From a candidate division WOR-3 bacterium (GTDB lineage Bacteria; Hydrothermota; Tepidihabitantia; Tepidihabitantales; Tepidihabitantaceae): a stretch of 61,080 nucleotides of DNA. Made by a program: the position numbers and the translations under genes. The number at the start of each line of letters is the position of its first letter. Position 1 is the stretch's first letter. Shown in pieces: positions 1-61,080 of this stretch. Location of the stretch: assembly GCA_016867815.1 (NCBI GenBank), contig VGIR01000008.1, positions 1 through 61,080 on the forward strand. Reading direction: 5' to 3'. The notes beneath the pieces are model-generated. The model ran no database searches. It was not told the DNA's origin and saw only the letters and a program-made list of their open reading frames with translations.

Positions 1-13
1 CATAGTCAAAGCC

Positions 14-51
14 ATCTGACCGGTTCCTTTCCAGATAGAACATGGTCAGAT
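14..51. repeat. Inverted repeat near window start
   Basis: ATCTGACC at 14-21 is the exact reverse complement of GGTCAGAT at 44-51, with a 22-base loop. It has no T tract. It may be the tail of a terminator for a gene to the left of the window, or chance. Confidence 0.3.
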
Positions 52-60
52 TGTGCCTCC

Positions 61-125
61 GCTTCGAGTAGGTTTCTTACGTGAGGCAACGGGGTGGCTT
101 CGAGTAGATTTCTGGTGAGGCAACG
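61..125. repeat. Imperfect tandem direct repeat upstream of the PP-loop gene
   Basis: Two near-identical units of about 30 bases, 61-91 and 97-125. Both begin GCTTCGAGTAG and end GTGAGGCAACG. They stop just before the -35 box at 133. They could be a duplicated regulator site or a slippage product. Confidence 0.6.
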
Positions 126-132
126 CGTCGCC

Positions 133-160
133 TTGACACCGCACACGTACGGGCTACAAT
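133..160 (+). promoter_or_regulatory. Sigma70-type promoter for the PP-loop/NifU pair
   Basis: TTGACA (133-138), 16-base spacer, TACAAT (155-160). The predicted start lies near 167-169, which coincides with the GTG of a short leader ORF at 169. Confidence 0.7.
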
Positions 161-168
161 GTTAAATC

Positions 169-252
169 GTGAGTGAGGGTATCGTTGGACCGAGTTCGAG
201 AGTGAAAAGAACCAAAACCTGTTCGCAGAAGAGAAGCGACGGCAGGCGATGA
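169..252 (+). CDS. Possible leaderless leader peptide, 27 codons
   Basis: A GTG at 169 lies 8 bases past the TACAAT -10 box, where transcription should begin. It opens a 27-codon frame rich in Arg and Lys. Its TGA (250-252) overlaps the ATG (249-251) of the next gene as ATGA. That overlap is the usual arrangement for translational coupling, and the PP-loop gene has no strong Shine-Dalgarno of its own. No family is recognised. The alternative is a plain 80-base untranslated leader. Confidence 0.3.
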   Translation: MSEGIVGPSSRVKRTKTCSQKRSDGRR

Positions 253-1328
253 TCCCGAGTCGCAAATCCAAGGCGGTCGGCCTGTTTTCGGGCGGACTTG
301 ACAGCATTCTGGCGACGAAGCTGATCACCGAGCAGGGCGTCACGGTCGTGGCGCTCCACTACCGTCTGCCGTTCGGCGTGCCCGGCCAAGGACCGACCGA
401 GGAGAATCTGTCAAGAATGGCCAGCCTCGTCGGAGCGAGCCTGATGACTCTGGACGCGGACGAAACATACCTGCAGATAGTCAGGTCCCCGCAATTCGGC
501 CACGTCAAACAACTGGCACCGTGCATCGACTGCGTCGCCCTGATGCTGGCAAAGGCCAAGGAGCTGGCCAAGGAGATCAAGGCGGACTTCGTGTTCACCG
601 GCGAGGTGGTGGGCCAGCGGGCCATCTGCCAGAACAAGCGGTCGCTGAAGCAGATTGAGAAGGCCGTGGGTCTCGAAGGCAGGCTGCTCCGGCCTCTATC
701 GGCCAAACTGCTCGAACCTACTATCCCGGAACTGACCGGGTTGGTGCGCCGGGAGCGGCTGTTGGACCTCAAGGGACGCAGTCGGCGCCGGCAGATACGG
801 CTGGCGCACGAGTTCGGCATTTTCGACTATCCTATCCCGGGAGCCGGATGCATGCTTCTGGACAAGTATTTCGCAGCCCGGGCGCGGGACGCCGTCAAGC
901 AGGACCAGTTGGCGCTTCCCGAGATCGAGCTGCTCAAGTACGGCCGCCACTTCCGGCTGGAGAGTGGGGCGAAGGTGGTGGTGGGCAGGAACGAGGCCGA
1001 GAACAGACGGCTGGAAGCTCTGGCGCGCGAAGACGACACTCTCTGTAGACCAGTCGAAATCATGGGGCCGACCACAGTCCTGCGTTCTCAGAAGAAGACA
1101 AAGAAGGATACGGAGATCGCGGCGCGGATAACCGCCCGGTACTCGGATGCCCCGGCCGGCAAGTCGGTGAAGCTCGAGTGCGCGGGGAAGACCCTGTCGG
1201 TCAAGCCCTACAAGGACGAGGATTTTGCTGCCTGGCGCGTGCAACCGCAGGAAACGAAGTCCATCGAGCCGGCTCCCGCACCGAAGCCGGAGGCCGACAA
1301 GACCAAGAAGCGGCGTGGCAAGAGGTAG
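249..1328 (+). CDS. PP-loop ATP pyrophosphatase, tRNA-thiolation type, with NFACT-R/DUF814-like C-terminus
   Basis: Probably activates a tRNA base by adenylation and inserts sulfur, as ThiI, MnmA and TtcA enzymes do. The N-terminal domain carries the PP-loop SGGLDS at residues 14-19. A CIDC pair (C92, C95) and a further Cys near 201 (GAGCM) could carry persulfide or bind an Fe-S cluster. Residues of roughly 225-300 (KYGRHFRL, VVVGRNEAEN) resemble the NFACT-R/DUF814 RNA-binding module. The last 25 residues are a basic tail. A NifU-like Fe-S protein follows 62 bases downstream, which fits a sulfur-transfer job. The start is ATG 249, overlapping an upstream leader ORF. The exact tRNA position modified cannot be told. 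Confidence 0.8.
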   Translation: MIPSRKSKAVGLFSGGLDSILATKLITEQGVTVVALHYRLPFGVPGQGPTEENLSRMASLVGASLMTLDADETYLQIVRSPQFGHVKQLAPCIDCVALMLAKAKELAKEIKADFVFTGEVVGQRAICQNKRSLKQIEKAVGLEGRLLRPLSAKLLEPTIPELTGLVRRERLLDLKGRSRRRQIRLAHEFGIFDYPIPGAGCMLLDKYFAARARDAVKQDQLALPEIELLKYGRHFRLESGAKVVVGRNEAENRRLEALAREDDTLCRPVEIMGPTTVLRSQKKTKKDTEIAARITARYSDAPAGKSVKLECAGKTLSVKPYKDEDFAAWRVQPQETKSIEPAPAPKPEADKTKKRRGKR

Positions 1329-1390
1329 GTGCCCGAGCCGCTGCCCAACGGGCAGATGTCCCAGTTCCTGTTGACAAGAGAGAGGTCAGC

Positions 1391-1630
1391 ATGACGGAAG
1401 AGACGAGAGCGAAGATACGCGAGACACTTGATAAAGAGATAAGGCCGAACCTGCAGGCTGACGGCGGTGATCTAGAGCTGGTTGGTGTCGGTGATGACGG
1501 CGTGGTTCAGCTCAGGCTGACCGGGGCCTGCGCCGGCTGCCCGTTCTCGGCAATGACACTGGCTGTGGGCGTTGAGCAGAGGCTCAAGGCTGCCGTGCCC
1601 GAGGTCGTCAGAGTACAGCCGGTGCCCTGA
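1391..1630 (+). CDS. NifU-like C-terminal domain protein (Fe-S scaffold/carrier)
   Basis: A 79-residue stand-alone NifU C-terminal domain. It has the ADGGD stretch near residue 23 and the Cys pair C47 and C50 in GACAGCP, which in this family holds a transient [4Fe-4S] cluster for delivery to apoproteins. The chosen ATG at 1391 follows a purine-rich ribosome site (AGAGAGGT). A longer open frame begins at 1178 but runs inside the previous gene in another frame. It is likely co-transcribed with the PP-loop enzyme, whose cysteines may need a cluster or sulfur. Confidence 0.88.
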   Translation: MTEETRAKIRETLDKEIRPNLQADGGDLELVGVGDDGVVQLRLTGACAGCPFSAMTLAVGVEQRLKAAVPEVVRVQPVP

Positions 1631-1697
1631 GGGCAGCAAACCCGGGGTCTGCGGACCGGCGCTGCGCCCCGGTTCCCGATCGACAATCCGAGCTTTA

Positions 1698-1714
1698 GCG
1701 GCCTCTCCGGCCGC
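1698..1714. terminator. Short GC hairpin between convergent genes
   Basis: GCGGCC (1698-1703) pairs with GGCCGC (1709-1714) across a 5-base loop, between the converging NifU-like and radical SAM-like genes. The stem is short and lacks a clear T tract, so the call is weak. Confidence 0.3.
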
Positions 1715-1716
1715 GG

Positions 1717-2940
1717 TCAGGGCAGTTCCTCGAGCAGGTTCTGCCTGTAGGCGGCGCTGTAGGGCAGCAGATAGACGGCCGTGGTGAAGAACCCGACCCG
1801 GCGCGGTCTGCGCAGCATCCGGTCGGCTATCGTCCCCATCGAGTAAAAACGGTACTTCAACCAGGCAGGTTCGGCTGACGTGATCGTGGGTCGATAGACA
1901 ACTTGCGCTAGGCTGCCGTCAGGACGCAGGAAACGCGGCTCTATGAAATCCAGGTCGATTTGCCGGAGCAGCGTGGCGATCCGGTCGTAGTCGGGCGGCG
2001 TACTCGGTTCCAGCGGCATGACCAGGCGCGCACCCACGAGCATCTTGTTCGCCTGCAGTGACTTGACTCGCCGGTACAACTGGTGCGTTAGTCGATGGCT
2101 GTCCGCGGCGCGGCGCAGCTTTCCCAGCAGGAACGACTCGTCCAAGTAGACGATCTTGGTGCCGGCCTTGGACAGGAGGCGAATCAGCCGGGGCTGCTCG
2201 AACAGCCGCTCAGACGCATTTACGATCCACTGTCGCCGGTGGTCGCGAAGTCGAGTGAAGAGCTCCTGGTAGTAGTCCGGCGCGGCGGCGACGTCGTCGT
2301 CCAGCAGTTGGATGCGCTTGCCCGGCAGCGTGATGACCTCGCCGACGATCTCTTCGGGGCTGCGCATCATTCTGTTCCTTCCGTAGTACAGGTGTTCGGT
2401 GCAGAGCCTTCTGACCGGCTCCGGGCAGAAGCACCCGCGCGCGAACTGGATGGTCTGTCCGGCGGAGTCCATCTCGAAGTTGACTCCGACCTGGCGAGGG
2501 GAGGTGTAGCCCGGGATCTCGGTCGCAACATAGACCGGCCGCAACCGCCCGGACTCGGCGTCGGCTCTCAGCTGGGGCCAGATGTTGGTGATATCGCCGA
2601 CCACGCGGGGTCTGGCCCAGGCTGGCGCGGCTTCCCGCCAGGACGTGACCTGCGGACCGAAGAAAACCGGGGTGCCTGCTCCGGTCGTCCAGTTGTGCAG
2701 CAGTTCCCTGCCCCGGTCTCTCTGGCCCAGTCCGATGTGCACCAGGCAGAGGTCGTGGTCGGGTTGCTCGGCGGATTCCACCCGTTCGTCCAGGTAGCGC
2801 AGCCGGTCGCCGGGGCGCAGCAGCGCGGCGATGCGCATGACCTCGAGGTTCGGCCGCAGGAACAGCCGCGCCCCTTTGGGCGCGTAGCCTTTGATGAAGC
2901 GCTGGGTATCGTCGGCCAGCGCGACGGCCAGGACGTTCAC
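1717..2940 (-). CDS. Degenerate B12-binding/radical SAM-like protein
   Basis: A 407-residue protein with the layout of B12-binding-domain radical SAM enzymes: an N-terminal Rossmann-like half (CLVHIGLG, VFFGPQ, VVGDI) and a TIM-barrel-like half (IQLLDDDV, IVNASERLFEQP). Where family members carry CxxxCxxC for the [4Fe-4S] cluster, this protein reads GCFCPEPVRRLC, with Cys at 170, 172 and 180. The spacing is wrong, so a classical SAM-cleaving cluster is doubtful. The GTG start overlaps the rseP stop as GTGA, so the two are translationally coupled. It is the last gene of the ispD-dxr-rseP operon. Function is unknown; it may be a catalytically altered or structural homologue. Confidence 0.65.
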   Translation of the reverse strand: MNVLAVALADDTQRFIKGYAPKGARLFLRPNLEVMRIAALLRPGDRLRYLDERVESAEQPDHDLCLVHIGLGQRDRGRELLHNWTTGAGTPVFFGPQVTSWREAAPAWARPRVVGDITNIWPQLRADAESGRLRPVYVATEIPGYTSPRQVGVNFEMDSAGQTIQFARGCFCPEPVRRLCTEHLYYGRNRMMRSPEEIVGEVITLPGKRIQLLDDDVAAAPDYYQELFTRLRDHRRQWIVNASERLFEQPRLIRLLSKAGTKIVYLDESFLLGKLRRAADSHRLTHQLYRRVKSLQANKMLVGARLVMPLEPSTPPDYDRIATLLRQIDLDFIEPRFLRPDGSLAQVVYRPTITSAEPAWLKYRFYSMGTIADRMLRRPRRVGFFTTAVYLLPYSAAYRQNLLEELP

Positions 2941-4517
2941 TTGCGGATCAGTCTGAGAATGTCGTTGAAGATGGTGAAGACAGCGAGGGCCCCGATCATC
3001 ACCCAGCCGATGCCTGCGGCCCAGCTGAGTTCCTTTTCGTTAAGATTGCGGCGGCGGATGCCCGCGATGCAGTCGAGGACGATGCGGCCGCCGTCAAGTA
3101 CCGGCACGGGCAGCAGGTTGACCACGAACAGGTTGATCGACAGTATCGCGAAGAGCAGCAGGAAGTAGTCCCATCCCCAGTTGGCGCCTTCATACGCGAT
3201 CCTGGCGACCATGATCGGTCCGCCGAGCGCTTTCTTGGCGAAGTTCTTGATCGTTACCGCCTTGTAGAGCACGACGTATGTCTGCACGGTAACCGTGCCG
3301 ACCTTGCTCGCTGCCTCGCCGACTGCCATCGGGAAACTCAGCTTGCGGTGGGGCACGCGTGCGGAAATGCCGATGGCGCCCGCCTGCTGGCCCATGAGCT
3401 GGTCGCCTTCCTTGGTGACTGCGACCTTGGCCCGCATCGTCTCGGCGCCGCGCTGCCAGGTGATGGGTACGGTCTCGCCGCCCCGGGCGTAGACCGCCTC
3501 GGTGAAGTCAGTCCATTCCCGCACCGGCAGGCCGGCGAACTCGATGATCGAGTCACCCGGCCGCATCCCTGCCTTGCCGGCCGGCCCGCCCTTGCGCACG
3601 TTGCCGACGACTGCCGCGACTCGCGGGGCGATGTACCAGTCGGTGCTGACCTGGACTCCGGCGAGGTTGATCCTGGCCCCCGTTTCGGCGTCCGTGGTCA
3701 GGGAGTCCCTTAGTGTGTCGACGTGGACCGCACCGGCGTGTCGCCACGACAGCTCGTAGCTGCCCCCGGTCTGCCTGCGCACAATTTCGGTGAATCCGGT
3801 CCAGGTTGTCACCGGCGTCCCGGCGACGGCGATGATGGTGTCTCCGGGCTGGAGATCGGTGGCCGAGGCCGGACCGCCCGCCAGCAGATTGCCGACTACC
3901 GGTGGGACGAGCGTGTCGACGTACGCGAGCGGTACGGTTATCGGCACGTCGAGCCGCTGGCCGTCGCGGAGCACCGATACGCTGACCTGCCTGCCGGCGT
4001 TTTCCTGCATCCTGGCGTCGAAATCGTCGAAGGATGGAACGACTCTCCCGTCTACCGCGACCACCATATCGCCCGGCCGCAAGCCCACGGCAAAGGCGGC
4101 CGATCGCGCATCCGGGGATATGACCGGCGCGGTATAGGGCAGGCCGAAAGCGGCATAGAGCACGAGCAGGATGAGGAAGCCGAGCAGGAGGTTCGACAGC
4201 GGGCCGGCCGCGATGACGGCGACTTTGACGCCGAGCGGTTTGTCCATGTACCCGCCGGACGGGGCAGGTACCGGCTGCGCAGGCGCCGGGCCGGCCTTCT
4301 CTTCTTCGCCGACCATCTTGATGAACCCGCCCAGTGGAATGGCTGAAAGCCGGTACTCGGTTTCGCCGAACTTCTTCTTGAGGATGACCGGGCCGAACCC
4401 GACCGAGAAGACCTCGACCGGGATACGCGAGAGTTTGGCGGCGATCAGGTGGCCGAACTCGTGGAAGATTATCAGTATGCCGATGAACAGGACGACCAGG
4501 ACAATTGACGAGAACAT
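2937..4517 (-). CDS. rseP: Site-2 intramembrane metalloprotease RseP, three PDZ domains
   Basis: Inner-membrane zinc protease that cleaves membrane-anchored regulators such as anti-sigma factors and leftover signal peptides. The first transmembrane helix holds HEFGH (residues 19-23), and the third zinc ligand is in VLDGG near residue 475. Between the catalytic helices are three PDZ repeats, each with a PGD core (GLRPGDMV, LQPGDTII, MRPGDSII). E. coli RseP has two, which explains the 526-residue length. It starts one base after the dxr stop and overlaps the next gene by four bases. The dxr-rseP order is common in bacteria. Confidence 0.93.
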   Translation of the reverse strand: MFSSIVLVVLFIGILIIFHEFGHLIAAKLSRIPVEVFSVGFGPVILKKKFGETEYRLSAIPLGGFIKMVGEEEKAGPAPAQPVPAPSGGYMDKPLGVKVAVIAAGPLSNLLLGFLILLVLYAAFGLPYTAPVISPDARSAAFAVGLRPGDMVVAVDGRVVPSFDDFDARMQENAGRQVSVSVLRDGQRLDVPITVPLAYVDTLVPPVVGNLLAGGPASATDLQPGDTIIAVAGTPVTTWTGFTEIVRRQTGGSYELSWRHAGAVHVDTLRDSLTTDAETGARINLAGVQVSTDWYIAPRVAAVVGNVRKGGPAGKAGMRPGDSIIEFAGLPVREWTDFTEAVYARGGETVPITWQRGAETMRAKVAVTKEGDQLMGQQAGAIGISARVPHRKLSFPMAVGEAASKVGTVTVQTYVVLYKAVTIKNFAKKALGGPIMVARIAYEGANWGWDYFLLLFAILSINLFVVNLLPVPVLDGGRIVLDCIAGIRRRNLNEKELSWAAGIGWVMIGALAVFTIFNDILRLIRK

Positions 4518-4518
4518 G

Positions 4519-5709
4519 CTATTCCTTTCGACGCGCCAAGCGGTCGGCGAGCGCGGCTACCGTTTTGCCGGCCTGTAGGGACGCGAGAGACTCCATGCGC
4601 AGAAGCCCTCGGACAGAGGGACGAGGCAGGGGAGAGGAGGGATGGGAGACGGCCGCCAGCGCCCGAGAAATGACTCCAGGGATGTCTCCGAACAGAATCC
4701 GGCCCGCAATGAACGCGTCGACCGCGACCTGGTTCGCCGCATTCAGAGCGCAGGTGGCGGCCGGGCCGGCTCTCAAAGCCCGGTATGCCAGTTCCAGACA
4801 GGGGAACCGGTTGCGGTCCACCGCGTGGAAATCGAGACGGCCGATGCCTGCCAGGTCCAGAGTCCGGGTGAGCGAAGGTACGCGGTCCGGCCACGTCAGG
4901 CAGTATTGGAGCGGCAGGCGCATGTCGGGCAGGGAGAGCTGGGCAAGTACCGAACCATCGTTGAACTCGACCAGCGAGTGGACTATGGACTGCGGGTGGA
5001 TGACCGGTTCGACCTGGTCGGGACTGAGACCGAACAGCCGGCAGGTCTCTATGACCTCGAGGCCCTTGTTCATCAGCGTTGCGGAATCGATGGTGATCTT
5101 GCGTCCCATGGACCAGGTCGGGTGCCGGAGCACCTCGGCCAGACCGGCCTGCGGCGGCAGCCCTTTCTTCCAGAACGGACCTCCGGAAGCGGTCAGGATT
5201 ACCCGGCGGATGTCGGTAGTCGGTCGGCCGGCAAGACACTGGTGCACGGCGGATAGCTCAGAGTCGATCGGCAGAACCGCGCCACCGCACCGGCGTGCGA
5301 GCCTCATTACCGGCTCGCCGTAGCCAACCAGTATCTCCTTGGTGGCCAGCGCGACCTTCTTTCCGTTTTCGAGCGCGGCCACGACGGCCAGCAGGCCGGC
5401 GGTGCCTGACATGGCCATGACAACGACGTCGTTCGAGCGGGCGGCGGCTGCGTCAATCAACGCCGCCGGGCCCCAGGCGACACTCGTCCCTGGTTCCAGC
5501 GCCGGTCGCGCAGCTTCGCAGGCGCCGTAGTCGCTCAGGATCACCTGCTCCGGCCTGAACTCCCGCGCCTGCCTGAGGATGCTCCGGACCGAGCGGTTGG
5601 CGGCCAGCGCCACGATTTCGAACCGGTCCGGCAGGTGCCGTACCACATCGAGGGTGGAGCGGCCGATAGACCCGGTTGACCCGAACAAGGCGATGCGCTG
5701 CTTTCTCAC
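4519..5709 (-). CDS. dxr: 1-deoxy-D-xylulose 5-phosphate reductoisomerase
   Basis: Converts DXP to MEP with NADPH in the non-mevalonate isoprenoid pathway. The N-terminus has the nucleotide-binding GSTGSIGRSTLDV. The metal and substrate region is visible as LPIDSELSA, followed by LTASGGPFW and DSATLMNKGLEVIE. I prefer GTG 5709, which overlaps the ispD stop as GTGA and has GAGG upstream. An ATG at 5724 would add five residues. Near the C-terminus a short Pro/Ser-rich insert (SHPSSPLPRPSVRG) replaces the usual compact helix linker. Its DNA resembles the local intergenic repeats. The gene sits between ispD and rseP in one operon. Confidence 0.95.
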   Translation of the reverse strand: MRKQRIALFGSTGSIGRSTLDVVRHLPDRFEIVALAANRSVRSILRQAREFRPEQVILSDYGACEAARPALEPGTSVAWGPAALIDAAAARSNDVVVMAMSGTAGLLAVVAALENGKKVALATKEILVGYGEPVMRLARRCGGAVLPIDSELSAVHQCLAGRPTTDIRRVILTASGGPFWKKGLPPQAGLAEVLRHPTWSMGRKITIDSATLMNKGLEVIETCRLFGLSPDQVEPVIHPQSIVHSLVEFNDGSVLAQLSLPDMRLPLQYCLTWPDRVPSLTRTLDLAGIGRLDFHAVDRNRFPCLELAYRALRAGPAATCALNAANQVAVDAFIAGRILFGDIPGVISRALAAVSHPSSPLPRPSVRGLLRMESLASLQAGKTVAALADRLARRKE

Positions 5710-6389
5710 AGCAGGGCCTCGCACAGCAGCAGGTCCTCAGGCGTGGTGATCTTCAGGTTCGTGCGCGGGCCCGGCAGCCAGTGGGGCCGGAGGTCGAGCA
5801 TCTCGATCAGCGCGCAGTCGTCGCTCGCGATGATGCCGGCGTTGCGGGCCTTGGCATAGGCGCGGCGGAGCAGGGCCAGGTGGAAGAACTGTGGCGTCTG
5901 GACGGCAATCAACGCATCCCGATCCACCGTCTCGGTGATGGCCCGATCTTGCACGCGCTTCAGCGTATCGGTGACCGCGTAACCAAAGGTGGCAGCGTCG
6001 TACTTGCGGCAGGCGCGGAAGCCCTGCTCCAGCATTCGGGTAGAGATGACCGGGCGCGCGGCGTCGTGAATGGCGACCCACCCATCTTCCGGCAGCGCGG
6101 CCAGCCCGGCCGCAACCGAGTCGGTCCGTTCCCTGCCCCCGGCTACGACGTCCAGCAATTTGCGCACGCCCTGCTGGCGCAACAGGGTCCGCACATATCC
6201 GACCCGCTCGGCCGTGGTCACGACCACGAAACCGGAGACGGCCCGGCAGTTCTCGAAAACGAGGATGCTGTGGAGCAGGGCCGGCTTGCCTTTGATCCGG
6301 GAGAACTGCTTCATGCCGCCGAAGCGGCGTCCTCTCCCGGCCGCGACAATCAGGCCGAATCTGGAACCGTGCCCCAGTGGTGAAGTCAA
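5706..6389 (-). CDS. ispD: 2-C-methyl-D-erythritol 4-phosphate cytidylyltransferase
   Basis: Transfers CMP from CTP to MEP, the step after Dxr. Family motifs are visible: the CTP-binding loop LIVAAGRGRRFGGMKQF near residues 13-29, GGRERTDSV, AIHDAARPVIS, and the late TPQFF and DDCALIE. At 227 residues it has normal length. The only upstream in-frame start is TTG 6389, directly after a weak promoter-like stretch, so the exact first residue is uncertain. It overlaps dxr by four bases (GTGA) and heads the operon. Confidence 0.92.
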   Translation of the reverse strand: MTSPLGHGSRFGLIVAAGRGRRFGGMKQFSRIKGKPALLHSILVFENCRAVSGFVVVTTAERVGYVRTLLRQQGVRKLLDVVAGGRERTDSVAAGLAALPEDGWVAIHDAARPVISTRMLEQGFRACRKYDAATFGYAVTDTLKRVQDRAITETVDRDALIAVQTPQFFHLALLRRAYAKARNAGIIASDDCALIEMLDLRPHWLPGPRTNLKITTPEDLLLCEALL

Positions 6390-6402
6390 AGACTAGAGGC
6401 GG

Positions 6403-6443
6403 AAAGTGGAAATGACAAGGCCGGACTTGTGGATTTCCACTTT
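6403..6443. repeat. Inverted repeat between ispD and trpS
   Basis: AAAGTGGAAAT (6403-6413) pairs perfectly with ATTTCCACTTT (6433-6443), and an inner ACAAG/CTTGT pair extends the stem. On the reverse strand it follows the trpS stop and could terminate trpS. It also resembles the short text-like repeats elsewhere in the window. Confidence 0.55.
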
Positions 6444-6450
6444 GTCCTTT

Positions 6451-7446
6451 CTACTTAAAGTAGTCTATCTTCATCGCTTCCCGCACGAGCGACATAGTCG
6501 CCGCTCCCTCCTCGCAGGCGCGGGCGGTGCCCTTGTTCAGGATGTCCCAGACCGTGTCCGGCGACTTCTCATAGACGGCCCGGCGCTCACGGATCGGGGC
6601 GAGAAAGCGATTGAGGACGTCGATCAGCAGTTTCTTGCAGGCCACGCAGCCGATAGTGCCGGCCTTGCAGCGCTCTTCTATCTCTGAACTGCCCTCGGGG
6701 TTGAATACTCTGTGGTAGGCATAGACGACGCAAACGTCAGGATGGCCCTTGTCGGTGGGGTGAATCCGGGCCTTGTCAGTGAGCGCGGTAGAGACCTTCC
6801 GCTTCACCTCCTCCGGTGGGTCGGAAAGGAATATGGCGTTGCCCAGGCTCTTGGACATCTTGGTATTGCCGTCCAGCCCGACCAGCCGCGACACCTCGCT
6901 GACCCGGGCATCCGGCTCGACCAGCACCGGGGCGTAGGTGGCATTGAACTTCCGGACTATCTTCCGGGTCTGCTCGATGTGGGGAAGCTGGTCCTCGCCG
7001 ACCGGGACGAGATGGGCGCGGCAGAACGTGATATCTGCGGCCTGGCTTACGGGGTAGCTCAGGAACCCGAGCGGCATCGACTCGCCGAAATTGTACTGGG
7101 CGGCCTCGGTCTTGATGGTGGGATTGTGGGAGAGCTGCTGCACCGTGACCAGGTTCGAGTAGATGACAGTCAGCTCGGCAATCTGCGGAACCAGGGATTG
7201 GATGAACAGCGTGGCTCTGGCCGGGTCCAACCCGCAGGCGAGGTTGTCCATCGCCACGTTCAGCACGTCCTGGTGCAGTCGTTCCGGGTGGTCGAAATGG
7301 GTCGTCAGCATCTGGACGTCGGCGAGGATGATGAACGACTCGTACTCGTCCTGCAGCTTCACCCGGTTCGCAACCGAGCCGACGTAATGGCCCAGATGCA
7401 GGGGGCCGGTCGGGCGGTCGCCCGTCAGAATCCGCTTCTTTTCCAT
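6451..7446 (-). CDS. trpS: Tryptophanyl-tRNA synthetase
   Basis: Charges tRNA-Trp. It is a class I synthetase of 331 residues, the usual bacterial length. The HIGH-type motif is PLHLGHYVG near residues 15-23, and the KMSKS loop is present intact (NTKMSKSLGN) near residue 200. It also has the TrpRS-specific GDRPTG and the SYPVSQAADI stretch for substrate recognition. The ATG lies seven bases from a TATAAT -10 box with no ribosome-binding site between, so the mRNA is predicted to be leaderless. Confidence 0.96.
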   Translation of the reverse strand: MEKKRILTGDRPTGPLHLGHYVGSVANRVKLQDEYESFIILADVQMLTTHFDHPERLHQDVLNVAMDNLACGLDPARATLFIQSLVPQIAELTVIYSNLVTVQQLSHNPTIKTEAAQYNFGESMPLGFLSYPVSQAADITFCRAHLVPVGEDQLPHIEQTRKIVRKFNATYAPVLVEPDARVSEVSRLVGLDGNTKMSKSLGNAIFLSDPPEEVKRKVSTALTDKARIHPTDKGHPDVCVVYAYHRVFNPEGSSEIEERCKAGTIGCVACKKLLIDVLNRFLAPIRERRAVYEKSPDTVWDILNKGTARACEEGAATMSLVREAMKIDYFK

Positions 7447-7453
7447 TGGGCGG

Positions 7454-7481
7454 ATTATATCGGCCGCTCAGGGTGAATCAA
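7454..7481 (-). promoter_or_regulatory. trpS promoter, leaderless geometry
   Basis: Read on the reverse strand: TTGATT (7481-7476), 16-base spacer, TATAAT (7459-7454), then seven bases and the trpS ATG (7446). Transcription should start at or one base before the start codon. Confidence 0.75.
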
Positions 7482-7602
7482 GGAAGGTGGGGCGGGCTCA
7501 CGGGGAGAATGGGCAGTCCACGGCCGGCTACCGGGCGGCGGCCGGCGACATCCCGACCATGCGGCAGGACCGGCTGCGCGGCCCCGCAGCTATCGCTGAA
7601 AG

Positions 7603-7629
7603 GCGAGGGCTGCCCCGGGCAGCCCTCGC
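7603..7629 (-). terminator. Terminator of the zinc-ribbon gene
   Basis: A near-perfect stem of about 12 bp (GCGAGGGCTGCC and its complement). On the reverse strand it is followed by CCTTTC. It lies about 35 bases past the stop of the gene ending at 7665. Confidence 0.65.
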
Positions 7630-7664
7630 AGCAACAGCCGACGTCCCGGTTCAGGAGTCCCGGG

Positions 7665-7889
7665 CTACCATTCGTGGTTGCAGTCGCGGCACATGACTTT
7701 CGAGGCCTGGGTCAGAGTGCCGTCACCGGGCAGCGGGCAGGGGGCGGGGAGGGGTTTCCCATCCGGCGTCGCGCCGATAGCCTCTGCTTCCCACTCGTTC
7801 TTTCCCGTCGGCGAGCCCGGGCAGGGCTCGTGGACGTAGTGAGCCCACGTGTTCTCATGCGTGCAAACCGGGCACTTCAGTCTAGCCAT
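7665..7889 (-). CDS. Small zinc-ribbon protein
   Basis: A 74-residue protein with two Cys pairs, CPVC (residues 6-9) and CRDC (67-70), that should bind one zinc ion. A Gly/Pro-rich acidic middle lies between them. The ATG at 7889 is chosen because AAAGGAAA precedes it; a longer open frame extends upstream without a ribosome site. The gene has its own promoter at 8042-8069 and a terminator at 7603-7629. No specific function can be assigned; zinc ribbons of this size often bind nucleic acid or protein. Confidence 0.6.
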   Translation of the reverse strand: MARLKCPVCTHENTWAHYVHEPCPGSPTGKNEWEAEAIGATPDGKPLPAPCPLPGDGTLTQASKVMCRDCNHEW

Positions 7890-8041
7890 CGTCAGTTTCC
7901 TTTCGCCTTCTGTCTTTGTCTTGCCGGCTGCCGGCGCGGTTCGGCCGGGCCACCGGTTCTTCCATTCGGTCCTGTTTACCCGAACGGGCCACGTCACCAC
8001 TCAAGCGGTGGCGCGGTCCTGCCTGCGAAAAGAACGCCCAC

Positions 8042-8069
8042 AGGTTATTGCACACCATTTCTGTGTCAA
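8042..8069 (-). promoter_or_regulatory. Promoter for the zinc-ribbon gene
   Basis: On the reverse strand: TTGACA (8069-8064), 16-base spacer, TAACCT (8047-8042). This gives a leader of about 150 bases to ATG 7889. The region 7890-8283 holds no gene, only this promoter, the forward promoter at 8241 and a repeat at 8178. Confidence 0.6.
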
Positions 8070-8177
8070 CCAAATCCGCGCCAGCCCCTTGGCACACCGT
8101 GGACCGTGCAGCGCTCCTCGACACCTAGTCCTAGGGTTCTTCGCTGGTTGCTTCCAGTCAGAGTCACCCTCCGGATC

Positions 8178-8214
8178 TTCTTTGTGTCTTTGTGTCTTGG
8201 TGGTGGACTCCTGT
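8178..8214. repeat. Dispersed CTTTGTGTCTTGGTGG repeat copy
   Basis: Contains TTTGTGTCTTTGTGTC and TTGGTGGTGGA. The same wording recurs at 14030-14056 and, diverged, at 33401-33487 and near 58976. It is an intergenic repeat family of unknown function. Confidence 0.6.
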
Positions 8215-8240
8215 GTGGACTCTGATGGCCGCGAACGAGC

Positions 8241-8268
8241 TTGACTTGGCCAAGGTGAACACTATGCT
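8241..8268 (+). promoter_or_regulatory. Promoter of the sigma54-type activator gene
   Basis: TTGACT (8241-8246), 16-base spacer, TATGCT (8263-8268). The predicted transcript starts about 9 bases before ATG 8284, so the leader is very short. Confidence 0.6.
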
Positions 8269-8283
8269 GACCGCAGGTACGGC

Positions 8284-10965
8284 ATGAGTGGCGCAAACGG
8301 AGTACGAGACAAGCTACAGGCCCTGCGCGCGCGGGTAACGGCGGCTACTACCCCGGCTGAGCGCGTCAATTCCAAGCTGGAGCTGGCGGAGGAACTCTGG
8401 CACCGAGACCCGGTGGCCGCGCGACCGCTGTTCGAAGAGGTGGTTGCCGAAGCTGAAGCGGCGGGACTTGCGCCCAGAGCTGGCCGCGCCGCCTCCATCC
8501 TCTGCGAAATGCTGCGGCATGCCGGTGACCTGGAAGGCAGCGCTCGATACGCGGAACTCCTGCTCAGAGATGCGGACCGTTCGGGCAAACGAGATGACCG
8601 TGCCTGTGCGCTCAACCTGGTCGGTCTGATTCACCAGGAACGCGGGGAGCTGGACCAGGCCCTCGCCTGCTTCGAGGAGTTCCTGCGGCTCAGTCGGGAG
8701 ATCGGTTTCAAGAGGGGAGAGCAGCCGGCCCTGAACCAGCTCGCCGGCGTCCATGCGCTGCAGGGCGAGTTGGACAAGGCGCTCGGATACTATCAGCAGG
8801 CCCTGAGACTGACTGAGGAATCGAGCGACTTCTATGCCCGGGCGCTCCAGTTCCACAACGTCGGCTGGACTCTGGAGGCGATGGGCCGTTGGGCCGAGGC
8901 CACCGAGCACTTCCACCGCGCCGTCGCGCTCTGCGAGGAGCACGACAACCGCGACCTGCTGCTGGCCTGTCGGATGGCGCTGGGCGAGCTGGCTCTGAAG
9001 CGTTCGGACTACGACAACGCCGCCCTGGTGTTCCGCCATGTCATCGATGCGGCGCGCGAGATGAACCACTCGGGAGGGGTCTACCGCGAGGCGCTCTCGA
9101 ACCTGGGCTGGACGTACTTCCGGAATGGAGACCTGGCCCGGGCTGAGGAGACGCTGGCCGAGGCCGCGCGGCTGAGCCATGCTTCTGAAGACCGCTACCA
9201 GATTGCGACCTTCGGATGCCGCCGCGCCGAACTGGCACTCGCCCAGGGAAGACTCGATTCGGCCCGCGACCTGCTGGTCGAGGCCGCGCGTCAGGCATCG
9301 GCCCTGAAGCTGCGCAAGGAGCAAGGCGAGGTGCTGCGCGTCGAGGCGCTCCTCTCCGCGGCCCGTTCCGATGCAGGCCCGGCCCTCGATCTTTTCGCGC
9401 GCGCCGAGGCCGCGCAAGAACCGCTCGGGGACACGTACGAACTCGCCCAGGCCCGGCTGCAGCACGGGCGCCTGCTCTTTGAGCTCGAGCGAACGGCAGA
9501 GGCCCTGCCCCTGCTGCAAAACGCGGCCCGGACGTTCCGCCGCCTCGCCGTCGTCGCCGAAGCCGAAGAGGCGGGCCGGCTCTTGTACCGGATTGAGGTA
9601 CGCTCCGACCGCGACGCCGCCCTGCTTCAGGGGCTGTTCGGTATTGCCGCTCTGGGGCTTGTCCCGGAGCTCTTCATGGAACGCGCACTCTTCCTGCTCT
9701 GCGACAACCTCCGGTTCGAGCACGGCGCTGTCCTTCTGGATGGCCGGCCGGTCGCACTCAGGGGCAGGCCGGACCAGACACAAATCCCCGACCCTCGGAC
9801 GCCCCTCACCCAGTCCGACCTTGCCCTGTTCCTGCCGGTGAAGAAGGACCGTCGTCTTCTCGGTTCCCTCTGGCTGGGTCGTGGCCAGCCGCTTTCGGAA
9901 CGCGTCGACCGGGGTCTGCTGGAACTGGTCTCCCGCGCTCTCGCGCCGGAGTTCCAGAAACTTCTGGAACTGAAGAAGGTCGAAGCCGGCGGCGCGCCGG
10001 AGGTTCCCGGCCTGCGCTTTCGCGGCGTGGTTGGCAGCAACCCCGAAGTCCTCGACCTGCTCAATCTCGTCCCGCGCGTGGCCGCAACCCCCGTGCCGGT
10101 GCTGATACGGGGCGAGAGCGGCTCGGGCAAGGAACTCATTGCCCGGGCCCTGCACGATTCCGGCCCTCGCGCCGAACGGCCGTTTGTCACCGTCAACTGC
10201 GCGGCCGTGCCCGAGAACCTGCTCGAGGCGGAATTCTTCGGGGTCGAGGAGGGCGCGGCCACCGGCGTTGCCGCGCGGCCGGGCAAGTTCGAACTGGCCG
10301 ATACCGGGACGATCTTCCTCGATGAGATCGCGGACATGAGCCCGGCGCTGCAGGCAAGGCTGCTGCGTGCCATCGAAGACAAGACGATTACGCGGGTCGG
10401 CGGCTCCGGGGAGAAGCAGGTTGACGTCCGGGTCATCGCGGCCACCCATGCGGACCTGGACCTGCGCGAGCGCCAGGGTTTGTTCCGGCGCGACCTGCTC
10501 TACCGTCTCAACACGGTCCAGTTCCTGCTGCCGCCGCTGCGCCGGCGCCGCGAAGACCTGCCGGCGCTCACCGGCTACTTCATCGCCCGTACCGCCCAGG
10601 AATACTGCCGGCCCGTGCTCCGGGCAAGCGAAGCGGTCCTGGCCCTGTTCGCCACGTTTTCCTGGCCCGGGAACATCCGTCAGCTTCAGCACGTCATCGA
10701 ACGGGCCGTCATCCTCGCCTCCGGCCACAGGCTCGAGATTGCCGACCTTCCGCCCGAATTGAGACAGGCTCAGTTGGTGACAGCGGCGCCACCGGCCCCG
10801 GCCACGCGCGACGACCAGCGCAAGGTCGCCGACGAAGCAGAGCGGACCTGGCTGCTCAAGGCGATCGAGAGATCCCCCGACAACATGACCGAAGCCGCCA
10901 GGCTCAGCGGGTACAGCCGGGCTCAGTTCTATCGTCTGCTCCGCAAGCACCACCTCGGAGAATAG
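8284..10965 (+). CDS. TPR-containing sigma54-type AAA+ transcription activator
   Basis: A bacterial enhancer-binding protein. Residues of about 10-420 are a TPR array, probably sensing a protein partner. About 450-590 is a weak GAF-like domain. The AAA+ core follows, with Walker A GESGSGKE at 610, Walker B IFLDE near 674, and SWPGNIRQLQ. A Fis-type HTH ends the protein (MTEAARLSGYSRAQFYRLL). The sigma54-contact loop, normally GAFTGA, is GAATGV here (657-662). The loop's Phe is important for sigma54 contact in known activators, so contact may be altered. Three dyads and a -24/-12 promoter lie just downstream and are the obvious targets. No phosphoacceptor receiver domain is present. Confidence 0.9.
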   Translation: MSGANGVRDKLQALRARVTAATTPAERVNSKLELAEELWHRDPVAARPLFEEVVAEAEAAGLAPRAGRAASILCEMLRHAGDLEGSARYAELLLRDADRSGKRDDRACALNLVGLIHQERGELDQALACFEEFLRLSREIGFKRGEQPALNQLAGVHALQGELDKALGYYQQALRLTEESSDFYARALQFHNVGWTLEAMGRWAEATEHFHRAVALCEEHDNRDLLLACRMALGELALKRSDYDNAALVFRHVIDAAREMNHSGGVYREALSNLGWTYFRNGDLARAEETLAEAARLSHASEDRYQIATFGCRRAELALAQGRLDSARDLLVEAARQASALKLRKEQGEVLRVEALLSAARSDAGPALDLFARAEAAQEPLGDTYELAQARLQHGRLLFELERTAEALPLLQNAARTFRRLAVVAEAEEAGRLLYRIEVRSDRDAALLQGLFGIAALGLVPELFMERALFLLCDNLRFEHGAVLLDGRPVALRGRPDQTQIPDPRTPLTQSDLALFLPVKKDRRLLGSLWLGRGQPLSERVDRGLLELVSRALAPEFQKLLELKKVEAGGAPEVPGLRFRGVVGSNPEVLDLLNLVPRVAATPVPVLIRGESGSGKELIARALHDSGPRAERPFVTVNCAAVPENLLEAEFFGVEEGAATGVAARPGKFELADTGTIFLDEIADMSPALQARLLRAIEDKTITRVGGSGEKQVDVRVIAATHADLDLRERQGLFRRDLLYRLNTVQFLLPPLRRRREDLPALTGYFIARTAQEYCRPVLRASEAVLALFATFSWPGNIRQLQHVIERAVILASGHRLEIADLPPELRQAQLVTAAPPAPATRDDQRKVADEAERTWLLKAIERSPDNMTEAARLSGYSRAQFYRLLRKHHLGE

Positions 10966-11036
10966 CACGCGACCGGTGGCAGCGCGCCGCTGATCGTCAG
11001 ATCAGCCCACACGCTGCGCCGATATGGCCCGTCTTC

Positions 11037-11056
11037 CTGTCTCACTAGTGAGACAG
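11037..11056. promoter_or_regulatory. Dyad operator 1, perfect 20-bp palindrome
   Basis: CTGTCTCACTAGTGAGACAG is a perfect palindrome. Its core TGTCTC-N6-GAGACA recurs twice downstream. The centre lies about 209 bases upstream of the predicted sigma54 start near 11256, a normal enhancer distance. Confidence 0.75.
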
Positions 11057-11076
11057 TGTCTCATCAGCGAGACACT
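11055..11076. promoter_or_regulatory. Dyad operator 2
   Basis: AGTGTCTC and GAGACACT arms, 8 bp each, flank six bases. The centre is 19 bases (about two helical turns) from operator 1, so two activator dimers would bind the same face of the DNA. Confidence 0.7.
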
Positions 11077-11138
11077 ATCACCAAGTCAACCTAAGTCAGG
11101 CAGAACATAGCCTTATAACGTGGGCAACTTCGAAGTGA

Positions 11139-11158
11139 CTGTCTCATTCACGAGACAG
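11139..11158. promoter_or_regulatory. Dyad operator 3
   Basis: CTGTCTC-N6-GAGACAG, 7-bp arms with the same core as operators 1 and 2. The centre is about 107 bases upstream of the predicted sigma54 transcription start. Confidence 0.7.
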
Positions 11159-11229
11159 ATGATTAGGCGGTCTCTTGCTCATTGCGGCTATGATATTGAG
11201 ATAAGCGTAGTTAGCGCTACAGCGAGATG

Positions 11230-11245
11230 CGGCACGGATCATGCA
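11230..11245 (+). promoter_or_regulatory. Sigma54 (-24/-12) promoter
   Basis: CGGCACGGATCATGCA matches the sigma54 consensus TGGCACG-N4-TTGCA at ten of twelve defined positions. The invariant GG (11231-11232) and GC (11243-11244) are correctly spaced. The predicted start is near 11256. Confidence 0.65.
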
Positions 11246-11260
11246 CTCGTGAGAACTGGA

Positions 11261-11431
11261 ATGAAGAGACTAGTATCGGTGGTTCTGGCCGATGTCTACA
11301 ATGACTTCGACTGCCTGCGCGTCACCGGCATGTTGGCGCGATTTTGGTGGGTAGGATGCCAGCCCTGCACGGGCATCCTGCAGACGAAAAGAACAAAAGG
11401 GTGCGGCGGCATCGCCGCACCCTGGAAATGA
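11261..11431 (+). CDS. Possible 56-residue small protein in the sigma54 transcript
   Basis: ATG 11261 lies about five bases after the predicted sigma54 transcription start and opens a 56-codon frame. The peptide has a hydrophobic, Trp-containing middle (MLARFWWVGCQPC) and a Cys/Gly-rich end (KGCGGIAAPWK). Two strong hairpins (11353-11379 and 11399-11422) lie inside the frame, which argues equally for a structured RNA. No ribosome site is evident. I do not recognise it. Confidence 0.25.
   Translation: MKRLVSVVLADVYNDFDCLRVTGMLARFWWVGCQPCTGILQTKRTKGCGGIAAPWK
11353..11379 (+). other. RNA hairpin 1 in the sigma54 leader
   Basis: AGGATGCC (11353-11360) pairs with GGCATCCT (11372-11379) across an 11-base loop. 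It is one of two tandem hairpins between the -24/-12 promoter and the gene at 11493. Confidence 0.5.
11399..11422 (+). terminator. Strong GC hairpin upstream of the unknown gene
   Basis: GGGTGCGGCG (11399-11408) pairs perfectly with CGCCGCACCC (11413-11422) over a GCAT loop. An A-rich stretch precedes it and no T run follows. It could end a small RNA or act as an attenuator before the gene at 11493. Confidence 0.5.
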
Positions 11432-11492
11432 GGAGACTGTGACCAGCTTAGCTCTCAATGACTATGCATCCAGTTTGGGGCGAGGGGAAGAG

Positions 11493-11993
11493 ATGAAGTA
11501 CCTCATGCCGCTGCGGACCACGGAGTATGTCGACGTGGTCGCCCGGGCCGCGGAGCTCGGAATCCGGGCTCCGGTCGGGATAGCGCTCCTGCCCGGGAAC
11601 TTCATGACAGCGGCGAGCGCGGCCGAACTCCGCTACCATGAAGCGGCGCCGCACCTGCGGTCGGCCTGGCGGAGCATCGGGCTCATTGACGGCGGTCCCT
11701 ATCGTGGACCGCGCGAGCATGCGGCCGGAGCGGGCGGTGCCTTGGACCCGAAGGCTTCGCTCGTAGTCTTCTTCGGCTCCGGTCTGCGCACCAGCCCGGC
11801 CCGGCTGATCACACTAGCTTTCGGCATGATTGTTTCCGTCCTTACGCTGCGCCCCGACTGCGAGGGTTCCCGGGAGATCAGGCTCGATGCCGTGGTCGAA
11901 CGGCCGGACGGCAGCTATGCGTGCTTTGAATACCGGGGCGACGGCTATGAGCTCTTCGCCCTGGCCCAGGCGGTGCGAGAGACCTGGACGTAG
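11493..11993 (+). CDS. Unknown protein downstream of the sigma54-type promoter
   Basis: A 166-residue protein I do not recognise. ATG 11493 is preferred because GAGGGG precedes it by five bases. GTG 11439, also behind an AGGAG, would add 18 residues. The middle (SLVVFFGSGLRTSPARLITLAFGMIVSVLTLRP) is hydrophobic enough for one membrane-associated helix. The C-terminal part has beta-rich character (IRLDAVVERPDGSYACFEYRGDG). It is the first clear gene after the -24/-12 promoter and three dyads, so it is the likely regulated target. A hairpin at 12038-12076 ends the unit. Confidence 0.55.
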   Translation: MKYLMPLRTTEYVDVVARAAELGIRAPVGIALLPGNFMTAASAAELRYHEAAPHLRSAWRSIGLIDGGPYRGPREHAAGAGGALDPKASLVVFFGSGLRTSPARLITLAFGMIVSVLTLRPDCEGSREIRLDAVVERPDGSYACFEYRGDGYELFALAQAVRETWT

Positions 11994-12037
11994 AATCGTG
12001 CCCGTGACGGCGACTGACACCATGCCTCCTAGTAGAA

Positions 12038-12076
12038 GGCCCGGCCGGCACCTACGCCTGGGCTGCCGGCCGGGCC
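12038..12076 (+). terminator. Terminator-like 13-bp hairpin
   Basis: GGCCCGGCCGGCA (12038-12050) pairs perfectly with TGCCGGCCGGGCC (12064-12076) about 45 bases after the unknown gene. It lacks a T tract, like most hairpins here. Confidence 0.5.
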
Positions 12077-12332
12077 GGTCGCAGCCAGGCGCGGGACGCA
12101 GATGTCTCCGCGACTCAGCTGCGCTTGAGGAGAGGACTGGGGTGCTATCGTTCGTCGAGTCCGGGCACTGCGAATGACCTTGTCCGTGTAGAGCAGAGAC
12201 AAGCCGCAATCCGGCGCGGGGCGCCGAGAAGGCGACAGGGAAGCGGTCGGGAGGATGGAGTCGAGACCGCTCGAGCTCAAAGGTCCTCTTGATCGGCACG
12301 CCGGAGGCGGCAGAAGGAAGAAGGAGGAAAGG

Positions 12333-13868
12333 ATGCGAAGGAAGCTGACAATGCTCCTTGCGCTCGCAGGGCTGCTCACGACGGCCCTGTCGGTGACCTG
12401 GGGTCCCGCTGCGGGGATCACCAACAACAGGCTCGAAAACGTCACGTACAGCAGCAACGCCCACAAGGTCGTCTACGGTCAGGACGGCGTAGGACACTTG
12501 GTGTGGTTTGACAACGGCGGCGGAGTGGGGGCGAGCGCGGTCTACTACAAGCGCTACTATCCCAAGACGGGCTGGACAAGCGAGCTGAAGCTGAACAACA
12601 ACGGCGCTTATCCCGCGATTGCGCTCGACGCCAACGGCAGAGACATCCACGTTGTCTGGTCGGGCTACAAGAAGGTCGGAAGCACGAACTTCCACATTCT
12701 CTACCAGAAGTGTGTACCCGGAAAGTCAAGCACCGGTGGCTGGGTCGGCAATCCGACTGACCTCTGTGACAACATCACTGGTCATTCCCACGCGTATCCG
12801 GCTGCGGCCTGCGGACCAAACGGCCAGGTTGTGGTAACCTGGATGGAATCCTGGGGAACCGGAGCGGAACTGATGCGGACATACTGCTTCCGGGAGTTCA
12901 TGAATGGAGCGTGGCAGCCTCAGCAGCAGATCGAGGAGCCGATACCAAGTTATCGGTGGAACCCGTCCATCGCCACATTCGGCAGCGGAAGCGTGTTTGT
13001 GGCCTACTACGGCAGCACTTCGCTGGAACCCAGGGATGAATTTCACGTCTACGTGAACGAACGTTTGGGGACCACATGGCAGGGATGGCAGAACGTGACG
13101 AGTTCGGTAGGCTATCCGGACTCCTTCATAACTCCGCACATTGAGGTCGACCCAGCGACCGGTAATCCTCACGTTGTATGCCACAGTTACTCGATAAGTG
13201 TGTCAGGAAGCGACACGACCAGATACTACCACATCTACCATGCCTTCCGGAGCGGCGGCACATGGTCGATTCCCGAGATGATATCGGACGGCGAGGCCAT
13301 CGCCGATGCCTCCCCGAGCATGGACTTTGGCGCAGACGGAACAGCCCACGCCATCTGGAAACAGGCGGTTCCAGACCGCGCCGTGGAATACAGCTTCCGT
13401 GACCCGACTACCGGCGTTTGGGTAGTACCGACTTCGGTCACCAGCAGCGACGATCTCTCATTCTACAGCCCCAGTCTGACGGTTGGCCCCGGAGGCGTTT
13501 TGTACGGGGTCTGGACAAGATACGATGCCAGTGCCAAGTACGCCTACCAGATCTGGGGCAGCAATACGGGGAGCTCGAGCGGCGGCCAAGCCGGCCCGAG
13601 CGCGATGGCCAATGGGGTAGCGCTTGACGTCTCGCCCAATCCGGTTACCCGCGGAATGCTGGTTAGCTACGGCTTGCCGGCAGCGGGCAACGTTTCGCTG
13701 CGGCTCTACGATGTGAGCGGCGTCTTGGTGAAGACGGTGGATTGCGGGCAGCAGTCGTCAGGCAACCACACCGTCTCAGTTTCGAGGCAGGGCCTCGCGC
13801 GGGGCGCGTACGTCCTCAAACTCGACACCGGCGTCGGCAGCGTGACCCGGAAGGTCGTTGTTGAGTAG
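12333..13868 (+). CDS. Secreted beta-propeller-like protein with T9SS-type sorting tail
   Basis: A 511-residue exported protein. ATG 12333 follows a very strong ribosome site (GGAGGAAAGG) and is followed by a signal peptide (RRKLTMLLALAGLLTTAL). A longer frame from 12255 is not needed. The body has repeated motifs of sialidase-like propellers, with recurring short patterns such as GQDGVGHLVWF, ANGRDIHVVWSG and GADGTAHAIWK. The last 75 residues are a T9SS type A/FlgD-like tail: DVSPNPV, then SLRLYDVSGVLVKTV, ending GAYVLKLDTG and KVVVE. The ligand is unknown. It has its own terminator. Confidence 0.75.
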   Translation: MRRKLTMLLALAGLLTTALSVTWGPAAGITNNRLENVTYSSNAHKVVYGQDGVGHLVWFDNGGGVGASAVYYKRYYPKTGWTSELKLNNNGAYPAIALDANGRDIHVVWSGYKKVGSTNFHILYQKCVPGKSSTGGWVGNPTDLCDNITGHSHAYPAAACGPNGQVVVTWMESWGTGAELMRTYCFREFMNGAWQPQQQIEEPIPSYRWNPSIATFGSGSVFVAYYGSTSLEPRDEFHVYVNERLGTTWQGWQNVTSSVGYPDSFITPHIEVDPATGNPHVVCHSYSISVSGSDTTRYYHIYHAFRSGGTWSIPEMISDGEAIADASPSMDFGADGTAHAIWKQAVPDRAVEYSFRDPTTGVWVVPTSVTSSDDLSFYSPSLTVGPGGVLYGVWTRYDASAKYAYQIWGSNTGSSSGGQAGPSAMANGVALDVSPNPVTRGMLVSYGLPAAGNVSLRLYDVSGVLVKTVDCGQQSSGNHTVSVSRQGLARGAYVLKLDTGVGSVTRKVVVE

Positions 13869-13891
13869 TACTAGAGCTCATTCTGAGGATT

Positions 13892-13920
13892 GCGGACGGG
13901 GCCCTTCCGGCCCCGTCCGC
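13892..13920 (+). terminator. Rho-independent-type terminator
   Basis: A perfect 12-bp stem, GCGGACGGGGCC (13892-13903) with its complement (13909-13920), over a 5-base loop, 24 bases after the propeller gene. Confidence 0.7.
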
Positions 13921-13973
13921 TCGGGCGTGTGTCGACGACCTCGTGCCATCTTCAGACCCCAGACCCGAGACTG

Positions 13974-14056
13974 AACCACGAGGACACCAAGGTCAAGCGA
14001 ATGGGAGTATCTCACCTCCGCACCGCCTTTGTGCCTTTGTGTCTTGGTGGTGAGTT
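13974..14056. repeat. Dispersed repeat with self-complementary ends
   Basis: It begins AACCACGAGGACACCAAGG and ends TTTGTGTCTTGGTGGTGAGTT, so its ends can pair. Related copies lie at 8178 and 33401. The interval 13869-14229 otherwise holds only the terminator at 13892 and a promoter at 14088. A 60-codon open frame across the repeat looks like repeat translation, not a gene. Confidence 0.6.
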
Positions 14057-14087
14057 CCTATGTCGGGTATAGGGTTAGGTGTTGTGC

Positions 14088-14117
14088 TTGACACGCATAG
14101 TGGGCAATATGTAGAAT
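14088..14117 (+). promoter_or_regulatory. Candidate promoter of the S41-LVIVD-S41 cluster
   Basis: TTGACA (14088-14093), 18-base spacer, TAGAAT (14112-14117). The spacer is two bases longer than the 16 typical here, so confidence is moderate. Confidence 0.45.
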
Positions 14118-14229
14118 ACCGCGTTCGAAAGGGGGTCCGCGCAGTGGGCACGCGGACCATGACAGGCTGGGGCCAGTGCAGTCGGCGCCAGATGGGTCCG
14201 ATTGTGCTGAGCCTCCAGAAGGAGGCAAG

Positions 14230-16029
14230 TTGAGGCGTACGTTCGTACTTGCGGCCGCAACGGCCGCGCTCGTGTCCGCCGCTCTTTGGGCCGAACCGAT
14301 AGACCGCCTGTCCGAGCCACTACCGGCCGCCATACCGGACTGGCTGGACGCGCCGACGTTGGGTAGTTCCCCGCCACCCCACTGGATTCCTAAGCAAACC
14401 GGGCACTACGACTCGACCGACTGGCGACGGGTGATAGACTCCACCTGGGGATCGGGACTACCGGTCGATGAGAAGCTGGCCATCTTCGACATGTTTTGGG
14501 ACACGGTGGACGCCAAGTACGCCTGCTTCCACAACCTCGACGTCAATTGGGACTCGCTGCGGACGGTCTACAGGTCGGAGATCGAGGACACGGTCAGCCG
14601 CGGTAGGTTCGCCGCAATCATGAACCACCTCGGGTGGGCTCTCAGGGATGCGCACACGTATGTCCGTGACTGGGACGTGAACTACTATGCTCAGTTGCTG
14701 CCCGGCGTGCCGCTGTGGGTCATCGGCGGCTGGGGCGATGTCAGCCACTTCGGTGCCGGGTTGACGCCCCTGCCCGATAGCTCCTTGCTGGTCTATCGTG
14801 TGGTGCCGGACCATCCGCTCGGGCTTGAGCGTAGCGACGTGGTTCTCGGCTACGACGGTCGAAGGTGGACCGAAGTCCTCCGGGAGCTCAAGGAAGCCGA
14901 ACTGCCGATGCACGTGAACTACATCTATGGCAGTTGCAGCACCGCAGTGACGCATGCGCTGCTCAATGCTGCCGGCGAGAACTGGCACCTGTTCGACACC
15001 ATCGACATCGTGAAGTACACCTCCGGCGACACAGTGCACCTGCCGACTTCCCTGCTGGCCGATGACACCATGCACCTCTTTGCCACCGAGCAACTGGATA
15101 TCCCCGGCGTGACCATGCCCAGTTCCGACTCCAATCCATCGGTCACCTTCGGCGTTGTCAGCGGGAGGCTAATCGGCTACATCTACGGCTGGCGGTGGTG
15201 GACGGCCACCGTATCGACCGAGTTCTACAATGCGATAAACGCGCTGCTCAGGATTTCGGGGCTCAAGGGCATCGTTATTGACTTCCGATACAACGAAGGC
15301 GGCGGATTCTTCAAGAGCAACCGTGGGCTGGCGTTGTTGTTCAAGGACTCAACGCCGACCATCTGCTTCTCGGCGCGGAACAGCCCCGGCAACCACTTCT
15401 CAATGGCGATCTACGACCCAGGTGACGCGAACGTCATTCCCGGCAACGGGATAGGCTTCGACAAGCCGATTGCCGTGCTGGTCGGACCGGCTGCGGTCAG
15501 CTCCGGTGACCATGTGGCGTACCGGATGACGTTTCACCCCCGGGTCAGGACTTTCGGCAGGTCCATCAGCACCACGTTCAATTCCCCGACCGGACTTGAT
15601 ATTGACAGTGGTTGGGGAGCGAGCTACGCAGTGGGCGAGGCAAGTCCGGTCTCCGACCCGACGTACTTCCTGACACGCAGGGAGTTCCCGGTGGACGTTC
15701 CGGTCTGGCACACACGCAGCGCCGTGGCTCGAGGTGAAGACACCGTGGTGACGGTGGCAATGGCCTGGATCGACAGCGTGGCAGGAGTGGCAGAGAGCCC
15801 CAAGCCGCAAGCCGCAAGCTACGCGCTGGAACCGACCATTGTGCGCGGGGTGCTGTTCCTGCCGAAGAGCGCAAGCTCAAGCTCAAGCACAAGCTGCCTG
15901 CTGGATATCAGCGGGCGGAAGGTTATGGTTCTAGAACCGGGCGCGAATGATGTGTCGCGATTGAGCCCCGGAGTCTACTTCATCAGAGGACCGAGGACCG
16001 AAGTCTGCAAGATTGCTCTAACAAGGTAG
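14230..16029 (+). CDS. Secreted S41-family peptidase with short sorting tail (copy 1)
   Basis: A 599-residue exported protease of the C-terminal-processing/tricorn-like S41 family. TTG 14230 is chosen because GGAGG precedes it by four bases and a signal peptide starts right there (RRTFVLAAATAALVSAALWA). A core-domain landmark is IVIDFRYNEGGG near residue 358. The likely nucleophile lies in VGPAAVSSGDHVA, matching the family S-x-x-E/D pattern. The C-terminus has a 60-residue tail (EPTIVRGVLFLP, then LLDISGRKV, PGANDVSRLSPGVYF) shared with the next two genes. A Ser/Gln/Ala-rich linker is encoded by CAAGCN-type hexamer repeats. Nine bases separate it from the LVIVD gene. Confidence 0.8.
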   Translation: MRRTFVLAAATAALVSAALWAEPIDRLSEPLPAAIPDWLDAPTLGSSPPPHWIPKQTGHYDSTDWRRVIDSTWGSGLPVDEKLAIFDMFWDTVDAKYACFHNLDVNWDSLRTVYRSEIEDTVSRGRFAAIMNHLGWALRDAHTYVRDWDVNYYAQLLPGVPLWVIGGWGDVSHFGAGLTPLPDSSLLVYRVVPDHPLGLERSDVVLGYDGRRWTEVLRELKEAELPMHVNYIYGSCSTAVTHALLNAAGENWHLFDTIDIVKYTSGDTVHLPTSLLADDTMHLFATEQLDIPGVTMPSSDSNPSVTFGVVSGRLIGYIYGWRWWTATVSTEFYNAINALLRISGLKGIVIDFRYNEGGGFFKSNRGLALLFKDSTPTICFSARNSPGNHFSMAIYDPGDANVIPGNGIGFDKPIAVLVGPAAVSSGDHVAYRMTFHPRVRTFGRSISTTFNSPTGLDIDSGWGASYAVGEASPVSDPTYFLTRREFPVDVPVWHTRSAVARGEDTVVTVAMAWIDSVAGVAESPKPQAASYALEPTIVRGVLFLPKSASSSSSTSCLLDISGRKVMVLEPGANDVSRLSPGVYFIRGPRTEVCKIALTR

Positions 16030-16038
16030 GAGGGAAAC

Positions 16039-18135
16039 GTGAAGAAGTCGATTCTGTTCGTGGCCGTGTGCTTGCTGGCTGGATCCGCCGCAGCCGCCGA
16101 TTCGCTCAACTGCCGGTTCGTCGGCAACTGGCCATTCGGCGTATCGTTCGCAGTGGCACTGGACTCGGCACGCGACCTGGCGTTCTGTGGCTCCGGTGGT
16201 GGCGTATACGTGTTTGATGTCAGCGATTCGACCAATCCCGTCAAGCTGTCGGAGGCAATTCACACTCGCGGTCTGGTCAGGGGGCTCTGTTATCAAACCA
16301 ACCGGCTATATACCGCAGGCAAGTTGCAGGGCTTGGAGATCTGGGACGTCTCGGTTCCGGCAAGTCCCGGGTTCCTCGGCCGGTTCGACACACCAGGCTG
16401 GGCCCTCGACGTAGCGGTCGCGGGCAACTTCGCATATGTGGCGGACCGTGACTCAGGACTACGTATCATCGATGTCTCGAATCCGCAGAGCCCGCGGGAA
16501 GTCGGCCACTACATTGCACCGGACTGGGTCATGGGTGTATCGGTCGTCGGGAACTACGCCTACCTTGCGGACGGGTACCTGGGGCTCTACATAGTTGACG
16601 TCTCGGACCCGCAGAATCCTCAACTGGCAGGTAGCTGTGGCGCTCCGGGTCAAGCTATGGACGTTGTGGTTGTGGGGAGTCATGCGTACCTGGCATCTCA
16701 GAGTTCGGGACTGCGGGTCATCGATATCTCAAACCCGGCCAGTCCCCAGGAAGTCGGGTTCTTTAACACTTCGGGCGCAGCCTTGAGCGTCGCCGTCGCC
16801 GGGGGCTATGCCTTCGTTGCGGACTCCTCAGCCGGGCTGAGAGTGATCGACGTGTCGACTCCCCAAAGCCCGCTGGAAGTCGGATACTACGACACGCCCG
16901 GCAGTTCCTTTGGTGTGGCCGTTGCGGTGAACCACGCCTACTTGGCAGACTACGACGCAATGCGGGTAATCGACGTTTCAGACCCGGGGAATCCGCGGCA
17001 AGTCGGATGCTGCGACCACCCACCGGCCGTCCTCTGCGCGGCGGTTGCTGGCAACTATGCCTATGTGTCGGCCTACACGGCGGGACTGCGTGTGCTTGAT
17101 GTCTCCAACCTTGCGGACCCGACTGAAGTCGGATTCTACAGCCCGCCGGGTCGGACGTACGCTCTGGCAGTCGCTGGCGACTACGCCTTTGTGGCGGACT
17201 ATGACTCTGGACTGCGTGTTGTCGACATTTCAGACCCAAGGAGTCCCCGGGAAGCAGGGCGCTACCAAACACCCGCTCCACCTCGTGCCGTTGCCATTTT
17301 GGACACGCTTGCCTTCGTTGCCGACATGGGTGCGGGGCTCCGAGTGATTCGTGTCTCAGACCCGGCACATCCGGTTGAGGTCGGGTACTACGACACGCCG
17401 GGCTATGCCTACAGTCTCGCCGTTGCCGGGAACTATGCCTATGTGGCGGACGCGTCGGCCGGGCTGCGCGTGGTCGACATCTCCAACCCGTTGAGCCCGA
17501 ATGAGGTCGGATACTGCTCCACTCCCAGCAATGCCACCGACGTAGCGGTTGCCGGGAACTACGCCTATGTGGCGAACTACACTGCCGGGCTGCGCGTGAT
17601 TGACATTTCGAGCCCGCAGAACCCTCAAGAAGTCGGCAGTTACGACACACCTGGCTACTCTTGGGGAGTGGCGGTAGCCGGGAACTTCGTCTACGTAACG
17701 GATGCGATAAGTGGCGACGGTCTGCATGTGGTCGACGTTTCAGACCCACAACACCCGCAGGAAGTAGGCTACTATCACACGCCTGGCAACGCCGCTCGTA
17801 TGGCTGTTGCGGGCAACACGGTTTTCGTCGCGGACCAGAATGCTGGGCTGCAGATAGTCGAGTTCCTCGGTGCGGGAATCGCCGAAGCGCCGAACGCCAA
17901 AGTGCGAACGCCGAATGAACCGACCATTGTGCGCGGTCTGTTGTTCCTTCCTCCAGCGTCAGGCGTCGAGCGTGGAGCGTCAAGCATTCTCCTCGACATC
18001 AGCGGCCGCAAGGTGCTGGACCTACAGCCCGGCGCGAATGACGTGTCGCGGCTCTCGCCCGGCGTCTACTTCGTGAGAGAAGCCCAAGCGCAAGCTCAAG
18101 CCCAAGCCGTCACAAAGGTCGTGGTGACTCGGTAG
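16039..18135 (+). CDS. Secreted LVIVD-repeat beta-propeller protein
   Basis: A 698-residue exported protein. GTG 16039 follows GGAGGG and a signal peptide ([19 protein letters not shown]). The body is about fourteen LVIVD repeats of 42-43 residues, each like [24 protein letters not shown], forming one or two propellers. These are usually adhesive or structural surface domains. The tail is the same short sorting tail as in the flanking peptidases and carries an AQAQAQAQA run from a hexamer repeat. It is sandwiched between two paralogous S41 peptidases with nine-base gaps, so the three are one operon and perhaps one surface complex. Confidence 0.85.
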   Translation: [698 protein letters not shown]

Positions 18136-18144
18136 GAGCAGGGG

Positions 18145-19923
18145 ATGAGAGCATTGGTGATGTTCATCGGCCTCGTGGCGGTCGCCTTGGCCACGCAGGT
18201 TGGCAGCCTCCCGGGTGCGCCGCCGAACTGGCTGAAGCCACGCGCCGGCGAAAGCCCGCCGCCACACTCGATACCGAAGCGACCCGGGCACTATGACTCG
18301 ACAGATTGGCGCCGGGTGATTGATGAGACTTGGGGTCCCGGGCTACCGGTCGACGAGAGACTGGGGATCTTCGACGCGTTCTGGGAGACGATTGACTCCT
18401 CCTTTGGATGTTTCAATAATCTCACGGTCAACTGGGATTCGCTCCGGGCCGTCTATCGGACGGAGGTCGAAGCAGAAACGATGAGTCGCGGGAGATTCGC
18501 CGCGATCATGGACCACCTGGCGATGGCTCTCCAGGAAGGGCACACGGACATCGGTGACATAGCCGTGAAATACAGCCAGATGACACCGGGCGTGCCGCTG
18601 TGGGTAGTGGGATCTTGGCAGGAAGTCGGTCACTTCGGCGCCGGACTAACACCGCTGCCCGACAGCTCGCTCCTCGTGTATCGGGTTGTTGACGCCCATC
18701 CGCTAGGGCTGGAGCGCGGAGATGTGGTTCTTGGCTATGACCGCCGACGATGGGTTGACATCCTGCATGAACTGCAGGAAGCGCAACTGCCTATTCGGCG
18801 GCGCTATTGTCTCGGAAGTTGCAGCAGCGCGATGACCTATTCGTTGCTGAGTGCCGCGGGTGAGAACTGGCACCTGTTCGATACCATCGACATCTTGAAG
18901 TACTCCAGCGGAGACACTGTGCATCTTCTCACTGTGCCACTCGCCCGCAGGACTATGCACTTGTTCGCCACAGACCAGATGGACATCCCCGGCGTGCCGA
19001 TGCCCGCCACCGACTCCACACCCTCAGTCACTCACGGCGTGGTCAGCGGCACTCGCATCGGCTACATCTACTGCTGGCGCTGGTGGACGGGGACTGTGGC
19101 AACCGAGTTCTACGATGCGGTCAACACCTTGGTCAGTGACACTACGCTGAAGGGTATTGTGATCGATTTCCGGTACAACGAGGGCGGTAGCATAGGGCCG
19201 AGCAACTCGGGACTGGAACTTCTGTACCGCGACTCTACGGCGACAATATGCTTCACGCAGCGGAGCGATCCTGCCAACCACTTCTCGATGAGAGTAACAA
19301 ACGCGGCTCTCTGGTACATCATTCCCGGCAATGGAATCGGCTACGACAAGCCGATTGCGGTGCTGGTGGGGCCGGGCGCGGTCAGCGCCGGAGACCAGGT
19401 GGCGCTCCGCATGACGTTTCATCCCAGGGTCAGGACGTTCGGTCTGTCCACCAACACCGCATTCAGCTGCCCGAGAAGTCTGAGTGTTCATGACGGCTGG
19501 TATGCGAGCTACTCGCCGTGGGAATCCTGTCTGGCCTCCGATACCACCTATTTCCTCACGCATCGCGAGTTTCCGGTCGACGTTCAGGTCTGGCACACGC
19601 GCGATGCCGTGGCGGAAGGAAGAGACGCGGTCGTCGAGGCCGCAATGGCTTGGATCGACAGCACGGCAGGAGTGGAAGAGGGAACGCCAAGCGCCGAACG
19701 CCGAGCGACGAAGGTGGCGACCATCATCCGGGGCGTGCTGTCCCTGCCGGAAGCCACAGGCTTCCAGCCACAAGCCTCAAGCTCGCTGCTGGACGCGGCG
19801 GGGCGGCGGGTGATGAACCTGAGGCCGGGCGCGAATGACGTGAACCGACTCGCCCCCGGCGTGTACGTTGTGAAGCTTAAGTCCGGCACGACAAGCCAGA
19901 CTCGCAAGCTGGTCATTCGGTAG
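18145..19923 (+). CDS. Secreted S41-family peptidase with short sorting tail (copy 2)
   Basis: A 592-residue paralogue of the gene at 14230, similar along the whole length: PPNWL, then HYDSTDWRRVID, the WDSLR region, GIVIDFRYNEGG, LVGPGAVSAGDQVA, and FHPRVRTFG. The start is ATG 18145 after TAGGAG, with an N-terminal export signal (RALVMFIGLVAVALA). The S-A-G-D pattern marks the likely catalytic Ser. The tail is TIIRGVLSLP, then LLDAAGRRV, RPGANDVNRLAPGVYVV. The linker before it is again repeat-derived. Duplication around the LVIVD gene is inferred. The substrate is unknown. Confidence 0.8.
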   Translation: MRALVMFIGLVAVALATQVGSLPGAPPNWLKPRAGESPPPHSIPKRPGHYDSTDWRRVIDETWGPGLPVDERLGIFDAFWETIDSSFGCFNNLTVNWDSLRAVYRTEVEAETMSRGRFAAIMDHLAMALQEGHTDIGDIAVKYSQMTPGVPLWVVGSWQEVGHFGAGLTPLPDSSLLVYRVVDAHPLGLERGDVVLGYDRRRWVDILHELQEAQLPIRRRYCLGSCSSAMTYSLLSAAGENWHLFDTIDILKYSSGDTVHLLTVPLARRTMHLFATDQMDIPGVPMPATDSTPSVTHGVVSGTRIGYIYCWRWWTGTVATEFYDAVNTLVSDTTLKGIVIDFRYNEGGSIGPSNSGLELLYRDSTATICFTQRSDPANHFSMRVTNAALWYIIPGNGIGYDKPIAVLVGPGAVSAGDQVALRMTFHPRVRTFGLSTNTAFSCPRSLSVHDGWYASYSPWESCLASDTTYFLTHREFPVDVQVWHTRDAVAEGRDAVVEAAMAWIDSTAGVEEGTPSAERRATKVATIIRGVLSLPEATGFQPQASSSLLDAAGRRVMNLRPGANDVNRLAPGVYVVKLKSGTTSQTRKLVIR

Positions 19924-19941
19924 GAAGCAACAGCCGCTCAA

Positions 19942-19969
19942 GGGCGGGTCGGATACGACCGGCCCGCCC
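19942..19969 (+). terminator. Imperfect GC hairpin ending the S41 cluster
   Basis: GGTCG/CGACC forms the inner stem and GGGCGG/CCCGCC the outer arms, with a small bulge. It lies 18 bases after the second S41 stop and before the next ribosome site. Confidence 0.45.
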
Positions 19970-20001
19970 GCGGCGGCGGAAGAAACAGTAGGAGGTAGAC
20001 C

Positions 20002-23000
20002 GTGAAGAAGCTCGGAATACTCATCACCGGAGCCATGATTCCGGCAATCCTGATGGCCCAGCTCACTGAGCAGTGGGTGGCGGCCTACAATGGCCCCTAC
20101 GGAACCGGTTGGGCGGAATTCCCGGTAGCGATGTCGGTTGACGCTGCCGGCAACACATATGTGACCGGCACCGGAAACACGACGCTCTCGCCAACCGGCA
20201 AAGACTATGTGACGGTCAAAGTCAACTCGAGCGGCGCCTTGCAGTGGGCGGCTGTCTATGACTACCACCTGGAGGACGTCCCAACTGCCATTGCGACGGA
20301 CGCCTCTGGGAATGTCTACGTGACCGGGTACAGCTGTCCACCTGGGAGAGCTGGTGACTACGTCACCGTGAAGTATGGAGCCAATGGCACACAGCAGTGG
20401 ATTTGTCGATATGATGGCCCTGCGGGAGGCTGGGACACGCCCTCGGCAATCGCGGTTGACGTCGCAGGCAACGTGTACGTGACAGGCAGCAGCATGCGCC
20501 CTGGTCTCAACCGCATGGGCAAGGACATCACGACCATCAAGTACGACCCAAACGGCAATGAGGTATGGGTACGCAGATACACCGACTCAGGAGACCGCTG
20601 GTGCGAGGGTCGGGACGTAGTAGTGGACGCCGCTGGGTACGTCTACGTGGCCGGAGTACTGGATTCCGACGGCAGCAATGGCGGGCTGGCGGCACTGAAG
20701 TACGGCGCGAGCGGGAATCTGCTGTGGGTGAGCCGCCACGACGGTCCCGGTCTGCATGAGGCCGGCCACAAGATCGCACTCGATGTCGACGGCAACGTCA
20801 TCGTGACCGGTAAGAGCACCTATGTCGGGCCGTCAACGCTCTATCTGACGGTCAAGTACAACAGCAGCGGCGCAGAGCAGTGGTGGAAGACCTACGACGA
20901 CCTCACCGGCAACGACGACGCGGCCTGCGCGGTCGTTACCGACGCTTCGGGTAGTATATACGTCACCGGTCACAGCAAGAACTCCACCACAGGCTACGAC
21001 TACGCGACCATCAAGTACAGCCCGCTCGGCGAGGAGCTCTGGGTACGGCGTTACGACGTGTATTCCGGCAACCTGGAGGACCGGGCAACGGGGCTCGCGC
21101 TGGACGCCTCGGGCAGTATTGTCGTGACCGGCTACAGTGCCAGAGCCGTCAGCGGCATGGACTACGCAACGGTGAAGTACAGCCCGGACGGAACCGAACT
21201 CTGGGTCAGCCGGTACGACGGTCCGGTCAGCGGCAACGATGAAGCGCGCGCGATTGGTGTCGATCCGCAGGGGAACGTCTACGTTACGGGAAACAGCGTC
21301 GGGGATGGCTCCAGCCATGACTTCCTGACCGTCAAGTACAGCTCGGACGGGGCACAGCAATGGGTAAGCCGGTACGGCCGGGGCTACAGCGCGGACGCCG
21401 GGCAGAGGGTTGCCATGGATGCTCTCGGCAACGTCTACGTGACGGGATACAGCGTCGGCACGTCCCAGAAAAACGACTATGTGACAATCAAGTACGACCC
21501 TGACGGCGAGACGCTCTGGACTCGACGCTACAACGGTCCGCTGGACCACGAGGACTGCCCGACCGCCATCGCCGTTGACGGCGACGGCAACGTCTATGTG
21601 ACCGGATACAGCATAGGCCTTGCCGGCTGGTACGACTGCGCGACGATCAAGTACGCCTCTGACGGGACTATGCTCTGGGTAGACCGCTATGAAAGGACCG
21701 ACGGCAGGAACGACTGCGGATACGCCCTCGCGGTGGACGGGTCAGGCTTCGTCTATGTCACCGGGTATACAGGCGCCTGGGCAGACGTCCTCACCATCAA
21801 GTACGCGCCTTCGGGCAGCCGCGAGTGGGTTGCGGTCTACAACAACCCGTCGGGCGGACATGACGTTGGCTGGGCTGTGACCGCTGACGCGTCCGGCAAT
21901 GTCTACGTGGCAGGCCACTCGAGGCTCGACTATCTGCTGATCAAGTACAGCAGCACGGGTGTCGAGCAGTGGAGCAGGAGGGCCGACTACGGCGGCGACG
22001 ATCAAGCGAAGGACGTTGCCGTGGACGCCTCGGGGAATGCGTACATCACCGGAACGGGCAACAAGGACTACGTAACTGCGAAGTACAACTCCGCCGGCAC
22101 GCGCGAGTGGTTCCAGCGCCACGATGGTTTGGCGTACACCGTGGATGCGGGCTGGGCGCTCGAGCTCGATGGCACTGGAGTCTATGTCACCGGGCAGAGT
22201 AGTCGCCCGGAATCCGGCCTGGACTTCTACACTGTGAAGTACGACTTGGCGGGCACCAGACTCTGGGACAGATGGTATACCAGTGCGGAGGACAGGGCCG
22301 ATGCCGCTCAGGACATCGCCCTGGACGGCGCAGGCAACGTGTATGTGACCGGGTACTGCACGCGCGCGTATTCTGGTGAGGACTATGCGACGCTCATGTA
22401 CGACGCTGCGACCGGAGTCCAGCTCGCCTTTGCCGACTACACGGGCCTGCCACACAAGTCGGACCGCTCGCTCTCGGTTGCCACCGGGCCCGCCGGCACA
22501 GTCTGCATCACGGGCTATGCCCTTCGTGATCCAGCGCTCGCCACGGACATGGTTACCATCAAGTATCAGAGCCTGCAGCCGCCGGAAGCGCCGGTGCTGG
22601 TGTCGCCGAAGAACGGTGCGACCGGCGTGCCGATTGAGGGCGATTTGACCTGGGAGGCATCGGAACGTGCGACCAGCTACGAGGTCACCTTGGACGGCAA
22701 CACGTACACCGTAACCGGCAACTCGTACCACTATAGCGGACTCAGCTACCTGACCGAATACGAATGGGACGTAGTCGCCGTTAACGACGCCGGCAGCACG
22801 CCTTCGTCGAACGGGCCGTTCACCTTTGCCACGATCATCGAGAAGCCCGGCCCGTTTGACCTCATCAGCCCGGCGGATGATGCAACCGGCGTGCCGATTG
22901 AGGGCAATCTGACCTGGGAGGCATCGGAACGTGCGACCAGCTATGAAGTGACCCTGGGCGGCAACACGTACACCGTGACCGAGAACTCGTACCACTATAG

Positions 23001-24999
23001 CGGACTCGACTACCTGACCAAGTACAAATGGAACGTAGTCGCCGTGAACGACGGCGGCAGCACCTCTTCGGGGACCGGGCCGTACAGCTTCACCACGATC
23101 ATCGAGAAGCCCGGCCCGTTTGACCTCATCAGCCCGGCGGATGGTGCGACCGGCGTGCCGGTTGAGGGCGATTTGACCTGGGAGGCATCGGAGCGCGCGA
23201 CCAGCTATGAGGTCACCCTGAACGGCAACACCTACACCGTGACCGACAACTCATACCGCTACAGCGGACTCAGCTACCTGACGGAGTACACCTGGAACGT
23301 GACGGCCAAGAACGCCGGAGGGGAAAGGGTTTCGGCGAACGGGCCGTTCACTTTCACCACGATCATCGAGAAGCCCGGTCCGTTCGACCTTTCCACGCCG
23401 CCCGATCATGCGACCGGCGTGTCGATTCAGGGCGATCTGACCTGGCAGGGCTCGGAACGTGCGACCAGCTATGAAGTGACCCTGGGCGGCAACACGTACA
23501 CCGTGACCGAGAACTCGTACCACTATAGCGGACTCGACTACCTGGCCAAGTACGAATGGAACGTAGTCGCCTTGAATGATGGCGGCAGCACCCCTTCGTC
23601 GAACGGGCCGTTCACTTTCACCACGATCATCGAGAAGCCTGCCCGGTTTGACCTCATCGCCCCGGCTAACGAGGCCGTCGACCAGGAATTGGCCGGCGTA
23701 CTCGAGTGGAACGCTTCCAACCGTGCTGAGCACTACGACGTCTACCTCGGCACTGACCCAAAGAACCTGCCCAGGGTCAGTGAGAACCAGACCGGCCTCT
23801 CCTGGGATTACTCCGGGCTTTCATGCGGCACGGTCTACTACTGGAAGGTCGTGGCGAAGAACGCCGGGGGCGAGACCGGATCCGAGGTCTGGAGCTTCAC
23901 GACCGGTACTCTGGACGCAGGCATGACTGAGATCATCGAGCCGAGCGGGCTAATCGATACTACCTCGAAGGTACCGCAGGCTACGGTCCACAACTTCGGC
24001 ACCTTGGACCGCGACTTGACTACCTGGTTCGAGATACGCTACGGAGCTGCGGACGGCCCGGTGCAGTACCTGCAGTCGGTCACGGTGTACGGACTCGGCG
24101 ACGAAGACCAGACCGCGACGTTCCCGACCTGGGACGTGCCCAACGACCAGGAAGGCGCGTACTACGCCAAGTCATGGACCGAGCTTGAAGGCGACATCGA
24201 CGCGACGAACGACACGGCGCGGAGCCAGTTCGTGGTCGCGTCGTCAGACCCGGACCCGTGGAGCGGCTCGACGTTGACCCAGGGATACTGGAAGACCCAC
24301 CCCTACTACGACCCGCAACACCCGGATGACCCCTACATCGAGAAGTACCTTCCCGTGACAATAGCGGGCGTTAGGGTGAGTACTGTTCCCGAAGCCCTGG
24401 CGATCTTCAACCCGCCCAAGCCTATGACCGCGTGGAAGATGTTCCTTATCCAGTTTCTGGCGGCCAAGCTCAACGCCGGCTGGCAGACCGACCCCAGTCT
24501 TCTGGATGCCTGGTACAACTACCCGGGCGGCGACTATCCGTTCGATAGCCAGCAGGTCTCGGCGATCTTCCAGGTTGCGGACGGCTACAGGTCAACCACG
24601 GACAAAGATACACTGGATGAGATGAAGACCGTGCTCTGCAACATCAACGAGTACACCGACACGGGAAACCGCTGCCTCTGGGACGCTCCGTTCCCGGCCG
24701 GCAGCGGCGTGCAGGGCGTGGAGGTCGCCGCGCTTGCGGCGAAGCTGTACCTGTCGGTTGCACCCAGCCTGGTCAAGAGCGGCGTCGCGCACATCGCTTA
24801 CGGCCTGCCGCAGGCAGCCCCGGCTCAACTGACGGTACTGGACGTCACCGGCCGAACCGTGGTGACCCGGGGTCTCCCGGCGGAGGTTGGCGACCACGTC
24901 ATCCTGCTCGACACCCGGTCGTGGAGCGCCGGCGCCTACTTCGTCCGCATCACGGGCGCAGACCTGACAGCTACCAGGAAGCTCGTGGTTCAGCGCTAG
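20002..24999 (+). CDS. Giant secreted SBBP-repeat/fibronectin type III protein with T9SS-type tail
   Basis: A 1665-residue exported protein. GTG 20002 follows TAGGAGG and precedes a signal peptide (KKLGILITGAMIPAILMAQ). Residues of about 25-855 are some sixteen SBBP/delta-60-like repeats, each with a DASGNVYVTGYS and YATIKYSPDG core. About 858-1303 are five fibronectin III-like domains of 88 residues, four nearly identical. A CARDB-like domain follows (to about 1415), then a GYWKTHP module near 1430. The end is a T9SS-like tail (PAQLTVLDVTGRTVVTRGL, SAGAYFVRITG, RKLVVQ). It is probably a surface or extracellular structural protein. Confidence 0.85.
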   Translation: MKKLGILITGAMIPAILMAQLTEQWVAAYNGPYGTGWAEFPVAMSVDAAGNTYVTGTGNTTLSPTGKDYVTVKVNSSGALQWAAVYDYHLEDVPTAIATDASGNVYVTGYSCPPGRAGDYVTVKYGANGTQQWICRYDGPAGGWDTPSAIAVDVAGNVYVTGSSMRPGLNRMGKDITTIKYDPNGNEVWVRRYTDSGDRWCEGRDVVVDAAGYVYVAGVLDSDGSNGGLAALKYGASGNLLWVSRHDGPGLHEAGHKIALDVDGNVIVTGKSTYVGPSTLYLTVKYNSSGAEQWWKTYDDLTGNDDAACAVVTDASGSIYVTGHSKNSTTGYDYATIKYSPLGEELWVRRYDVYSGNLEDRATGLALDASGSIVVTGYSARAVSGMDYATVKYSPDGTELWVSRYDGPVSGNDEARAIGVDPQGNVYVTGNSVGDGSSHDFLTVKYSSDGAQQWVSRYGRGYSADAGQRVAMDALGNVYVTGYSVGTSQKNDYVTIKYDPDGETLWTRRYNGPLDHEDCPTAIAVDGDGNVYVTGYSIGLAGWYDCATIKYASDGTMLWVDRYERTDGRNDCGYALAVDGSGFVYVTGYTGAWADVLTIKYAPSGSREWVAVYNNPSGGHDVGWAVTADASGNVYVAGHSRLDYLLIKYSSTGVEQWSRRADYGGDDQAKDVAVDASGNAYITGTGNKDYVTAKYNSAGTREWFQRHDGLAYTVDAGWALELDGTGVYVTGQSSRPESGLDFYTVKYDLAGTRLWDRWYTSAEDRADAAQDIALDGAGNVYVTGYCTRAYSGEDYATLMYDAATGVQLAFADYTGLPHKSDRSLSVATGPAGTVCITGYALRDPALATDMVTIKYQSLQPPEAPVLVSPKNGATGVPIEGDLTWEASERATSYEVTLDGNTYTVTGNSYHYSGLSYLTEYEWDVVAVNDAGSTPSSNGPFTFATIIEKPGPFDLISPADDATGVPIEGNLTWEASERATSYEVTLGGNTYTVTENSYHYSGLDYLTKYKWNVVAVNDGGSTSSGTGPYSFTTIIEKPGPFDLISPADGATGVPVEGDLTWEASERATSYEVTLNGNTYTVTDNSYRYSGLSYLTEYTWNVTAKNAGGERVSANGPFTFTTIIEKPGPFDLSTPPDHATGVSIQGDLTWQGSERATSYEVTLGGNTYTVTENSYHYSGLDYLAKYEWNVVALNDGGSTPSSNGPFTFTTIIEKPARFDLIAPANEAVDQELAGVLEWNASNRAEHYDVYLGTDPKNLPRVSENQTGLSWDYSGLSCGTVYYWKVVAKNAGGETGSEVWSFTTGTLDAGMTEIIEPSGLIDTTSKVPQATVHNFGTLDRDLTTWFEIRYGAADGPVQYLQSVTVYGLGDEDQTATFPTWDVPNDQEGAYYAKSWTELEGDIDATNDTARSQFVVASSDPDPWSGSTLTQGYWKTHPYYDPQHPDDPYIEKYLPVTIAGVRVSTVPEALAIFNPPKPMTAWKMFLIQFLAAKLNAGWQTDPSLLDAWYNYPGGDYPFDSQQVSAIFQVADGYRSTTDKDTLDEMKTVLCNINEYTDTGNRCLWDAPFPAGSGVQGVEVAALAAKLYLSVAPSLVKSGVAHIAYGLPQAAPAQLTVLDVTGRTVVTRGLPAEVGDHVILLDTRSWSAGAYFVRITGADLTATRKLVVQR
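22576..23631 (+). repeat. Four tandem 264-bp coding repeats (FN3 modules)
   Basis: Unit boundaries recur exactly every 264 bases (22576, 22840, 23104, 23368, 23632), marked by GAGAAGCCCGGCCCGTTTG-like starts. DNA similarity stays high over long stretches, pointing to recent duplication or gene conversion. Confidence 0.85.
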
Positions 25000-25035
25000 G
25001 CGAGTGGACTAGAGAACGGGTCTCGATAGGAACAA

Positions 25036-25069
25036 GCGGGGGTGGCGATTCGCCACCCCCGCCTGTTTT
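25036..25069 (+). terminator. Strong terminator after the giant protein gene
   Basis: A perfect 12-bp stem, GCGGGGGTGGCG (25036-25047) and its complement (25051-25062), over ATT, followed by CTGTTTTC. Confidence 0.85.
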
Positions 25070-25177
25070 CCGTTGGGCCAGAAACCTGGACACCAGGCGT
25101 GCGCGAGCGGGTCAAGTCGAAGGGGATAGGGATCGAGGGATCAAGGCATCAAGGGGTCGAGTGGCCGCAGTCTGCGT

Positions 25178-25444
25178 TCAGCGGCGGCTTCGAGAAGGAC
25201 GGCGTACACTGGTCGAGGGGCGGGCGTCGCGGGCGGTGAAGTCCGATGATCCGACGGGCGCGGGCTCGGCCAGAATGTCTGCCAGGCTGCGGAACCTCAG
25301 GGGGCGCTCGCGCATGCGCTTCAATGCGCGCAGGTCCTCCAGGTCCTCGGCTCGCTCCAGCAGCTCTTCGTATTCGGCGATGTCGAGGATCACGGCCGCC
25401 GGCTTGCCGTCGCGATACACGAACTCTCGTTCTCGTGTTGCCAT
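25178..25444 (-). CDS. Phd/YefM-like antitoxin, no adjacent toxin seen
   Basis: An 88-residue protein whose first half matches Phd/YefM-type antitoxins (REREFVYRDGKPAAVILDIAEYEELLERAEDL). These bind DNA as dimers and cap a toxin with the C-terminal part (ALKRMRERPLRFRSLADIL). The last 25 residues are Ser/Arg-rich and may read into non-coding DNA. No RelE- or Doc-like toxin lies on either side, so it looks orphaned. The ATG is only about five bases from a GACAAT -10-like box, suggesting a leaderless mRNA. Confidence 0.6.
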   Translation of the reverse strand: MATREREFVYRDGKPAAVILDIAEYEELLERAEDLEDLRALKRMRERPLRFRSLADILAEPAPVGSSDFTARDARPSTSVRRPSRSRR

Positions 25445-25449
25445 GGGCT

Positions 25450-25478
25450 ATTGTCGTTCAATCCCCGACTGGAGTCAA
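25450..25478 (-). promoter_or_regulatory. Candidate promoter of the Phd-like gene
   Basis: Reverse strand: TTGACT (25478-25473), 17-base spacer, GACAAT (25455-25450), five bases, ATG. The -10 lacks the leading T. Confidence 0.4.
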
Positions 25479-25583
25479 GGTACGCATGGGACGGGGGACC
25501 GTGGGCTGAGGAGCGGACGATGTCAGATGTCAGAAGTTAGATGAAAGAAGCTAGAAGTGGAGACTCAGGCCAGAAGGAACGCC

Positions 25584-25830
25584 GGAGGCGGTCAGCTTGG
25601 GCTTGAGCTTGGGCTTGCGCTGGCGGTGTGCTTGTGCTTGAGCGTGGTTTCACCCCAAGGGGTCACAGGTGCACGTGCGGGAAACGGGGACTGTACCGCG
25701 CCAAGTTTGACGTTGGCGCTCCGTGGGACTGTCCCCAGTTTTCCCGGAGGGATGAGTAGCCCCTAAGGTGCGGGGCTTGGGGTGAAACCGGCTTGCGGCT
25801 TGTGGCTAGCGGGCTACGCCCGCGCCTGCC
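25584..25830. repeat. Split, partial copy of the composite repeat
   Basis: 25584-25640 carries GCTTGGGCTTGAGCTTGGGC hexamers. 25788-25826 carries the CTAGCGGGCTACGCCCGCG hairpin of the composite repeat. About 150 unrelated bases lie between. The gene-free stretch 25445-25831 otherwise holds a promoter and degenerate TCAGATGTCAGAAG wording. Confidence 0.5.
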
Positions 25831-25831
25831 G

Positions 25832-26428
25832 CTAATCCATGATCGGCCCGGCGAGCACGGTCTGCAGCTCGCCGATCAGACCGATGGCTTCCATCTCTCC
25901 CAGTACCTTGCACCCGCCGGATCGGTTCGGACTCTCGCTGGTCACTCCGGGCAGCCGGACGCGCCACGCGGTGCGTTCCGGCTCATCTTTGCCCTCCGGC
26001 CACGGGACGGCGAAAACGAGCGCCGTGCTGGGTATGTCCCAGTCATCGCGTTCCGTGGAATCGACGTAGCAGACGACCAGGCCCAGGTGTTTGTCCTGCT
26101 GCCGCCGTATCCATGCCGGCGGGTTGTCGTCGAATTCGGAAAGGTCGTCAACGAAGTCAGCGGGAATCTCGTCATCCTCTTGGGGAGCGACGGCCTGCGG
26201 ATGCTCGCGGACGAAGAGCACGGCGAGCTTACTGCGGCCCTGCGACTCAAGCGTCCGATAGATCTCGATCAACCGTCGGAACGAAAGCGGCATACTCGCG
26301 ACCAGCCACCTTCCACGACCTTCCCTATCCTCGACGTAGGGATCGCTGGTATCGTACACATGCGGATCATCGGCGCTGTGGCGCTTGATGTATCGGCCGC
26401 CTGAACCCACGGGATACTCGTCTGCCAT
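25832..26428 (-). CDS. Unknown acidic 198-residue protein
   Basis: I do not recognise this protein. ATG 26428 is supported by AAGGAG upstream and by a promoter at 26478-26505. It is soluble and acidic, with no signal peptide or membrane segment. It has an Asp/Tyr-rich N-terminus (DDPHVYDTSDPYVEDREG), a central helix (FRRLIEIYRTLESQGRSKLAVLFVREHP) and a beta-rich middle (DKHLGLVVCYVDS). It lies in the accessory patch beside DUF2442 and PIN genes. Confidence 0.5.
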   Translation of the reverse strand: MADEYPVGSGGRYIKRHSADDPHVYDTSDPYVEDREGRGRWLVASMPLSFRRLIEIYRTLESQGRSKLAVLFVREHPQAVAPQEDDEIPADFVDDLSEFDDNPPAWIRRQQDKHLGLVVCYVDSTERDDWDIPSTALVFAVPWPEGKDEPERTAWRVRLPGVTSESPNRSGGCKVLGEMEAIGLIGELQTVLAGPIMD

Positions 26429-26477
26429 GTCAATGCTCCTTACCGTTCCGGGCGCTTGGCTCGAACTCCACTACGGC

Positions 26478-26505
26478 ATTCTAGAACCGGGCGGGAAGCA
26501 GTCAA
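26478..26505 (-). promoter_or_regulatory. Promoter of the unknown 198-residue protein
   Basis: Reverse strand: TTGACT (26505-26500), 16-base spacer, TAGAAT (26483-26478). The leader of about 40 bases contains AAGGAG. Confidence 0.65.
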
Positions 26506-26581
26506 GTAACCGCGGGCCGGGATGCCAAATGGAAGGGGAGACGGTAGAGGGATCAAGTGATCCCAGGGTCGAGTGGCAGGA

Positions 26582-26706
26582 AGCGGTCAGCCGGCTTGAG
26601 CTTGCGCTTGAGCTAGCTTGCTGCTCGTGGCTTGAAGTCCGCGGGCTACGCCCGTGCCAATTCTCATTGCCTCGCGGGAGCTTCCCGCAATGAGGTGCCT
26701 GTCCCT
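26582..26706. repeat. Composite repeat, copy 1
   Basis: AGCGGTCAGCCGGCTTGAG, then GCTTGN hexamers, then a GCGGGCTACGCCCG hairpin, then a GCGGGAGCTTCCCGC hairpin, and GAGGTGCCTGTCC. The same order occurs at 56882 and 57443. Confidence 0.75.
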
Positions 26707-26723
26707 AACTCCTGCGGTGCTGA

Positions 26724-27023
26724 CTAAGCCTGGGACTTGCGGTCGCGGGCAACCGCGCTCTCGGGTTGCTCGCTGCGAGTCCGGTCTCCCACGCCGTGGA
26801 GCAGACCCGACACCAGGATATCCTCGTCGAGGTCGTCCCAGTGAAGCCCAATGCCGCTCCCACCTATGACACAGCGCTGCCGCTGCGCCGGAGTCGCTCT
26901 CAGCAGGCGCGGAAAGTAGGCCAGAGGCACGCCCAGCCGCCTCCCGTCAGCGAGGTCAACCCACATGGTGTCGGCGTCGAAGCTGACGCCGATGGCCTGT
27001 GGTTCAGCCGCCAAAATGCTCAT
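26724..27023 (-). CDS. DUF2442 domain protein
   Basis: A 99-residue protein with the DUF2442 pattern: VSFDADTMWVDLADGRRLGVPLAYFPRLL, then IGGSGIGLHWDDLDEDILVSGLL. DUF2442 proteins are small, often sit beside DUF4160 proteins and in toxin-antitoxin-like settings; a DNA-binding or antitoxin role is suspected but not established. ATG 27023 follows GAGG, and the frame upstream has no ribosome site. No DUF4160 partner is visible. The promoter is at 27055-27083. Confidence 0.8.
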   Translation of the reverse strand: MSILAAEPQAIGVSFDADTMWVDLADGRRLGVPLAYFPRLLRATPAQRQRCVIGGSGIGLHWDDLDEDILVSGLLHGVGDRTRSEQPESAVARDRKSQA

Positions 27024-27054
27024 TCCAGAACCTCTCAATGTCCAGCACGACAGG

Positions 27055-27083
27055 ATTCTAGGATTCGCGGGCCGGGGTGTCAA
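27055..27083 (-). promoter_or_regulatory. Promoter of the DUF2442 gene
   Basis: Reverse strand: TTGACA (27083-27078), 17-base spacer, TAGAAT (27060-27055). The leader of about 25 bases contains GAGG. Confidence 0.7.
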
Positions 27084-27117
27084 ATCGGCGGAGGTTGGAC
27101 GGCCGAAGGCCTGCAGT

Positions 27118-27318
27118 TCACGGCTGACTGTCCTTCGGCGGGTTGTCGCGGGCGACGGGGGAGGCCGTGGCTGCTATCTCCCGTTCGACTCTGTCCGCCG
27201 TTTCCTCCGCACGCGCGAGCCACTCGGCGATGGTCTTGCCCTGACGCCGGCGCTCGGCTTCCGATTCCTCTCTGATTCGATGGAGCCAGTCGAGCCAGTC
27301 GTTCCCGTCAGTCTTCAT
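27118..27318 (-). CDS. Small charged protein paired with the PIN protein, antitoxin candidate
   Basis: A 66-residue, strongly charged, probably all-helical protein (WLDWLHRIREESEAERRRQGKTIAEWLARAEE) with a disordered end. ATG 27318 has GGAGG nine bases upstream. Its start overlaps the end of the PIN gene by 11 bases, so the two are translated together. Pairing with a PIN ribonuclease suggests an antitoxin, though most VapBC pairs place the antitoxin first. No known antitoxin family is recognised. Confidence 0.55.
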   Translation of the reverse strand: MKTDGNDWLDWLHRIREESEAERRRQGKTIAEWLARAEETADRVEREIAATASPVARDNPPKDSQP

Positions 27319-27790
27319 ACTCCAGCACCTCCTCAGGTGTCCTGATGCTCAGCTGCTGGTATCCCTCGCGCCGATTCACGGCGCACACCCGCCGCTCCGC
27401 CCACTCATTGGCCAGGTGTCGCAGGTTGAGTGATACCAGCACGTCGGCCTTGCATACAGTCGCATAGGCGACATGCTCGGCGTCTTCGGCAAACCGCTCT
27501 GGGACTACGCGATCCCGAAGGTAGGCTGCGGCAAGACGCCCTACCTCGTCTCTGTCCGCGGACACCAGCCGTACGCTGCTCAATAGGTTGATAAGCTCCG
27601 ACCGGCGCGGCTCAGCAGCCCGGTCGAGTTCGGTGAATGTCAACGGCGAGGTCGCCGCATCCAGAATCCCCAGGCGAACTTGCTCGAACATCTTTGTCAC
27701 GGCCTCACGTCGCTCTGCGTTCCGCGGCTCGGGGTCGAAGTAGAACCCGAAGACCGAGGTTTCGACGTAGAGCAGCGGCCGTTGTTTCAC
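27308..27790 (-). CDS. PIN-domain protein (VapC-like ribonuclease)
   Basis: A PIN fold of about 160 residues. The N-terminal strand is LLYVETSVFGFYFD, where an acidic residue before T-S is standard. Further conserved acids lie in TFTELDRAA and in FAEDAEHVAYATVCKADVLVSLNLRHLAN, the typical D...A...D-x-L-x-S-x-N-x-x-H ending. Such proteins cleave RNA with Mg2+ or Mn2+. GTG 27790 lies six bases after a TATCCT -10 box, so I prefer it, leaderless, over TTG 27796. The gene overlaps the small partner downstream. Confidence 0.8.
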   Translation of the reverse strand: MKQRPLLYVETSVFGFYFDPEPRNAERREAVTKMFEQVRLGILDAATSPLTFTELDRAAEPRRSELINLLSSVRLVSADRDEVGRLAAAYLRDRVVPERFAEDAEHVAYATVCKADVLVSLNLRHLANEWAERRVCAVNRREGYQQLSIRTPEEVLEYED

Positions 27791-27796
27791 GTCCAA

Positions 27797-27824
27797 AGGA
27801 TACCTCTGCTCAGACGAATGTCAA
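27797..27824 (-). promoter_or_regulatory. Promoter of the PIN pair, leaderless geometry
   Basis: Reverse strand: TTGACA (27824-27819), 16-base spacer, TATCCT (27802-27797), six bases, GTG 27790. Confidence 0.7.
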
Positions 27825-28320
27825 CGTGACTGCGACGGACCCAGCGACTAGGTCAGTGGCGAACGTGTCGGCGAAGTCAGGGTCGAACTCATCTGCAGAC
27901 TCAGCGACGTTGTTGCCGCAGAAGACACCGGCGAGGACATCCTGAAAGACACTCTGTCAAGTCGCGGGCCGTGGTCGAGGGCCGCTAGGCGGGCTGGCCG
28001 GGGCAAGGCCTGTCCTAAGTGCGGCCGCTGTTCCGGGGGCAGTTGCAGACACCGGAGCGGGGCCTTCTGCGGAGACAGGAGCGAGGGCCGCAGCGGGTGC
28101 AGGAGCGGTGACTGTTGCATGAGGGGGAGCGGAGGCCGCTCAGGAGGAAGGAGCGGGGACCGGAGCGGGTGCCGCTGCGGCTGGAGGAGCCGGGGCCGGA
28201 GCAGAGGCCGCTCAAGGGACAGCAGCGAGTGCAGGAGCAGGCGCCGTTCTCCAGGCCGGTGCGGTATCTGTTGCGGGTGAAGGACCGAGGTCCGCACCGG
28301 GGGTAGCAGTACCCCCCATG
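27810..28320 (-). pseudogene. Ala/Pro-rich reading frame broken by three TGA codons
   Basis: One reverse frame reads TAPAPALAAVP, then APAPAPPAAAAPAPVPAP, then ATVTAPAPAAALAPV, and ends in a protein-like DEFDPDFADTFATDLVAG before a final TGA at 27810-27812. The frame is interrupted by three in-frame TGA codons and no other stops. The DNA is degenerate GGAGCN repeat. It may be a decayed Ala/Pro-rich protein or non-coding repeat. Nothing supports TGA recoding, because other genes here end normally with TGA. Confidence 0.25.
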
Positions 28321-28324
28321 ACCC

Positions 28325-28474
28325 CTACCCTTGAATTGCCCGCCCCACGCCAGGTCTCAACCTGCCGACAATACGGGTCTTATGACCCATGGAGGCGGTC
28401 TGTTCATCTGCCGATTCCTTCAACCAGCTGCGGAGACCGTCGTATCCCTCTGGGGACTGATCCCCTCTTGTCAT
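28325..28474 (-). CDS. Possible 49-residue small protein
   Basis: ATG 28474 has an excellent GAGGAGG ribosome site eight bases upstream and opens a 49-codon frame. The peptide is hydrophilic with one amphipathic helix (YDGLRSWLKESADEQTAS) and a basic end (HKTRIVGRLRPGVGRAIQG). I do not recognise it. It stops just before the low-complexity region at 27960-28300, so it could also be the intact start of the decayed gene there. Confidence 0.35.
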   Translation of the reverse strand: MTRGDQSPEGYDGLRSWLKESADEQTASMGHKTRIVGRLRPGVGRAIQG

Positions 28475-28599
28475 CGGAAGTGCCTCCTCGGTGGCATACA
28501 ACTGGTAGCATGGGCTGGCCGCCCGACCACAATTCCGCCGGGGAGTGGTCGGCCCACGGGCCGCCTGGGGGGTAGCATCGGCCGACACAGCGCGGGATC

Positions 28600-28960
28600 C
28601 ATCCGAACACACAACTGCGCGAACATCGACTCGAAAATCGAGCCGAACAACATCGTGAACATCTGCCGGAACAACGACCGGTACGACTTCACGAAGAACG
28701 CGCGGTACAGCGAACGATAGAGGTCAGGATTGAGGTCGAGGTTCAGGTCGAGACAGAACGAGTGACGTAACGGCTGACGCAAGCGAATACGCAGCGAGCG
28801 ATAGGACTGCCGCTACTTCGTAACGAACAACGAGGGATACTTCGCGAGACACAACGCCGCGTGCAAGGAATGATCGAGGCTGAGGTTGAGGTCGAAGGGA
28901 AGGTGAAGGGTGAGGCTGAGATCGAGACATCTGCGTTAATCTGTGTCCATCCGTGGTTCA
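28600..28960. repeat. Low-complexity gene-free DNA
   Basis: No convincing gene. The stretch is made of degenerate short units such as CGAACAAC, AGCGAACGATAG and GAGGTTGAGGTCGAG. Open frames on both strands translate only these units. The GAGGTTGAGG wording recurs at 37925 and, reversed, at 59060. Confidence 0.5.
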
Positions 28961-29018
28961 CAAGTCTGGTCTCCGGTTTCTCAGGAGTGGTCCGCGGACG
29001 GGTGACCCGCATGAAGAA

Positions 29019-29043
29019 AGCGGGAGGCGTGAGGCCTCCCGCT
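29019..29043 (-). terminator. Terminator of the CoA-transferase/dehydrogenase operon
   Basis: AGCGGGAGGC (29019-29028) pairs with GCCTCCCGCT (29034-29043). On the reverse strand it is followed by TTCTTCAT, just after the dehydrogenase ending at 29062. Confidence 0.8.
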
Positions 29044-29061
29044 CTGTGCAGATGAGAGTCG

Positions 29062-30204
29062 TTACCCGAGCATGGTGCGGGCGATGACGATGCGCTGGAC
29101 TTCGGAGGTGCCTTCGTAGATTTCCATGCACTTGGCATCGCGGAAGTAGCGCTCGACCGGGTAGTCTTTGGTGTAGCCGTACCCGCCGTAGATCTGGAGC
29201 GCTTCGCGGGTGACCTCGACCGCGGTCTCGGCGGCGAAGAGTTTGCACATCGCCGACTCGAGGTTGAACCTGGTCTTGCCCGAGTCTTTCTGGTGGGCGG
29301 CGTAGTAGACGAGGAGTCGCGCGGCCATGGTCCGGCAGGCCATGTCGGCAATCTTGCCCTGGATCATCTGGAAGTCGCAGATGGGCTTGCCGAACTGCTT
29401 CCGTTCTTTGGAGTAGGCGATCGCCTTTTCCATCGCCGACTGGGCGATACCTACTGCCTGGGCGCCGATGTCGATTCTCGAGACGTCGAGCGTGCCGAGG
29501 GCGACCTTGAAGCCCTGCCCGACCTGGCCGAGGACGTTTTCGACCGGCACTTCACAGTCGTCGAACATCAGCTCGCAGTTGGCGGTGCCCCTGAGGCCGA
29601 GCAGGTTCTCGTGTTTACCGAGCGAGAAGCCTTTGGCGTCGCGGTCGACGATGAAGGCGGTGATGCCCTTGGTGCCGGCGGCCGGATCGGTCTTGGCAAA
29701 GACGAGGAAGACCTTGGCCACGCCGCCGTTGGTGATGAAGCGCTTGGAGCCGTTGAGGATGTACTTGTCGCCTTTGAGCACGGCCGTGGTTTCCATGGCG
29801 GCCGGGTCGGACCCGGCGTTGGGCTCGGTCAGAGCGAACGCGCCGAGCAGCTCACCGGTCGCCATCCGCGGCAGGTACTTCTCTTTCTGGGCATCGGTTC
29901 CCCAGTTGGTGATGGGCCAGCAGGCGAGCGAGTTGTGGACCGCAGTGATGACACCGGTGGAACCGCAGCCGCGGGAGATCTCTTCGACGGCGAGCGCGAG
30001 CGAGAGGAAGTCGAACGCGGCCCCGCCGTACTTTTCGGGGATGGTCATCGAGAGCAGGCCCAGTTCGGCCATCTTCTTGATGGTGTCGTGCGGGAACTCA
30101 CCCTTTTCGTCGATCTCGGCGGCCCTGGGTTCGAGTTCCTTGGTGGCGAACTCTCTTGCCATGTTGCGGACCATCATCTGGTCATTAGTGTAGCTTAGTT
30201 CCAT
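29062..30204 (-). CDS. Acyl-CoA dehydrogenase (short/branched-chain type), copy 1
   Basis: FAD enzyme that oxidises an acyl-CoA to the 2-enoyl-CoA, passing electrons to an electron-transfer flavoprotein. All family landmarks are present over 380 residues: AFALTEPNAGSDPAAMETTA (flavin and substrate loop), LNGSKRFITNGG, RKQFGKPICDFQ, QIYGGYGYTKDYPVER and the C-terminal IYEGTSEVQRIVIART. The Glu in YEGTSE, near residue 365, is the likely catalytic base. ATG 30204 follows AGGAGG. It is the last gene of the reverse operon with the CoA-transferase. The acyl chain cannot be deduced. Confidence 0.93.
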   Translation of the reverse strand: MELSYTNDQMMVRNMAREFATKELEPRAAEIDEKGEFPHDTIKKMAELGLLSMTIPEKYGGAAFDFLSLALAVEEISRGCGSTGVITAVHNSLACWPITNWGTDAQKEKYLPRMATGELLGAFALTEPNAGSDPAAMETTAVLKGDKYILNGSKRFITNGGVAKVFLVFAKTDPAAGTKGITAFIVDRDAKGFSLGKHENLLGLRGTANCELMFDDCEVPVENVLGQVGQGFKVALGTLDVSRIDIGAQAVGIAQSAMEKAIAYSKERKQFGKPICDFQMIQGKIADMACRTMAARLLVYYAAHQKDSGKTRFNLESAMCKLFAAETAVEVTREALQIYGGYGYTKDYPVERYFRDAKCMEIYEGTSEVQRIVIARTMLG

Positions 30205-30248
30205 CGATACCTCCTGGGGAGAAAAGCAGTATTGGCTGTGTACAAAAC

Positions 30249-30364
30249 TCGAAGTCCGAAGCCCGAATGACGATTCAAGCCCGAAGTCCGAATGACCGAA
30301 TTCGTCATTCTCCGCGCTTCGAGCTTCAATCGGATTTCGAGCTTCGTCATTCGAGCTTGGTTCT
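30249..30364. repeat. GAAGTCCGAATGAC-type repeat between the two dehydrogenase genes
   Basis: Runs of CGAAGTCCGAAGCCCGAATG followed by the complementary orientation (TCGTCATTC, GCTTCGAGCTT), so the two halves can fold back. Related wording lies at 31505-31550 at the start of the other dehydrogenase. Confidence 0.7.
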
Positions 30365-30366
30365 TT

Positions 30367-31497
30367 CTAGCAGGCTTCTTTGGCTTCTTTGATTACATCT
30401 TTGGCGATAATCATGCGCATGACCTCGGACGTGCCTTCGCCGATCTCGCCGAGCTTGGCGTCGCGGTAGGCGCGGGCGACCGGCATGTCGTCGGTGATCG
30501 CCAGCGGGCCGATGGCGTCGATCGCCGTGCCGCAGGCGAACATCGCCACCTCGGAGGCGAAGAGCTTGGCAAAGGCGCACTCTTTGTCCACGCGCACGCC
30601 GGTGTCTTTGATCTGGGCCGCGTTGTAGACGAGGAGCCGCGCCGCCTCGACCTGGACCGCGACGTCGGCCAGCGCCTTGGATGCGAGCTGGGACATCTCA
30701 CGGTCCTTGAACCACGTGATCATCGTGTCGAGGGCGCACTGGGCCATGCCGAGGCAGAAGGCGCCGATGGAGATGCGGCCGCCGTCGAGCGTCTCCATGA
30801 AGATGCGGTACCCGTCGTACTCCTTGCCCAGGACGCTGTCGAGCGGCACCAGCATGTCTTCGAAGACGAGCTCGGCGGTGTCCGAGCCTTTCAGTCCCAG
30901 CTTGTTCTCGACCGATGGGACCTTGAATCCCGGGGTCTTGGTTTCAACGATGAAGCAGGTGATGCCTTTGCGGCCGAGCTTGCGGTCGAGCGAAGCGGCG
31001 ACGATGACGGTGCCGGCGTAGCTGGCCGAGGTGATGTACCGCTTGCTGCCGTTGATGAGAAAGCCCTGGTCGGTCTTCTTTGCGGACGACTCGATGCCCG
31101 CGGCATCCGAGCCGGCGTTGGGCTCGGTCAGGCCGAACGCGCCCAGATAGTCGCCGGCGGCAAGCCTCGGGATGTACCGTTCCTTCTGCTCGGTTGTGCC
31201 GAACTTGTAGATGGGGTAGGTGCCGAGTGAGGTGTGGGCGGCGAGGGTCAGGCCGGTCGAGGCGCAGGCCCGGGAGACTTCCTCCACGGCAATGACGTAG
31301 GTCTGATAGTCGAGTCCCATGCCGCCGAGCTCTTTGGGCCAGAGGATGCCGAGCCAGCCGCGTTCGGCCAGTTCCCGGACGTTCTCCTTCACGAACTCGC
31401 CGGTCAGGTCGTGCATCGTCGCCCGCGGGGCGACGTGGGTGCGGGCAAACTCGCGCGCCTCGGCTCGGAACTTGAGGTACCGTTCCGCCAGTATCAC
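30367..31497 (-). CDS. Acyl-CoA dehydrogenase, copy 2
   Basis: The same family as the gene at 29062 but clearly diverged: LGAFGLTEPNAGSDAAGIES, INGSKRYITSASYAG, then AIDAIGPLAITDDMPVARAYRD and GEIGEGTSEVMRMIIAKDV. The usual YGGYGY motif is replaced by AIGPLAI, so substrate or partner may differ. I prefer GTG 31497, which gives a normal N-terminus (VILAERYLKFRAEAREFARTHV). GTG 31536 would add residues encoded by a dispersed repeat. The start overlaps a 16-codon ORF by GTGA. It lies between the CoA-transferase and the other dehydrogenase. Confidence 0.9.
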   Translation of the reverse strand: MILAERYLKFRAEAREFARTHVAPRATMHDLTGEFVKENVRELAERGWLGILWPKELGGMGLDYQTYVIAVEEVSRACASTGLTLAAHTSLGTYPIYKFGTTEQKERYIPRLAAGDYLGAFGLTEPNAGSDAAGIESSAKKTDQGFLINGSKRYITSASYAGTVIVAASLDRKLGRKGITCFIVETKTPGFKVPSVENKLGLKGSDTAELVFEDMLVPLDSVLGKEYDGYRIFMETLDGGRISIGAFCLGMAQCALDTMITWFKDREMSQLASKALADVAVQVEAARLLVYNAAQIKDTGVRVDKECAFAKLFASEVAMFACGTAIDAIGPLAITDDMPVARAYRDAKLGEIGEGTSEVMRMIIAKDVIKEAKEAC

Positions 31498-31544
31498 ACT
31501 GGCTCCAGGGCCTGTTTCCGAATTCGGATTTCGCACTTCGTCAT
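31494..31544 (-). CDS. Repeat-derived 16-codon upstream ORF coupled to dehydrogenase copy 2
   Basis: ATG 31544 sits eight bases after AGGAG and encodes MTKCEIRIRKQALEPV. Its TGA (31496-31494) overlaps GTG 31497 of the dehydrogenase as GTGA. The first ten codons are the dispersed GAAATCCGAATTCGG repeat. Probably not a functional peptide but a coupling device. Confidence 0.4.
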   Translation of the reverse strand: MTKCEIRIRKQALEPV

Positions 31545-31555
31545 TCGTGCTTCTC

Positions 31556-32320
31556 CTAGATGTAGTACTTGTCCTTGTCTATTTCTTCGCGCAGCAGCCG
31601 GAGTTCCTTCTCGGTCGGCTCGGGATTGACGCCGACCTTGTCGGCCACGAGCAGCTCGAACCCGGTGGCCTTCACCACGTCCTCCGCCTTGACTCCGGGA
31701 TGAGTGGCGATGAGGCGCATGCGCTTGGAGGTCGGCTCGAAGTCCATCAACGCCATGTTGGTGACCACCCGATAGGGGCCGGCGCCGGGAGGGAGCCCGG
31801 CTTTCTCGCGCGCGCCCGGGCCGGTGAGGTAGCCGGGCGTGGTGATGAAGTCCACTTTGGGGACAAAGGAACGCGCATCGTGCTTGCGCATGATGACGAT
31901 GGTCTTCCAGCAGAAGGAGGCGACGTCGTTGGCGCCCCCGGAACCCGGCAGCCTGACTTTGGGCGGCCAGTACTTGCCGATGACGGTCGTGTTCAGGTTG
32001 CCGAAGGCGTCGATCTGGGCGCCGCCGAGGAAGCCGTACTCGATGAATCCCCGGGTCGCGGTCTCCATGATGTCGCAGATGCCGGAGGCGGCAACCGCCC
32101 GGTGGAACGTGCGGGAGTCGCCGACGCCGAGCGGCAACTTCTCAAGGGACGCGCCGGTGCCGCCGAACTCGAAGATGGGGACGAGGTTCGGGGCGTGCAT
32201 CCGTTTGGCCAAAGCGCCGGCCAGCATCGGGATACCCGTGCCGACGAAGGCGGTGGTGCCGTCTTCCATCAGCTTGGAGGCGAGGCAGATGAGGAATTCG
32301 GATTCGTTGTAGGCTGCCAT
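31556..32320 (-). CDS. Class I CoA-transferase, beta subunit (GctB/IpdB-like)
   Basis: The second subunit of a glutaconate-type CoA-transferase, 254 residues. ATG 32320 overlaps the alpha stop as TAATG. The SxENG-like loop is IFEFGGTGAS near residue 50, and its Glu is the likely CoA-thioester nucleophile. Other family stretches are FIEYGFLGGAQIDAFGNLNTTVIG and GSGGANDVASF. It acts with the alpha subunit to move CoA between acids, or hydrolyses a ring thioester if it belongs to the IpdAB branch. Two acyl-CoA dehydrogenases follow. Confidence 0.88.
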   Translation of the reverse strand: MAAYNESEFLICLASKLMEDGTTAFVGTGIPMLAGALAKRMHAPNLVPIFEFGGTGASLEKLPLGVGDSRTFHRAVAASGICDIMETATRGFIEYGFLGGAQIDAFGNLNTTVIGKYWPPKVRLPGSGGANDVASFCWKTIVIMRKHDARSFVPKVDFITTPGYLTGPGAREKAGLPPGAGPYRVVTNMALMDFEPTSKRMRLIATHPGVKAEDVVKATGFELLVADKVGVNPEPTEKELRLLREEIDKDKYYI

Positions 32321-33291
32321 TACCGGCCTCCGATTTCCGCTTCGAGCTTCCTGAGTTGGTCCATGCCGACCAGGTTCACGTAGTCGTTGTGGTTCTTCGG
32401 GCCGTAGACCCACTTGTCGAGATAGGCCCTGGTCTTGGCCGGGTCGGCCGAGTCTTTGAGAAACGCCTGCAGATGCTCGCCGTCACGCCAGTAGCGGTAG
32501 CACATCTCGCCGGGATGAGACCCGTACTTGGCCTCGACCACGGCGTCGACGAGGTAATAGGGGATGACCGTCTGTTCCGGGTACTTCCGGATTTCATCTG
32601 TCGAGACGATCTCCTCGGCCGAGACGATGAGTTTCTTGGAGGCGCGGGACATCTCGTGGACGAACCCGGAGATGCCCTCGACCCGACAGTTGCCGAACTT
32701 GTCCGCTTTGTGTACATGAATCAGGCCCACGTCGAGGAAGAGCGCCGGAACCAGGCAGACCGGCTTGCCGGTGAACGGGTCCTCAACTGCCTTGGCAGCG
32801 GAGTACTTGAAGGTGTCGGTACCGAGCATGGAGCGGATAGGGAGGAACGGTACGCCCATGGCCGCGGCTTTGAACCGCCAGGTGATGCCGCCGTTGGACC
32901 AGTCGGTGGTCTTGACCCGGCCGGACTCGACGGCGCGGCGCAGGCAGGAGGAGATGCCGTAGACTTCCCAGGCGATGTAGGTGATGTCGAGGGTGTCGAC
33001 CAGGTCGGCGGCCAGCAGGAGGTCAATCTCGTGGATGCCCTGGCCGGCCACGCGCAAGTGCTTCTTGCCCTGGCGGATCGCTTCGCGGACCAGAGACATG
33101 GGAGCACGCACCGTGCCGTAGAGTTCGGTGCCGATGTAGTCCCCGTCGGCAATGAACTTCGCGACCGCATCCTGCTCGGTCATGACTTTGTCCACCATCT
33201 TCGTGTTCTTCCGCGTGTGGACCCACTCGCGGAAGCCATCCGGGTCAGGCGGCTGGAACAGCTCGCCCGTGCCCGATTCGATCACTTTCAT
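32320..33291 (-). CDS. Class I CoA-transferase, alpha subunit (GctA/IpdA-like)
   Basis: The first subunit of the pair, 323 residues. Family marks are a Gly-rich loop after a conserved strand (FIADGDYIGTELYGTVRAP), HLRVAGQGIHEIDLLLAADLVD, the Asn/Gly stretch DWSNGGITWRFKAAAMGVPFLPIRSMLGTD, and HKADKFGNCRVEG. ATG 33291 follows CCGGAGG. It starts the operon alpha-beta-dehydrogenase-dehydrogenase behind the promoter at 33344-33371. Glutaconate, a related dicarboxylate, or a sterol/cyclic acid CoA ester are all possible substrates; sequence alone does not decide. Confidence 0.88.
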   Translation of the reverse strand: MKVIESGTGELFQPPDPDGFREWVHTRKNTKMVDKVMTEQDAVAKFIADGDYIGTELYGTVRAPMSLVREAIRQGKKHLRVAGQGIHEIDLLLAADLVDTLDITYIAWEVYGISSCLRRAVESGRVKTTDWSNGGITWRFKAAAMGVPFLPIRSMLGTDTFKYSAAKAVEDPFTGKPVCLVPALFLDVGLIHVHKADKFGNCRVEGISGFVHEMSRASKKLIVSAEEIVSTDEIRKYPEQTVIPYYLVDAVVEAKYGSHPGEMCYRYWRDGEHLQAFLKDSADPAKTRAYLDKWVYGPKNHNDYVNLVGMDQLRKLEAEIGGR

Positions 33292-33343
33292 AGGCGCGAC
33301 CTCCGGTGGTTCAGTTGAATCGATTGAAAGCTCTAACCACTGT

Positions 33344-33371
33344 ATCTTAGGGGCGAGTGGGTGAAAGTCAA
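33344..33371 (-). promoter_or_regulatory. Promoter of the CoA-transferase operon
   Basis: Reverse strand: TTGACT (33371-33366), 16-base spacer, TAAGAT (33349-33344). A leader of about 45 bases carries GGAGG. Confidence 0.7.
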
Positions 33372-33400
33372 CAGCGGCCGGGGATCACGAATCCGAATGG

Positions 33401-33487
33401 TTGGCCACGAAGACACGAAACTGGAGTGAAACGGATTCGTAACATGCAGCGCCGTTTCGTTTCGTGCCCTTCGTGCTTTCGTGGCGC
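33401..33487. repeat. Dispersed GGCCACGAAGACACGAAA repeat
   Basis: It starts GGCCACGAAGACACGAAAC and ends CTTCGTGCTTTCGTGGC, so the ends are complementary. It is the same type as the repeats at 8178 and 13974. Confidence 0.65.
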
Positions 33488-33519
33488 GAGTGTCGGTTTG
33501 GGGGGACAGCCCAAAGAGC

Positions 33520-33543
33520 GCGGGCGGGCCTGAGCCCGCCCGC
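33520..33543 (-). terminator. Terminator of the RRM-protein gene
   Basis: GCGGGCGGGC (33520-33529) and GCCCGCCCGC (33534-33543) over a 4-base loop. On the reverse strand it is followed by GCTCTTTGG, 18 bases past the stop. Confidence 0.75.
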
Positions 33544-33560
33544 TTGAGAACTGGCGAGAA

Positions 33561-33911
33561 CTACCAGCGCGGACGGTTGAAGTCGCGCTTCTGGTCGTCG
33601 CGGCCACCGCGTCTCGGGCCACCGCGTCCCGGGCCGCCGAACCCGCCGCGCGGACCGCCTTCGGTCCGCTCGCGGGCTTCGTTGACGGTCAGGGCCCGGC
33701 CGTCGAGCTGGTACTGGTTCAGGGCCGCGATTGCCGCGCCCGCTGCCGCGTCATCGCTCATCTCGACGAACGCGAACCCGCGCGAGCGGTTCGTGAACTT
33801 GTCGGTGATGATGTTCACGGATGAGACTTCCCCGTGCGCGCCGAACAGTCCGCGCAGCTGGTCTTCGGTAGCGCTGAAGGGCAGGTTGCCCACGAATATG
33901 CGCTTTGCCAT
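33561..33911 (-). CDS. RRM-domain RNA-binding protein (cold-inducible RBP type)
   Basis: A 116-residue bacterial RRM protein. RNP2 is IFVGNLPFS (residues 5-13) and RNP1 is RGFAFVEM (residues of about 43-50), followed by a Gly/Arg-rich tail (GGPRGGFGGPGRGGPRRGG). Such proteins bind RNA and often rise in the cold, acting as RNA chaperones. ATG 33911 is preceded by GGAGG. An open frame continues upstream but without homology. A predicted leader of about 150 bases with a foldable stretch separates promoter and gene. Confidence 0.93.
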   Translation of the reverse strand: MAKRIFVGNLPFSATEDQLRGLFGAHGEVSSVNIITDKFTNRSRGFAFVEMSDDAAAGAAIAALNQYQLDGRALTVNEARERTEGGPRGGFGGPGRGGPRRGGRDDQKRDFNRPRW

Positions 33912-34069
33912 TTCGTTCCTCCGGTCGTTTCTTGCTTGGGATTCGGTACGGGACCAGCCTGCGGTCTGCTCAGGCGTATACACACGTGGACCACGCGCAC
34001 GTTTCTCAAGCGGTTTCAGGACCTTGTCTTGTCTGTCGCCGGGCGCAGGTCCCCCGTGTCCGGCAGACG

Positions 34070-34097
34070 ATATTAACAATGGACTGGGAGATGTCAA
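34070..34097 (-). promoter_or_regulatory. Strong promoter of the RRM gene
   Basis: Reverse strand: TTGACA (34097-34092), 16-base spacer, TAATAT (34075-34070). The start near 34063 gives a 5' UTR of about 150 bases, in which GTCTG-CCGG and CCGG-CAGAC segments can pair. Confidence 0.75.
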
Positions 34098-34169
34098 ATG
34101 GAGAAGATGAGAAAGGACGAGGGTCAAGAGACAGGGGAGCGGGTGTCGGGACCTCTCTCCCTTTGCTCT

Positions 34170-35189
34170 CTATCCCCCGGGTCCCCGGTGCGAATGGCCG
34201 AGCGCGCCGACCAGGTCGATGGCGCCGGCCGGGCAGACCTTGCGGCACTCGCCGCAGCCGATGCACTTGTCGGCAGCGACCTTGTGCTGGCTGCCGGCTT
34301 CGCCCTCAATCGCCTTGAACGGGCAGGCTTTCACACAGGCCTGACAGCCGTCGCACTTGGGGTTGATGACCGCCTTGGGCCGACCCGGGGCGCGGTCGAT
34401 GAAGGACCGGGTCGGGCACTTGTGGACGCAGATGCCGCAGTCGATGCACTTGGCGAAGTCCATCACCGGCAGGTTGCTAACCATCGTCAGGGCACCGGCC
34501 GGGCAGACTTTGACGCAGAGACCGCAGGCGGTACAGCCGACTTTGCAGACGTCTTTCACCGCCCTGCCTTTGTCGTGAGAGACGCAGGCGAGAATGACGA
34601 GCTTGCTGCGGCGGACGAGCAGGAGCGTGTTCTTGGGGCAGCCGCGCACGCAGTTGCCGCAGCCGGTGCACTTCTTCTCGTCGATGACGGGCAGGTTGTT
34701 GCCGCCCATGGTGATGGCGCCGAACGGACAGATCCGGGCACAGTGGCCGAGACCGACGCATCCGTAGACGCATGCCTTGGGACCGCCGAGGAGCAGGGCG
34801 GCCGCCCGGCAATCCGCAGCGCCCTTGTACTGGAAGCGGGCCGGGGCCACGTCCTTCCCGCCGCGGCAGATAAGGACTGCAACCTTGGGTTCGACCGCTC
34901 CAGCCTCCTGACCCATGATCTCGCCGATGCTGCGGGCGACATTGGCGCCGCCCACCGAGCACTTGTTCAGTTCCGCCGAGCCCGATGCAACCGCGGCAGC
35001 GTAGCCGTCACAGCCGGGGAAGCCGCAGGCACCGCAGTTAGCCCCGGGCAGCACAGCCCGGACCGCGGCCTCGCGTTCGTCCACCTTGACGGCCAGCTTG
35101 ACCGAGGCGACGAGTAACAGGACGGCAATGAGCAGGCCGGCGCCGCCCAGCACGGCCAGCGCCCGGATGACCATGCCCCAGTCAATCAT
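34170..35189 (-). CDS. rnfB: Rnf complex subunit B, extended ferredoxin form
   Basis: Electron-input subunit of the Rnf ion-translocating ferredoxin:NAD oxidoreductase. An N-terminal membrane anchor (MVIRALAVLGGAGLLIAVLLLV) is followed by the Rnf Fe-S domain (CGACGFPGC, then a fourth Cys in KCSVGG). Then come CVYGCVGLGHCARICP and five CxxCxxCxxxCP ferredoxin motifs (CTGCGNCVRGCP, CTACGLCVKVCP, CIDCGICVHKCP, CDGCQACVKACP, CIGCGECRKVCP). About seven [4Fe-4S] clusters are predicted, far more than in E. coli and closer to clostridial types. At 339 residues it ends the operon, three bases after rnfA. Confidence 0.95.
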   Translation of the reverse strand: MIDWGMVIRALAVLGGAGLLIAVLLLVASVKLAVKVDEREAAVRAVLPGANCGACGFPGCDGYAAAVASGSAELNKCSVGGANVARSIGEIMGQEAGAVEPKVAVLICRGGKDVAPARFQYKGAADCRAAALLLGGPKACVYGCVGLGHCARICPFGAITMGGNNLPVIDEKKCTGCGNCVRGCPKNTLLLVRRSKLVILACVSHDKGRAVKDVCKVGCTACGLCVKVCPAGALTMVSNLPVMDFAKCIDCGICVHKCPTRSFIDRAPGRPKAVINPKCDGCQACVKACPFKAIEGEAGSQHKVAADKCIGCGECRKVCPAGAIDLVGALGHSHRGPGG

Positions 35190-35192
35190 GCG

Positions 35193-35780
35193 TCAGGCTG
35201 AGATCCCAAAGAGGTTGGCAAACCCGAGGAAGGCGAGGGAGATGAGCGACGCGCCGACGAAGGCAATGGGATACCCGCGGAATGCAGGTGAGATCGGCGA
35301 GTCCTCCAGCCGCTCGCGGATGGCGGCGAACAGGATGATGGCGAGCGAGTAGCCGCCGCCCACGCCCAGTGCGTAGATGGTCGCCTGCAGCAGGTTGTAC
35401 CCGTAGTCGACGTTGAGGAAGGTGACCGCGAGGATGGCGCAGTTGGTGGTGATGAGCGGCAGGTAGATGCCCATGGCTGAGTAAAGGCCGCGCACGTACT
35501 TCTTGAGGAACATCTCGACGAACTGTACGAGCCCGGCGATGACGAGGATGAATACCGCGGTGCGAAGGAACTCGAGGCCGAGCGGCAGCAGGACGCCGTG
35601 CCAGAGGACCCAGCAGACCCAGGTCGCCAGCATCGTGACGAACACGACCGCCGCGCTCATGCCGACCGACGTGTCCATGGAAGTCGAAACCCCGAAGAAG
35701 GAGCAGAGCGCGATGAACCGCATCAGCAGGATGTTGTTCACCAGGAATGCCCCGATGAAGATCATGGTAAGGTCTTTCAC
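35193..35780 (-). CDS. rnfA: Rnf complex subunit A
   Basis: A 195-residue integral membrane subunit with six predicted helices. It is related to NqrE, which binds an Fe-S cluster between inverted repeats with RnfE. Typical stretches are FLVNNILLMRFIALCSFFGVS (start of the first repeat) and LITTNCAILAVTFLN (second repeat, with conserved Cys). ATG 35780 follows the rnfE stop closely, in a tight rnfCDGEAB order. Confidence 0.95.
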   Translation of the reverse strand: MKDLTMIFIGAFLVNNILLMRFIALCSFFGVSTSMDTSVGMSAAVVFVTMLATWVCWVLWHGVLLPLGLEFLRTAVFILVIAGLVQFVEMFLKKYVRGLYSAMGIYLPLITTNCAILAVTFLNVDYGYNLLQATIYALGVGGGYSLAIILFAAIRERLEDSPISPAFRGYPIAFVGASLISLAFLGFANLFGISA

Positions 35781-35783
35781 AGG

Positions 35784-36398
35784 CTACCTCTTGTCCAGTT
35801 TGAACTTGGCCACCAATGCCTTGAGGATGCCGATGAGCAGGAACGCACCGGGCGGGAAGATCATGAACAGCATCGGCGCGCTACGGTACCAGGCCGGGGT
35901 AACGACGTACCCGAAGACCGTGCCGACCGCGAAGAACTCGCGGAGGGATCCGAGGACGACCAGCACGAGCGTGAACCCGAGCGAGTTGCCGAGGCCATCG
36001 AGGAAGGAGTCGAAGACACCGTGGCCGTAGGCGAACGCCTCGGCCCGGCCGAGGATGATGCAGTTGACGACAATCAGCGGTACGAATACGCCCAACACCT
36101 GGTAGAGCGAGGGTTGGTAGGCCTGGAGCACGTAGTCGATGATGGTCACGAAGGTGGAGATGATGATTATGAAAATCGGGATGCGGATGGTCGGCTGGAC
36201 GAACTTGCGCACCAGCGCCACGACAACGTTCGAGAAGATCAGCACGAATGACGCAGCGGCGGACATGCCGAGCGCATCGCGGGCCGAGGTCGACGTGGCC
36301 AGGACCGGGCAGAGGCCGATCATCAGGATAAGGACCGCGTTCTCGCGGACTATCGGGTTGACCAGGAATCCGAGGCGCGATGGTTTCTTGCTGGTCAT
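35784..36398 (-). CDS. rnfE: Rnf complex subunit E
   Basis: A 204-residue membrane subunit, the inverted-topology partner of RnfA and homologue of NqrD. Landmarks are NPIVRENAVLILMIGLCPVLATS near the start (with a conserved Cys for the intramembrane Fe-S site) and VLGVFVPLIVVNCIILGRAEAFA in the second half. It overlaps rnfG by four bases and precedes rnfA by three. Confidence 0.95.
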   Translation of the reverse strand: MTSKKPSRLGFLVNPIVRENAVLILMIGLCPVLATSTSARDALGMSAAASFVLIFSNVVVALVRKFVQPTIRIPIFIIIISTFVTIIDYVLQAYQPSLYQVLGVFVPLIVVNCIILGRAEAFAYGHGVFDSFLDGLGNSLGFTLVLVVLGSLREFFAVGTVFGYVVTPAWYRSAPMLFMIFPPGAFLLIGILKALVAKFKLDKR

Positions 36399-36919
36399 GG
36401 CTTGAGGTGCTCCGAGTACTTGCGGATAGTCTGGGCTACGCCCGAAGCTGCGGCCCGGGAAGTAATCGTGGCGCCGGAGATGGCGTCAATCGTGCCCGCC
36501 TCCTTCTTCAGCGACACGGTTGAGTCGAGCCCGAGGAACTGCCGAGCGAACCAGTCTTCGCGTGCCTTAAGGCCAAGTCCCGGAGTCTCCTTCAGGTCTT
36601 CCACTTTGATGCCGCTGATGCGCCCGGTGAGGTCGAGGGCGATGAGCACCGGAACGGGCCCGCCGTACCCGCGCGCGCCTGACCGAACCACGATGCCGAC
36701 CTTGGCGCCGGCGGCGTCGAGTCCGTACCAGAGCGAGTCCTGCTCCACTTCCTTAAAGGTCTGCGCAGCCGGCAGGGCCTGACTGAGCGCCGACCTGGTC
36801 GCGTCGGCCTTCTGCTGCTCAATCTTGGGCTTGGTGACGGAGTAGACCTGTGACAGGGCAAATGCCGCAACCAAACAGGTGATGAGAAGCGAGACAACCA
36901 TCCAGGTGCGGCTGTTCAC
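36395..36919 (-). CDS. rnfG: Rnf complex subunit G (covalent FMN)
   Basis: A periplasm-facing flavin subunit of 174 residues with one N-terminal helix (MVVSLLITCLVAAFALSQVYSV). The FMN-attachment motif is present as AISGATITSRA near residue 150, where the Thr carries FMN through a phosphoester bond. GLKETPGLG-like DLKETPGLGLKAR is the usual preceding loop. It overlaps rnfD and rnfE by four bases each. Confidence 0.94.
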   Translation of the reverse strand: MNSRTWMVVSLLITCLVAAFALSQVYSVTKPKIEQQKADATRSALSQALPAAQTFKEVEQDSLWYGLDAAGAKVGIVVRSGARGYGGPVPVLIALDLTGRISGIKVEDLKETPGLGLKAREDWFARQFLGLDSTVSLKKEAGTIDAISGATITSRAAASGVAQTIRKYSEHLKP

Positions 36920-38022
36920 TTCGCCGCCTTCGTCTTCTTCACAGCGCCGAACAGGCGCGGCCTGGTCAGGCGGTCGATGAGCGGCGTTGCCACGTTCATC
37001 AGCAGGATTGAGTAGGAGCAGCCCTCCGGGTATCCGCCGTAGAGCCGGATGAGCATGGTGATGAGGCCGCAGCCGATGCCGAAGATGATGCGGCCCTTGC
37101 CGGTGACCGGGGAAGTCACGTAGTCGGTGGCCATGAAGAACGCACCGAGGATGATGCCGCCGGAAAGCACGTGGAAGGAGTAGGTCATGGGGTTGTTGGG
37201 CAGGACGAGCGCGAGGACGATGACCGTACCGATATAGGCAACCGGAATTCGCCAGTCGACGACGCGGATGATGATCAGGAAGAGAGCGCCGATGAGGAGG
37301 AGCAGTGCCGAGGTCTCGCCGAGACAGCCGCCGATGTTGCCGAGGAAGAGTCGCTTCAGTTCAGCCAGGGAGTTGGCTTGGCGAAGCAATTCGTTCAGGT
37401 CCATGCCCTGGGGAACCAACTCGGCGGCGCGGCGGACAAAGGCGAGCGGCGTCGCGCCCGAGACGGCGTCAATTCCGGAGAGTGGCGCGGTGCCGAAGGG
37501 CTTGAGCCACATAGTGGTCATGTGGGTGGGCCACGAAACCATGAGGAACGCCCGGGCTGCCAGGGCCGGGTTGATGAAGTTGTGGCCGAGCCCACCGAAG
37601 AACTGCTTGACCACGACGGTGGCGAAGGCGGCACCGACTACCGGCATCCAGAGCGGGACCCCGGGCGGGAGATTGTAGGCCAGCAGCAGTCCGGTTACTG
37701 CTGCCGAGCCGTCGAACGGCGTCGGCTTGCGGCCGAACGCCCGCTGCGTCAATGCATCGAAGAGCATCGAGGAGGCGACTGAGATGGCGACGAGCAGGAG
37801 AGACTTGAGTCCGAAGAAGTAGACCGAGCCGCCGAGAGCCGGGAGCAGAGCAATCGCCACGACCCACATGATCCGGCTGACCGATGCCTGGGAACGGACG
37901 TGCGGCGAAGCGGCAACGACGAGAGGAGAGGTTAAGGTTGAGGTTGAGGACGGAGGCAGACCGGTTTCCTTTGCCTCTGCCTTAACCTCAGCCTCAGCCT
38001 TGACCTTCGGGTCTGTGCTCAC
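36916..38022 (-). CDS. rnfD: Rnf complex subunit D, with repeat-encoded N-terminal extension
   Basis: Membrane subunit that holds covalent FMN; 368 residues with many helices. The FMN motif is VSGATPLAFVRR near residue 190. GTG 38022 overlaps the rnfC stop as GTGA. The conserved protein begins near residue 33 (VVAASPHVRSQASVSRIM). The preceding 32 residues (KVKAEAEVKAEAKE, then Ser/Thr/Pro) are encoded by a dispersed GAGGTTGAGG/CCTCAGCCTC repeat seen elsewhere as intergenic DNA. It lies between rnfC and rnfG. Confidence 0.94.
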   Translation of the reverse strand: MSTDPKVKAEAEVKAEAKETGLPPSSTSTLTSPLVVAASPHVRSQASVSRIMWVVAIALLPALGGSVYFFGLKSLLLVAISVASSMLFDALTQRAFGRKPTPFDGSAAVTGLLLAYNLPPGVPLWMPVVGAAFATVVVKQFFGGLGHNFINPALAARAFLMVSWPTHMTTMWLKPFGTAPLSGIDAVSGATPLAFVRRAAELVPQGMDLNELLRQANSLAELKRLFLGNIGGCLGETSALLLLIGALFLIIIRVVDWRIPVAYIGTVIVLALVLPNNPMTYSFHVLSGGIILGAFFMATDYVTSPVTGKGRIIFGIGCGLITMLIRLYGGYPEGCSYSILLMNVATPLIDRLTRPRLFGAVKKTKAAK

Positions 38023-39326
38023 TTGCGCTCCATTGCCGCGAGTTCGGACTTGGCGTACTTGAACTGGTGCACCAACCGGATCTTTGCCGGGCAGGCGTAG
38101 GCGCAGCACCCGCATTCGATGCAGTCCTTCACGTGCTCGGCCTTGGCCGCCTCGAGCTGGCCGCGCCGGATCAGGTTGTTCAGGCGCTGCGGCGCCAGGC
38201 CCATCGGGCAGGCCTCGATGCAGCGGCCGCAGCGGATGCAGTCGTGCTCATCGAAGACGGTAGCCGCCCGGTCGAGCACGAGCACACCGGATGTGCCCTT
38301 CAGCACCGGTACCTCGTCGGTGCTGACCGCGATACCCATCATCGGCCCGCCCATGATGAGCTTGCCGACCTCGGCCGCATACCCGCCGCAGAATTGAAGC
38401 AGCTCCTTCACCGGCGTGCCGATCCGGACGCGCAGGTTCTTCGGCTCCTTGATGGCTGGGCCGGTCACGGTCGTAACCCGCTCGTAAAGGGGTCGATTGA
38501 GGCGGAGCGCGTCCCGTACCGCCAGCGCAGTGCCGACGTTCTGCACCACGCAACCGACGTCCATCGGTAGTCCCCCGGACGGCACCTCGCGCTTGAGGCA
38601 GGCCTTGATGAGCTGCTTTTCCGCGCCCTGCGGGTACTTGGTCCTGAGTTTCCTGACCTTGAATCCGGATGAGGCGGCCGCGGAAGTCATCGTCGCTACA
38701 GCATCGGGCTTGTTGTCCTCGATGACTATCATGACATTCTGGACCCCGAGCACTCTGGACATGATCTTCACGCCTTCGACCATCTCGGCCGGCTGTTCCA
38801 GCATCAGCCGATGGTCAGCGGTCAGGAAGGGCTCGCATTCGCAGCCGTTGATGAGCAGGGTGTCAATCGGTTTCTCTTTGGGCGGTGTGAGTTTGAAGTA
38901 GGTCGGGAAGGCCGCGCCGCCCAGGCCGACGACTCCGGAGAGGCGCAGGGTTTCCACTATCTGTTCATTCGTGAACCCCGAATAGTCGCGCTCCCCGAGT
39001 GCGTCATCCGGCGTGTCCGCGCCGTCCGAGTCGATGACTACTGTAGGGCCGCGGCGGCCGGTCAGCGGGTGAGGCAGGTCGGAGACGTCGGCGACGGTGC
39101 CGGAGACCGAAGCGTGGGTGGCAGCGGAGATGCGGCCGGCCGGCTCGCCGATAAGCGTACCGGTCTTCACCAGGCTGCCCTTCGCGACGACCGCTTTCGA
39201 GGGCGCGCCGGTGTGCTGAGACAACGGAATGAAGACCCGTGCAGGCAGGGGAAGCACCTCTACGGACTTGTGTTCGGTAGCTTCCTTGTCCTCACGGGGA
39301 TGGACACCGCCGCGAAATGTCAGCAT
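38019..39326 (-). CDS. rnfC: Rnf complex subunit C (NADH-side)
   Basis: Soluble NADH/FMN subunit, 435 residues, short form without the long repetitive tail of E. coli. It begins TFRGGVHPREDKEAT, the usual RnfC start. The Gly-rich nucleotide-binding stretch is GVVGLGGAAFPTYFKL with INGCECEPFLTAD. Two ferredoxin motifs lie at the end (CIRCGRCIEACP and CIECGCCAYACP). It heads the operon behind a TTGACA-16-TACAAT promoter with a predicted leader of about five bases and no ribosome site. Confidence 0.95.
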   Translation of the reverse strand: MLTFRGGVHPREDKEATEHKSVEVLPLPARVFIPLSQHTGAPSKAVVAKGSLVKTGTLIGEPAGRISAATHASVSGTVADVSDLPHPLTGRRGPTVVIDSDGADTPDDALGERDYSGFTNEQIVETLRLSGVVGLGGAAFPTYFKLTPPKEKPIDTLLINGCECEPFLTADHRLMLEQPAEMVEGVKIMSRVLGVQNVMIVIEDNKPDAVATMTSAAASSGFKVRKLRTKYPQGAEKQLIKACLKREVPSGGLPMDVGCVVQNVGTALAVRDALRLNRPLYERVTTVTGPAIKEPKNLRVRIGTPVKELLQFCGGYAAEVGKLIMGGPMMGIAVSTDEVPVLKGTSGVLVLDRAATVFDEHDCIRCGRCIEACPMGLAPQRLNNLIRRGQLEAAKAEHVKDCIECGCCAYACPAKIRLVHQFKYAKSELAAMERK

Positions 39327-39338
39327 TGGACGGCGGGA

Positions 39339-39366
39339 ATTGTAGCGCTGGGCCTTCCGTTGTCAA
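39339..39366 (-). promoter_or_regulatory. rnf operon promoter
   Basis: Reverse strand: TTGACA (39366-39361), 16-base spacer, TACAAT (39344-39339). ATG 39326 is 12 bases beyond the -10, so the leader is about five bases. Confidence 0.75.
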
Positions 39367-39390
39367 GCAGCCGGTAGGGAACGACGCGGT

Positions 39391-39419
39391 TTGACAGCCG
39401 AATCCGGCTGCATTACTCT
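39391..39419 (+). promoter_or_regulatory. Promoter of the transglutaminase-like gene, leaderless geometry
   Basis: TTGACA (39391-39396), 17-base spacer, TACTCT (39414-39419), six bases, ATG 39426. It is divergent from the rnf promoter, 24 bases away. The -10 is weak. Confidence 0.55.
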
Positions 39420-39425
39420 CATAAC

Positions 39426-40847
39426 ATGAGAAACCTGACCATCCTTTTCGTTGCTTTGGCACTGGCAGCCGGATGCGGCGGCGCAATGGCGCCCAAACCG
39501 GGATCGGACAGCGCCGAGACCTGGTTGTCCTCTACCATTCAGGGACAGAAAGTCGGCTACTCCGTCTACCGCTTCGACCAGCATCCCGACGGTTACCGGT
39601 TCGAGAGCTACATAAGGATGACCCTGGCGATGCAGGGCAAAGAGCAGCGGGTTCAATCCCATTCGGAAGCGTACACCGGTCCGGACCTTGCCCTGCAGAG
39701 CTTCACCTTCACTTTCTCTTCGCAGGACCGGTCGTTCGGCGTCAGGGGCCGGGTCGTGGGTGACACGCTGTGGGTCGAAGCCCCGGGAGGCAGCGAAGAA
39801 CGGAGCCTCACCGTGGCAGGTCCGGTCTATCCTTCCTCCGCACTGGGCAGGTACGTTGTGGTCCGGAAGCTGCTCAAGGACTCGACCTACCAGGTGCCGG
39901 TCTTCGATGCGGCGGTTATGGGCGTTTCGCTGGCCCAGGTGAAGGTTCTCGGCCGGGAGAAGGTCAAGGCCGGGGGCCAGGAGTACGACGCGCTCAAGTT
40001 CACGACCAGGATGGCCAAGTCCACGGTGACATCCTGGGTTGACGACAAAGGCATGGCGATTGTCGAAGCGTCAGCGCCGGGCATCAGGTCGGAGCGGACC
40101 GCCGCCGACCAGGTGCTCAAGGCCGAACCGGAGGGCCAGAAGCTCGACGTACTGACGATGTTCCGCGTACCCGTCGACACGAGCATCCCGGATGGAGCGA
40201 AGGTCAGTTCTCTGAAGCTGGAAATCGAGGGGATTGACCCGAAGCAATATGCGTTGAGCGGGCCGGGACAACAGGTCTTGAGTACCAACCCGCTGCTGGT
40301 CCAGATCAATACGCCGGAGCTGCCCACCGAGCCGGTGGCGCTGCCCATCGCCGCCGAGAGTGAGTATCTGCAGCCCTCGGTCACAATCCAGTCCGACGCG
40401 CCCGAGGTGAAGGCCAAGCTGAAGGAGGCGATTGGCGACGAGAAGGACGGCGTGGCCGCCGCGCGCAAGCTGGTCTCCTGGGTCTTCACCGTGGTAGAGA
40501 AACAGCCGACTGCGTCATTCCCGAACGCGCTCGACGTGCTCAAGACCATGAAGGGCGACTGCAACGAGCACGCGGTCCTGTTCGCCGCGCTTGCCCGGGC
40601 CGCCGGCATCCCGACGCAGACCGCAGTGGGTCTTCTCTACATGAACGGGGCGTTCTACTACCACGCCTGGAACGAGGTCTACGTCGGGAAGTGGATACCG
40701 GTTGACGCGACCTTTGGCGAGTTCCCGGCCAGCGCCCTGCACCTGAAACTCGCGCAGGGCGAGTTGAGCGAGCAGGCGGAGATTCTCGGCCTCGTCGGCG
40801 CCATCGGCATCAAAGTCAGAGAGTTCGGCGCCGCTCCGGCCCGGTAG
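39426..40847 (+). CDS. Transglutaminase-like lipoprotein
   Basis: A 473-residue envelope protein. The N-terminus is a lipoprotein signal (RNLTILFVALALAAGCGG, lipobox LAAGC). The C-terminal third is a transglutaminase/cysteine-protease fold with a visible triad: Cys379 in KGDCNEHAVLF, His413 in YYHAWNEVYV, Asp427 in PVDATFGEF. The N-terminal two-thirds is beta-rich and unfamiliar. Bacterial proteins of this kind cleave or cross-link peptides in the periplasm. It is transcribed away from rnf and ends at a two-way terminator. Confidence 0.85.
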   Translation: MRNLTILFVALALAAGCGGAMAPKPGSDSAETWLSSTIQGQKVGYSVYRFDQHPDGYRFESYIRMTLAMQGKEQRVQSHSEAYTGPDLALQSFTFTFSSQDRSFGVRGRVVGDTLWVEAPGGSEERSLTVAGPVYPSSALGRYVVVRKLLKDSTYQVPVFDAAVMGVSLAQVKVLGREKVKAGGQEYDALKFTTRMAKSTVTSWVDDKGMAIVEASAPGIRSERTAADQVLKAEPEGQKLDVLTMFRVPVDTSIPDGAKVSSLKLEIEGIDPKQYALSGPGQQVLSTNPLLVQINTPELPTEPVALPIAAESEYLQPSVTIQSDAPEVKAKLKEAIGDEKDGVAAARKLVSWVFTVVEKQPTASFPNALDVLKTMKGDCNEHAVLFAALARAAGIPTQTAVGLLYMNGAFYYHAWNEVYVGKWIPVDATFGEFPASALHLKLAQGELSEQAEILGLVGAIGIKVREFGAAPAR

Positions 40848-40863
40848 CCGGTCCCAAAGCTGA

Positions 40864-40897
40864 AGCCCCCGGCCTGCAGAGCCGGGGGCTTTGATTT
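40864..40897. terminator. Bidirectional terminator
   Basis: AGCCCCCGGC (40864-40873) and GCCGGGGGCT (40881-40890) over a 7-base loop, with TTGATTT after it on the forward strand. It lies between the converging transglutaminase-like and PPIase genes and can serve both. Confidence 0.85.
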
Positions 40898-40906
40898 CGG
40901 CGCGGA

Positions 40907-43477
40907 CTACTTCTCGGGTTCGGCCGGCTTGGGCTGCGCTTCCTCGGGCTGAGCTTCTTCGGGAATTGGCTCAACCACGAAGTCGGCCTCCTTCATCACG
41001 ATGTCGATCTTCGCCCTGCCACGGAGATCCTTCAGCAGTTGGTCGTACAGCTGTTTCTCCTGGGCTCGGCGGAGCTTGTTGTCGATCTTGGAGCGGACCT
41101 CGCTGAACGGGCGCGTAAACGCGGCCTTCTTCTCTTCCATGGTCACAAACACGTAGCTTGAGTCGTTGAGCTTGATGACCGGGGAGAGGCTTCCCTTGGA
41201 CAGGCTGAACGCGGCGTCAACGATCTTCTTGTCGTGGGCCTTGTCGTCACGGGCAAGCCAGTAGAGGTCACCGCCTGACCAGCGGCTCGACGAACTGGAG
41301 AACCGCTTGGCGATGTCCTGGAACGTGGCCTTCTGGGCGGTGTCCTTCCTGGTAACTTTGACAAGCAGCTTGCCGTCGGCGGTCGCGAGCGGCTTGGCGG
41401 TCTCGTTGGCGCCCAGCTTGAACAGCCCGGCGACAAAGTCGGCGGGCAGGGGTTCGTCGGCTTTGACGTAGGTGCCGAACCTGGCCGAATCGGTCGGAGC
41501 CACGGTCGCGGTCTCCGGTCTGGCAGGCCGGCCGAGCAGCGAGTCGAGCTGTGCCAGGCGTTCTGCCCGTGCCGGCACCGGTCTGTAGAGCCTGCCCTGT
41601 TTCGAGAGGTCGCCGAATCCGAAGCCGTAGGGTGCAGGCTTGACGTAGGGGCCGGTGATCTTCGTCTTCTGCGAGATATCGGGGACGCTCTTGTTGCCGA
41701 CACTCACCATCGGCTTGCCCGGTAGCGCAACGGGTGCGCCGGCCAGGGCGTATTCGCCGAGCAGCGAATCAGTGTTGGCAGAAGCGGCCGAGAAGGATGC
41801 TTCGACGTCCGGGTTGTCGGCCGGGAAGAGCAGGCCGCGGCCCTGGATCATGGCCGGCAGCTTGCCGTTCACCGCCCAGCGCCGCAGCTCCTCGGCCCGG
41901 GTCCGGCTGGGGGCGGTAATCTCACGGGCGTGGACTTTCGCCGGTTCTTTGTACTCCGCCAGTGTCGCCTTGTATTCGGCCATGAGCTGGGCCGAGTCGA
42001 GGACGACCTTGTCTGCCGTCATGCTGCGTTTGTAGGCATCGACCAGCATGCCGGCCCGGCGACTCATGACCTGGTCGACGACCTTGTTGACCAGCCAGAG
42101 CTTCTGAGACTCGGCTTCTTTCAGGAGCAGCTTCTCCATTACGAGATTGTCGAGGATGCGCCGCTTGCCTTCGGGCGTGTCGAACTGCGAGCGGTAGAAC
42201 GGCGGTATCGCGTTGAGGCGCGCCGTGAGAGCAGTCGTGTCGATCAGGATGCCGTTCACAGTTGCCAGCGTGTCCTTGCCCTGGTCGAGGGCGGTCGTGT
42301 CCATCTTGAGGGTCGCCTTCACCTTGAGGTCGGCAATCACCTGCTCGTAGAGCCTGGCCGTGTTCTGCTGCTTCATGTCCGCCGACAACTGGTTGCGGAC
42401 GTCGGCAAACGTGCGGACTGTCTTCGGCTTCTTTTCAGTAACCTTGACAATGACGAACCCGTCCTTCACCTGAATCGGCTTGCTGATGTCGCCGACTTTG
42501 AGCGAGAACGCGGCCTGCTCGACCGGCTTGGGCTGAGACCCCCGGGCAATCATCCCGAGATCACCGCCCTTTTCCTTGTCCGGGGCAGTCGAGAACTGTC
42601 TGGCAAGGCTGTCCCACTTCTTCGTGGTGTCGGAGAGCAGGTCTAGCCGCAGCTTCTCGGCTTCCTCTTTGGTCGCAACCTGAATCTGGTAGAGGCGAAC
42701 CTTCTCCGGCGTTGTGTACCTGGTTGCTACCTCTTTCTTGTAGGCGGCCTTCAGTTCCTTTTCCGCCGGCTCGCTCTTCGAGGCAACGGTACGCTCGTTC
42801 CATTCCTGGAAGACCGCACGGTTGCGCTGTTCGCTGAGCGCGAGGAGAAGCGTCGAGTCCGTCGCGACGCCGGCCGAAACTGCGGCCGAATAGAGCAGCC
42901 GGTTGTCGATCATCGTGTCGAGCAGCAGTTGCTTCTTCTCGTACTTCTCATACGCAGAGGGGTTTCGGCTGATGCGGTCGTCGAGTTCGATGCGCGTGAT
43001 GGGGTAGGAATCGACGTAGGCAACCCGGTCCTGATAGTTCTTGCGGAAGCAGCGCTCGATGGCATCCAGCGCGTCGGTGCCGTAGGTTGACTTCGGATAC
43101 CTGGTGGCCACGATCTCGTAGTTCTTGGCGCCCTCGAGGTAGTCTTCCCGCATTTCGAGACAGAGCGCCAGGCGGTACAGGACGTCCGGCAGTTGTTTGT
43201 GCTTTGGGTAATCGGCGGCCAGGGCGCTGTAGACGGCCTCGGCGCCGGCGTAGTCGGCCTTCTTGTCCAGTAGATAGTCACCGATTTCCAGCCGGACGGC
43301 AAAGCGGTCAGCCGGGGTCTTGGCCTCGGCATCGAGACGCTGGAGCGTCGCATACGCCTTGTCCAGGTCCTGGGCGGCGTAGAGCTGGTAGACAGTGTCG
43401 AGTGCCGCGTCAGGCGGAACGGCGCTCGCGCCTGCCGCCATCAGCCAGAGCAGAGCCAGGGTCAGGGTCTTCTTCAC
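40907..43477 (-). CDS. Secreted peptidyl-prolyl isomerase with two parvulin domains (SurA/PpiD-like)
   Basis: An 856-residue exported folding helper. GTG 43477 follows GGAGG and a signal peptide (KKTLTLALLWLMAAGASA). Residues 20-165 look like TPR helices. One parvulin domain lies near residues 245-360 (VRLYQIQVATKEEAEKL, then ARQFSTAPDKEKGGDLGMI, VKDGFVIVKVTEK). A second is near 715-800 (IAKRFSSSSSRWSGGDLYWLARDD, LNDSSYVFVTMEEKK). A Glu/Pro-rich tail ends it. It probably assists outer-membrane or secreted proteins, fitting the PorV-like gene two positions upstream. Confidence 0.85.
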   Translation of the reverse strand: MKKTLTLALLWLMAAGASAVPPDAALDTVYQLYAAQDLDKAYATLQRLDAEAKTPADRFAVRLEIGDYLLDKKADYAGAEAVYSALAADYPKHKQLPDVLYRLALCLEMREDYLEGAKNYEIVATRYPKSTYGTDALDAIERCFRKNYQDRVAYVDSYPITRIELDDRISRNPSAYEKYEKKQLLLDTMIDNRLLYSAAVSAGVATDSTLLLALSEQRNRAVFQEWNERTVASKSEPAEKELKAAYKKEVATRYTTPEKVRLYQIQVATKEEAEKLRLDLLSDTTKKWDSLARQFSTAPDKEKGGDLGMIARGSQPKPVEQAAFSLKVGDISKPIQVKDGFVIVKVTEKKPKTVRTFADVRNQLSADMKQQNTARLYEQVIADLKVKATLKMDTTALDQGKDTLATVNGILIDTTALTARLNAIPPFYRSQFDTPEGKRRILDNLVMEKLLLKEAESQKLWLVNKVVDQVMSRRAGMLVDAYKRSMTADKVVLDSAQLMAEYKATLAEYKEPAKVHAREITAPSRTRAEELRRWAVNGKLPAMIQGRGLLFPADNPDVEASFSAASANTDSLLGEYALAGAPVALPGKPMVSVGNKSVPDISQKTKITGPYVKPAPYGFGFGDLSKQGRLYRPVPARAERLAQLDSLLGRPARPETATVAPTDSARFGTYVKADEPLPADFVAGLFKLGANETAKPLATADGKLLVKVTRKDTAQKATFQDIAKRFSSSSSRWSGGDLYWLARDDKAHDKKIVDAAFSLSKGSLSPVIKLNDSSYVFVTMEEKKAAFTRPFSEVRSKIDNKLRRAQEKQLYDQLLKDLRGRAKIDIVMKEADFVVEPIPEEAQPEEAQPKPAEPEK

Positions 43478-43539
43478 GGAGAGCCTCCTTGAGATTTGAG
43501 CGACCAGTAGTACATTTAGACTTACAAGACGTGTTTCCG

Positions 43540-44151
43540 TTACCGGACGATCTGCAGGGCGACCATCATGACCGTGCCGGAGAGGAGCGGAATCACGACG
43601 TTGTCGTTGACCTCAATCGGTAGCGCCTCCACAACCGAGGCCGCAACCGCACCAAGAATACCGATTCCGAGCGGGAAATCAAGACCGGGCAGGACTGACA
43701 CCAGCCAGGCAACACCGATGCAGACGAACAGGCCGGCCAGCGTGCCCTCGAGAGTTTTGCGGAAGACTCTCACTCTCCCCACCGACAGGCCGACGATGGC
43801 CGCGGCCGTATCGCCCAGCGCGAGGAACCCGATGGCGGCAATGAACACGCCGCTGACGCGACCCTCCGGGCCGATTCCGAACACCAGCATGCAGACAAGT
43901 GACGCAAGCATCAGGTAGGATGCGCCGGTCAAGGAGGAGAGTTCCTTCCGTCGGAGCATCGAGCCGAAGAGAACGATGAAGACGCTCTTCACCGAGGTGA
44001 GGCGCAGCCGTAGGAAGTCGATGAGCAGGAAAGTGAGCGTGGCGGCCGCCATCAACGTCAGGGCCAGATGCCAGGGTATGAAGTAGCAGACCAGCGGGAT
44101 GATCAGCGCCGAAAGGTGGGGGAGCTTCCGGCTTACTTCGGTTCCTAGAAT
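43540..44151 (-). CDS. CTP-dependent lipid kinase-like membrane protein (dolichol kinase/phosphatidate cytidylyltransferase family)
   Basis: A membrane protein with about six helices of the SEC59/DGK1-related family. Motifs are IGFLALGDTAAAIVGLSVG (CTP-binding DxxA region) and LEGTLAGLFVCIGVAW, followed by VVEALPIEVNDNVVIPL. The family's N-terminal ExxRKxxHL is present as EVSRKLPHLSALIIPL, but it lies upstream of the first ATG (44055). No ATG, GTG or TTG precedes it before the frame runs into the previous gene; ATT 44151 is the nearest candidate. Either a rare ATT start is used or the annotated ATG gives a truncated protein. Confidence 0.7.
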   Translation of the reverse strand: MLGTEVSRKLPHLSALIIPLVCYFIPWHLALTLMAAATLTFLLIDFLRLRLTSVKSVFIVLFGSMLRRKELSSLTGASYLMLASLVCMLVFGIGPEGRVSGVFIAAIGFLALGDTAAAIVGLSVGRVRVFRKTLEGTLAGLFVCIGVAWLVSVLPGLDFPLGIGILGAVAASVVEALPIEVNDNVVIPLLSGTVMMVALQIVR

Positions 44152-45128
44152 TCGAATCCCCCGGATATCTGCTGCGGGCTGCCGAGTTCCCGCGAGTCCG
44201 GGGCGGTGCCGGAGGCATAGCCGTAGTCGACATGGAACCGCTTGATACGCAGCCCAAGACCGATGGCCAAGTTGCCCCGGTAGACGCCGAGCCGGCCGTA
44301 GAGCACTTCCCGGAACGCGTACTCGATACCGTAGCTCGGCGTGAAAACGAGCTCTTCGGTGTTCGCCTCGGCCTCGAGTGCCAGGGTCAGGCGGTCACGC
44401 GAGATACGGAAGGTCTTGGCCAGACCGATCGCGCCGCGCGGCATGACCACTTCCCGCCGGCCGGTGTCCCAGAAGAGCGGCGACGTGCTGGCGTTACGGA
44501 CCCGCAGGCCGACGTCGAGGTCGGCCATGGGCGTGAGGGTCGCACCGAGGTCCAGCCCCATCCCGAACGCCGAACCGACCCCGAGGTCATGATAGATCAG
44601 CTTCACGTTCCCGCCGACGGCCACGTACGGCGAGAGGGTGCGCGCGTAGTTGGCGTAGCCCACGACCTGGGTCGCGCTGACCATGCGCCAGACGTAGGGT
44701 CGATTGTTGGGTCCTTCCGGCGTAGTGTCACCGGGTACTGACTCGCTCGGCAACTTGGTCAGTTTGATGCCCGGGATGCCATTGTGCAGTACGGCGAACC
44801 CCAGCGACTGGCGTGGGGAGTGGAACGAGACGCCCAGGTAGTTGTGCTTGACCATGCCGGAGTGCTCTTCCGAGTGGAGGAAGAGCACCGAGGTACGAGA
44901 GAAACCGGAGGGACGGGACGGGTTGTAGTAGATGGCGCTGGGATCGGAGGCCGCGGCTACGACCGCGCCACCCATGCCGATTGCCCGGGCCGATGTGCCC
45001 AGTTCTTCAAAGTCGCCCGCGTAGCGGGTCGCGAACGCGGCTGCAGCTAGTACGGTCAGCAGCACGGCGGTCCGGGTCCGGCCGATATCCGGCCGATGGT
45101 AGAAGCCCTTGGTCTTTGTCTTTCTCAT
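44145..45128 (-). CDS. PorV/PorQ-like outer-membrane beta-barrel protein
   Basis: A 327-residue barrel of the PorV/PorQ/UPF0164 type. The signature near the mature N-terminus is LGTSARAIGMGGAVVAAASDPSAIYYNPS, followed by alternating beta strands to a terminal Phe (SGGFEF). The signal region is internal to a basic start (GRTRTAVLLTVLAAAAFA). In T9SS bacteria PorV shuttles tailed cargo and PorQ binds the attachment machinery; many relatives in other phyla are simple porins. Tailed proteins in this window make a T9SS link plausible. It lies 17 bases after the NHL gene. Confidence 0.65.
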   Translation of the reverse strand: MRKTKTKGFYHRPDIGRTRTAVLLTVLAAAAFATRYAGDFEELGTSARAIGMGGAVVAAASDPSAIYYNPSRPSGFSRTSVLFLHSEEHSGMVKHNYLGVSFHSPRQSLGFAVLHNGIPGIKLTKLPSESVPGDTTPEGPNNRPYVWRMVSATQVVGYANYARTLSPYVAVGGNVKLIYHDLGVGSAFGMGLDLGATLTPMADLDVGLRVRNASTSPLFWDTGRREVVMPRGAIGLAKTFRISRDRLTLALEAEANTEELVFTPSYGIEYAFREVLYGRLGVYRGNLAIGLGLRIKRFHVDYGYASGTAPDSRELGSPQQISGGFEF

Positions 45129-45145
45129 CCTCAGTTCATTCAGCC

Positions 45146-46432
45146 CTAGATCCGGCGTACCGTCCCGGTCAGTTCCTTGCGCAGGATGCGCATCGGCCGG
45201 CTGTACGTCGGTCGGGCGGTTATGGTTACTTTGTACTCGCCCTCGGGCACCAGCACTCCGTTGTCGTCCCGGCCGTCCCAGACAATCAAGACCTCGCCTG
45301 GATGCTGTCTGTGCGGTGGGGCAAGCGAACGAACCAGTGTACCGGAAGGCGCGGTGATGTCCACCTGAATGTTGGCCATCTCAGTGATATAGAGCGCGAT
45401 GGTGGTGCCGGGCTGGAGCGAGTCGAACTCGGCCGGATAGAAGCCTATGAGGTAGGCGTCGAGTCCGATCCAGTAGTACTGGCCGCCGTTCGCCTCGGAA
45501 ACGAAGACCTGTCCGAATCGGCGCCAGATGGCAATGCCGGCCGGGGAGTCGAAGGAAGTGCCTTCGACTCCCTGCCGGCCAAAAGAGACGATGTACCTCA
45601 GGTCCATATCGAAGAGGTGGATCTGAGAGTTGGTCTGGTCGGTAACGTAGACATTTCCGTGTCGGTCGAAGGCGCAGTAGGCAAAACCGGCTTCATCCAG
45701 ACCAATGCGGCGCATGTCGACCATACGCCGCTGCCGGCCGTCGTCGAGCGAGAACTGGCTGATGCGGGTCCGTCCCCGGTCAATGACCACCGCGGAACTG
45801 ACTTGGAAGTCGTTGTGGTCGGCCTCAGGGTCGAGCACGCAGATCCCGGTCGGACCCTCCAGGTCGGCTGTCCAGGTCGTGACTGTCTTGCCCAGGGAAT
45901 CGAGGACGACGATCCGGTTGTTGCCGCTGTCCGCCACGTAGACGCGACCGCGGGTGTCGATGGCGACGTCCCGCGGTGCGTCAAGACCGGAATCCACTGT
46001 CGAGACCCAACTCAGCCTTGCGTGTTCGTACTTGAGCCTGACCACCCGGTCGTTGTCGGTGTCGGCAACGTAGACATCGCCGTGCTTGTTGCAGGCGATA
46101 CCGTGCGGATGGCTGAAACGGCCGGTATCGCTCCCCGGCGACCCGTAGATGCGCGGCTCGATCAGTTTCACGTTGTAGACGATCTGGCTGGAGCCGGAAT
46201 TGACTCCGAACATGGTCAGGATGTGGTCGTCGTTCGACGTAGTGGTGTCATCCTCCGCGACCATCTTCGCCCCGCACATTCCCTGCGGGTCTTCGAGTTT
46301 GAAACTCCGCCCCAGATACATGCTGATGTAGAGCCGGCCGATTCGATTGAATCCCATGGTGTGGGTGAATGGTGGCACCAGGAGCGTGGTGGGGTCGTAG
46401 CCGATCAGTGCCAGGACGAGGGCAAGCTGCAC
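45146..46432 (-). CDS. NHL-repeat beta-propeller with FlgD-like C-terminus
   Basis: A 428-residue exported protein. GTG 46432 begins a short hydrophobic signal (QLALVLALIG). Five or six NHL repeats follow, for example FSHPHGIACNKHGDVYVADTDNDRVVRL, DAPRDVAIDTRGRVYVADSGNNRIVVL and FDSPAGIAIWRRFGQVFVSEAN. The end is FlgD/Ig-like: QVDITAPSGTLVRSL, then VLIVWDGRDDNGVLVPEGEYKVTI. The start codon is seven bases from a TAGTAT -10 box, so leaderless translation is predicted. It heads a reverse operon with PorV-like, lipid kinase-like and PPIase genes. Confidence 0.8.
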   Translation of the reverse strand: MQLALVLALIGYDPTTLLVPPFTHTMGFNRIGRLYISMYLGRSFKLEDPQGMCGAKMVAEDDTTTSNDDHILTMFGVNSGSSQIVYNVKLIEPRIYGSPGSDTGRFSHPHGIACNKHGDVYVADTDNDRVVRLKYEHARLSWVSTVDSGLDAPRDVAIDTRGRVYVADSGNNRIVVLDSLGKTVTTWTADLEGPTGICVLDPEADHNDFQVSSAVVIDRGRTRISQFSLDDGRQRRMVDMRRIGLDEAGFAYCAFDRHGNVYVTDQTNSQIHLFDMDLRYIVSFGRQGVEGTSFDSPAGIAIWRRFGQVFVSEANGGQYYWIGLDAYLIGFYPAEFDSLQPGTTIALYITEMANIQVDITAPSGTLVRSLAPPHRQHPGEVLIVWDGRDDNGVLVPEGEYKVTITARPTYSRPMRILRKELTGTVRRI

Positions 46433-46439
46433 TAACTAG

Positions 46440-46467
46440 ATACTAGCAGGCCGGGGTTATCAGTCAA
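46440..46467 (-). promoter_or_regulatory. Promoter of the NHL/PorV-like operon, leaderless geometry
   Basis: Reverse strand: TTGACT (46467-46462), 16-base spacer, TAGTAT (46445-46440), seven bases, GTG 46432. Confidence 0.7.
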
Positions 46468-46498
46468 GCCACCGAGCCGGTTCGTTCCCGGCAAGGCG

Positions 46499-46933
46499 CT
46501 AGCGTCGGCTGCGGGCCTGTTTCGCCTCGATCTCCGCGAGGCGGGATGCGACTATCTTCCGGACCAGCGCAGAGGGTATGGGTTTCTCCCCGGTGAAGTG
46601 GATGGTGCCTTTGGTCAGGGTGAAACCTTCGAGCTCGGCCGCGAACTCGCGCAGCTGCGTCGGGCTCATCGGGAAGAGGCTGCAGTGGTCCTTGAAAGCA
46701 GCGTAGCAGACGAGCACTTTGCCCTGCCTGAACGCCGGCATCCTCCAGGCCATGAGTTCTACGGCCTTGGGCGCGGCGGCTCTGATGTCTTTCCGCAGTC
46801 TGGAAAGCGCTGTCCGAGAGTCCTTCGGCAACGCCTTCAGGTAGGCGTCCACCGCCTTCACTCCGGCATCTGCAGTTGCACCCTTTGTCGCCTGCGGTCT
46901 GACCTGTCTTCTAGAACTCGTAGGTGATGGCAT
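46499..46933 (-). CDS. DUF1801 domain protein
   Basis: A 144-residue soluble protein of the DUF1801/YdhG-like family: VDAYLKALPKDSRTALSRLRKDIRAAAPKAVELMAWRMPAFRQGKVLVCYAAFKDHCSLFPM, then FTLTKGTIHFTGEKPIPSALVRKIVASRLAEI. Members have been linked loosely to iron or frataxin-like roles, but function is not settled. A basic, Ser/Thr-rich N-terminus precedes the domain. The start overlaps the end of the NYN gene by 23 bases, so both are on one mRNA. Confidence 0.85.
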   Translation of the reverse strand: MPSPTSSRRQVRPQATKGATADAGVKAVDAYLKALPKDSRTALSRLRKDIRAAAPKAVELMAWRMPAFRQGKVLVCYAAFKDHCSLFPMSPTQLREFAAELEGFTLTKGTIHFTGEKPIPSALVRKIVASRLAEIEAKQARSRR

Positions 46934-47528
46934 TGTGCGCCTCCGTAATCAGCCTCCGCGCAAGCATCGTAGCGATGATCCGCTCGACTTCCTGCGTCGG
47001 TATTCTCTTCTGGAACATGGCCGAGATGGCCTGCGACAGGGTCTTGCGCTTGCGCGGGCGTCCGCGCTTCTCAAGGTTGCCGAGTACCTCGACTACGCGC
47101 TTCAACTTCGGCTCCTCGGCGGCCGGGACGGACGGTGCGGCGGTCACGGCCTTGTGATGCAGCTCGCCGAGGCTGGTGATGCGCCGGCATTTCATCGCGC
47201 CGGAATTCAGGAACCGGACCAGCGGGTCGAATCCCTTATCTCGAGACAGTATCGTGCATTCCGGCCTGGGCGACTTGTCGAAGACCCGGCCGAGTTGGAA
47301 GGCGATGAAGAAGTCGAGAGCGTTGCTGCCGTTGCCGGTGATCTTCTGCCACTCGACGCGGCTGCCGAGTTGTTGCGCCCGCGTGACGAGGTCAAAGGGG
47401 ACGCTCTTCTGGTCAGCGCCGACGAATATGATGACGCGATAGCTGTCATCCAGTCTGGCCAGTTCGACCTGTTGTACGTTTTCGAAGTCAACGAGCAGCA
47501 ATCGCGGCTTGTCGGCGGTGGCTACCAT
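46911..47528 (-). CDS. NYN/PIN-like nuclease-fold protein with winged-helix-like end
   Basis: A 205-residue protein with a NYN-type PIN fold: LLVDFENVQQVELARL (first acidic strand), RVIIFVGADQKSVPFDL, the acidic GNGSNALDFFIAFQLGRVF and ILSRDKGFDPLVRFLNSGAMKCRRI. The four acidic positions of a metal-dependent RNase are kept. A basic linker (RGRPRKRKT) leads to a helical C-terminal module (ISAMFQKRIPTQEVERIIATMLARRLIT) that could be a winged helix. ATG 47528 follows GTGAGG. Possible RNA processing or defence role; the context gives no proof. Confidence 0.8.
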   Translation of the reverse strand: MVATADKPRLLLVDFENVQQVELARLDDSYRVIIFVGADQKSVPFDLVTRAQQLGSRVEWQKITGNGSNALDFFIAFQLGRVFDKSPRPECTILSRDKGFDPLVRFLNSGAMKCRRITSLGELHHKAVTAAPSVPAAEEPKLKRVVEVLGNLEKRGRPRKRKTLSQAISAMFQKRIPTQEVERIIATMLARRLITEAHNAITYEF

Positions 47529-47825
47529 GATACCTCACATTCAGTGTTTTGGCCTGGGTCTCCGGCACTAGCCTGGTTCATCCTTGCCCTGCGATTCTCC
47601 ATCAATCCGGCCCAGATGTCAAGGGCTGGAGATTCTCCGTCGGGCAGTGGAGCAGGCGGAGAACCGGCGACACGGGCAGGCGACATCGTCCCTGCTGCCT
47701 CTGGCAGCGTCCGGCCTACACTCCTTCCATTATCGCCTGCGACCTGTTGTGTCGGTCGTGTCGGGTCTTGCTGATGGGGTTGGCCGTGACGAATCAGGCC
47801 TGACCGGCCTTGGGCGGAAGCCGGG

Positions 47826-47909
47826 TCAGCCGCCTCCCGTCCCGTTCCCTGCACACGAGAGACCTCCAAACAACAGCATCACCGCGGCAAACACGATATA
47901 TCTCAACAC
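47826..47909 (-). pseudogene. Isolated signal-peptide-like ORF (27 residues), possible gene remnant
   Basis: GTG 47909 opens LRYIVFAAVMLLFGGLSCAGNGTGGG, which reads like a lipoprotein signal and Gly linker, then stops at TGA. No continuing frame resumes the protein. It may be the start of a deleted lipoprotein gene or chance. The interval 47529-47998 shows nothing else I can support. Confidence 0.2.
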
Positions 47910-47998
47910 ATATGTTGGGACCGGCAGACGGCCAGAGACGATTCGGTACGATGTGGTGTGCAGTCGGGGAAGCAGGCCAAGACCCAGGTATGACGGCT

Positions 47999-50110
47999 TC
48001 ACTGCGTAGAGTGGTTCTGCTTCAACAACGAGTCGAAGTCAGGACCGACTGTCCCGCCGAGGCGGCGGATGGCTGCGAGCTGCAGGCGGGCGTCGTCGAG
48101 CCTGCCAACCTTGTAGAGACAGACCATGTAGTTGTAGCGGAGTGCAAGGTTTTCCGGCACGAGCTGTATCGCCGTGTCGTACTGAGGAATTGCCTGTGAG
48201 TACCTGTCGAGTTTCTGCAGAACGTCGGCAAGTTCGGCGCGGAAGTCCGCCTGTTCCGGTGCCAGGCCCACCGCTTTGCCGAGTTCGAGGCAGGCAGCCT
48301 CAAGTTGTCCCCGGCGCTTGTGGATTCCGCCCAGGAAGAAGTGGGTTGACGGCGTGGAGGGGGCGGTGCGCGCTGCATCCGAGAGGAGCTGGAACGCCCG
48401 GTCCATAGCACCGCGTTCAAACATGATTATGCCGAGGTTGCGCGAGGCCTCGGCTTGCCCCGGGTACATGCTGAGCGCGTCTTCAAAGGCGGCGATGGCT
48501 CTTGATGTGTCGCTCTCGTGATAGTATAGCACGCCGAGATTGACGAGGCCCTGCGCGGCTTCGTTCCTGCTGTTGCTGCGGCGGAGGGGGTACAAAGTCA
48601 ATGCCAGCGCGACGAGGACTAGTGTGAATCCGCCTGCCAGTCGCGGTAGCCACTTTGAGCCCGGCCGGCCGCGGTCCTCGGCAGCGGCGCGGATGGAATC
48701 AACGAGCCACGGCAACATCGCCCCCGCGAATGGTAGCAGGGCCGGCAGTGCGGGAGTGCGGTAGCGGGAGAAGATGAAGAAGACGATGACCGATGCCGCT
48801 GACGCGAAGAAGAAGATCGTCAGAGAGACCCGTCCAAGACCACGGGCGGTGAGCACCATCGCGGCAGAGCCGAGCGCGAAGACCAGCCCGAATGACAGCA
48901 AGGGAAGACGCAGTACCCAGGAGTGGCGGGCAAAGGAGTACATGTCTTCGTTGTCCGGAACTTCGTAGTCGTTGAAGTAGAGCATAGTCTTGCGCCAGAG
49001 CAGTTTTGTGAAATCGCGGCCATGCCTGGTTGCCCAGTGTATTGCCTCTCGGGTGTAGAAGCGGGAGACAGCGGAAGGAGAGAGCGGCTTCCCGGCAGCT
49101 CTGCTGGCGTGTCGGGCGAAGTCGGACTGCTCAAACTCAGTCGTCGGTCTGACCCAGGGCGGCGCCTGGTACTGGCCGGTCGCATTGTAGGGGCTGTTGC
49201 CGATGTAGAGGTTCTGACCTGCCTGGGTGGTAGTGAGCACGAACTCGCGGGCGAGGAGCGAGTTGCGGATGGACACCGGGGCGATGATGAGCAGTGCGCC
49301 CAAGAGGCCGGCGGCCGCGGACGCGATCCGCGGCTTGCGGCCGGTAGCCGGCGGCCTGAGCGCCAGCGCCAGAGGCAGCAGAGGCGTGAACAGCAGCATG
49401 TTGGCGCGGGTCAAGGCGGCAAGGCCCAGCCCGAGCCCGCTGGTGAACGGCCACAGCAGGGATCGGATGCCCGGGCTGCGGCCCGGGACTTGCCGTTCCT
49501 GGGTCAGGGCTCTGACGAACAGGAAGATAAACAGGGCGGTGAGGAAGATCGCGAGCGCTGTCTTTTCAATCTGGCTCTCGTAGAAGATGAACGGTTTGTA
49601 TAGCGCGGCGAAGACCGCGGCAATGATCCCCGCCCGCCAGTCGAAAAGACGCTGGGCCGTATCGTAGACGATCAGCAGGAGCAGCACACCAAGTACGAAC
49701 TGGAGGAGGTAGACTGCCCAGTAGCTGTGTCCGAACACCGAGTAGACGAGAGCGAGCAGGTAGGGGTAGAGCGGGTCCTGGTAGAACGGTGCCTTGACCG
49801 TCGCAGCCACTTCCGGCGTGCTGGGCCTGCCGATGATGGCCAGCGCCCACCGGTCGTAGGCCTGTCCGTCGATCACCGGACGCGTGAAAGACGGCGAGTC
49901 CGAGATGTCGAGGATGTTGGCGACGCGCAGTCCGGCGCCCAGGACAACTACCGCGACGAGAAGCCATGTGGGAGTGCAGGTCGGCCGGCCACGCTGTCGG
50001 CGCGGCATCGCAAATGGATGGACCTGCCCACAGGTTCGGCTTGCCGTGCGCTTCCCTACGTTCTTCGAAGGGGGATGGGAGCCCCCGTTTTTCCCCCGGG
50101 CCGTGGTCAT
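47999..50110 (-). CDS. GT39-family membrane glycosyltransferase with TPR tail (copy 2 of tandem)
   Basis: A 703-residue protein. After a hydrophilic N-terminus come about ten membrane helices of the ArnT/PMT type, which move sugars from lipid-phosphate donors onto protein or lipid outside the membrane. The catalytic acidic loop region is PVIDGQAYDRWALAI, with FYQDPLYPYLLALVYSVFG and FYESQIEKTALAIFLTALF. From about residue 530, TPR repeats follow (NLGVLYYHESDTSRAIAAFEDAL, STHFFLGGIHKRRGQLEAA). ATG 50110 overlaps the upstream paralogue's stop as ATGA. The TPR end may select the acceptor. Confidence 0.8.
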   Translation of the reverse strand: MTTARGKNGGSHPPSKNVGKRTASRTCGQVHPFAMPRRQRGRPTCTPTWLLVAVVVLGAGLRVANILDISDSPSFTRPVIDGQAYDRWALAIIGRPSTPEVAATVKAPFYQDPLYPYLLALVYSVFGHSYWAVYLLQFVLGVLLLLIVYDTAQRLFDWRAGIIAAVFAALYKPFIFYESQIEKTALAIFLTALFIFLFVRALTQERQVPGRSPGIRSLLWPFTSGLGLGLAALTRANMLLFTPLLPLALALRPPATGRKPRIASAAAGLLGALLIIAPVSIRNSLLAREFVLTTTQAGQNLYIGNSPYNATGQYQAPPWVRPTTEFEQSDFARHASRAAGKPLSPSAVSRFYTREAIHWATRHGRDFTKLLWRKTMLYFNDYEVPDNEDMYSFARHSWVLRLPLLSFGLVFALGSAAMVLTARGLGRVSLTIFFFASAASVIVFFIFSRYRTPALPALLPFAGAMLPWLVDSIRAAAEDRGRPGSKWLPRLAGGFTLVLVALALTLYPLRRSNSRNEAAQGLVNLGVLYYHESDTSRAIAAFEDALSMYPGQAEASRNLGIIMFERGAMDRAFQLLSDAARTAPSTPSTHFFLGGIHKRRGQLEAACLELGKAVGLAPEQADFRAELADVLQKLDRYSQAIPQYDTAIQLVPENLALRYNYMVCLYKVGRLDDARLQLAAIRRLGGTVGPDFDSLLKQNHSTQ

Positions 50111-52107
50111 GGATTCCTGCTGTCGGCGGATCTGACGGAGCCGGTGCGCAGCAAGGAGTCGAATCTGGGGTTGATAGCGCCGCCGAGGCGACGCGCGGCC
50201 TCGAGTTCGATTCTGGCCTCGGCATACCTGCCGACGTTGTACAGGCACACCGCGTAGTTGTGCCGGACAACGGGATTGTCCGGTCCCAGTTGGATCATCG
50301 TGTCATACTGCGCGAGCGCCTGCGGGTACCTGCTGAGCTGCTGCAGCGCGGTGGCCAGTTCGAAGCGGAACTCTACGCGACCCGGCGCCAGACCCACCGC
50401 CTTGCCAAACTCGGTGAAGGCGCTCTCGGTCTGTCCCCGGCGGATGTGGATCCTGCCAAGGAACAGGTGGGTCGTCGGGTTGGAAGGCTCTGCGCGGGAC
50501 GCATCCGACAGGAGCTGAAAGGCACGGTCTACGTTGCCCCGGGCGAGCAAGAGGATGCCGAGGTTGCGCGACGCCTCGGCATGGCCGGGCCTGGTGCGGA
50601 GCGCCTCCTCAAAGGTGGCAACGGCCCTGACAGTGTCGCCTTCGTGGTAGTAGAGCGAGCCGAGGTTCACGAGGCTCTGTGCCGCTTCGGTCTTGCCGGC
50701 TCCGTGGTGAACCGGGTAGAGCGTCAGGGCGAAAACGACAACGACGATGGCCAGCCCGCCCGCCAGCCGGGCGGGGAACGCCGGACGACGTGCGCGCGGC
50801 GATTGCCGCAGTCCGACGGAGTCGGCCAGGCAGGGGAGCATCGCGCCGGCAAAGGGGAAGAGCGCGGGCAGCGCCGGCAGGCGGTAGCGCGAGAATACGA
50901 AGAAGACAATGACCGAAGCGGCGTATCCGAAGTAGAAGACGACCAATGACAGCGGGGCAAGCCCGCGCGCGAGCAGGATCATCGCGGCCAGGCCGAGTGC
51001 GAAGACCAGGCCGAAGGAAAGCAGGGGAAGCCGCAGGACCCAGGAGTAGCGGGAGAAGAAGTAGAGGTCCTGGTTGTCCGGGACCTCGAAGTTGTTGAAG
51101 TAGAGGACCGATTTGCGCCAGATGAGCCGGGCGAAGTCGCGAAGATGGCTGGTCGCCCAGCTCCACGCGGAACGCGTGTAGAAGCGGGAGACGCCCGAAT
51201 AGGAGAGAGTCCTGCCCGCGGTCTTGTTGGCATACTCGGCAAAATCGGGTTGCTCGAAGTCGGGATTCGGTCTCACCCAGGGCGGCGCCTGGTACTGACC
51301 GGTGGTGTTGTACTGGCTGTTGCCTATGTAGAGGTTCTGGCCTGCCTGGGTGGTTGTGAGCACGAATTCACGCGCCAGAATCGAATTGCGGATTGACACC
51401 GGTGCGATGACGACCAGTACGCCGAGCAGGCTGGACGCGGCGGCCCCGATCCTGAGCCTGCGGTTCCTGGCTTGCGGGTTGAGCGCCAGCGCCAGGGGCA
51501 GCAGCGGTGCAAACAGCAGCGAGTTGGCGCGCGTAAGCGCGGCCAGGCCCAGGGCGAGTCCTGTGGCCAGAGGCCACAGGAATGGCAAAGCCCGATGTCC
51601 GACCGACGCAGGGCGGGTATGGAGAGAACGGACGAGCAGCCAGAGGAAGAGGGCAGTGAGGAAGACGGCGAGCGAAGTCTTCTCAATCTGGCTCTCGTAG
51701 AAAATGAGCGGTTTGTAGAGGGCGGCGATGGCGGCGGCCGCGACGGCGGCGCGGCGGTCGAACAGGCGGCGGGTCGTGTCGTACACCAGCAAGAGAAAGA
51801 TCATCGCCAGCGCCAGCTGGCCCAGGTAGACGGCCCAGTAGCTGTGGCCGAAGGCCGTGTAGATGAGGGCGAGGAAGTAGGGGTAGAGCGGGTCCTGGTA
51901 GAAGGGCAGTCCCGGGGCTTCGCCTTTGACGATAGCCATGGCCCAGGTGTCGTAGGCCTGGCCATCAATCACGGGCCGCGCGAAGAACGGTGAGTTCGAC
52001 AGGTCCGCCAGATTGGCGATACGCAGACCCAGGCCGACCAGGAGGATGGCAGGCAGCAGCCAGGTCAATCTGGAGTTCACTGTGACGGAATGCGGCGGAG
52101 CTTTCAC
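50107..52107 (-). CDS. GT39-family membrane glycosyltransferase with TPR tail (copy 1 of tandem)
   Basis: A 666-residue paralogue of the following gene, alike throughout: FFARPVIDGQAYDTWAMAIV, FYQDPLYPYFLALIYTAFGHSYWAVYL, FYESQIEKTSLAVFLTALFLWLL, LTTTQAGQNLYIGNSQYNTTGQYQAPPWVRP, then TPRs (NLGSLYYHEGDTVRAVATFEEAL). I prefer GTG 52107 (KAPPHSVTVNSRLTWLL), placed eight bases after a TAGACT -10 box. A longer open frame to 52218 would start inside the promoter. Both copies could glycosylate secreted proteins of this window; acceptor and sugar are unknown. Confidence 0.82.
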   Translation of the reverse strand: MKAPPHSVTVNSRLTWLLPAILLVGLGLRIANLADLSNSPFFARPVIDGQAYDTWAMAIVKGEAPGLPFYQDPLYPYFLALIYTAFGHSYWAVYLGQLALAMIFLLLVYDTTRRLFDRRAAVAAAAIAALYKPLIFYESQIEKTSLAVFLTALFLWLLVRSLHTRPASVGHRALPFLWPLATGLALGLAALTRANSLLFAPLLPLALALNPQARNRRLRIGAAASSLLGVLVVIAPVSIRNSILAREFVLTTTQAGQNLYIGNSQYNTTGQYQAPPWVRPNPDFEQPDFAEYANKTAGRTLSYSGVSRFYTRSAWSWATSHLRDFARLIWRKSVLYFNNFEVPDNQDLYFFSRYSWVLRLPLLSFGLVFALGLAAMILLARGLAPLSLVVFYFGYAASVIVFFVFSRYRLPALPALFPFAGAMLPCLADSVGLRQSPRARRPAFPARLAGGLAIVVVVFALTLYPVHHGAGKTEAAQSLVNLGSLYYHEGDTVRAVATFEEALRTRPGHAEASRNLGILLLARGNVDRAFQLLSDASRAEPSNPTTHLFLGRIHIRRGQTESAFTEFGKAVGLAPGRVEFRFELATALQQLSRYPQALAQYDTMIQLGPDNPVVRHNYAVCLYNVGRYAEARIELEAARRLGGAINPRFDSLLRTGSVRSADSRNP

Positions 52108-52115
52108 GCGTAAGT

Positions 52116-52143
52116 AGTCTATGAATGCACAGGCCGCTGTAAA
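52116..52143 (-). promoter_or_regulatory. Promoter of the GT39-TPR pair, leaderless geometry
   Basis: Reverse strand: TTTACA (52143-52138), 16-base spacer, TAGACT (52121-52116), eight bases, GTG 52107. Confidence 0.6.
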
Positions 52144-52200
52144 GGCGGGCAGGATTACGCCCGCAGCGTCGCCGCAAATCCCGGGTCTAACAGATGTTGA

Positions 52201-52228
52201 TTGACTGCAGGCAGACACGTTCTATAAT
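52201..52228 (+). promoter_or_regulatory. Promoter of the SBBP/Kelch protein gene
   Basis: TTGACT (52201-52206), 16-base spacer, TATAAT (52223-52228). It gives an unusually long leader of about 165 bases. AGGCAA (52351-52356) pairs with TTGCCT (52361-52366) and is followed by TTATT, a possible attenuator. Confidence 0.75.
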
Positions 52229-52402
52229 CAATTGTTGCCGCAGGCAGAGGCGTGCGGCCGACCGGGTTAGATCCTCTGGGCGGCCTTTCACGCACCTTGC
52301 CGGTTCCGGGTTCTGTCGACCAGGTTTTCGGGTGCCTGGGTCAGCGTCAGAGGCAACTGGTTGCCTTTATTGGGATTGCACTTCCGTCAAAGGAGGTCGG
52401 TC

Positions 52403-55300
52403 ATGAAGTCGAGAGATACGCTATTCCCTGGTATTGCTTTGCTTGGTCTGGCTTTGGCTCTCACTACCGGCGTGGCCTTCGGCCAGACCGAGGTTTGGGC
52501 GAGCCACTACAGCGGTGACGGCTTTCAGAACGAAGCTACAGCCATCGTCCTGTCGCAGGATACGACCGTGGTCATTACCGGCTTCAGCGTCGGCTCTGAC
52601 TTCAGCCGCGACATCTACACCATGAAGCTTCGGCGGAGCGACGGCGGTGAAGTGTGGGCGACTCGCTGGTCCGGTCCCTCCGGATCACGCGACGAAGCGT
52701 GGTCGGTGGCGGTTGACGACCTCGGCGACGTGTTCGTGACCGGAAGGACGTACACGGCCGCGACCGATACCGACTTCGTCGTGATCAAGTACGGCGGTGA
52801 CGGCACCGAACTCTGGACCAGGACCTACAACAACGGTGGTGTGGACGTAGCGCGGGTCGTGGTGGCGGACCAGCGCGGCGGCTGCTTCGTGACCGGATAC
52901 AGCAATGCCGGTTCCGGCAACGGCAACCAGGATTACGTAACGATTCACTACGATGCCGATGGCGGCCAACGCTGGGTTTCCCGGATTGGCGGGCCCGGCA
53001 GCTGGCACGACTACCCGACCGGCATGCTGCTGGGCGCTGCGGGCGGCCTCTTTCTCACCGGTTACTCTTGGGGTGGATCCGAAACGCAGTATGACTACCT
53101 GACCGTCAGGCTTGACACGTTGGATGGCGATACCGTCTGGGTGCGGCGCTACGACGGCACCGGCAGCGCGCCCAAGGCCGACTACGCCTACGATATCGCC
53201 CAGGACGATTCGCAGTACATCTACGTAACCGGCAGGGCCGGAGAGCAGGGCACCTGGTATGATGCAACCACCATAAAGTACACCCCGTCCGGCACGGCCA
53301 TCTGGGTCAACCGGTTCGACGCCGGCTGGCTGGGGACAGACGGCGGCGGGCAGGTGGTGGTGGATGGACGCTTCAACGTCTACGTAGGCGGTATCGTGCT
53401 CGACGCGGTCAACGACATGTACGACTTTCTCACCTTTCGCATCAACCAGGACAACACCAACCCGTGGTTCCAGACGTTCGATGCCAACGTCGAAGACGAC
53501 GACAGCCTGACCGCCATGGTCGTCGACGACCGGGGTAACGTCTGCGTGACCGGCTGGACCTACGTCTACCAGGGCGACATCGACTGGATGACCATCAAGT
53601 ACAACGCCGACGGCGCCAAGATCTGGAGTGCCAGCCACCAGACCTTCGGCGAGGACGACCAGCCGTTCGGGATCGTGATGGACGAGAATGGGGAGTACTA
53701 CGTTACCGGGTTCGACTATGCCGGGCCGGACGAGAACTACTGCACGGTCAAGTACACCGAGGACGACGTGGGTGCGTTCCGCGTCGTGCTGCCGGACGAC
53801 AGCTTCCGCCTCGGCGCCACGGTCGTGCCGCGCGCCTGGGTCCGCAACTACAGCGCGCTCACGTCCAGATCGTTCGCCATCCGCTGCGAGATCGGCGGGT
53901 TCTACTTCGACGCCCAGTCGGTGGACACTATACCCGCCTACGATTCGGTCGAAGTTTCATTCTCGCCCTGGCCGGTAGAACAAGCCGCACTGGGTACCAA
54001 CCAGGTCGAGTGCTACACCATGCTCGAAGTGGACAAGGAACTCACCAACGACACGGTCTATGCGCAAGTGACGGGTGTACCCGCCTGGGAGCGGCTGCCC
54101 GACGTACCGGCGGGAACCAGGCGCAAGTCGGTGCAGATGGGCGGTTCTCTTGGCAGTGTGTCGGACTCGCTGGTCCTGGCCTTGAAAGGCAACAACACGG
54201 ACGAGCTGTATATCTACAACGCCAGGCAGAACACCTGGTCCCAGGGCTCGCCGATCCAGGGCCGGAAGAAGGTGAAAGCCGGGGCCCAGCTGGAAGGCGA
54301 CACTTCGGGCAATGCCTACGCGTTCAAGGGCAACAACTGCGTTGAGTTCTGGAGGTACTCGGTCGAGGCACGGTCCTGGTCGCAGAAGCGTGACTATCCG
54401 CGCGGAGGCGGGAAGAAGTTGAAGGCCGGTTCGAACCTGGCCTTCGTGCCGCAGCTGAATGCCTTCTATGGCAGCAAGGGCAATACCTACGAGTTCAACC
54501 TCTACGACATTGCGACCGACAACTGGCTGCCGAAGCGCGCGGTCCCGGCCGGGCCATCCGGGCGCCGTAAGCCCAAGGACGGCACGGTGATGGCCTACGA
54601 CGGTGTAGGCACCATCTACCTGCTCAAGGGCGGCACCCACGAGTTCTATGGCTATTCGGTCGCGAGCGACTCCTGGTACCCGCTCAAAGACATCCGCTAC
54701 TCCGGGTACACCAGTAGAAGGCGGAAGATGAAGAAGGGCGCGGCCGCCGCGTTCGACACCGAGCACAACCGCTTCTACGCCCTGAAAGGCGGCAAAGGCG
54801 GCGAGTTCTGGTTCTACGACCCGGCGCAGGATACCTGGGTCGAGCCGTCGGTGGACAGCTTCCCGACGCCGCCGAGGATGAGACTGCCCTACACCGGCGC
54901 TGACATCTGCTACGGTGCCGGCAAGATCTTCGCCCTGCGCGGGAACAAGACCAACGAGTTCTGGCGCTACAACGCCAACTTCCCGCTCGACTTCGGCGCG
55001 GGCAAATCCGGGGCGCAGGCGGGAGATGCCTCGCCGCTGCGGTTCCAGCTCTCAGCCGCGCCAAACCCGTTTGCTCGCCGCACCTGGCTCTCCTACTCGC
55101 TCCCCTCTGCCGCGCACGTGCGACTTGAGCTCTACGATGCGGTCGGCAGGCTGGTGCGGGTCGTCGGCAACGGGCGGCAGGGCGTGGGCCGGCACGTCGT
55201 CGCACTCGACTCCGACGGCCTTGCCGCCGGGGTCTACCTGGTGCGGCTCGACACCGGCCCCGGCAGCGAAGCCCGGACCGTCAAACTCGTAGTCCGATAG
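52403..55300 (+). CDS. Secreted SBBP/Kelch-repeat protein with T9SS-type tail
   Basis: A 965-residue exported protein. ATG 52403 follows AAAGGAGG and precedes a signal peptide (RDTLFPGIALLGLALALTTGVAFG). Residues of about 27-450 are SBBP-like repeats (VSVGSDFSRDIYTMKLRRSDGGEVWATRW type). A CARDB-like domain follows (to about 570), then Kelch-like blades (AFKGNNCVEFWRYSVEARSWSQ, LKGGTHEFYGYSVASDSWYPLK). The tail is SAAPNPFARRTWLSYSLP, LELYDAVGRLVRVV, AGVYLVRLDTG, KLVVR, a clear T9SS type A pattern. It resembles the giant protein at 20002 in its first part. Confidence 0.85.
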   Translation: MKSRDTLFPGIALLGLALALTTGVAFGQTEVWASHYSGDGFQNEATAIVLSQDTTVVITGFSVGSDFSRDIYTMKLRRSDGGEVWATRWSGPSGSRDEAWSVAVDDLGDVFVTGRTYTAATDTDFVVIKYGGDGTELWTRTYNNGGVDVARVVVADQRGGCFVTGYSNAGSGNGNQDYVTIHYDADGGQRWVSRIGGPGSWHDYPTGMLLGAAGGLFLTGYSWGGSETQYDYLTVRLDTLDGDTVWVRRYDGTGSAPKADYAYDIAQDDSQYIYVTGRAGEQGTWYDATTIKYTPSGTAIWVNRFDAGWLGTDGGGQVVVDGRFNVYVGGIVLDAVNDMYDFLTFRINQDNTNPWFQTFDANVEDDDSLTAMVVDDRGNVCVTGWTYVYQGDIDWMTIKYNADGAKIWSASHQTFGEDDQPFGIVMDENGEYYVTGFDYAGPDENYCTVKYTEDDVGAFRVVLPDDSFRLGATVVPRAWVRNYSALTSRSFAIRCEIGGFYFDAQSVDTIPAYDSVEVSFSPWPVEQAALGTNQVECYTMLEVDKELTNDTVYAQVTGVPAWERLPDVPAGTRRKSVQMGGSLGSVSDSLVLALKGNNTDELYIYNARQNTWSQGSPIQGRKKVKAGAQLEGDTSGNAYAFKGNNCVEFWRYSVEARSWSQKRDYPRGGGKKLKAGSNLAFVPQLNAFYGSKGNTYEFNLYDIATDNWLPKRAVPAGPSGRRKPKDGTVMAYDGVGTIYLLKGGTHEFYGYSVASDSWYPLKDIRYSGYTSRRRKMKKGAAAAFDTEHNRFYALKGGKGGEFWFYDPAQDTWVEPSVDSFPTPPRMRLPYTGADICYGAGKIFALRGNKTNEFWRYNANFPLDFGAGKSGAQAGDASPLRFQLSAAPNPFARRTWLSYSLPSAAHVRLELYDAVGRLVRVVGNGRQGVGRHVVALDSDGLAAGVYLVRLDTGPGSEARTVKLVVR

Positions 55301-55334
55301 CCGGACTCAGCGGGTGCCGTACCCGCCCAACAAT

Positions 55335-55369
55335 GCCGGGGCGCACTTCCGTGCGCCCCGGCAGTTTCG
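55335..55369 (+). terminator. Terminator after the SBBP/Kelch gene
   Basis: A perfect 12-bp stem, GCCGGGGCGCAC (55335-55346) and its complement (55351-55362), over TTCC, then AGTTTCG. Confidence 0.8.
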
Positions 55370-55573
55370 CCTGGGAGTAGCCGACCGTCGGCGGGTCGCT
55401 GACTTCCGAAGTCGGGGGCCTGCGCCCGCAAACCGCGACCTCCGAACCAGCAACCAAGGACAAGGAACCTGGAACCGGTGACTCGCGCGGGTGCGGGCAG
55501 AGGCGTCAATAGCGGGAAGGGGAGGGAGATGGAATGGGCGAGGCGGAGTCTCGCCACCCGGTTCCGAGATATC

Positions 55574-56776
55574 CTAGATTGACCTGACCAGGGCAGCAAG
55601 CGCCCGGGCAACCTCGACCAGTTTACCGCACTCGACGATCTCCGGCAGGTCCTTCTCGGTGTGCGTTACGGTACGCATCAACTCGGGCACCAATCCGGAG
55701 GTGAGAGCAACAGCCGGGACCCCGGCCTGGACGAATACCATGTGGTCACCGCTCTGCCAAGGCTCACCGGGGACCAGGCCGGCAGAACCGGCGAGCGTGT
55801 TGCCGACCCGGCGCGCCAGTTGCTTCGCGCAGCCGTAGAGCGAGTACTCGGTCTTCCCCTTCACGTACCCGACGTCATCCACGTTCACCGCGAGCACGAT
55901 ACCGGTCATCGCGTCTCCGTAGCGTTTCAGGTAGTCCATCTGCCCGGCCGCGCTGTAGTGGTCCTCTCCGTTGAGGGCGACGATCTCCACCCCGAGTTCG
56001 CCGTCGTAGTCTGCCAGCATCCCGGCCAGGAGCAGCAGCACTACGGTTCCGGACGCGTTGTCCGACGCCCCGGGCGAGTCCTCGTAGGCGTCGATGTGCG
56101 CGGTCAGTACAATCTTCCGGGCCGCGCCGGCGTTCAGCCGCGCGACCACGTTCGACCCCTTAGCCCGCCGGCGACCTCCGTCAATCCGAAGACGCAGCCT
56201 CGCGCCGGCGTGCCGCGCCAGCTCTCTTCCGACCTGGTCGCGGCAGTGGGCGCAGGGGATCCCGAAGTCGCCGTCCACGATGAGGGGGAACGGGTCCAGC
56301 GCGCCGACCATATCCGGGTTGCGCTTCGTTGCCGCCACGATGGCGGCCGGATGCTTCTGCTCGAGCAACGCGACGACCCGCCGGTGGTGCTCCGGGTTGT
56401 AGAAGACGAAGTTCTTCGGCATCAACTGCTCATCGCATATCGGACCGCGCAGCAGCAGAATCCTGTCGCGGCAGTCCGCGCGCTCCAGTTGGCTGACGGT
56501 CGAGACGGCCACCAGCCCGGTCCGTACGTCGCAGCTCAATGTGTACGGGCTGGCCAGCACCTCGAACCGCCCGTTTCCAAGCGAGGCGCGGGCGACCGGG
56601 TGGTCGAGGCAATCGAAAGGCGTCGCGTCCACCTCGTATCCGAATCGCCGGACCGTGCGGGCAAAGAAAGCGGTGGCCGCGCGGTTCCCGGCCGAGCCGG
56701 TGCGCCGGTTCGGCTTCACCGAACAGAGCTTCTCAAGGTAGGCAGCCGCCTTGCTTCCGGGGTCACTCGTTGACAT
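55574..56776 (-). CDS. M28-family zinc aminopeptidase-like protein
   Basis: A 400-residue protein with the M28 di-zinc layout: LTAHIDAYEDSPGASDNASGTVVLLLLA (His and bridging Asp), then LNGEDHYSAAG (catalytic Glu and zinc-binding Glu region), VNVDDVGYVKG (Asp) and a closing THTEKD (His). A PA-like insert occupies residues of about 70-200. ATG 56776 is preceded by GAGGAG; no signal peptide is seen, so it is probably cytoplasmic. The long open frame upstream lies over repeats. It has its own promoter at 56829. Confidence 0.85.
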   Translation of the reverse strand: MSTSDPGSKAAAYLEKLCSVKPNRRTGSAGNRAATAFFARTVRRFGYEVDATPFDCLDHPVARASLGNGRFEVLASPYTLSCDVRTGLVAVSTVSQLERADCRDRILLLRGPICDEQLMPKNFVFYNPEHHRRVVALLEQKHPAAIVAATKRNPDMVGALDPFPLIVDGDFGIPCAHCRDQVGRELARHAGARLRLRIDGGRRRAKGSNVVARLNAGAARKIVLTAHIDAYEDSPGASDNASGTVVLLLLAGMLADYDGELGVEIVALNGEDHYSAAGQMDYLKRYGDAMTGIVLAVNVDDVGYVKGKTEYSLYGCAKQLARRVGNTLAGSAGLVPGEPWQSGDHMVFVQAGVPAVALTSGLVPELMRTVTHTEKDLPEIVECGKLVEVARALAALVRSI

Positions 56777-56828
56777 GCAACTCCTCTCGAGTCCGCAAGG
56801 GCGGACGGCGTTCTCTCTGCACCACGAC

Positions 56829-56856
56829 AACCTAGCAGGGGCTGGTCTGATGTCAA
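56829..56856 (-). promoter_or_regulatory. Promoter of the M28 peptidase gene
   Basis: Reverse strand: TTGACA (56856-56851), 16-base spacer, TAGGTT (56834-56829). A leader of about 45 bases contains GAGGAG. Confidence 0.65.
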
Positions 56857-56881
56857 CTCCAGGCGGAAGACGTTCAGGGGC

Positions 56882-57031
56882 AGCGGTCAGCCGGCTTGAG
56901 CTTGAGCTTGTGCTTGCGCTAGTTGGAGGCTGGAGGTCCGCGGGCCACGCCCACGCCAGTCTGCAATCTGCGGTCTGCAATCTGCAATGCCTCGTGGAAG
57001 CTGCCCGAGATGGGGTGCTCGTTCCTGACTG
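56882..57031. repeat. Composite repeat, copy 2
   Basis: The same module order as 26582-26706, with an extra TCTGCAATCTGC run inserted and a decayed first hairpin (GCGGGCCACGCCC). The gene-free interval 56857-57630 holds this copy, copy 3 and unremarkable GC-rich DNA. Confidence 0.75.
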
Positions 57032-57442
57032 CTCCACGCACGGAATGGCCCTCTCTCTCACTCCCTCGGCAGCTCCCCATGGAGCGGCGAGAACCGCTCC
57101 CGATTCTCCACCCCGGCTGATGCGGTCTTTCATTTCAGGAGTAACTGAGTCTTTGCATCGCGGAACCGCCCCTCATCAGTGCCCTGAGGCTGTTCGGTCA
57201 TCGCATTCGGGGGCTGCCCGGGGGACGGTACCCCCAGTGCTGCCCGGGACCGAACCAGGGGCAATGACCTGTAGAAGCTAAGCTGTTCTTTGTCTTAGGC
57301 TTAAGCGCACGAGACCAGACCAGATTCGGGTCATCTCGGCCCGGATTCGGGATTTCCGTTTCCCCCGCCGAACACCGCCCGGTTCAATCACAATCCGGCA
57401 AGCGTCGGAAGCACGGCTTCATCAAGGTCACCTGGTTGGCTG

Positions 57443-57580
57443 AGCGCCGTCAGCCGGCTTGAGCTTGTGCTTGCGCTTGGGCTAGCTTGATGCTTGCGGC
57501 TTGAGGTCCGCGGGCTACGCCCGCGCCAATCTGCAATGCCTCGTGGGAGCTTCCCGAAATGGGGTGCCTGTCGCACAATC
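57443..57580. repeat. Composite repeat, copy 3
   Basis: CAGCCGGCTTGAGCTTGTGC start, CGCGGGCTACGCCCGCG perfect hairpin, then GTGGGAGCTTCCCG and GGGGTGCCTGTCGC. It is the best-preserved copy of the first hairpin. Confidence 0.75.
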
Positions 57581-57630
57581 TGTGAAGTTGCCGTCGGCCC
57601 GAGACGTGAATTGTCGCAGCTATCGGTAGG

Positions 57631-58041
57631 CTAGGCGCTGGGCGTCCAGACGTTGTCCACTTTGATGCCCCAGCGCTGGGTGTGGCTCGCCAGGAGTGTC
57701 CGGGCATCCTGGTCGCCACACTTCGATGGTATGACAGTCTCGAAGCGCCCCCCGTTGGTGTCCGCGTAGGCTCTGAAGATCCTAAACTGCTCGTGCGTGT
57801 GCTCGTCTCCCAGTGTCGCGCAGGACTCGGCCTCCAAGACCACGAAGACACCTGCGTTGTCGCGACATGTTAGGTCGGGGTAGTATCTCTGATCTGGTTG
57901 GTTCTGCCAGTGTACTTCAGATGGCGTGGTCCATCCTGGGATGTCCGCGCGTATGTCGGAGTAACCCCTTTTCTGGAAGAACATAGCCATCATCAGAACA
58001 AGTTGGTCATGCTCGGCAACTTCGGAGGCCGTCCTAGGCAT
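57631..58041 (-). CDS. Unknown protein with PD-(D/E)xK-like nuclease pattern
   Basis: A 136-residue protein. ATG 58041 has GGAGG nine bases upstream and overlaps the end of the membrane-protein gene. A conserved-looking core reads RYYPDLTCRDNAGVFVVLEAES: an Asp, then a strand with E-A-E, the spacing of restriction-like nuclease folds, though the usual Lys is replaced by Ser. An N-terminal helix (EVAEHDQLVLMMAMFFQKRG) fits the fold. The family is not recognised, so nuclease activity is inference. It forms an operon with the upstream two-helix membrane protein. Confidence 0.5.
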   Translation of the reverse strand: MPRTASEVAEHDQLVLMMAMFFQKRGYSDIRADIPGWTTPSEVHWQNQPDQRYYPDLTCRDNAGVFVVLEAESCATLGDEHTHEQFRIFRAYADTNGGRFETVIPSKCGDQDARTLLASHTQRWGIKVDNVWTPSA

Positions 58042-58804
58042 TGGGTGGAACCTCCGGGCTGGCCTTTCTCGGTTCAGCGACTTCACGGACAGCAACGTAC
58101 GCCAGACCTAGCTCCGCGACGCACAGCTCTTCTGAGGCGGCATCCCAATACTCAACACGCTTGAGTGAGACAACAACGTGCCCCTTTGGCATCACCATGG
58201 CCGTAAGGTGCTGCCTCGCATCGGGGCTCAACGGTAGCTTCCCGAAGTCGAGGACAAGATCCCTGACCGGGTCTTCATCTCGGTTCCGAACGGTGAAGTA
58301 TCCCTTGAGCAAGAGGATGTGACGAGGCGTGAGGTTCCAAACCTTCAGTTTTACCGCCGGAGTGTCCTTCACCTTGCACAGGTTTCCGAACTCGTCCATT
58401 TCGAGTCGTTTGTCTGCAAGGTGCACCTCCCGGCACACCTGCCGTGCCGATTCGGGGAGCTTCTCGTAGGAACTCGTGCTTTGGTAGAGGTTGGCCAGCA
58501 CAATGCCTTTGTTCGCTGCTAGGACGCCTGCCGTGGCGAGAGCCATGTCCCGTGTGTATACCACGTACATCACGGCTGCCAAGAGCCCGATGGCCTTGGC
58601 GAAATTCAGTGCGACAGCCGCCAACCCGTTGTTGTGAAGTACGTACTCCGCCACGGCCGCGATGGTCAGTGCTAGGAGCAGCCCCATGAATACCCACCAG
58701 CGTTTCGCAAAACGCCACGCGCGCTTCGACGTGGTGGTTCGTTGCCGGCCGCCGCCCACGACGAGGGCGCCATAGTCAGGCGGGGGCTGTCTGTCGCGTG
58801 TCAA
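58034..58804 (-). CDS. Unknown protein with two membrane helices
   Basis: About 256 residues. Two adjacent helices (VFMGLLLALTIAAVAEYVLH and AVALNFAKAIGLLAAVMYVVY) lie near residues 35-85, followed by a soluble domain with beta-rich parts (LKVWNLTPRHILLLKGYFTVRNRDEDP, HVVVSLKRVEYWD). The start is uncertain: TTG 58804 lies just after the predicted transcription start, while an upstream TTG (58843) falls in the -35 box. Not recognised. It shares an operon with the nuclease-like gene, which starts inside its last codons. Confidence 0.5.
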   Translation of the reverse strand: MTRDRQPPPDYGALVVGGGRQRTTTSKRAWRFAKRWWVFMGLLLALTIAAVAEYVLHNNGLAAVALNFAKAIGLLAAVMYVVYTRDMALATAGVLAANKGIVLANLYQSTSSYEKLPESARQVCREVHLADKRLEMDEFGNLCKVKDTPAVKLKVWNLTPRHILLLKGYFTVRNRDEDPVRDLVLDFGKLPLSPDARQHLTAMVMPKGHVVVSLKRVEYWDAASEELCVAELGLAYVAVREVAEPRKASPEVPPNA

Positions 58805-58815
58805 TGCTTGCCTAC

Positions 58816-58843
58816 AATCTAGCTTGTGGGTACCGCTTGTCAA
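58816..58843 (-). promoter_or_regulatory. Promoter of the membrane-protein/nuclease-like pair
   Basis: Reverse strand: TTGACA (58843-58838), 16-base spacer, TAGATT (58821-58816). The leader is about five bases to TTG 58804. Confidence 0.6.
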
Positions 58844-59193
58844 TCCTTGCCGCGCGCATTACCGGGCGGACTACTACTACACGCCTTCCAAGTGGAAGAA
58901 CGGAGGGGAAGCACCCAGGCAGCTCGCGCTGGTCGTCATCGGACGCGAGATAGGATTAACCCTCGACCGGGACTTGGTGTCTTGGTGGCGAAACTCCGTC
59001 CGGCCAGTCATCGTCGGGAGCAGGGGAGAAGTCGGGGTCGGGTTCGTACCTGGGTCTTAATCTCAGCCTCAATCTTGACCTCAACCTCGCGGCGAAGCCG
59101 CGACGGATGTCCCGAAGCTTCTTGGAATGGGGTGCCTGGCACTGGTCCCAACGAGTCGCCCAATGGGTGACTATTCCTAGATCTCCCTGCCTG

Positions 59194-59222
59194 TTGACAG
59201 GCGAGAACATCCATTCTACAAT
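59194..59222 (+). promoter_or_regulatory. Promoter of the cysteine-rich propeller gene
   Basis: TTGACA (59194-59199), 17-base spacer, TACAAT (59217-59222). The leader is about 100 bases. The gene-free interval 58844-59193 before it holds diverged repeat wording (TTGGTGTCTTGGTGGC near 58976, CCTCAATCTTGACCTCAACC near 59070). Confidence 0.7.
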
Positions 59223-59330
59223 TGACACGACTTGAGGGTGCGGCAGACGCAGGGTCTGTCACGCAGGGAACCTCGACGCCGATTCGTGCAAGTTCTGTGA
59301 GAAACCTGGAGGCAGCACTTGGCAATCGGA

Positions 59331-61080
59331 ATGAACCGCAGCTCGTTCGGTCGGAACTCAACCTCACACAATCGGGCCGCAAAGGCCGGGGTATTCCTCT
59401 GTGCGCTGGCGCTGGGGGTCTCGGTGAGTCTGGCGTGGACTCCGTCGGTTCCCGATACAATCCTGCTGCCGGATTCGCTGGGGCCGTTGCGGCCCGGCTA
59501 CCATCTGGCCTTCGGCAGTTCGACCGACAACATCTACGTAGCGAGTGAGTCCTCGGACGTCATGGTGGTGGACGGGAACCAATGGGGTACCTTCCAGCGT
59601 ATCAAGCGCATCTACACCAACGCAGGGATCGGAGGGGCACTGCTGGTCGCGGAGCACAACAAGCTGTATTGTACCTATCCCTCAAGGGGTCGCATCGGTA
59701 TCATCGACTGCGTCACCAACGACACGGTGGGTTCGATTCCGGTGAGCACGCGCCCGAAGCTGCTCTGCTACAGCAGCGTCAGCGACAAACTGTACTGTTG
59801 CGACAGCGTCAACCGAAGGCTCTGGGTAATAGACTGCGCGTCAGATACAGTCCGCAAGGTCATCTCAACTGCGTCCAGCCCCGTCGATATGGTCTATGAC
59901 CCAACCACCAATAGGGCGTACGTTGCGACCCTAGGGGCGGTGCTCGCGATATCCTGCGTGACCGATTCCGTCGTTGCCAGCATAGACAGGGCAAAGTCGT
60001 CGAGAGGGCTGTGCCTTAACAAGCGTCGCCAGAAGCTCTACGTGCCGGGGTCCCGTTACGCCGATCCCGAGACCATCTACGTGGTCTCCACTCAGACCTA
60101 TGCCGTGACACCCATGACAACGGCTACTCGGGGAATCATACCGCTCTTGGCGTGCAATGAGGCGACCGACCGTCTTTACTATAGCGCCTACGGCTGCGAG
60201 GGCGTAGAGGTGTACGACTGCGTGGGCGACACGTACGTGGACTATGAACGCACGCCCTGGTATGAGGCTGAAGCAATTGCTTGCGACACCTTGCATAACC
60301 GGCTATTCCGTCTTTCCGAGAACCACCTCTCCATTTATGACTGCGTGACTTTCGATGCCGTCGCCCGGCACAGCGTCGGGATGAGCGATCCCTACCCTGT
60401 CCTGGAACTGGACCCGGCCCGCTACAGGGTGATGAGCGCCAACTGGTCTCCCGTGGGTGGCGCGGGCAAGCTCAGAGTGTTTGACTACAAGCACGACACG
60501 ACGTACAGAAGGGGAATTACTCCGCTCTGCGGCTGGACCGGTAAAATGTGCCGCAATCCCGCAACGGGCAGACTGTACTGCGGTTGGGGCGGAGGCGCGG
60601 CCGTGGTAGACGAGCAGACCAACCGTGTGGTCAAACATGCGTATGGCGTCAGCGGCAACATGGTGCACAGCCGTGCGAGCGACAAGTTCTACTCCTCGTC
60701 TTCGTATGGCCTCTTCGGCGAGAAGAGCGGACTTGGCGTAGTGGATGGACCGACGGACAGCCTGATCAAGATCGTGGGACTAGGTGACGACCGCTGGCAA
60801 CTCTTCCCTAGCTGGTGTCCCATTGGGAACAAAGTGTACTGCTTCGCCAGCAGGGGTGCGCGTTTGTTCATGGCGGCGGTGTCTTGCAGCACCGACTCGG
60901 TCGTGTGGGAAAGGGACATGTACGACCTCGGCAGATGGTTTAGGTACCTGGACAACGGACTGATGCTGTGCAATCACTCGGATAGCCTGGCGCTCATCGA
61001 TCCCCGCACAGACAGCGTCCTGGTCGATTCGTCACTGGCGGCGGGCGGCATATACGCGGTCACGCACACCCGAGATGGTG
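59331..61080 (+). CDS. Secreted cysteine-rich beta-propeller protein, 3' end outside the window
   Basis: Open from ATG 59331 to the window edge, 583 codons and still unfinished. A basic N-terminus leads to a signal segment (GVFLCALALGVSVSLAW). The body is YVTN-like propeller blades of about 45 residues, e.g. GRIGIIDCVTNDTVGSIPV, RRLWVIDCASDTVRKVIST, GVEVYDCVGDTYVDYE. Nearly every blade carries a Cys before the T-D-S/T-V turn, unusual for such propellers, which suggests disulfides or a metal site. No ribosome site lies close to the ATG. A T9SS tail would be expected beyond the window. Confidence 0.75.
   Translation, partial: MNRSSFGRNSTSHNRAAKAGVFLCALALGVSVSLAWTPSVPDTILLPDSLGPLRPGYHLAFGSSTDNIYVASESSDVMVVDGNQWGTFQRIKRIYTNAGIGGALLVAEHNKLYCTYPSRGRIGIIDCVTNDTVGSIPVSTRPKLLCYSSVSDKLYCCDSVNRRLWVIDCASDTVRKVISTASSPVDMVYDPTTNRAYVATLGAVLAISCVTDSVVASIDRAKSSRGLCLNKRRQKLYVPGSRYADPETIYVVSTQTYAVTPMTTATRGIIPLLACNEATDRLYYSAYGCEGVEVYDCVGDTYVDYERTPWYEAEAIACDTLHNRLFRLSENHLSIYDCVTFDAVARHSVGMSDPYPVLELDPARYRVMSANWSPVGGAGKLRVFDYKHDTTYRRGITPLCGWTGKMCRNPATGRLYCGWGGGAAVVDEQTNRVVKHAYGVSGNMVHSRASDKFYSSSSYGLFGEKSGLGVVDGPTDSLIKIVGLGDDRWQLFPSWCPIGNKVYCFASRGARLFMAAVSCSTDSVVWERDMYDLGRWFRYLDNGLMLCNHSDSLALIDPRTDSVLVDSSLAAGGIYAVTHTRDG

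Follow-up and report, generated by a model that had tools for sequence, protein, structure and literature searches.

The window analysed here, a stretch of 61,080 nucleotides of contig VGIR01000008.1 from a candidate division WOR-3 bacterium, contains a gene, here called X, that closes an ispD-dxr-rseP run on one strand. Gene X starts with GTG at 2940 and stops with TGA at 1719-1717, and its start codon and the stop codon of rseP share 4 bp (GTGA). Its product carries the motif sequence GCFCPEPVRRLC, in which the three cysteines are numbered C170, C172 and C180 (C170-x-C172-x7-C180). The original prediction had described this product as a protein of B12-binding/radical SAM layout with a broken cluster motif, translationally coupled to rseP, and its reading frame, coordinates, strand and cysteine numbers are correct. 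The features to which the text refers are as follows.

1717..2940, minus strand: gene X, predicted radical-SAM-fold protein with CxCx7C, 407 amino acids, stop codon included
2431..2433, minus strand: codon of C170, aligned to canonical cluster cysteine 1 (hhalign); Cys in 45 of 45 members
2425..2427, minus strand: codon of C172, the middle cysteine at its new place; Cys in 45 of 45
2401..2403, minus strand: codon of C180, aligned to canonical cluster cysteine 3 (hhalign); Cys in 45 of 45
2395..2397, minus strand: codon of E182, two residues past the last cysteine, at the TsrM E236 position; Glu in 39 of 45
2293..2301, minus strand: DDD motif, residues 214-216, after the strand at 209-212; placed on TsrM D271-E273 via two chained alignments
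2937..4517, minus strand: rseP (site-2 protease with M50 and PDZ domains), directly upstream of X
4519..5724, minus strand: dxr (family match)
5706..6389, minus strand: ispD (family match)
6451..7446, minus strand: class-I (W/Y-type) aminoacyl-tRNA synthetase (PF00579), perhaps the head of the run

A scan for promoters and terminators returned a single promoter-like match (7481-7454, minus strand; 0.6 expected), and repeats around gene X are chance-like. Pfam gives no match for the window's X protein at E 1, and its single NCBIfam match is a weak one to HpnR (E 0.028). Convergent to X on the plus strand (249-1630) lie genes for a ThiI-like and NFACT-R_2 protein and for a NifU-like protein, relatives of which were each found in 9 of the 28 stretches mapped around X (some genomes are represented twice). 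Further along the window, at 22617-23666, there is a tandem array of four 264-bp units with 82% matches that perhaps encodes repeated domains of ~88 amino acids.

Conservation of the cysteine motif

The motif was counted in 46 distinct rows of the X family, from which one row cut before the motif (L055) was left out, giving 45 rows, one per genome. The count covers 45 of the 47 genomes that carry X; the other two are G039, whose row was not included, and G118, whose row is cut. All 45 full-length members have GCxC-x(6-7)-C, with G169, C170, C172 and C180 each present in 45 rows. The most diverged row, L029, keeps the three cysteines with x6 in place of x7. We looked for orthologues with CxxxCxxC and found it in 0 of 45, whereas canonical paralogues from the same loci have it in 13 of 13 cases. 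A frameshift, sequencing or assembly artefact as the source of the spacing is ruled out by its presence in 45 members from 45 genomes.

Other residues around the motif are conserved to various degrees. Residue 177 is K or R in 42 of 45 rows, and residue 179, immediately before the last cysteine, is F, Y or L in 43. The canonical radical-SAM motif reads CxPhiC, and residue 179 can be likened to its Phi. E182 is Glu in 39 rows and another residue in six, and the following position is variable (N in 15, Y in 7, H in 6 and F in 6 of 45). Further downstream, K208, D214 and W238 are invariant, residue 215 is D in 33 rows and E in 12, residue 216 is D in 42, and residue 268 is Glu in 39 and Asp in 4. 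No fourth conserved Cys or His near the motif, and no further conserved Cys, was found in the columns of the 45 rows.

Among six same-genus genes (15 pairs), dN/dS of X ranges from 0.15 to 0.26, indicating purifying selection, and the codons for C172 and C180 vary synonymously. Because the unusual spacing is present in 45 of 45 members and the gene is under purifying selection, the spacing is unlikely to reflect chance or sequencing faults. Together with the grouping of these members in a single clade (see below), these results indicate that the motif has been retained in an old family and is not in decay. Three invariant cysteines at a new spacing are, moreover, evidence for a working metal site. 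The spacing is thus real, as had been claimed, but "broken" does not describe it.

Predicted fold and nearest relatives

We modelled the window protein with AlphaFold2 together with 14 homologues (15 rows), as well as a 26%-identical member, L049 (14 rows). The model scores are pLDDT 87.6 and pTM 0.87 for the window protein, and pLDDT 85.1 and pTM 0.86 for L049. The best Foldseek matches of the X model are AprD4, MgmA, TsrM, MiaB, CysS and OxsB. In VIA-align comparisons the best structural match of both models (residues 1-373 and 1-397) is AprD4, a radical SAM 1,2-diol dehydratase (PDB 6fd2), with Z 20.5, rmsd 3.9 and 341 aligned residues for the window model and Z 25.6, rmsd 3.2 and 368 aligned residues for L049. 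The best entries of MgmA, OxsB, CysS, TsrM and MiaB gave Z 17.6-22.1 and TokK gave 13.9-16.1, while radical-SAM chains that match in the barrel only gave Z of about 10-11.

The matches to AprD4, MgmA, OxsB, CysS and TsrM cover nearly the whole predicted length of X, Rossmann part and barrel together. The models contain a partial (beta/alpha) barrel core (Z up to 25.6 to AprD4), and their N-terminal Rossmann domain aligns from residue 1 or 2 with OxsB, MgmA, TsrM and CysS. According to the models and the hhalign placement, the three conserved cysteines would sit on a loop past the first barrel strand. In the L049 model a strand at 160-163 precedes this loop, where the window model has just two-residue strands. 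Both models have helices within and after the motif, one of them a short helix that separates the second cysteine from the third.

AprD4 resembles X in combining a Rossmann-like domain and a barrel with a non-canonical cysteine spacing (CxxxCxxxC in our alignment). However, the third cysteine is the shifted one in AprD4 and the second in X, identity is ~15%, and there is no evident substrate link.

At the sequence level, the nearest relatives of X that we found are canonical radical-SAM paralogues of the same class, of which seven (L030, L031, L033, L036-L038 and L040) were used for comparison. A profile-profile alignment of X with these seven gave a probability of 100 and E 2.2e-45 over 391 columns (hhalign). 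All seven have CxxxCxxC. Both hhalign and MAFFT align C170 with canonical C1 and C180 with canonical C3, and the residues past C3 are in register. In the hhalign alignment C172 lies inside a three-residue insert and the K/R (42 of 45) falls on canonical C2, whereas MAFFT places the second cysteine of X near C2. Which residue would have taken over from C2 therefore differs by aligner.

Domain models respond very differently to the two groups. Pfam Radical_SAM and B12-binding both match 7 of 7 canonical paralogues. In contrast, Radical_SAM (PF04055) matches just 2 of 15 X members (best E 5.3e-6; 13 without a match) and B12-binding (PF02310) matches 0 of 15 at E 0.1. The NCBIfam models BchE and HpnJ each match 9 of 15 X members (E 0.1 or better, best 1.2e-11) and HpnR matches 6 of 15, although such matches are weak. 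A role for X as the HpnR hopanoid C-3 methylase (TIGR04367) was rejected, the window protein scoring 13 bits against a curated cut-off of 650. A search of PDB sequences with the family profile returned at best a nicotinamidase at E 0.13, a chance match.

In an unrooted tree of 58 rows built with a quick method, a branch with support 100 (SH-aLRT) separates the 45 X rows from the canonical paralogues, and long branches are flagged on either side of the split. None of the 45 is a canonical orthologue with a restored motif; the next-best matches to the X profile (at most 158 bits) are paralogues, with CxxxCxxC in all 13 that were read. From the superfamily, rather than from a rooted tree, we infer that the canonical motif came first. 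By profile homology and predicted fold, X belongs to the radical-SAM superfamily, while it lacks the defining CX3CX2C motif. The claimed B12-binding/radical SAM layout is likewise borne out by the predicted fold and the hhalign match, and structure comparison with B12 radical SAM enzymes, which had been proposed as a check, gave the nearly full-length model matches listed above.

Compared with the paralogues, X has lost the Rossmann-domain signature GGxH...PEEA...GExE, and the window's own family also lacks their TPxPGT stretch. The first of these losses would suit a redox sensor or electron carrier in which an old radical-SAM scaffold has been reused to carry [2Fe-2S] or another non-SAM cluster. 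Such clusters are considered here because of similar spacings elsewhere: the available text of PMC11791143 describes CxCx7C plus a fourth Cys from a partner protein carrying [2Fe-2S] in human mitoribosomes, and that of PMC9737848 describes CxCx8C plus His in NEET proteins. Nevertheless, the 45 rows of X show no conserved fourth Cys or His close to the motif, and X has kept the barrel, the DDD motif and the places of cysteines 1 and 3, for which a simple redox protein would have no use. We consider a non-SAM cluster protein of this kind improbable.

Distribution and gene order

A first search of 61 genomes found strong X orthologues in 5 of 5 other genomes of the genus and 11 of 12 of the family, with distant ones across the class. 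We then ran an X profile of 16 rows against 147 genomes of the phylum, reporting rows at E 1e-30 or better. The scores split into two sets: a single gene scoring at least 317 bits in each of 47 genomes, and the remaining rows at 158 bits or less, one of which (144 bits) is the second piece of the X gene of G002. All 47 genomes belong to the window's class (47 of 65 class genomes), and identity between X subfamilies falls to 23%. A search of 390 genomes, with at most four candidates scored per genome, found the same 47 and no X in the 325 genomes beyond the class. One C-terminal peptide pattern, run against GTDB contigs, matched 15 loci (8 candidate division WOR-3, 5 Stahlbacteria and 2 'uncultured bacterium'); because a single pattern was used, X may be spread more widely. 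So far the X family has been found solely in this WOR-3 class.

Inspection of the 18 class genomes without an X match covered all but three genomes of family f8 (G036, G038 and G040). G050 carries the first 29 residues of X at a contig end, contigs of G014, G018 and G057 end ahead of the X slot, and G026 has matches to neither X nor dxr. In nine genomes (four of family f4 and five of f8) the ispD-dxr-rseP run is present and X does not follow it. In G042 (family 10) X can be recognised by no more than its final ~50-60 residues (L104, 300-488), and the 300 bases that remain before the contig end have no X match; this remnant may be a decayed copy, a diverged copy or an assembly join.

Gene order was counted in 45 genomes with X, and rseP lies directly upstream of X in 44 of them. 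The two genes overlap by 4 bp in 28 of the 45, including G119, where the overlap holds with a TTG start and not with the aligned start, and are 11-180 bases apart in 16. Of the 28 mapped stretches, 26 contain rseP, 25 dxr and 24 ispD. The coupling of X to rseP within a run of isoprenoid genes, as originally described, is supported, and the arrangement is kept across the class. The one exception is G021, where X lies elsewhere and the ispD-dxr-rseP run is on another contig. The neighbours of X in that genome (peptidase C25, GDT1, GH113 and TruD) have no common theme. The peptidase there (L092, 7345-10773, minus strand) is a C25 (gingipain-family) protein of 1143 amino acids with a Por secretion tail, and its gene, in the same orientation as X, ends ~26 bases ahead of it.

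In the families without X, we found no canonical radical-SAM gene in the X slot (5 of 8 f8 and 4 of 5 f4 genomes). Four f8 genomes (L111-L114) instead have a sodium:sulfate symporter/citrate transporter family protein (PF00939/PF03600) directly after rseP and the fifth, G046, has an unscanned 449-aa ORF there. In f4 the next ORF after rseP is on the opposite strand in 3 of 4 genomes, and in G020 it belongs to the tetrapyrrole-methylase family, 1.1 kb away. As these nine genomes keep ispD-dxr-rseP without X, the link between X and the pathway is not strict.

The gene order ispD-dxr-rseP-X also raises the possibility that X replaces a missing enzyme of the MEP pathway, namely IspG, IspH or IspF. 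IspG and IspH are themselves Fe-S enzymes. However, these enzymes are found alongside X: DXR is present in 46 of the 47 genomes with X (17 of 18 without; 63 of 65 in the class), IspH in 43 of 47 (15 of 18; 58 of 65) and IspF in 41 of 47 (15 of 18; 56 of 65), and IspG is present in the window's genome, the single one tested. Replacement as a general rule is thereby ruled out, and in any form it is highly improbable. Three fairly complete genomes of genus g18 that have X and dxr (G037, G039 and the single-contig G043) had no match to IspH (PF02401), as replacement would have it; these may include some without IspH altogether or with a diverged IspH. Other members of that genus do have IspH. A lipid or isoprenoid role would be suggested by gene order, and the tested MEP enzymes occur in most genomes both with and without X. 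X is tied first to the rseP slot, and to isoprenoids just by neighbourhood.

Such a tie to rseP might instead reflect a binding or regulatory partner of RseP that has ceased to be an enzyme, with the cysteines holding zinc or a structural cluster. A class-wide slot behind rseP with a 4-bp overlap in 28 of 45 genomes, the loss of many radical-SAM landmarks and the strong divergence between subfamilies would all fit a non-catalytic descendant. Nevertheless, D214, K208 and W238 (45 of 45) and E268 (39 of 45) are conserved beyond what a scaffold would need, and the dN/dS values suit active and non-catalytic proteins alike. We regard the non-catalytic alternative as unlikely; an active SAM enzyme, whether radical or polar, is more likely than a dead one.

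Many f6 genomes (e.g. L049, 5896-6000) have a spacer of 11-180 bp between rseP and X where others have the 4-bp overlap. Several of these spacers carry repeated ATCCGT/ATCTGT-like words, possibly a small repeat element.

Possible chemistry of the rebuilt cluster loop

The combined evidence favours X being a working Fe-S enzyme of radical-SAM fold that probably binds SAM and has a rebuilt cluster loop with a relocated ligand, a reading to which we give a probability of roughly 0.6. X likely binds an Fe-S cluster and probably SAM. The cluster loop would have been rebuilt, probably once, in the ancestor of this WOR-3 class: cysteines 1 and 3 would have stayed, the middle ligand would have moved to two residues past cysteine 1, and the loop would have gained about three residues. 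The three cysteines may have kept their role in binding an iron-sulfur cluster, which would most likely be [4Fe-4S], with the DDD/DED motif and E182 helping to bind SAM. SAM might then be cleaved to give a radical; alternatively, an Asp of the DDD motif might coordinate the fourth iron, with polar chemistry as in TsrM. The substrate is perhaps envelope-related; with SAM, X would modify an envelope- or membrane-related molecule in whose synthesis or processing RseP and the isoprenoid enzymes also take part. Counting against this reading are the paralogue landmarks that X has lost, the scarcity of Pfam matches among its members, the six rows lacking E182 and three lacking D216, the short helix drawn inside the motif in both models, and the nine genomes that have ispD-dxr-rseP but not X.

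Shifted ligands are compatible with activity, as other spacings occur in AprD4 and in three further radical-SAM enzymes that work with a changed motif, ThiC (CX2CX4C), HmdB (CX5CX2C) and QueE (CX14CX2C) (PMC4389238, in part), none of which has CX1CX7C.

The special case in which X resembles TsrM, a cobalamin-dependent tryptophan C2-methyltransferase (PDB 6wte/6wtf), deserves separate consideration. The two proteins share a predicted fold (Z 17.3-20.9), and in part of PMC9692996 TsrM E236, two residues past the last cluster cysteine, is described as contacting SAM and cobalamin; X has Glu at this position in 39 of 45 rows. D216 of X (42 of 45) aligns to canonical N206 (hhalign) and through it to TsrM E273, by a hand-read chain of two alignments. 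According to an extract of PMC11659888, E273 sits 2.07 A from the unique iron, and D112, the middle Asp of a DDD motif, coordinates that iron in the PDZ-DUF512 radical SAM protein csDUF512. In a TsrM-like X, the three cysteines and an Asp of the DDD motif would hold the cluster, SAM would be kept off the unique iron, and a methyl or other group would be transferred by polar chemistry.

Several points count against this special case. The same extract of PMC11659888 reports that TsrM remains unable to form a radical when it carries E273A, so that E273 alone does not decide between polar and radical chemistry. The paralogues read DDN at the position of DDD in 7 of 7 rows, which argues that most of the motif is ancestral. 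TsrM itself has CxxxCxxC (GCAYRCSHC) and binds cobalamin, whereas X has CxCx7C and cobalamin binding finds no sequence support (Pfam B12-binding in 0 of 15). The TsrM positions in X, moreover, are hand-read from two alignments. The likeness to csDUF512 is one of description, and csDUF512 differs in having a leading PDZ domain, DUF512 as its cobalamin domain and the canonical C87/C91/C94 spacing (PMC11659888, in part). We therefore hold a TsrM-like mechanism to be a tentative possibility, and of the originally suggested non-radical descendant it can be said that E182 and residues 214-216 lend it some sequence support, while the E273 position alone is not decisive. The fuller proposition of a clade with CX1CX7C, a fourth iron held by Asp, polar SAM chemistry (or a new cluster chemistry) and a membrane-embedded substrate released by or shared with RseP is doubtful.

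Radical-SAM proteins are usually recognised by CX3CX2C, and a clade with CX1CX7C largely escapes Pfam. If X works as an enzyme, it would add one more entry to the short list of alternative cluster spacings. The X family, for which canonical paralogues within the class can serve as controls, also offers a natural test of how far the cluster loop can be rebuilt. It further suggests a task next to RseP in uncultured bacteria.

In the open-licence literature, available in part, we found no case of CX1CX7C replacing the radical-SAM cluster motif, and none of that literature was found to join WOR-3, radical SAM and cobalamin. The CXCX spacings found there belong to the mitoribosome, mitoNEET, an NFU1 variant and YfkAB-type proteins. 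The last of these, named 'radical SAM/CxCxxxxC motif' proteins, share a Cys-x-Cys motif with X (extracts of PMC10672896 and PMC12323379). They are set apart by description, since their CxC (printed as CxCxxxxC and CxCxxxC) belongs to a separate C-terminal domain (pfam08756) that follows an N-terminal Pfam radical-SAM domain (PMC10672896, in part), whereas the CxCx7C of X takes the place of the cluster motif itself.

Follow-up and report, generated by a model that had tools for sequence, protein, structure and literature searches.

The window, the whole 61,080-nucleotide stretch of WOR-3 DNA analysed here, contains a unit that probably belongs to a family of WOR-3 sigma54 switches, each self-contained. 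Sigma54 regulation of the unit is strongly indicated. The features are as follows.

8241..8268, + strand: putative activator promoter, sigma70-like (TTGACT-N16-TATGCT), 15 bp 5' of the ATG, in a conserved block
8284..10965, + strand: activator gene, with TPR repeats, a weak GAF-like domain, a sigma54-interaction AAA+ domain (loop GAATGV) and a probable Fis-type HTH (Pfam)
11037..11056, no strand: candidate enhancer dyad 1, a perfect 20-bp palindrome with TGTCTC-N6-GAGACA at 11038-11055
11057..11074, no strand: candidate enhancer dyad 2, exact TGTCTC-N6-GAGACA, 19 bp after dyad 1
11140..11157, no strand: candidate enhancer dyad 3, exact, starting 90 bp upstream of the -24 box
11230..11245, + strand: predicted -24/-12 (sigma54) promoter CGGCACGGATCATGCA, start predicted near 11256
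11256..11438, + strand: structured leader RNA; GGTGGG and the hairpin at its end (GGGTGCGG...CCGCACCC, 11398-11423) are conserved
11439..11993, + strand: target gene of an uncharacterised family, 184 aa from GTG (166 aa from ATG 11493)
12038..12076, + strand: 13-bp hairpin, rich in G+C and lacking a T run, preceding a surface-protein gene

The sequence-only reading had placed three copies of TGTCTC-N6-GAGACA directly 3' of the TPR/AAA+ activator gene, one of them within a perfect 20-bp palindrome, with centres 209, 190 and 107 bp upstream of the predicted start at 11256. All of this was borne out; the copies are exact and begin at 11038, 11057 and 11140. In the 3.37 Mb genome of this bacterium, no exact copy was found beyond the three. 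Dyads with N6 and one mismatch occurred at four further places, and one exact N7 version was present elsewhere. Pairs of like dyads in the region were equalled by 0/200 dinucleotide shuffles.

The same reading had called a strong sigma54 match. The site is indeed present at 11230-11245; taken alone, it is merely moderately unlikely by chance, as 7/200 shuffles matched its score. Both the position and the sequence of CGGCACGGATCATGCA were conserved in relatives, and it is from this conservation that the promoter call draws its weight. The genome also contains rpoN, whose presence had been proposed as a check (PF04552, 169 bits). Its RpoN has a canonical-looking N-terminal activator-contact region and an RpoN box.

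Related units were collected from the same GTDB family, giving 27 regulator genes (18 at genus level and nine at family level). The genome of the window has three more activator copies (C89, C14 and C36, 61-63% alike), and the close relatives searched had at most eight activator matches per genome. In the 27 units, the order was activator, dyads, -24/-12 site and then a short gene recognisable in most; a few had weak dyads. Dyads and the -24/-12 motif adjoined homologous regulators and the family of the gene called at 11493, so the conservation check proposed earlier gave a positive answer, and the proposed single unit of activator, enhancer, promoter and target recurs across about 27 related units.

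The geometry was conserved as well. The 90-bp spacing from dyad 3 to the -24 box was kept across the family. At 13/19 automatically called promoters, the last dyad, with at least 5/6 arm bases matching, began 88-96 bp before the -24 box, against 9% in a null from shuffles (p ~4e-10); eight more promoters, placed by eye from aligned sequence, are outside this count. The -24/-12 matches of the nine family-level units were equalled by at most 15/200 shuffles. Among broader-family activators that had no local dyads, the promoter was also absent in nearly all. The close tandem pair of dyads was seen again in some paralogues. A layout of pair, ~82 bp, single site, ~90 bp and promoter was common to C8, G003:C31 and G001:C203, and G002:C16 and G002:C83 had the same layout with ~73 bp instead of ~82 bp. 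The C14/C61 subgroup had a weak -12 element (GTGT, GTGA), and G002:C66, G002:C74 and G010:C128 fitted the dyad geometry poorly.

The activator protein was analysed with Pfam. Its AAA+ domain matched PF00158 at 198 bits (cut-off, 20.2), and the Walker motifs GESGSGKE and GTIFLDEI were present. A TPR_12 match was found, and the GAF-like stretch between TPR and AAA+ matched weakly. The C-terminal HTH matched HTH_8 (PF02954) with E 4e-4 and 20.5 bits, slightly below the 22-bit cut-off, and aligned with the conserved SRAQFYRLLRKH of relatives; its recognition helix residues are S-RAQ-F. The AAA-HTH half matched the PADLOC RtcR_PspF2 model at 3.5e-90. When plasmids were searched by tblastn with the activator, the matches listed were to the AAA+ domain only and covered at most ~42% of the protein. 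Upstream of the activator gene, a GCTTGACTTGG...TATGCTGA block was common to most genus-level paralogues, and several family members had a similar TTGAC...TATGCT. TTGACT-N16-TATGCT is kept before most genus-level activators, so sigma54 is probably not required to make the activator. Its transcript is predicted to be nearly leaderless and sigma54-independent.

The half-sites of the dyads differed among paralogues (GTCTC, GTGYC, GTGCC and CTGCC), and the recognition helices differed with them. GTCTC went with the helix residues RAQ, GTGTC/GTGCC with RSQ, GTGCC with RTH, RTN and most RRH, and CTGCC with ERH. With half-sites transcribed by hand and units that are related by descent and so not independent, helix residue 2 (Ala or not) predicted half-site base 3 in 26/26 units (13/13 vs 0/13, p 2e-7), and helix residue 3 (Gln or not) predicted base 4 in 24/26 (16/17 vs 1/9, p 5e-5). 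G002:C66 was left out of this test because its dyads were not safely readable. On a tree that excluded the HTH, helix types were scattered, with several separate changes of type, two of them the clearest: G003:C72 (RAQ, GTCTC) was inside an RSQ/RRH clade, and G002:C83 (RSQ, GTGTC) was among ERH/RRH units, beside an ERH/CTGCC sister. These comparisons establish an association: the half-sites appear to follow two recognition-helix residues and not the regulator tree.

The target gene probably starts at GTG 11439, which is preceded by GAGG, rather than at ATG 11493. The sequence-only reading had described a 166-residue protein of no known family; the lack of a family held, with no match in Pfam, NCBIfam, PADLOC or PHROGs, and the length is revised to a likelier 184 residues. 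Members of the family recur after most genus-level activators of the same kind, with the reading frame conserved. A structure model built from a deeper alignment was confident (pLDDT 86.7, pTM 0.84). It had no match in the PDB at E <= 0.001, and its lone structural match was an unnamed viral protein (A0A7U3HSL9, TM 0.63, E 2.8e-5). No target relatives were found in phages, plasmids or IMG/VR. Outside the genus, one homologue was found, in the same GTDB family. This stand-alone relative (G007:C1:1413737-1414228) has no activator, dyads or -24/-12 site and is downstream of a likely tRNA gene. The hairpin at 12038..12076 is possibly the end of the unit.

The target is not the same in every unit: some carry a member of the 11439 family, others a PD-(D/E)XK-like or a small membrane protein. 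C89 and G001:C175 have the PD-(D/E)XK-like protein in place of the 11439 family, a weak assignment; the C89 target matched REase_AHJR-like PF18743 at E 0.0024 and 17.9 bits, below the 26.1-bit cut-off. In several family-level units (G006, G009, G012, G013 and G016), the target is a ~66-residue single-span membrane protein, and related peptides follow the activators of G010, G008 and G015. This single-span membrane peptide is probably the older target of the switch.

Some units and their surroundings had further features. An in-frame TAG interrupts the C14 copy of the target (L068, G000:C14:42944-43609) shortly before its end, and this copy looks degraded. The target gene at G002:C16:62462-63008 is split into two frames and is a second likely decaying copy. 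A secreted protein gene follows many units (12333-13868 in the window; G000:C14, C36; G002:C37, C83, C16, C66; G003:C72). These proteins are of differing subtypes, and several end in a sorting-type tail; Por_Secre_tail was tested in the window copy (12333-13868) only.

Two tandem hairpins expected in the transcript were found at ~11353-11379 and 11398-11423. A 56-residue Cys/Trp peptide had also been suggested. Its ORF exists (11261-11431); relatives lose both start and frame, and the peptide was rejected as a conserved product. The leader RNA itself is kept in seven units, with GGTGGG and the terminal GGGTGCGG/CCGCACCC hairpin common to them. Its covariation signal was weak with these seven sequences. 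No match was found in Rfam. In 18 family genomes, the strong matches were only the seven units used for building the model, and the rest had E 1.8e-4 or worse. The terminal hairpin was ruled out as a genome-wide repeat, as it occurs once in its own genome. Because the leader precedes two different targets, it would be part of the promoter module or a product in its own right.

That the non-coding leader is the main product and the downstream gene secondary is unlikely. It is kept before different targets, or before none recognised (G002:C74), and folds better than shuffles (z -2.9); in Desulfovibrio vulgaris, ncRNAs are reported downstream of sigma54 regulators (PMC4641369). However, the terminal hairpin lacks a T run, and C14-type units have no leader at all, the target coming directly after the promoter. 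G002:C74 itself has dyads, a promoter and the leader RNA, with no recognisable target gene after them. Two other explanations concern the dyads and the likeness of units. Lying directly 3' of the activator gene, and each able to form a hairpin, the dyads might be bound by a different regulator or act as RNA hairpins at which the activator transcript ends; this is very improbable, as T runs are absent, the three copies keep a fixed distance to the promoter and the half-sites track the activator's own recognition helix. Recent duplication only, with no selection on a working switch, is the reading we regard as almost certainly wrong. The units are paralogues, ~59-72% alike within the genus, but spacing and symmetry stay while half-site letters change, and family members at ~40% identity still have dyads and promoter.

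The contact loop of the activator bears on a further alternative. The loop reads GAATGV and lacks the aromatic third residue of GAFTGA, so under a strict motif test the activator fails one defining feature of sigma54 enhancer-binding proteins. Relatives had G[ATV]ATG[VA] wherever the motif was read, and other activators in the same genome retain GAFTGA or GSFTGA. Without the loop Phe, sigma54 activation usually fails (PMC3162934, PMC2941729), and in PspF, Tyr was the sole Phe substitute with activity retained (PMC2941729). A regulator that no longer makes sigma54 contact and acts via the dyads on a sigma70 promoter, like TyrR or HupR, would fit these observations. We consider it quite improbable, because the distance between -24/-12 sites and dyads is fixed family-wide, and the nearest precedent for the loop, GVATGV in DVUA0100 of D. 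vulgaris, likewise belongs to a regulator with a predicted, unproven sigma54 regulon (PMC4641369). Judged by promoter, dyads and AAA+ domain, the activator would work like an enhancer-binding protein with an unorthodox loop.

On the preferred reading of a sigma54 switch, the activator would be made from its sigma70-type promoter and hence not depend on its own output. The TPR/GAF part may receive a signal. The Fis-type HTH would bind the three dyads, as the tracking of dyad sequence by helix residues across paralogues suggests. From family knowledge and the conserved geometry, the AAA+ ring would loop to sigma54 polymerase at 11230-11245 and drive opening with ATP, giving a transcript that includes the structured leader as well as the 184-residue target. 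Units may multiply by duplication, change recognition helix and dyads together, and acquire different targets; such joint change would keep sister units from cross-talk. We give an even chance to the full proposal, namely lineage-specific, mutually insulated sigma54 switches formed by whole-unit duplication (activator, three-site enhancer, promoter, leader RNA and target), with two to three helix residues rewritten together with the matching half-site bases, new targets plugged in, and all driven by a clade with a working contact loop free of Phe.

In the collection of papers searched, none on sigma-54 in WOR-3 was found. It is rare for paralogous regulators to come as a block that also holds their sites, their promoter and their target. 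The ~27 natural variants suggest a rule for half-site choice by a Fis-type recognition helix, in which residue 2 goes with base 3 and residue 3 goes with base 4, and such a rule could give orthogonal sigma54 switches. A family-wide GAATGV-type loop together with intact -24/-12 promoters calls into question the rule requiring a loop phenylalanine.

Like NtrC, NorR, PspF and RtcR, the WOR-3 activator has an AAA+ sigma54-interaction domain, a probable Fis-type HTH and an adjoining target, with dyads ~100-210 bp upstream of a -24/-12 promoter. Unlike them, it has TPR and a weak GAF sensor, GAATGV instead of GAFTGA, and several paralogous units per genome with differing dyads, a conserved leader RNA and uncharacterised targets. 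Its AAA-HTH half resembles that of RtcR (CARF-AAA-HTH; PADLOC RtcR_PspF2), whereas its N terminus consists of TPR repeats with no CARF identified, and no rtcBA was recognised among the targets. DVUA0100 resembles the WOR-3 activator in its loop (GVATGV vs GAATGV), a long N-terminal region and predicted sigma54 targets adjoining its gene; unlike the WOR-3 activator, it regulates type III secretion operons (PMC4641369).
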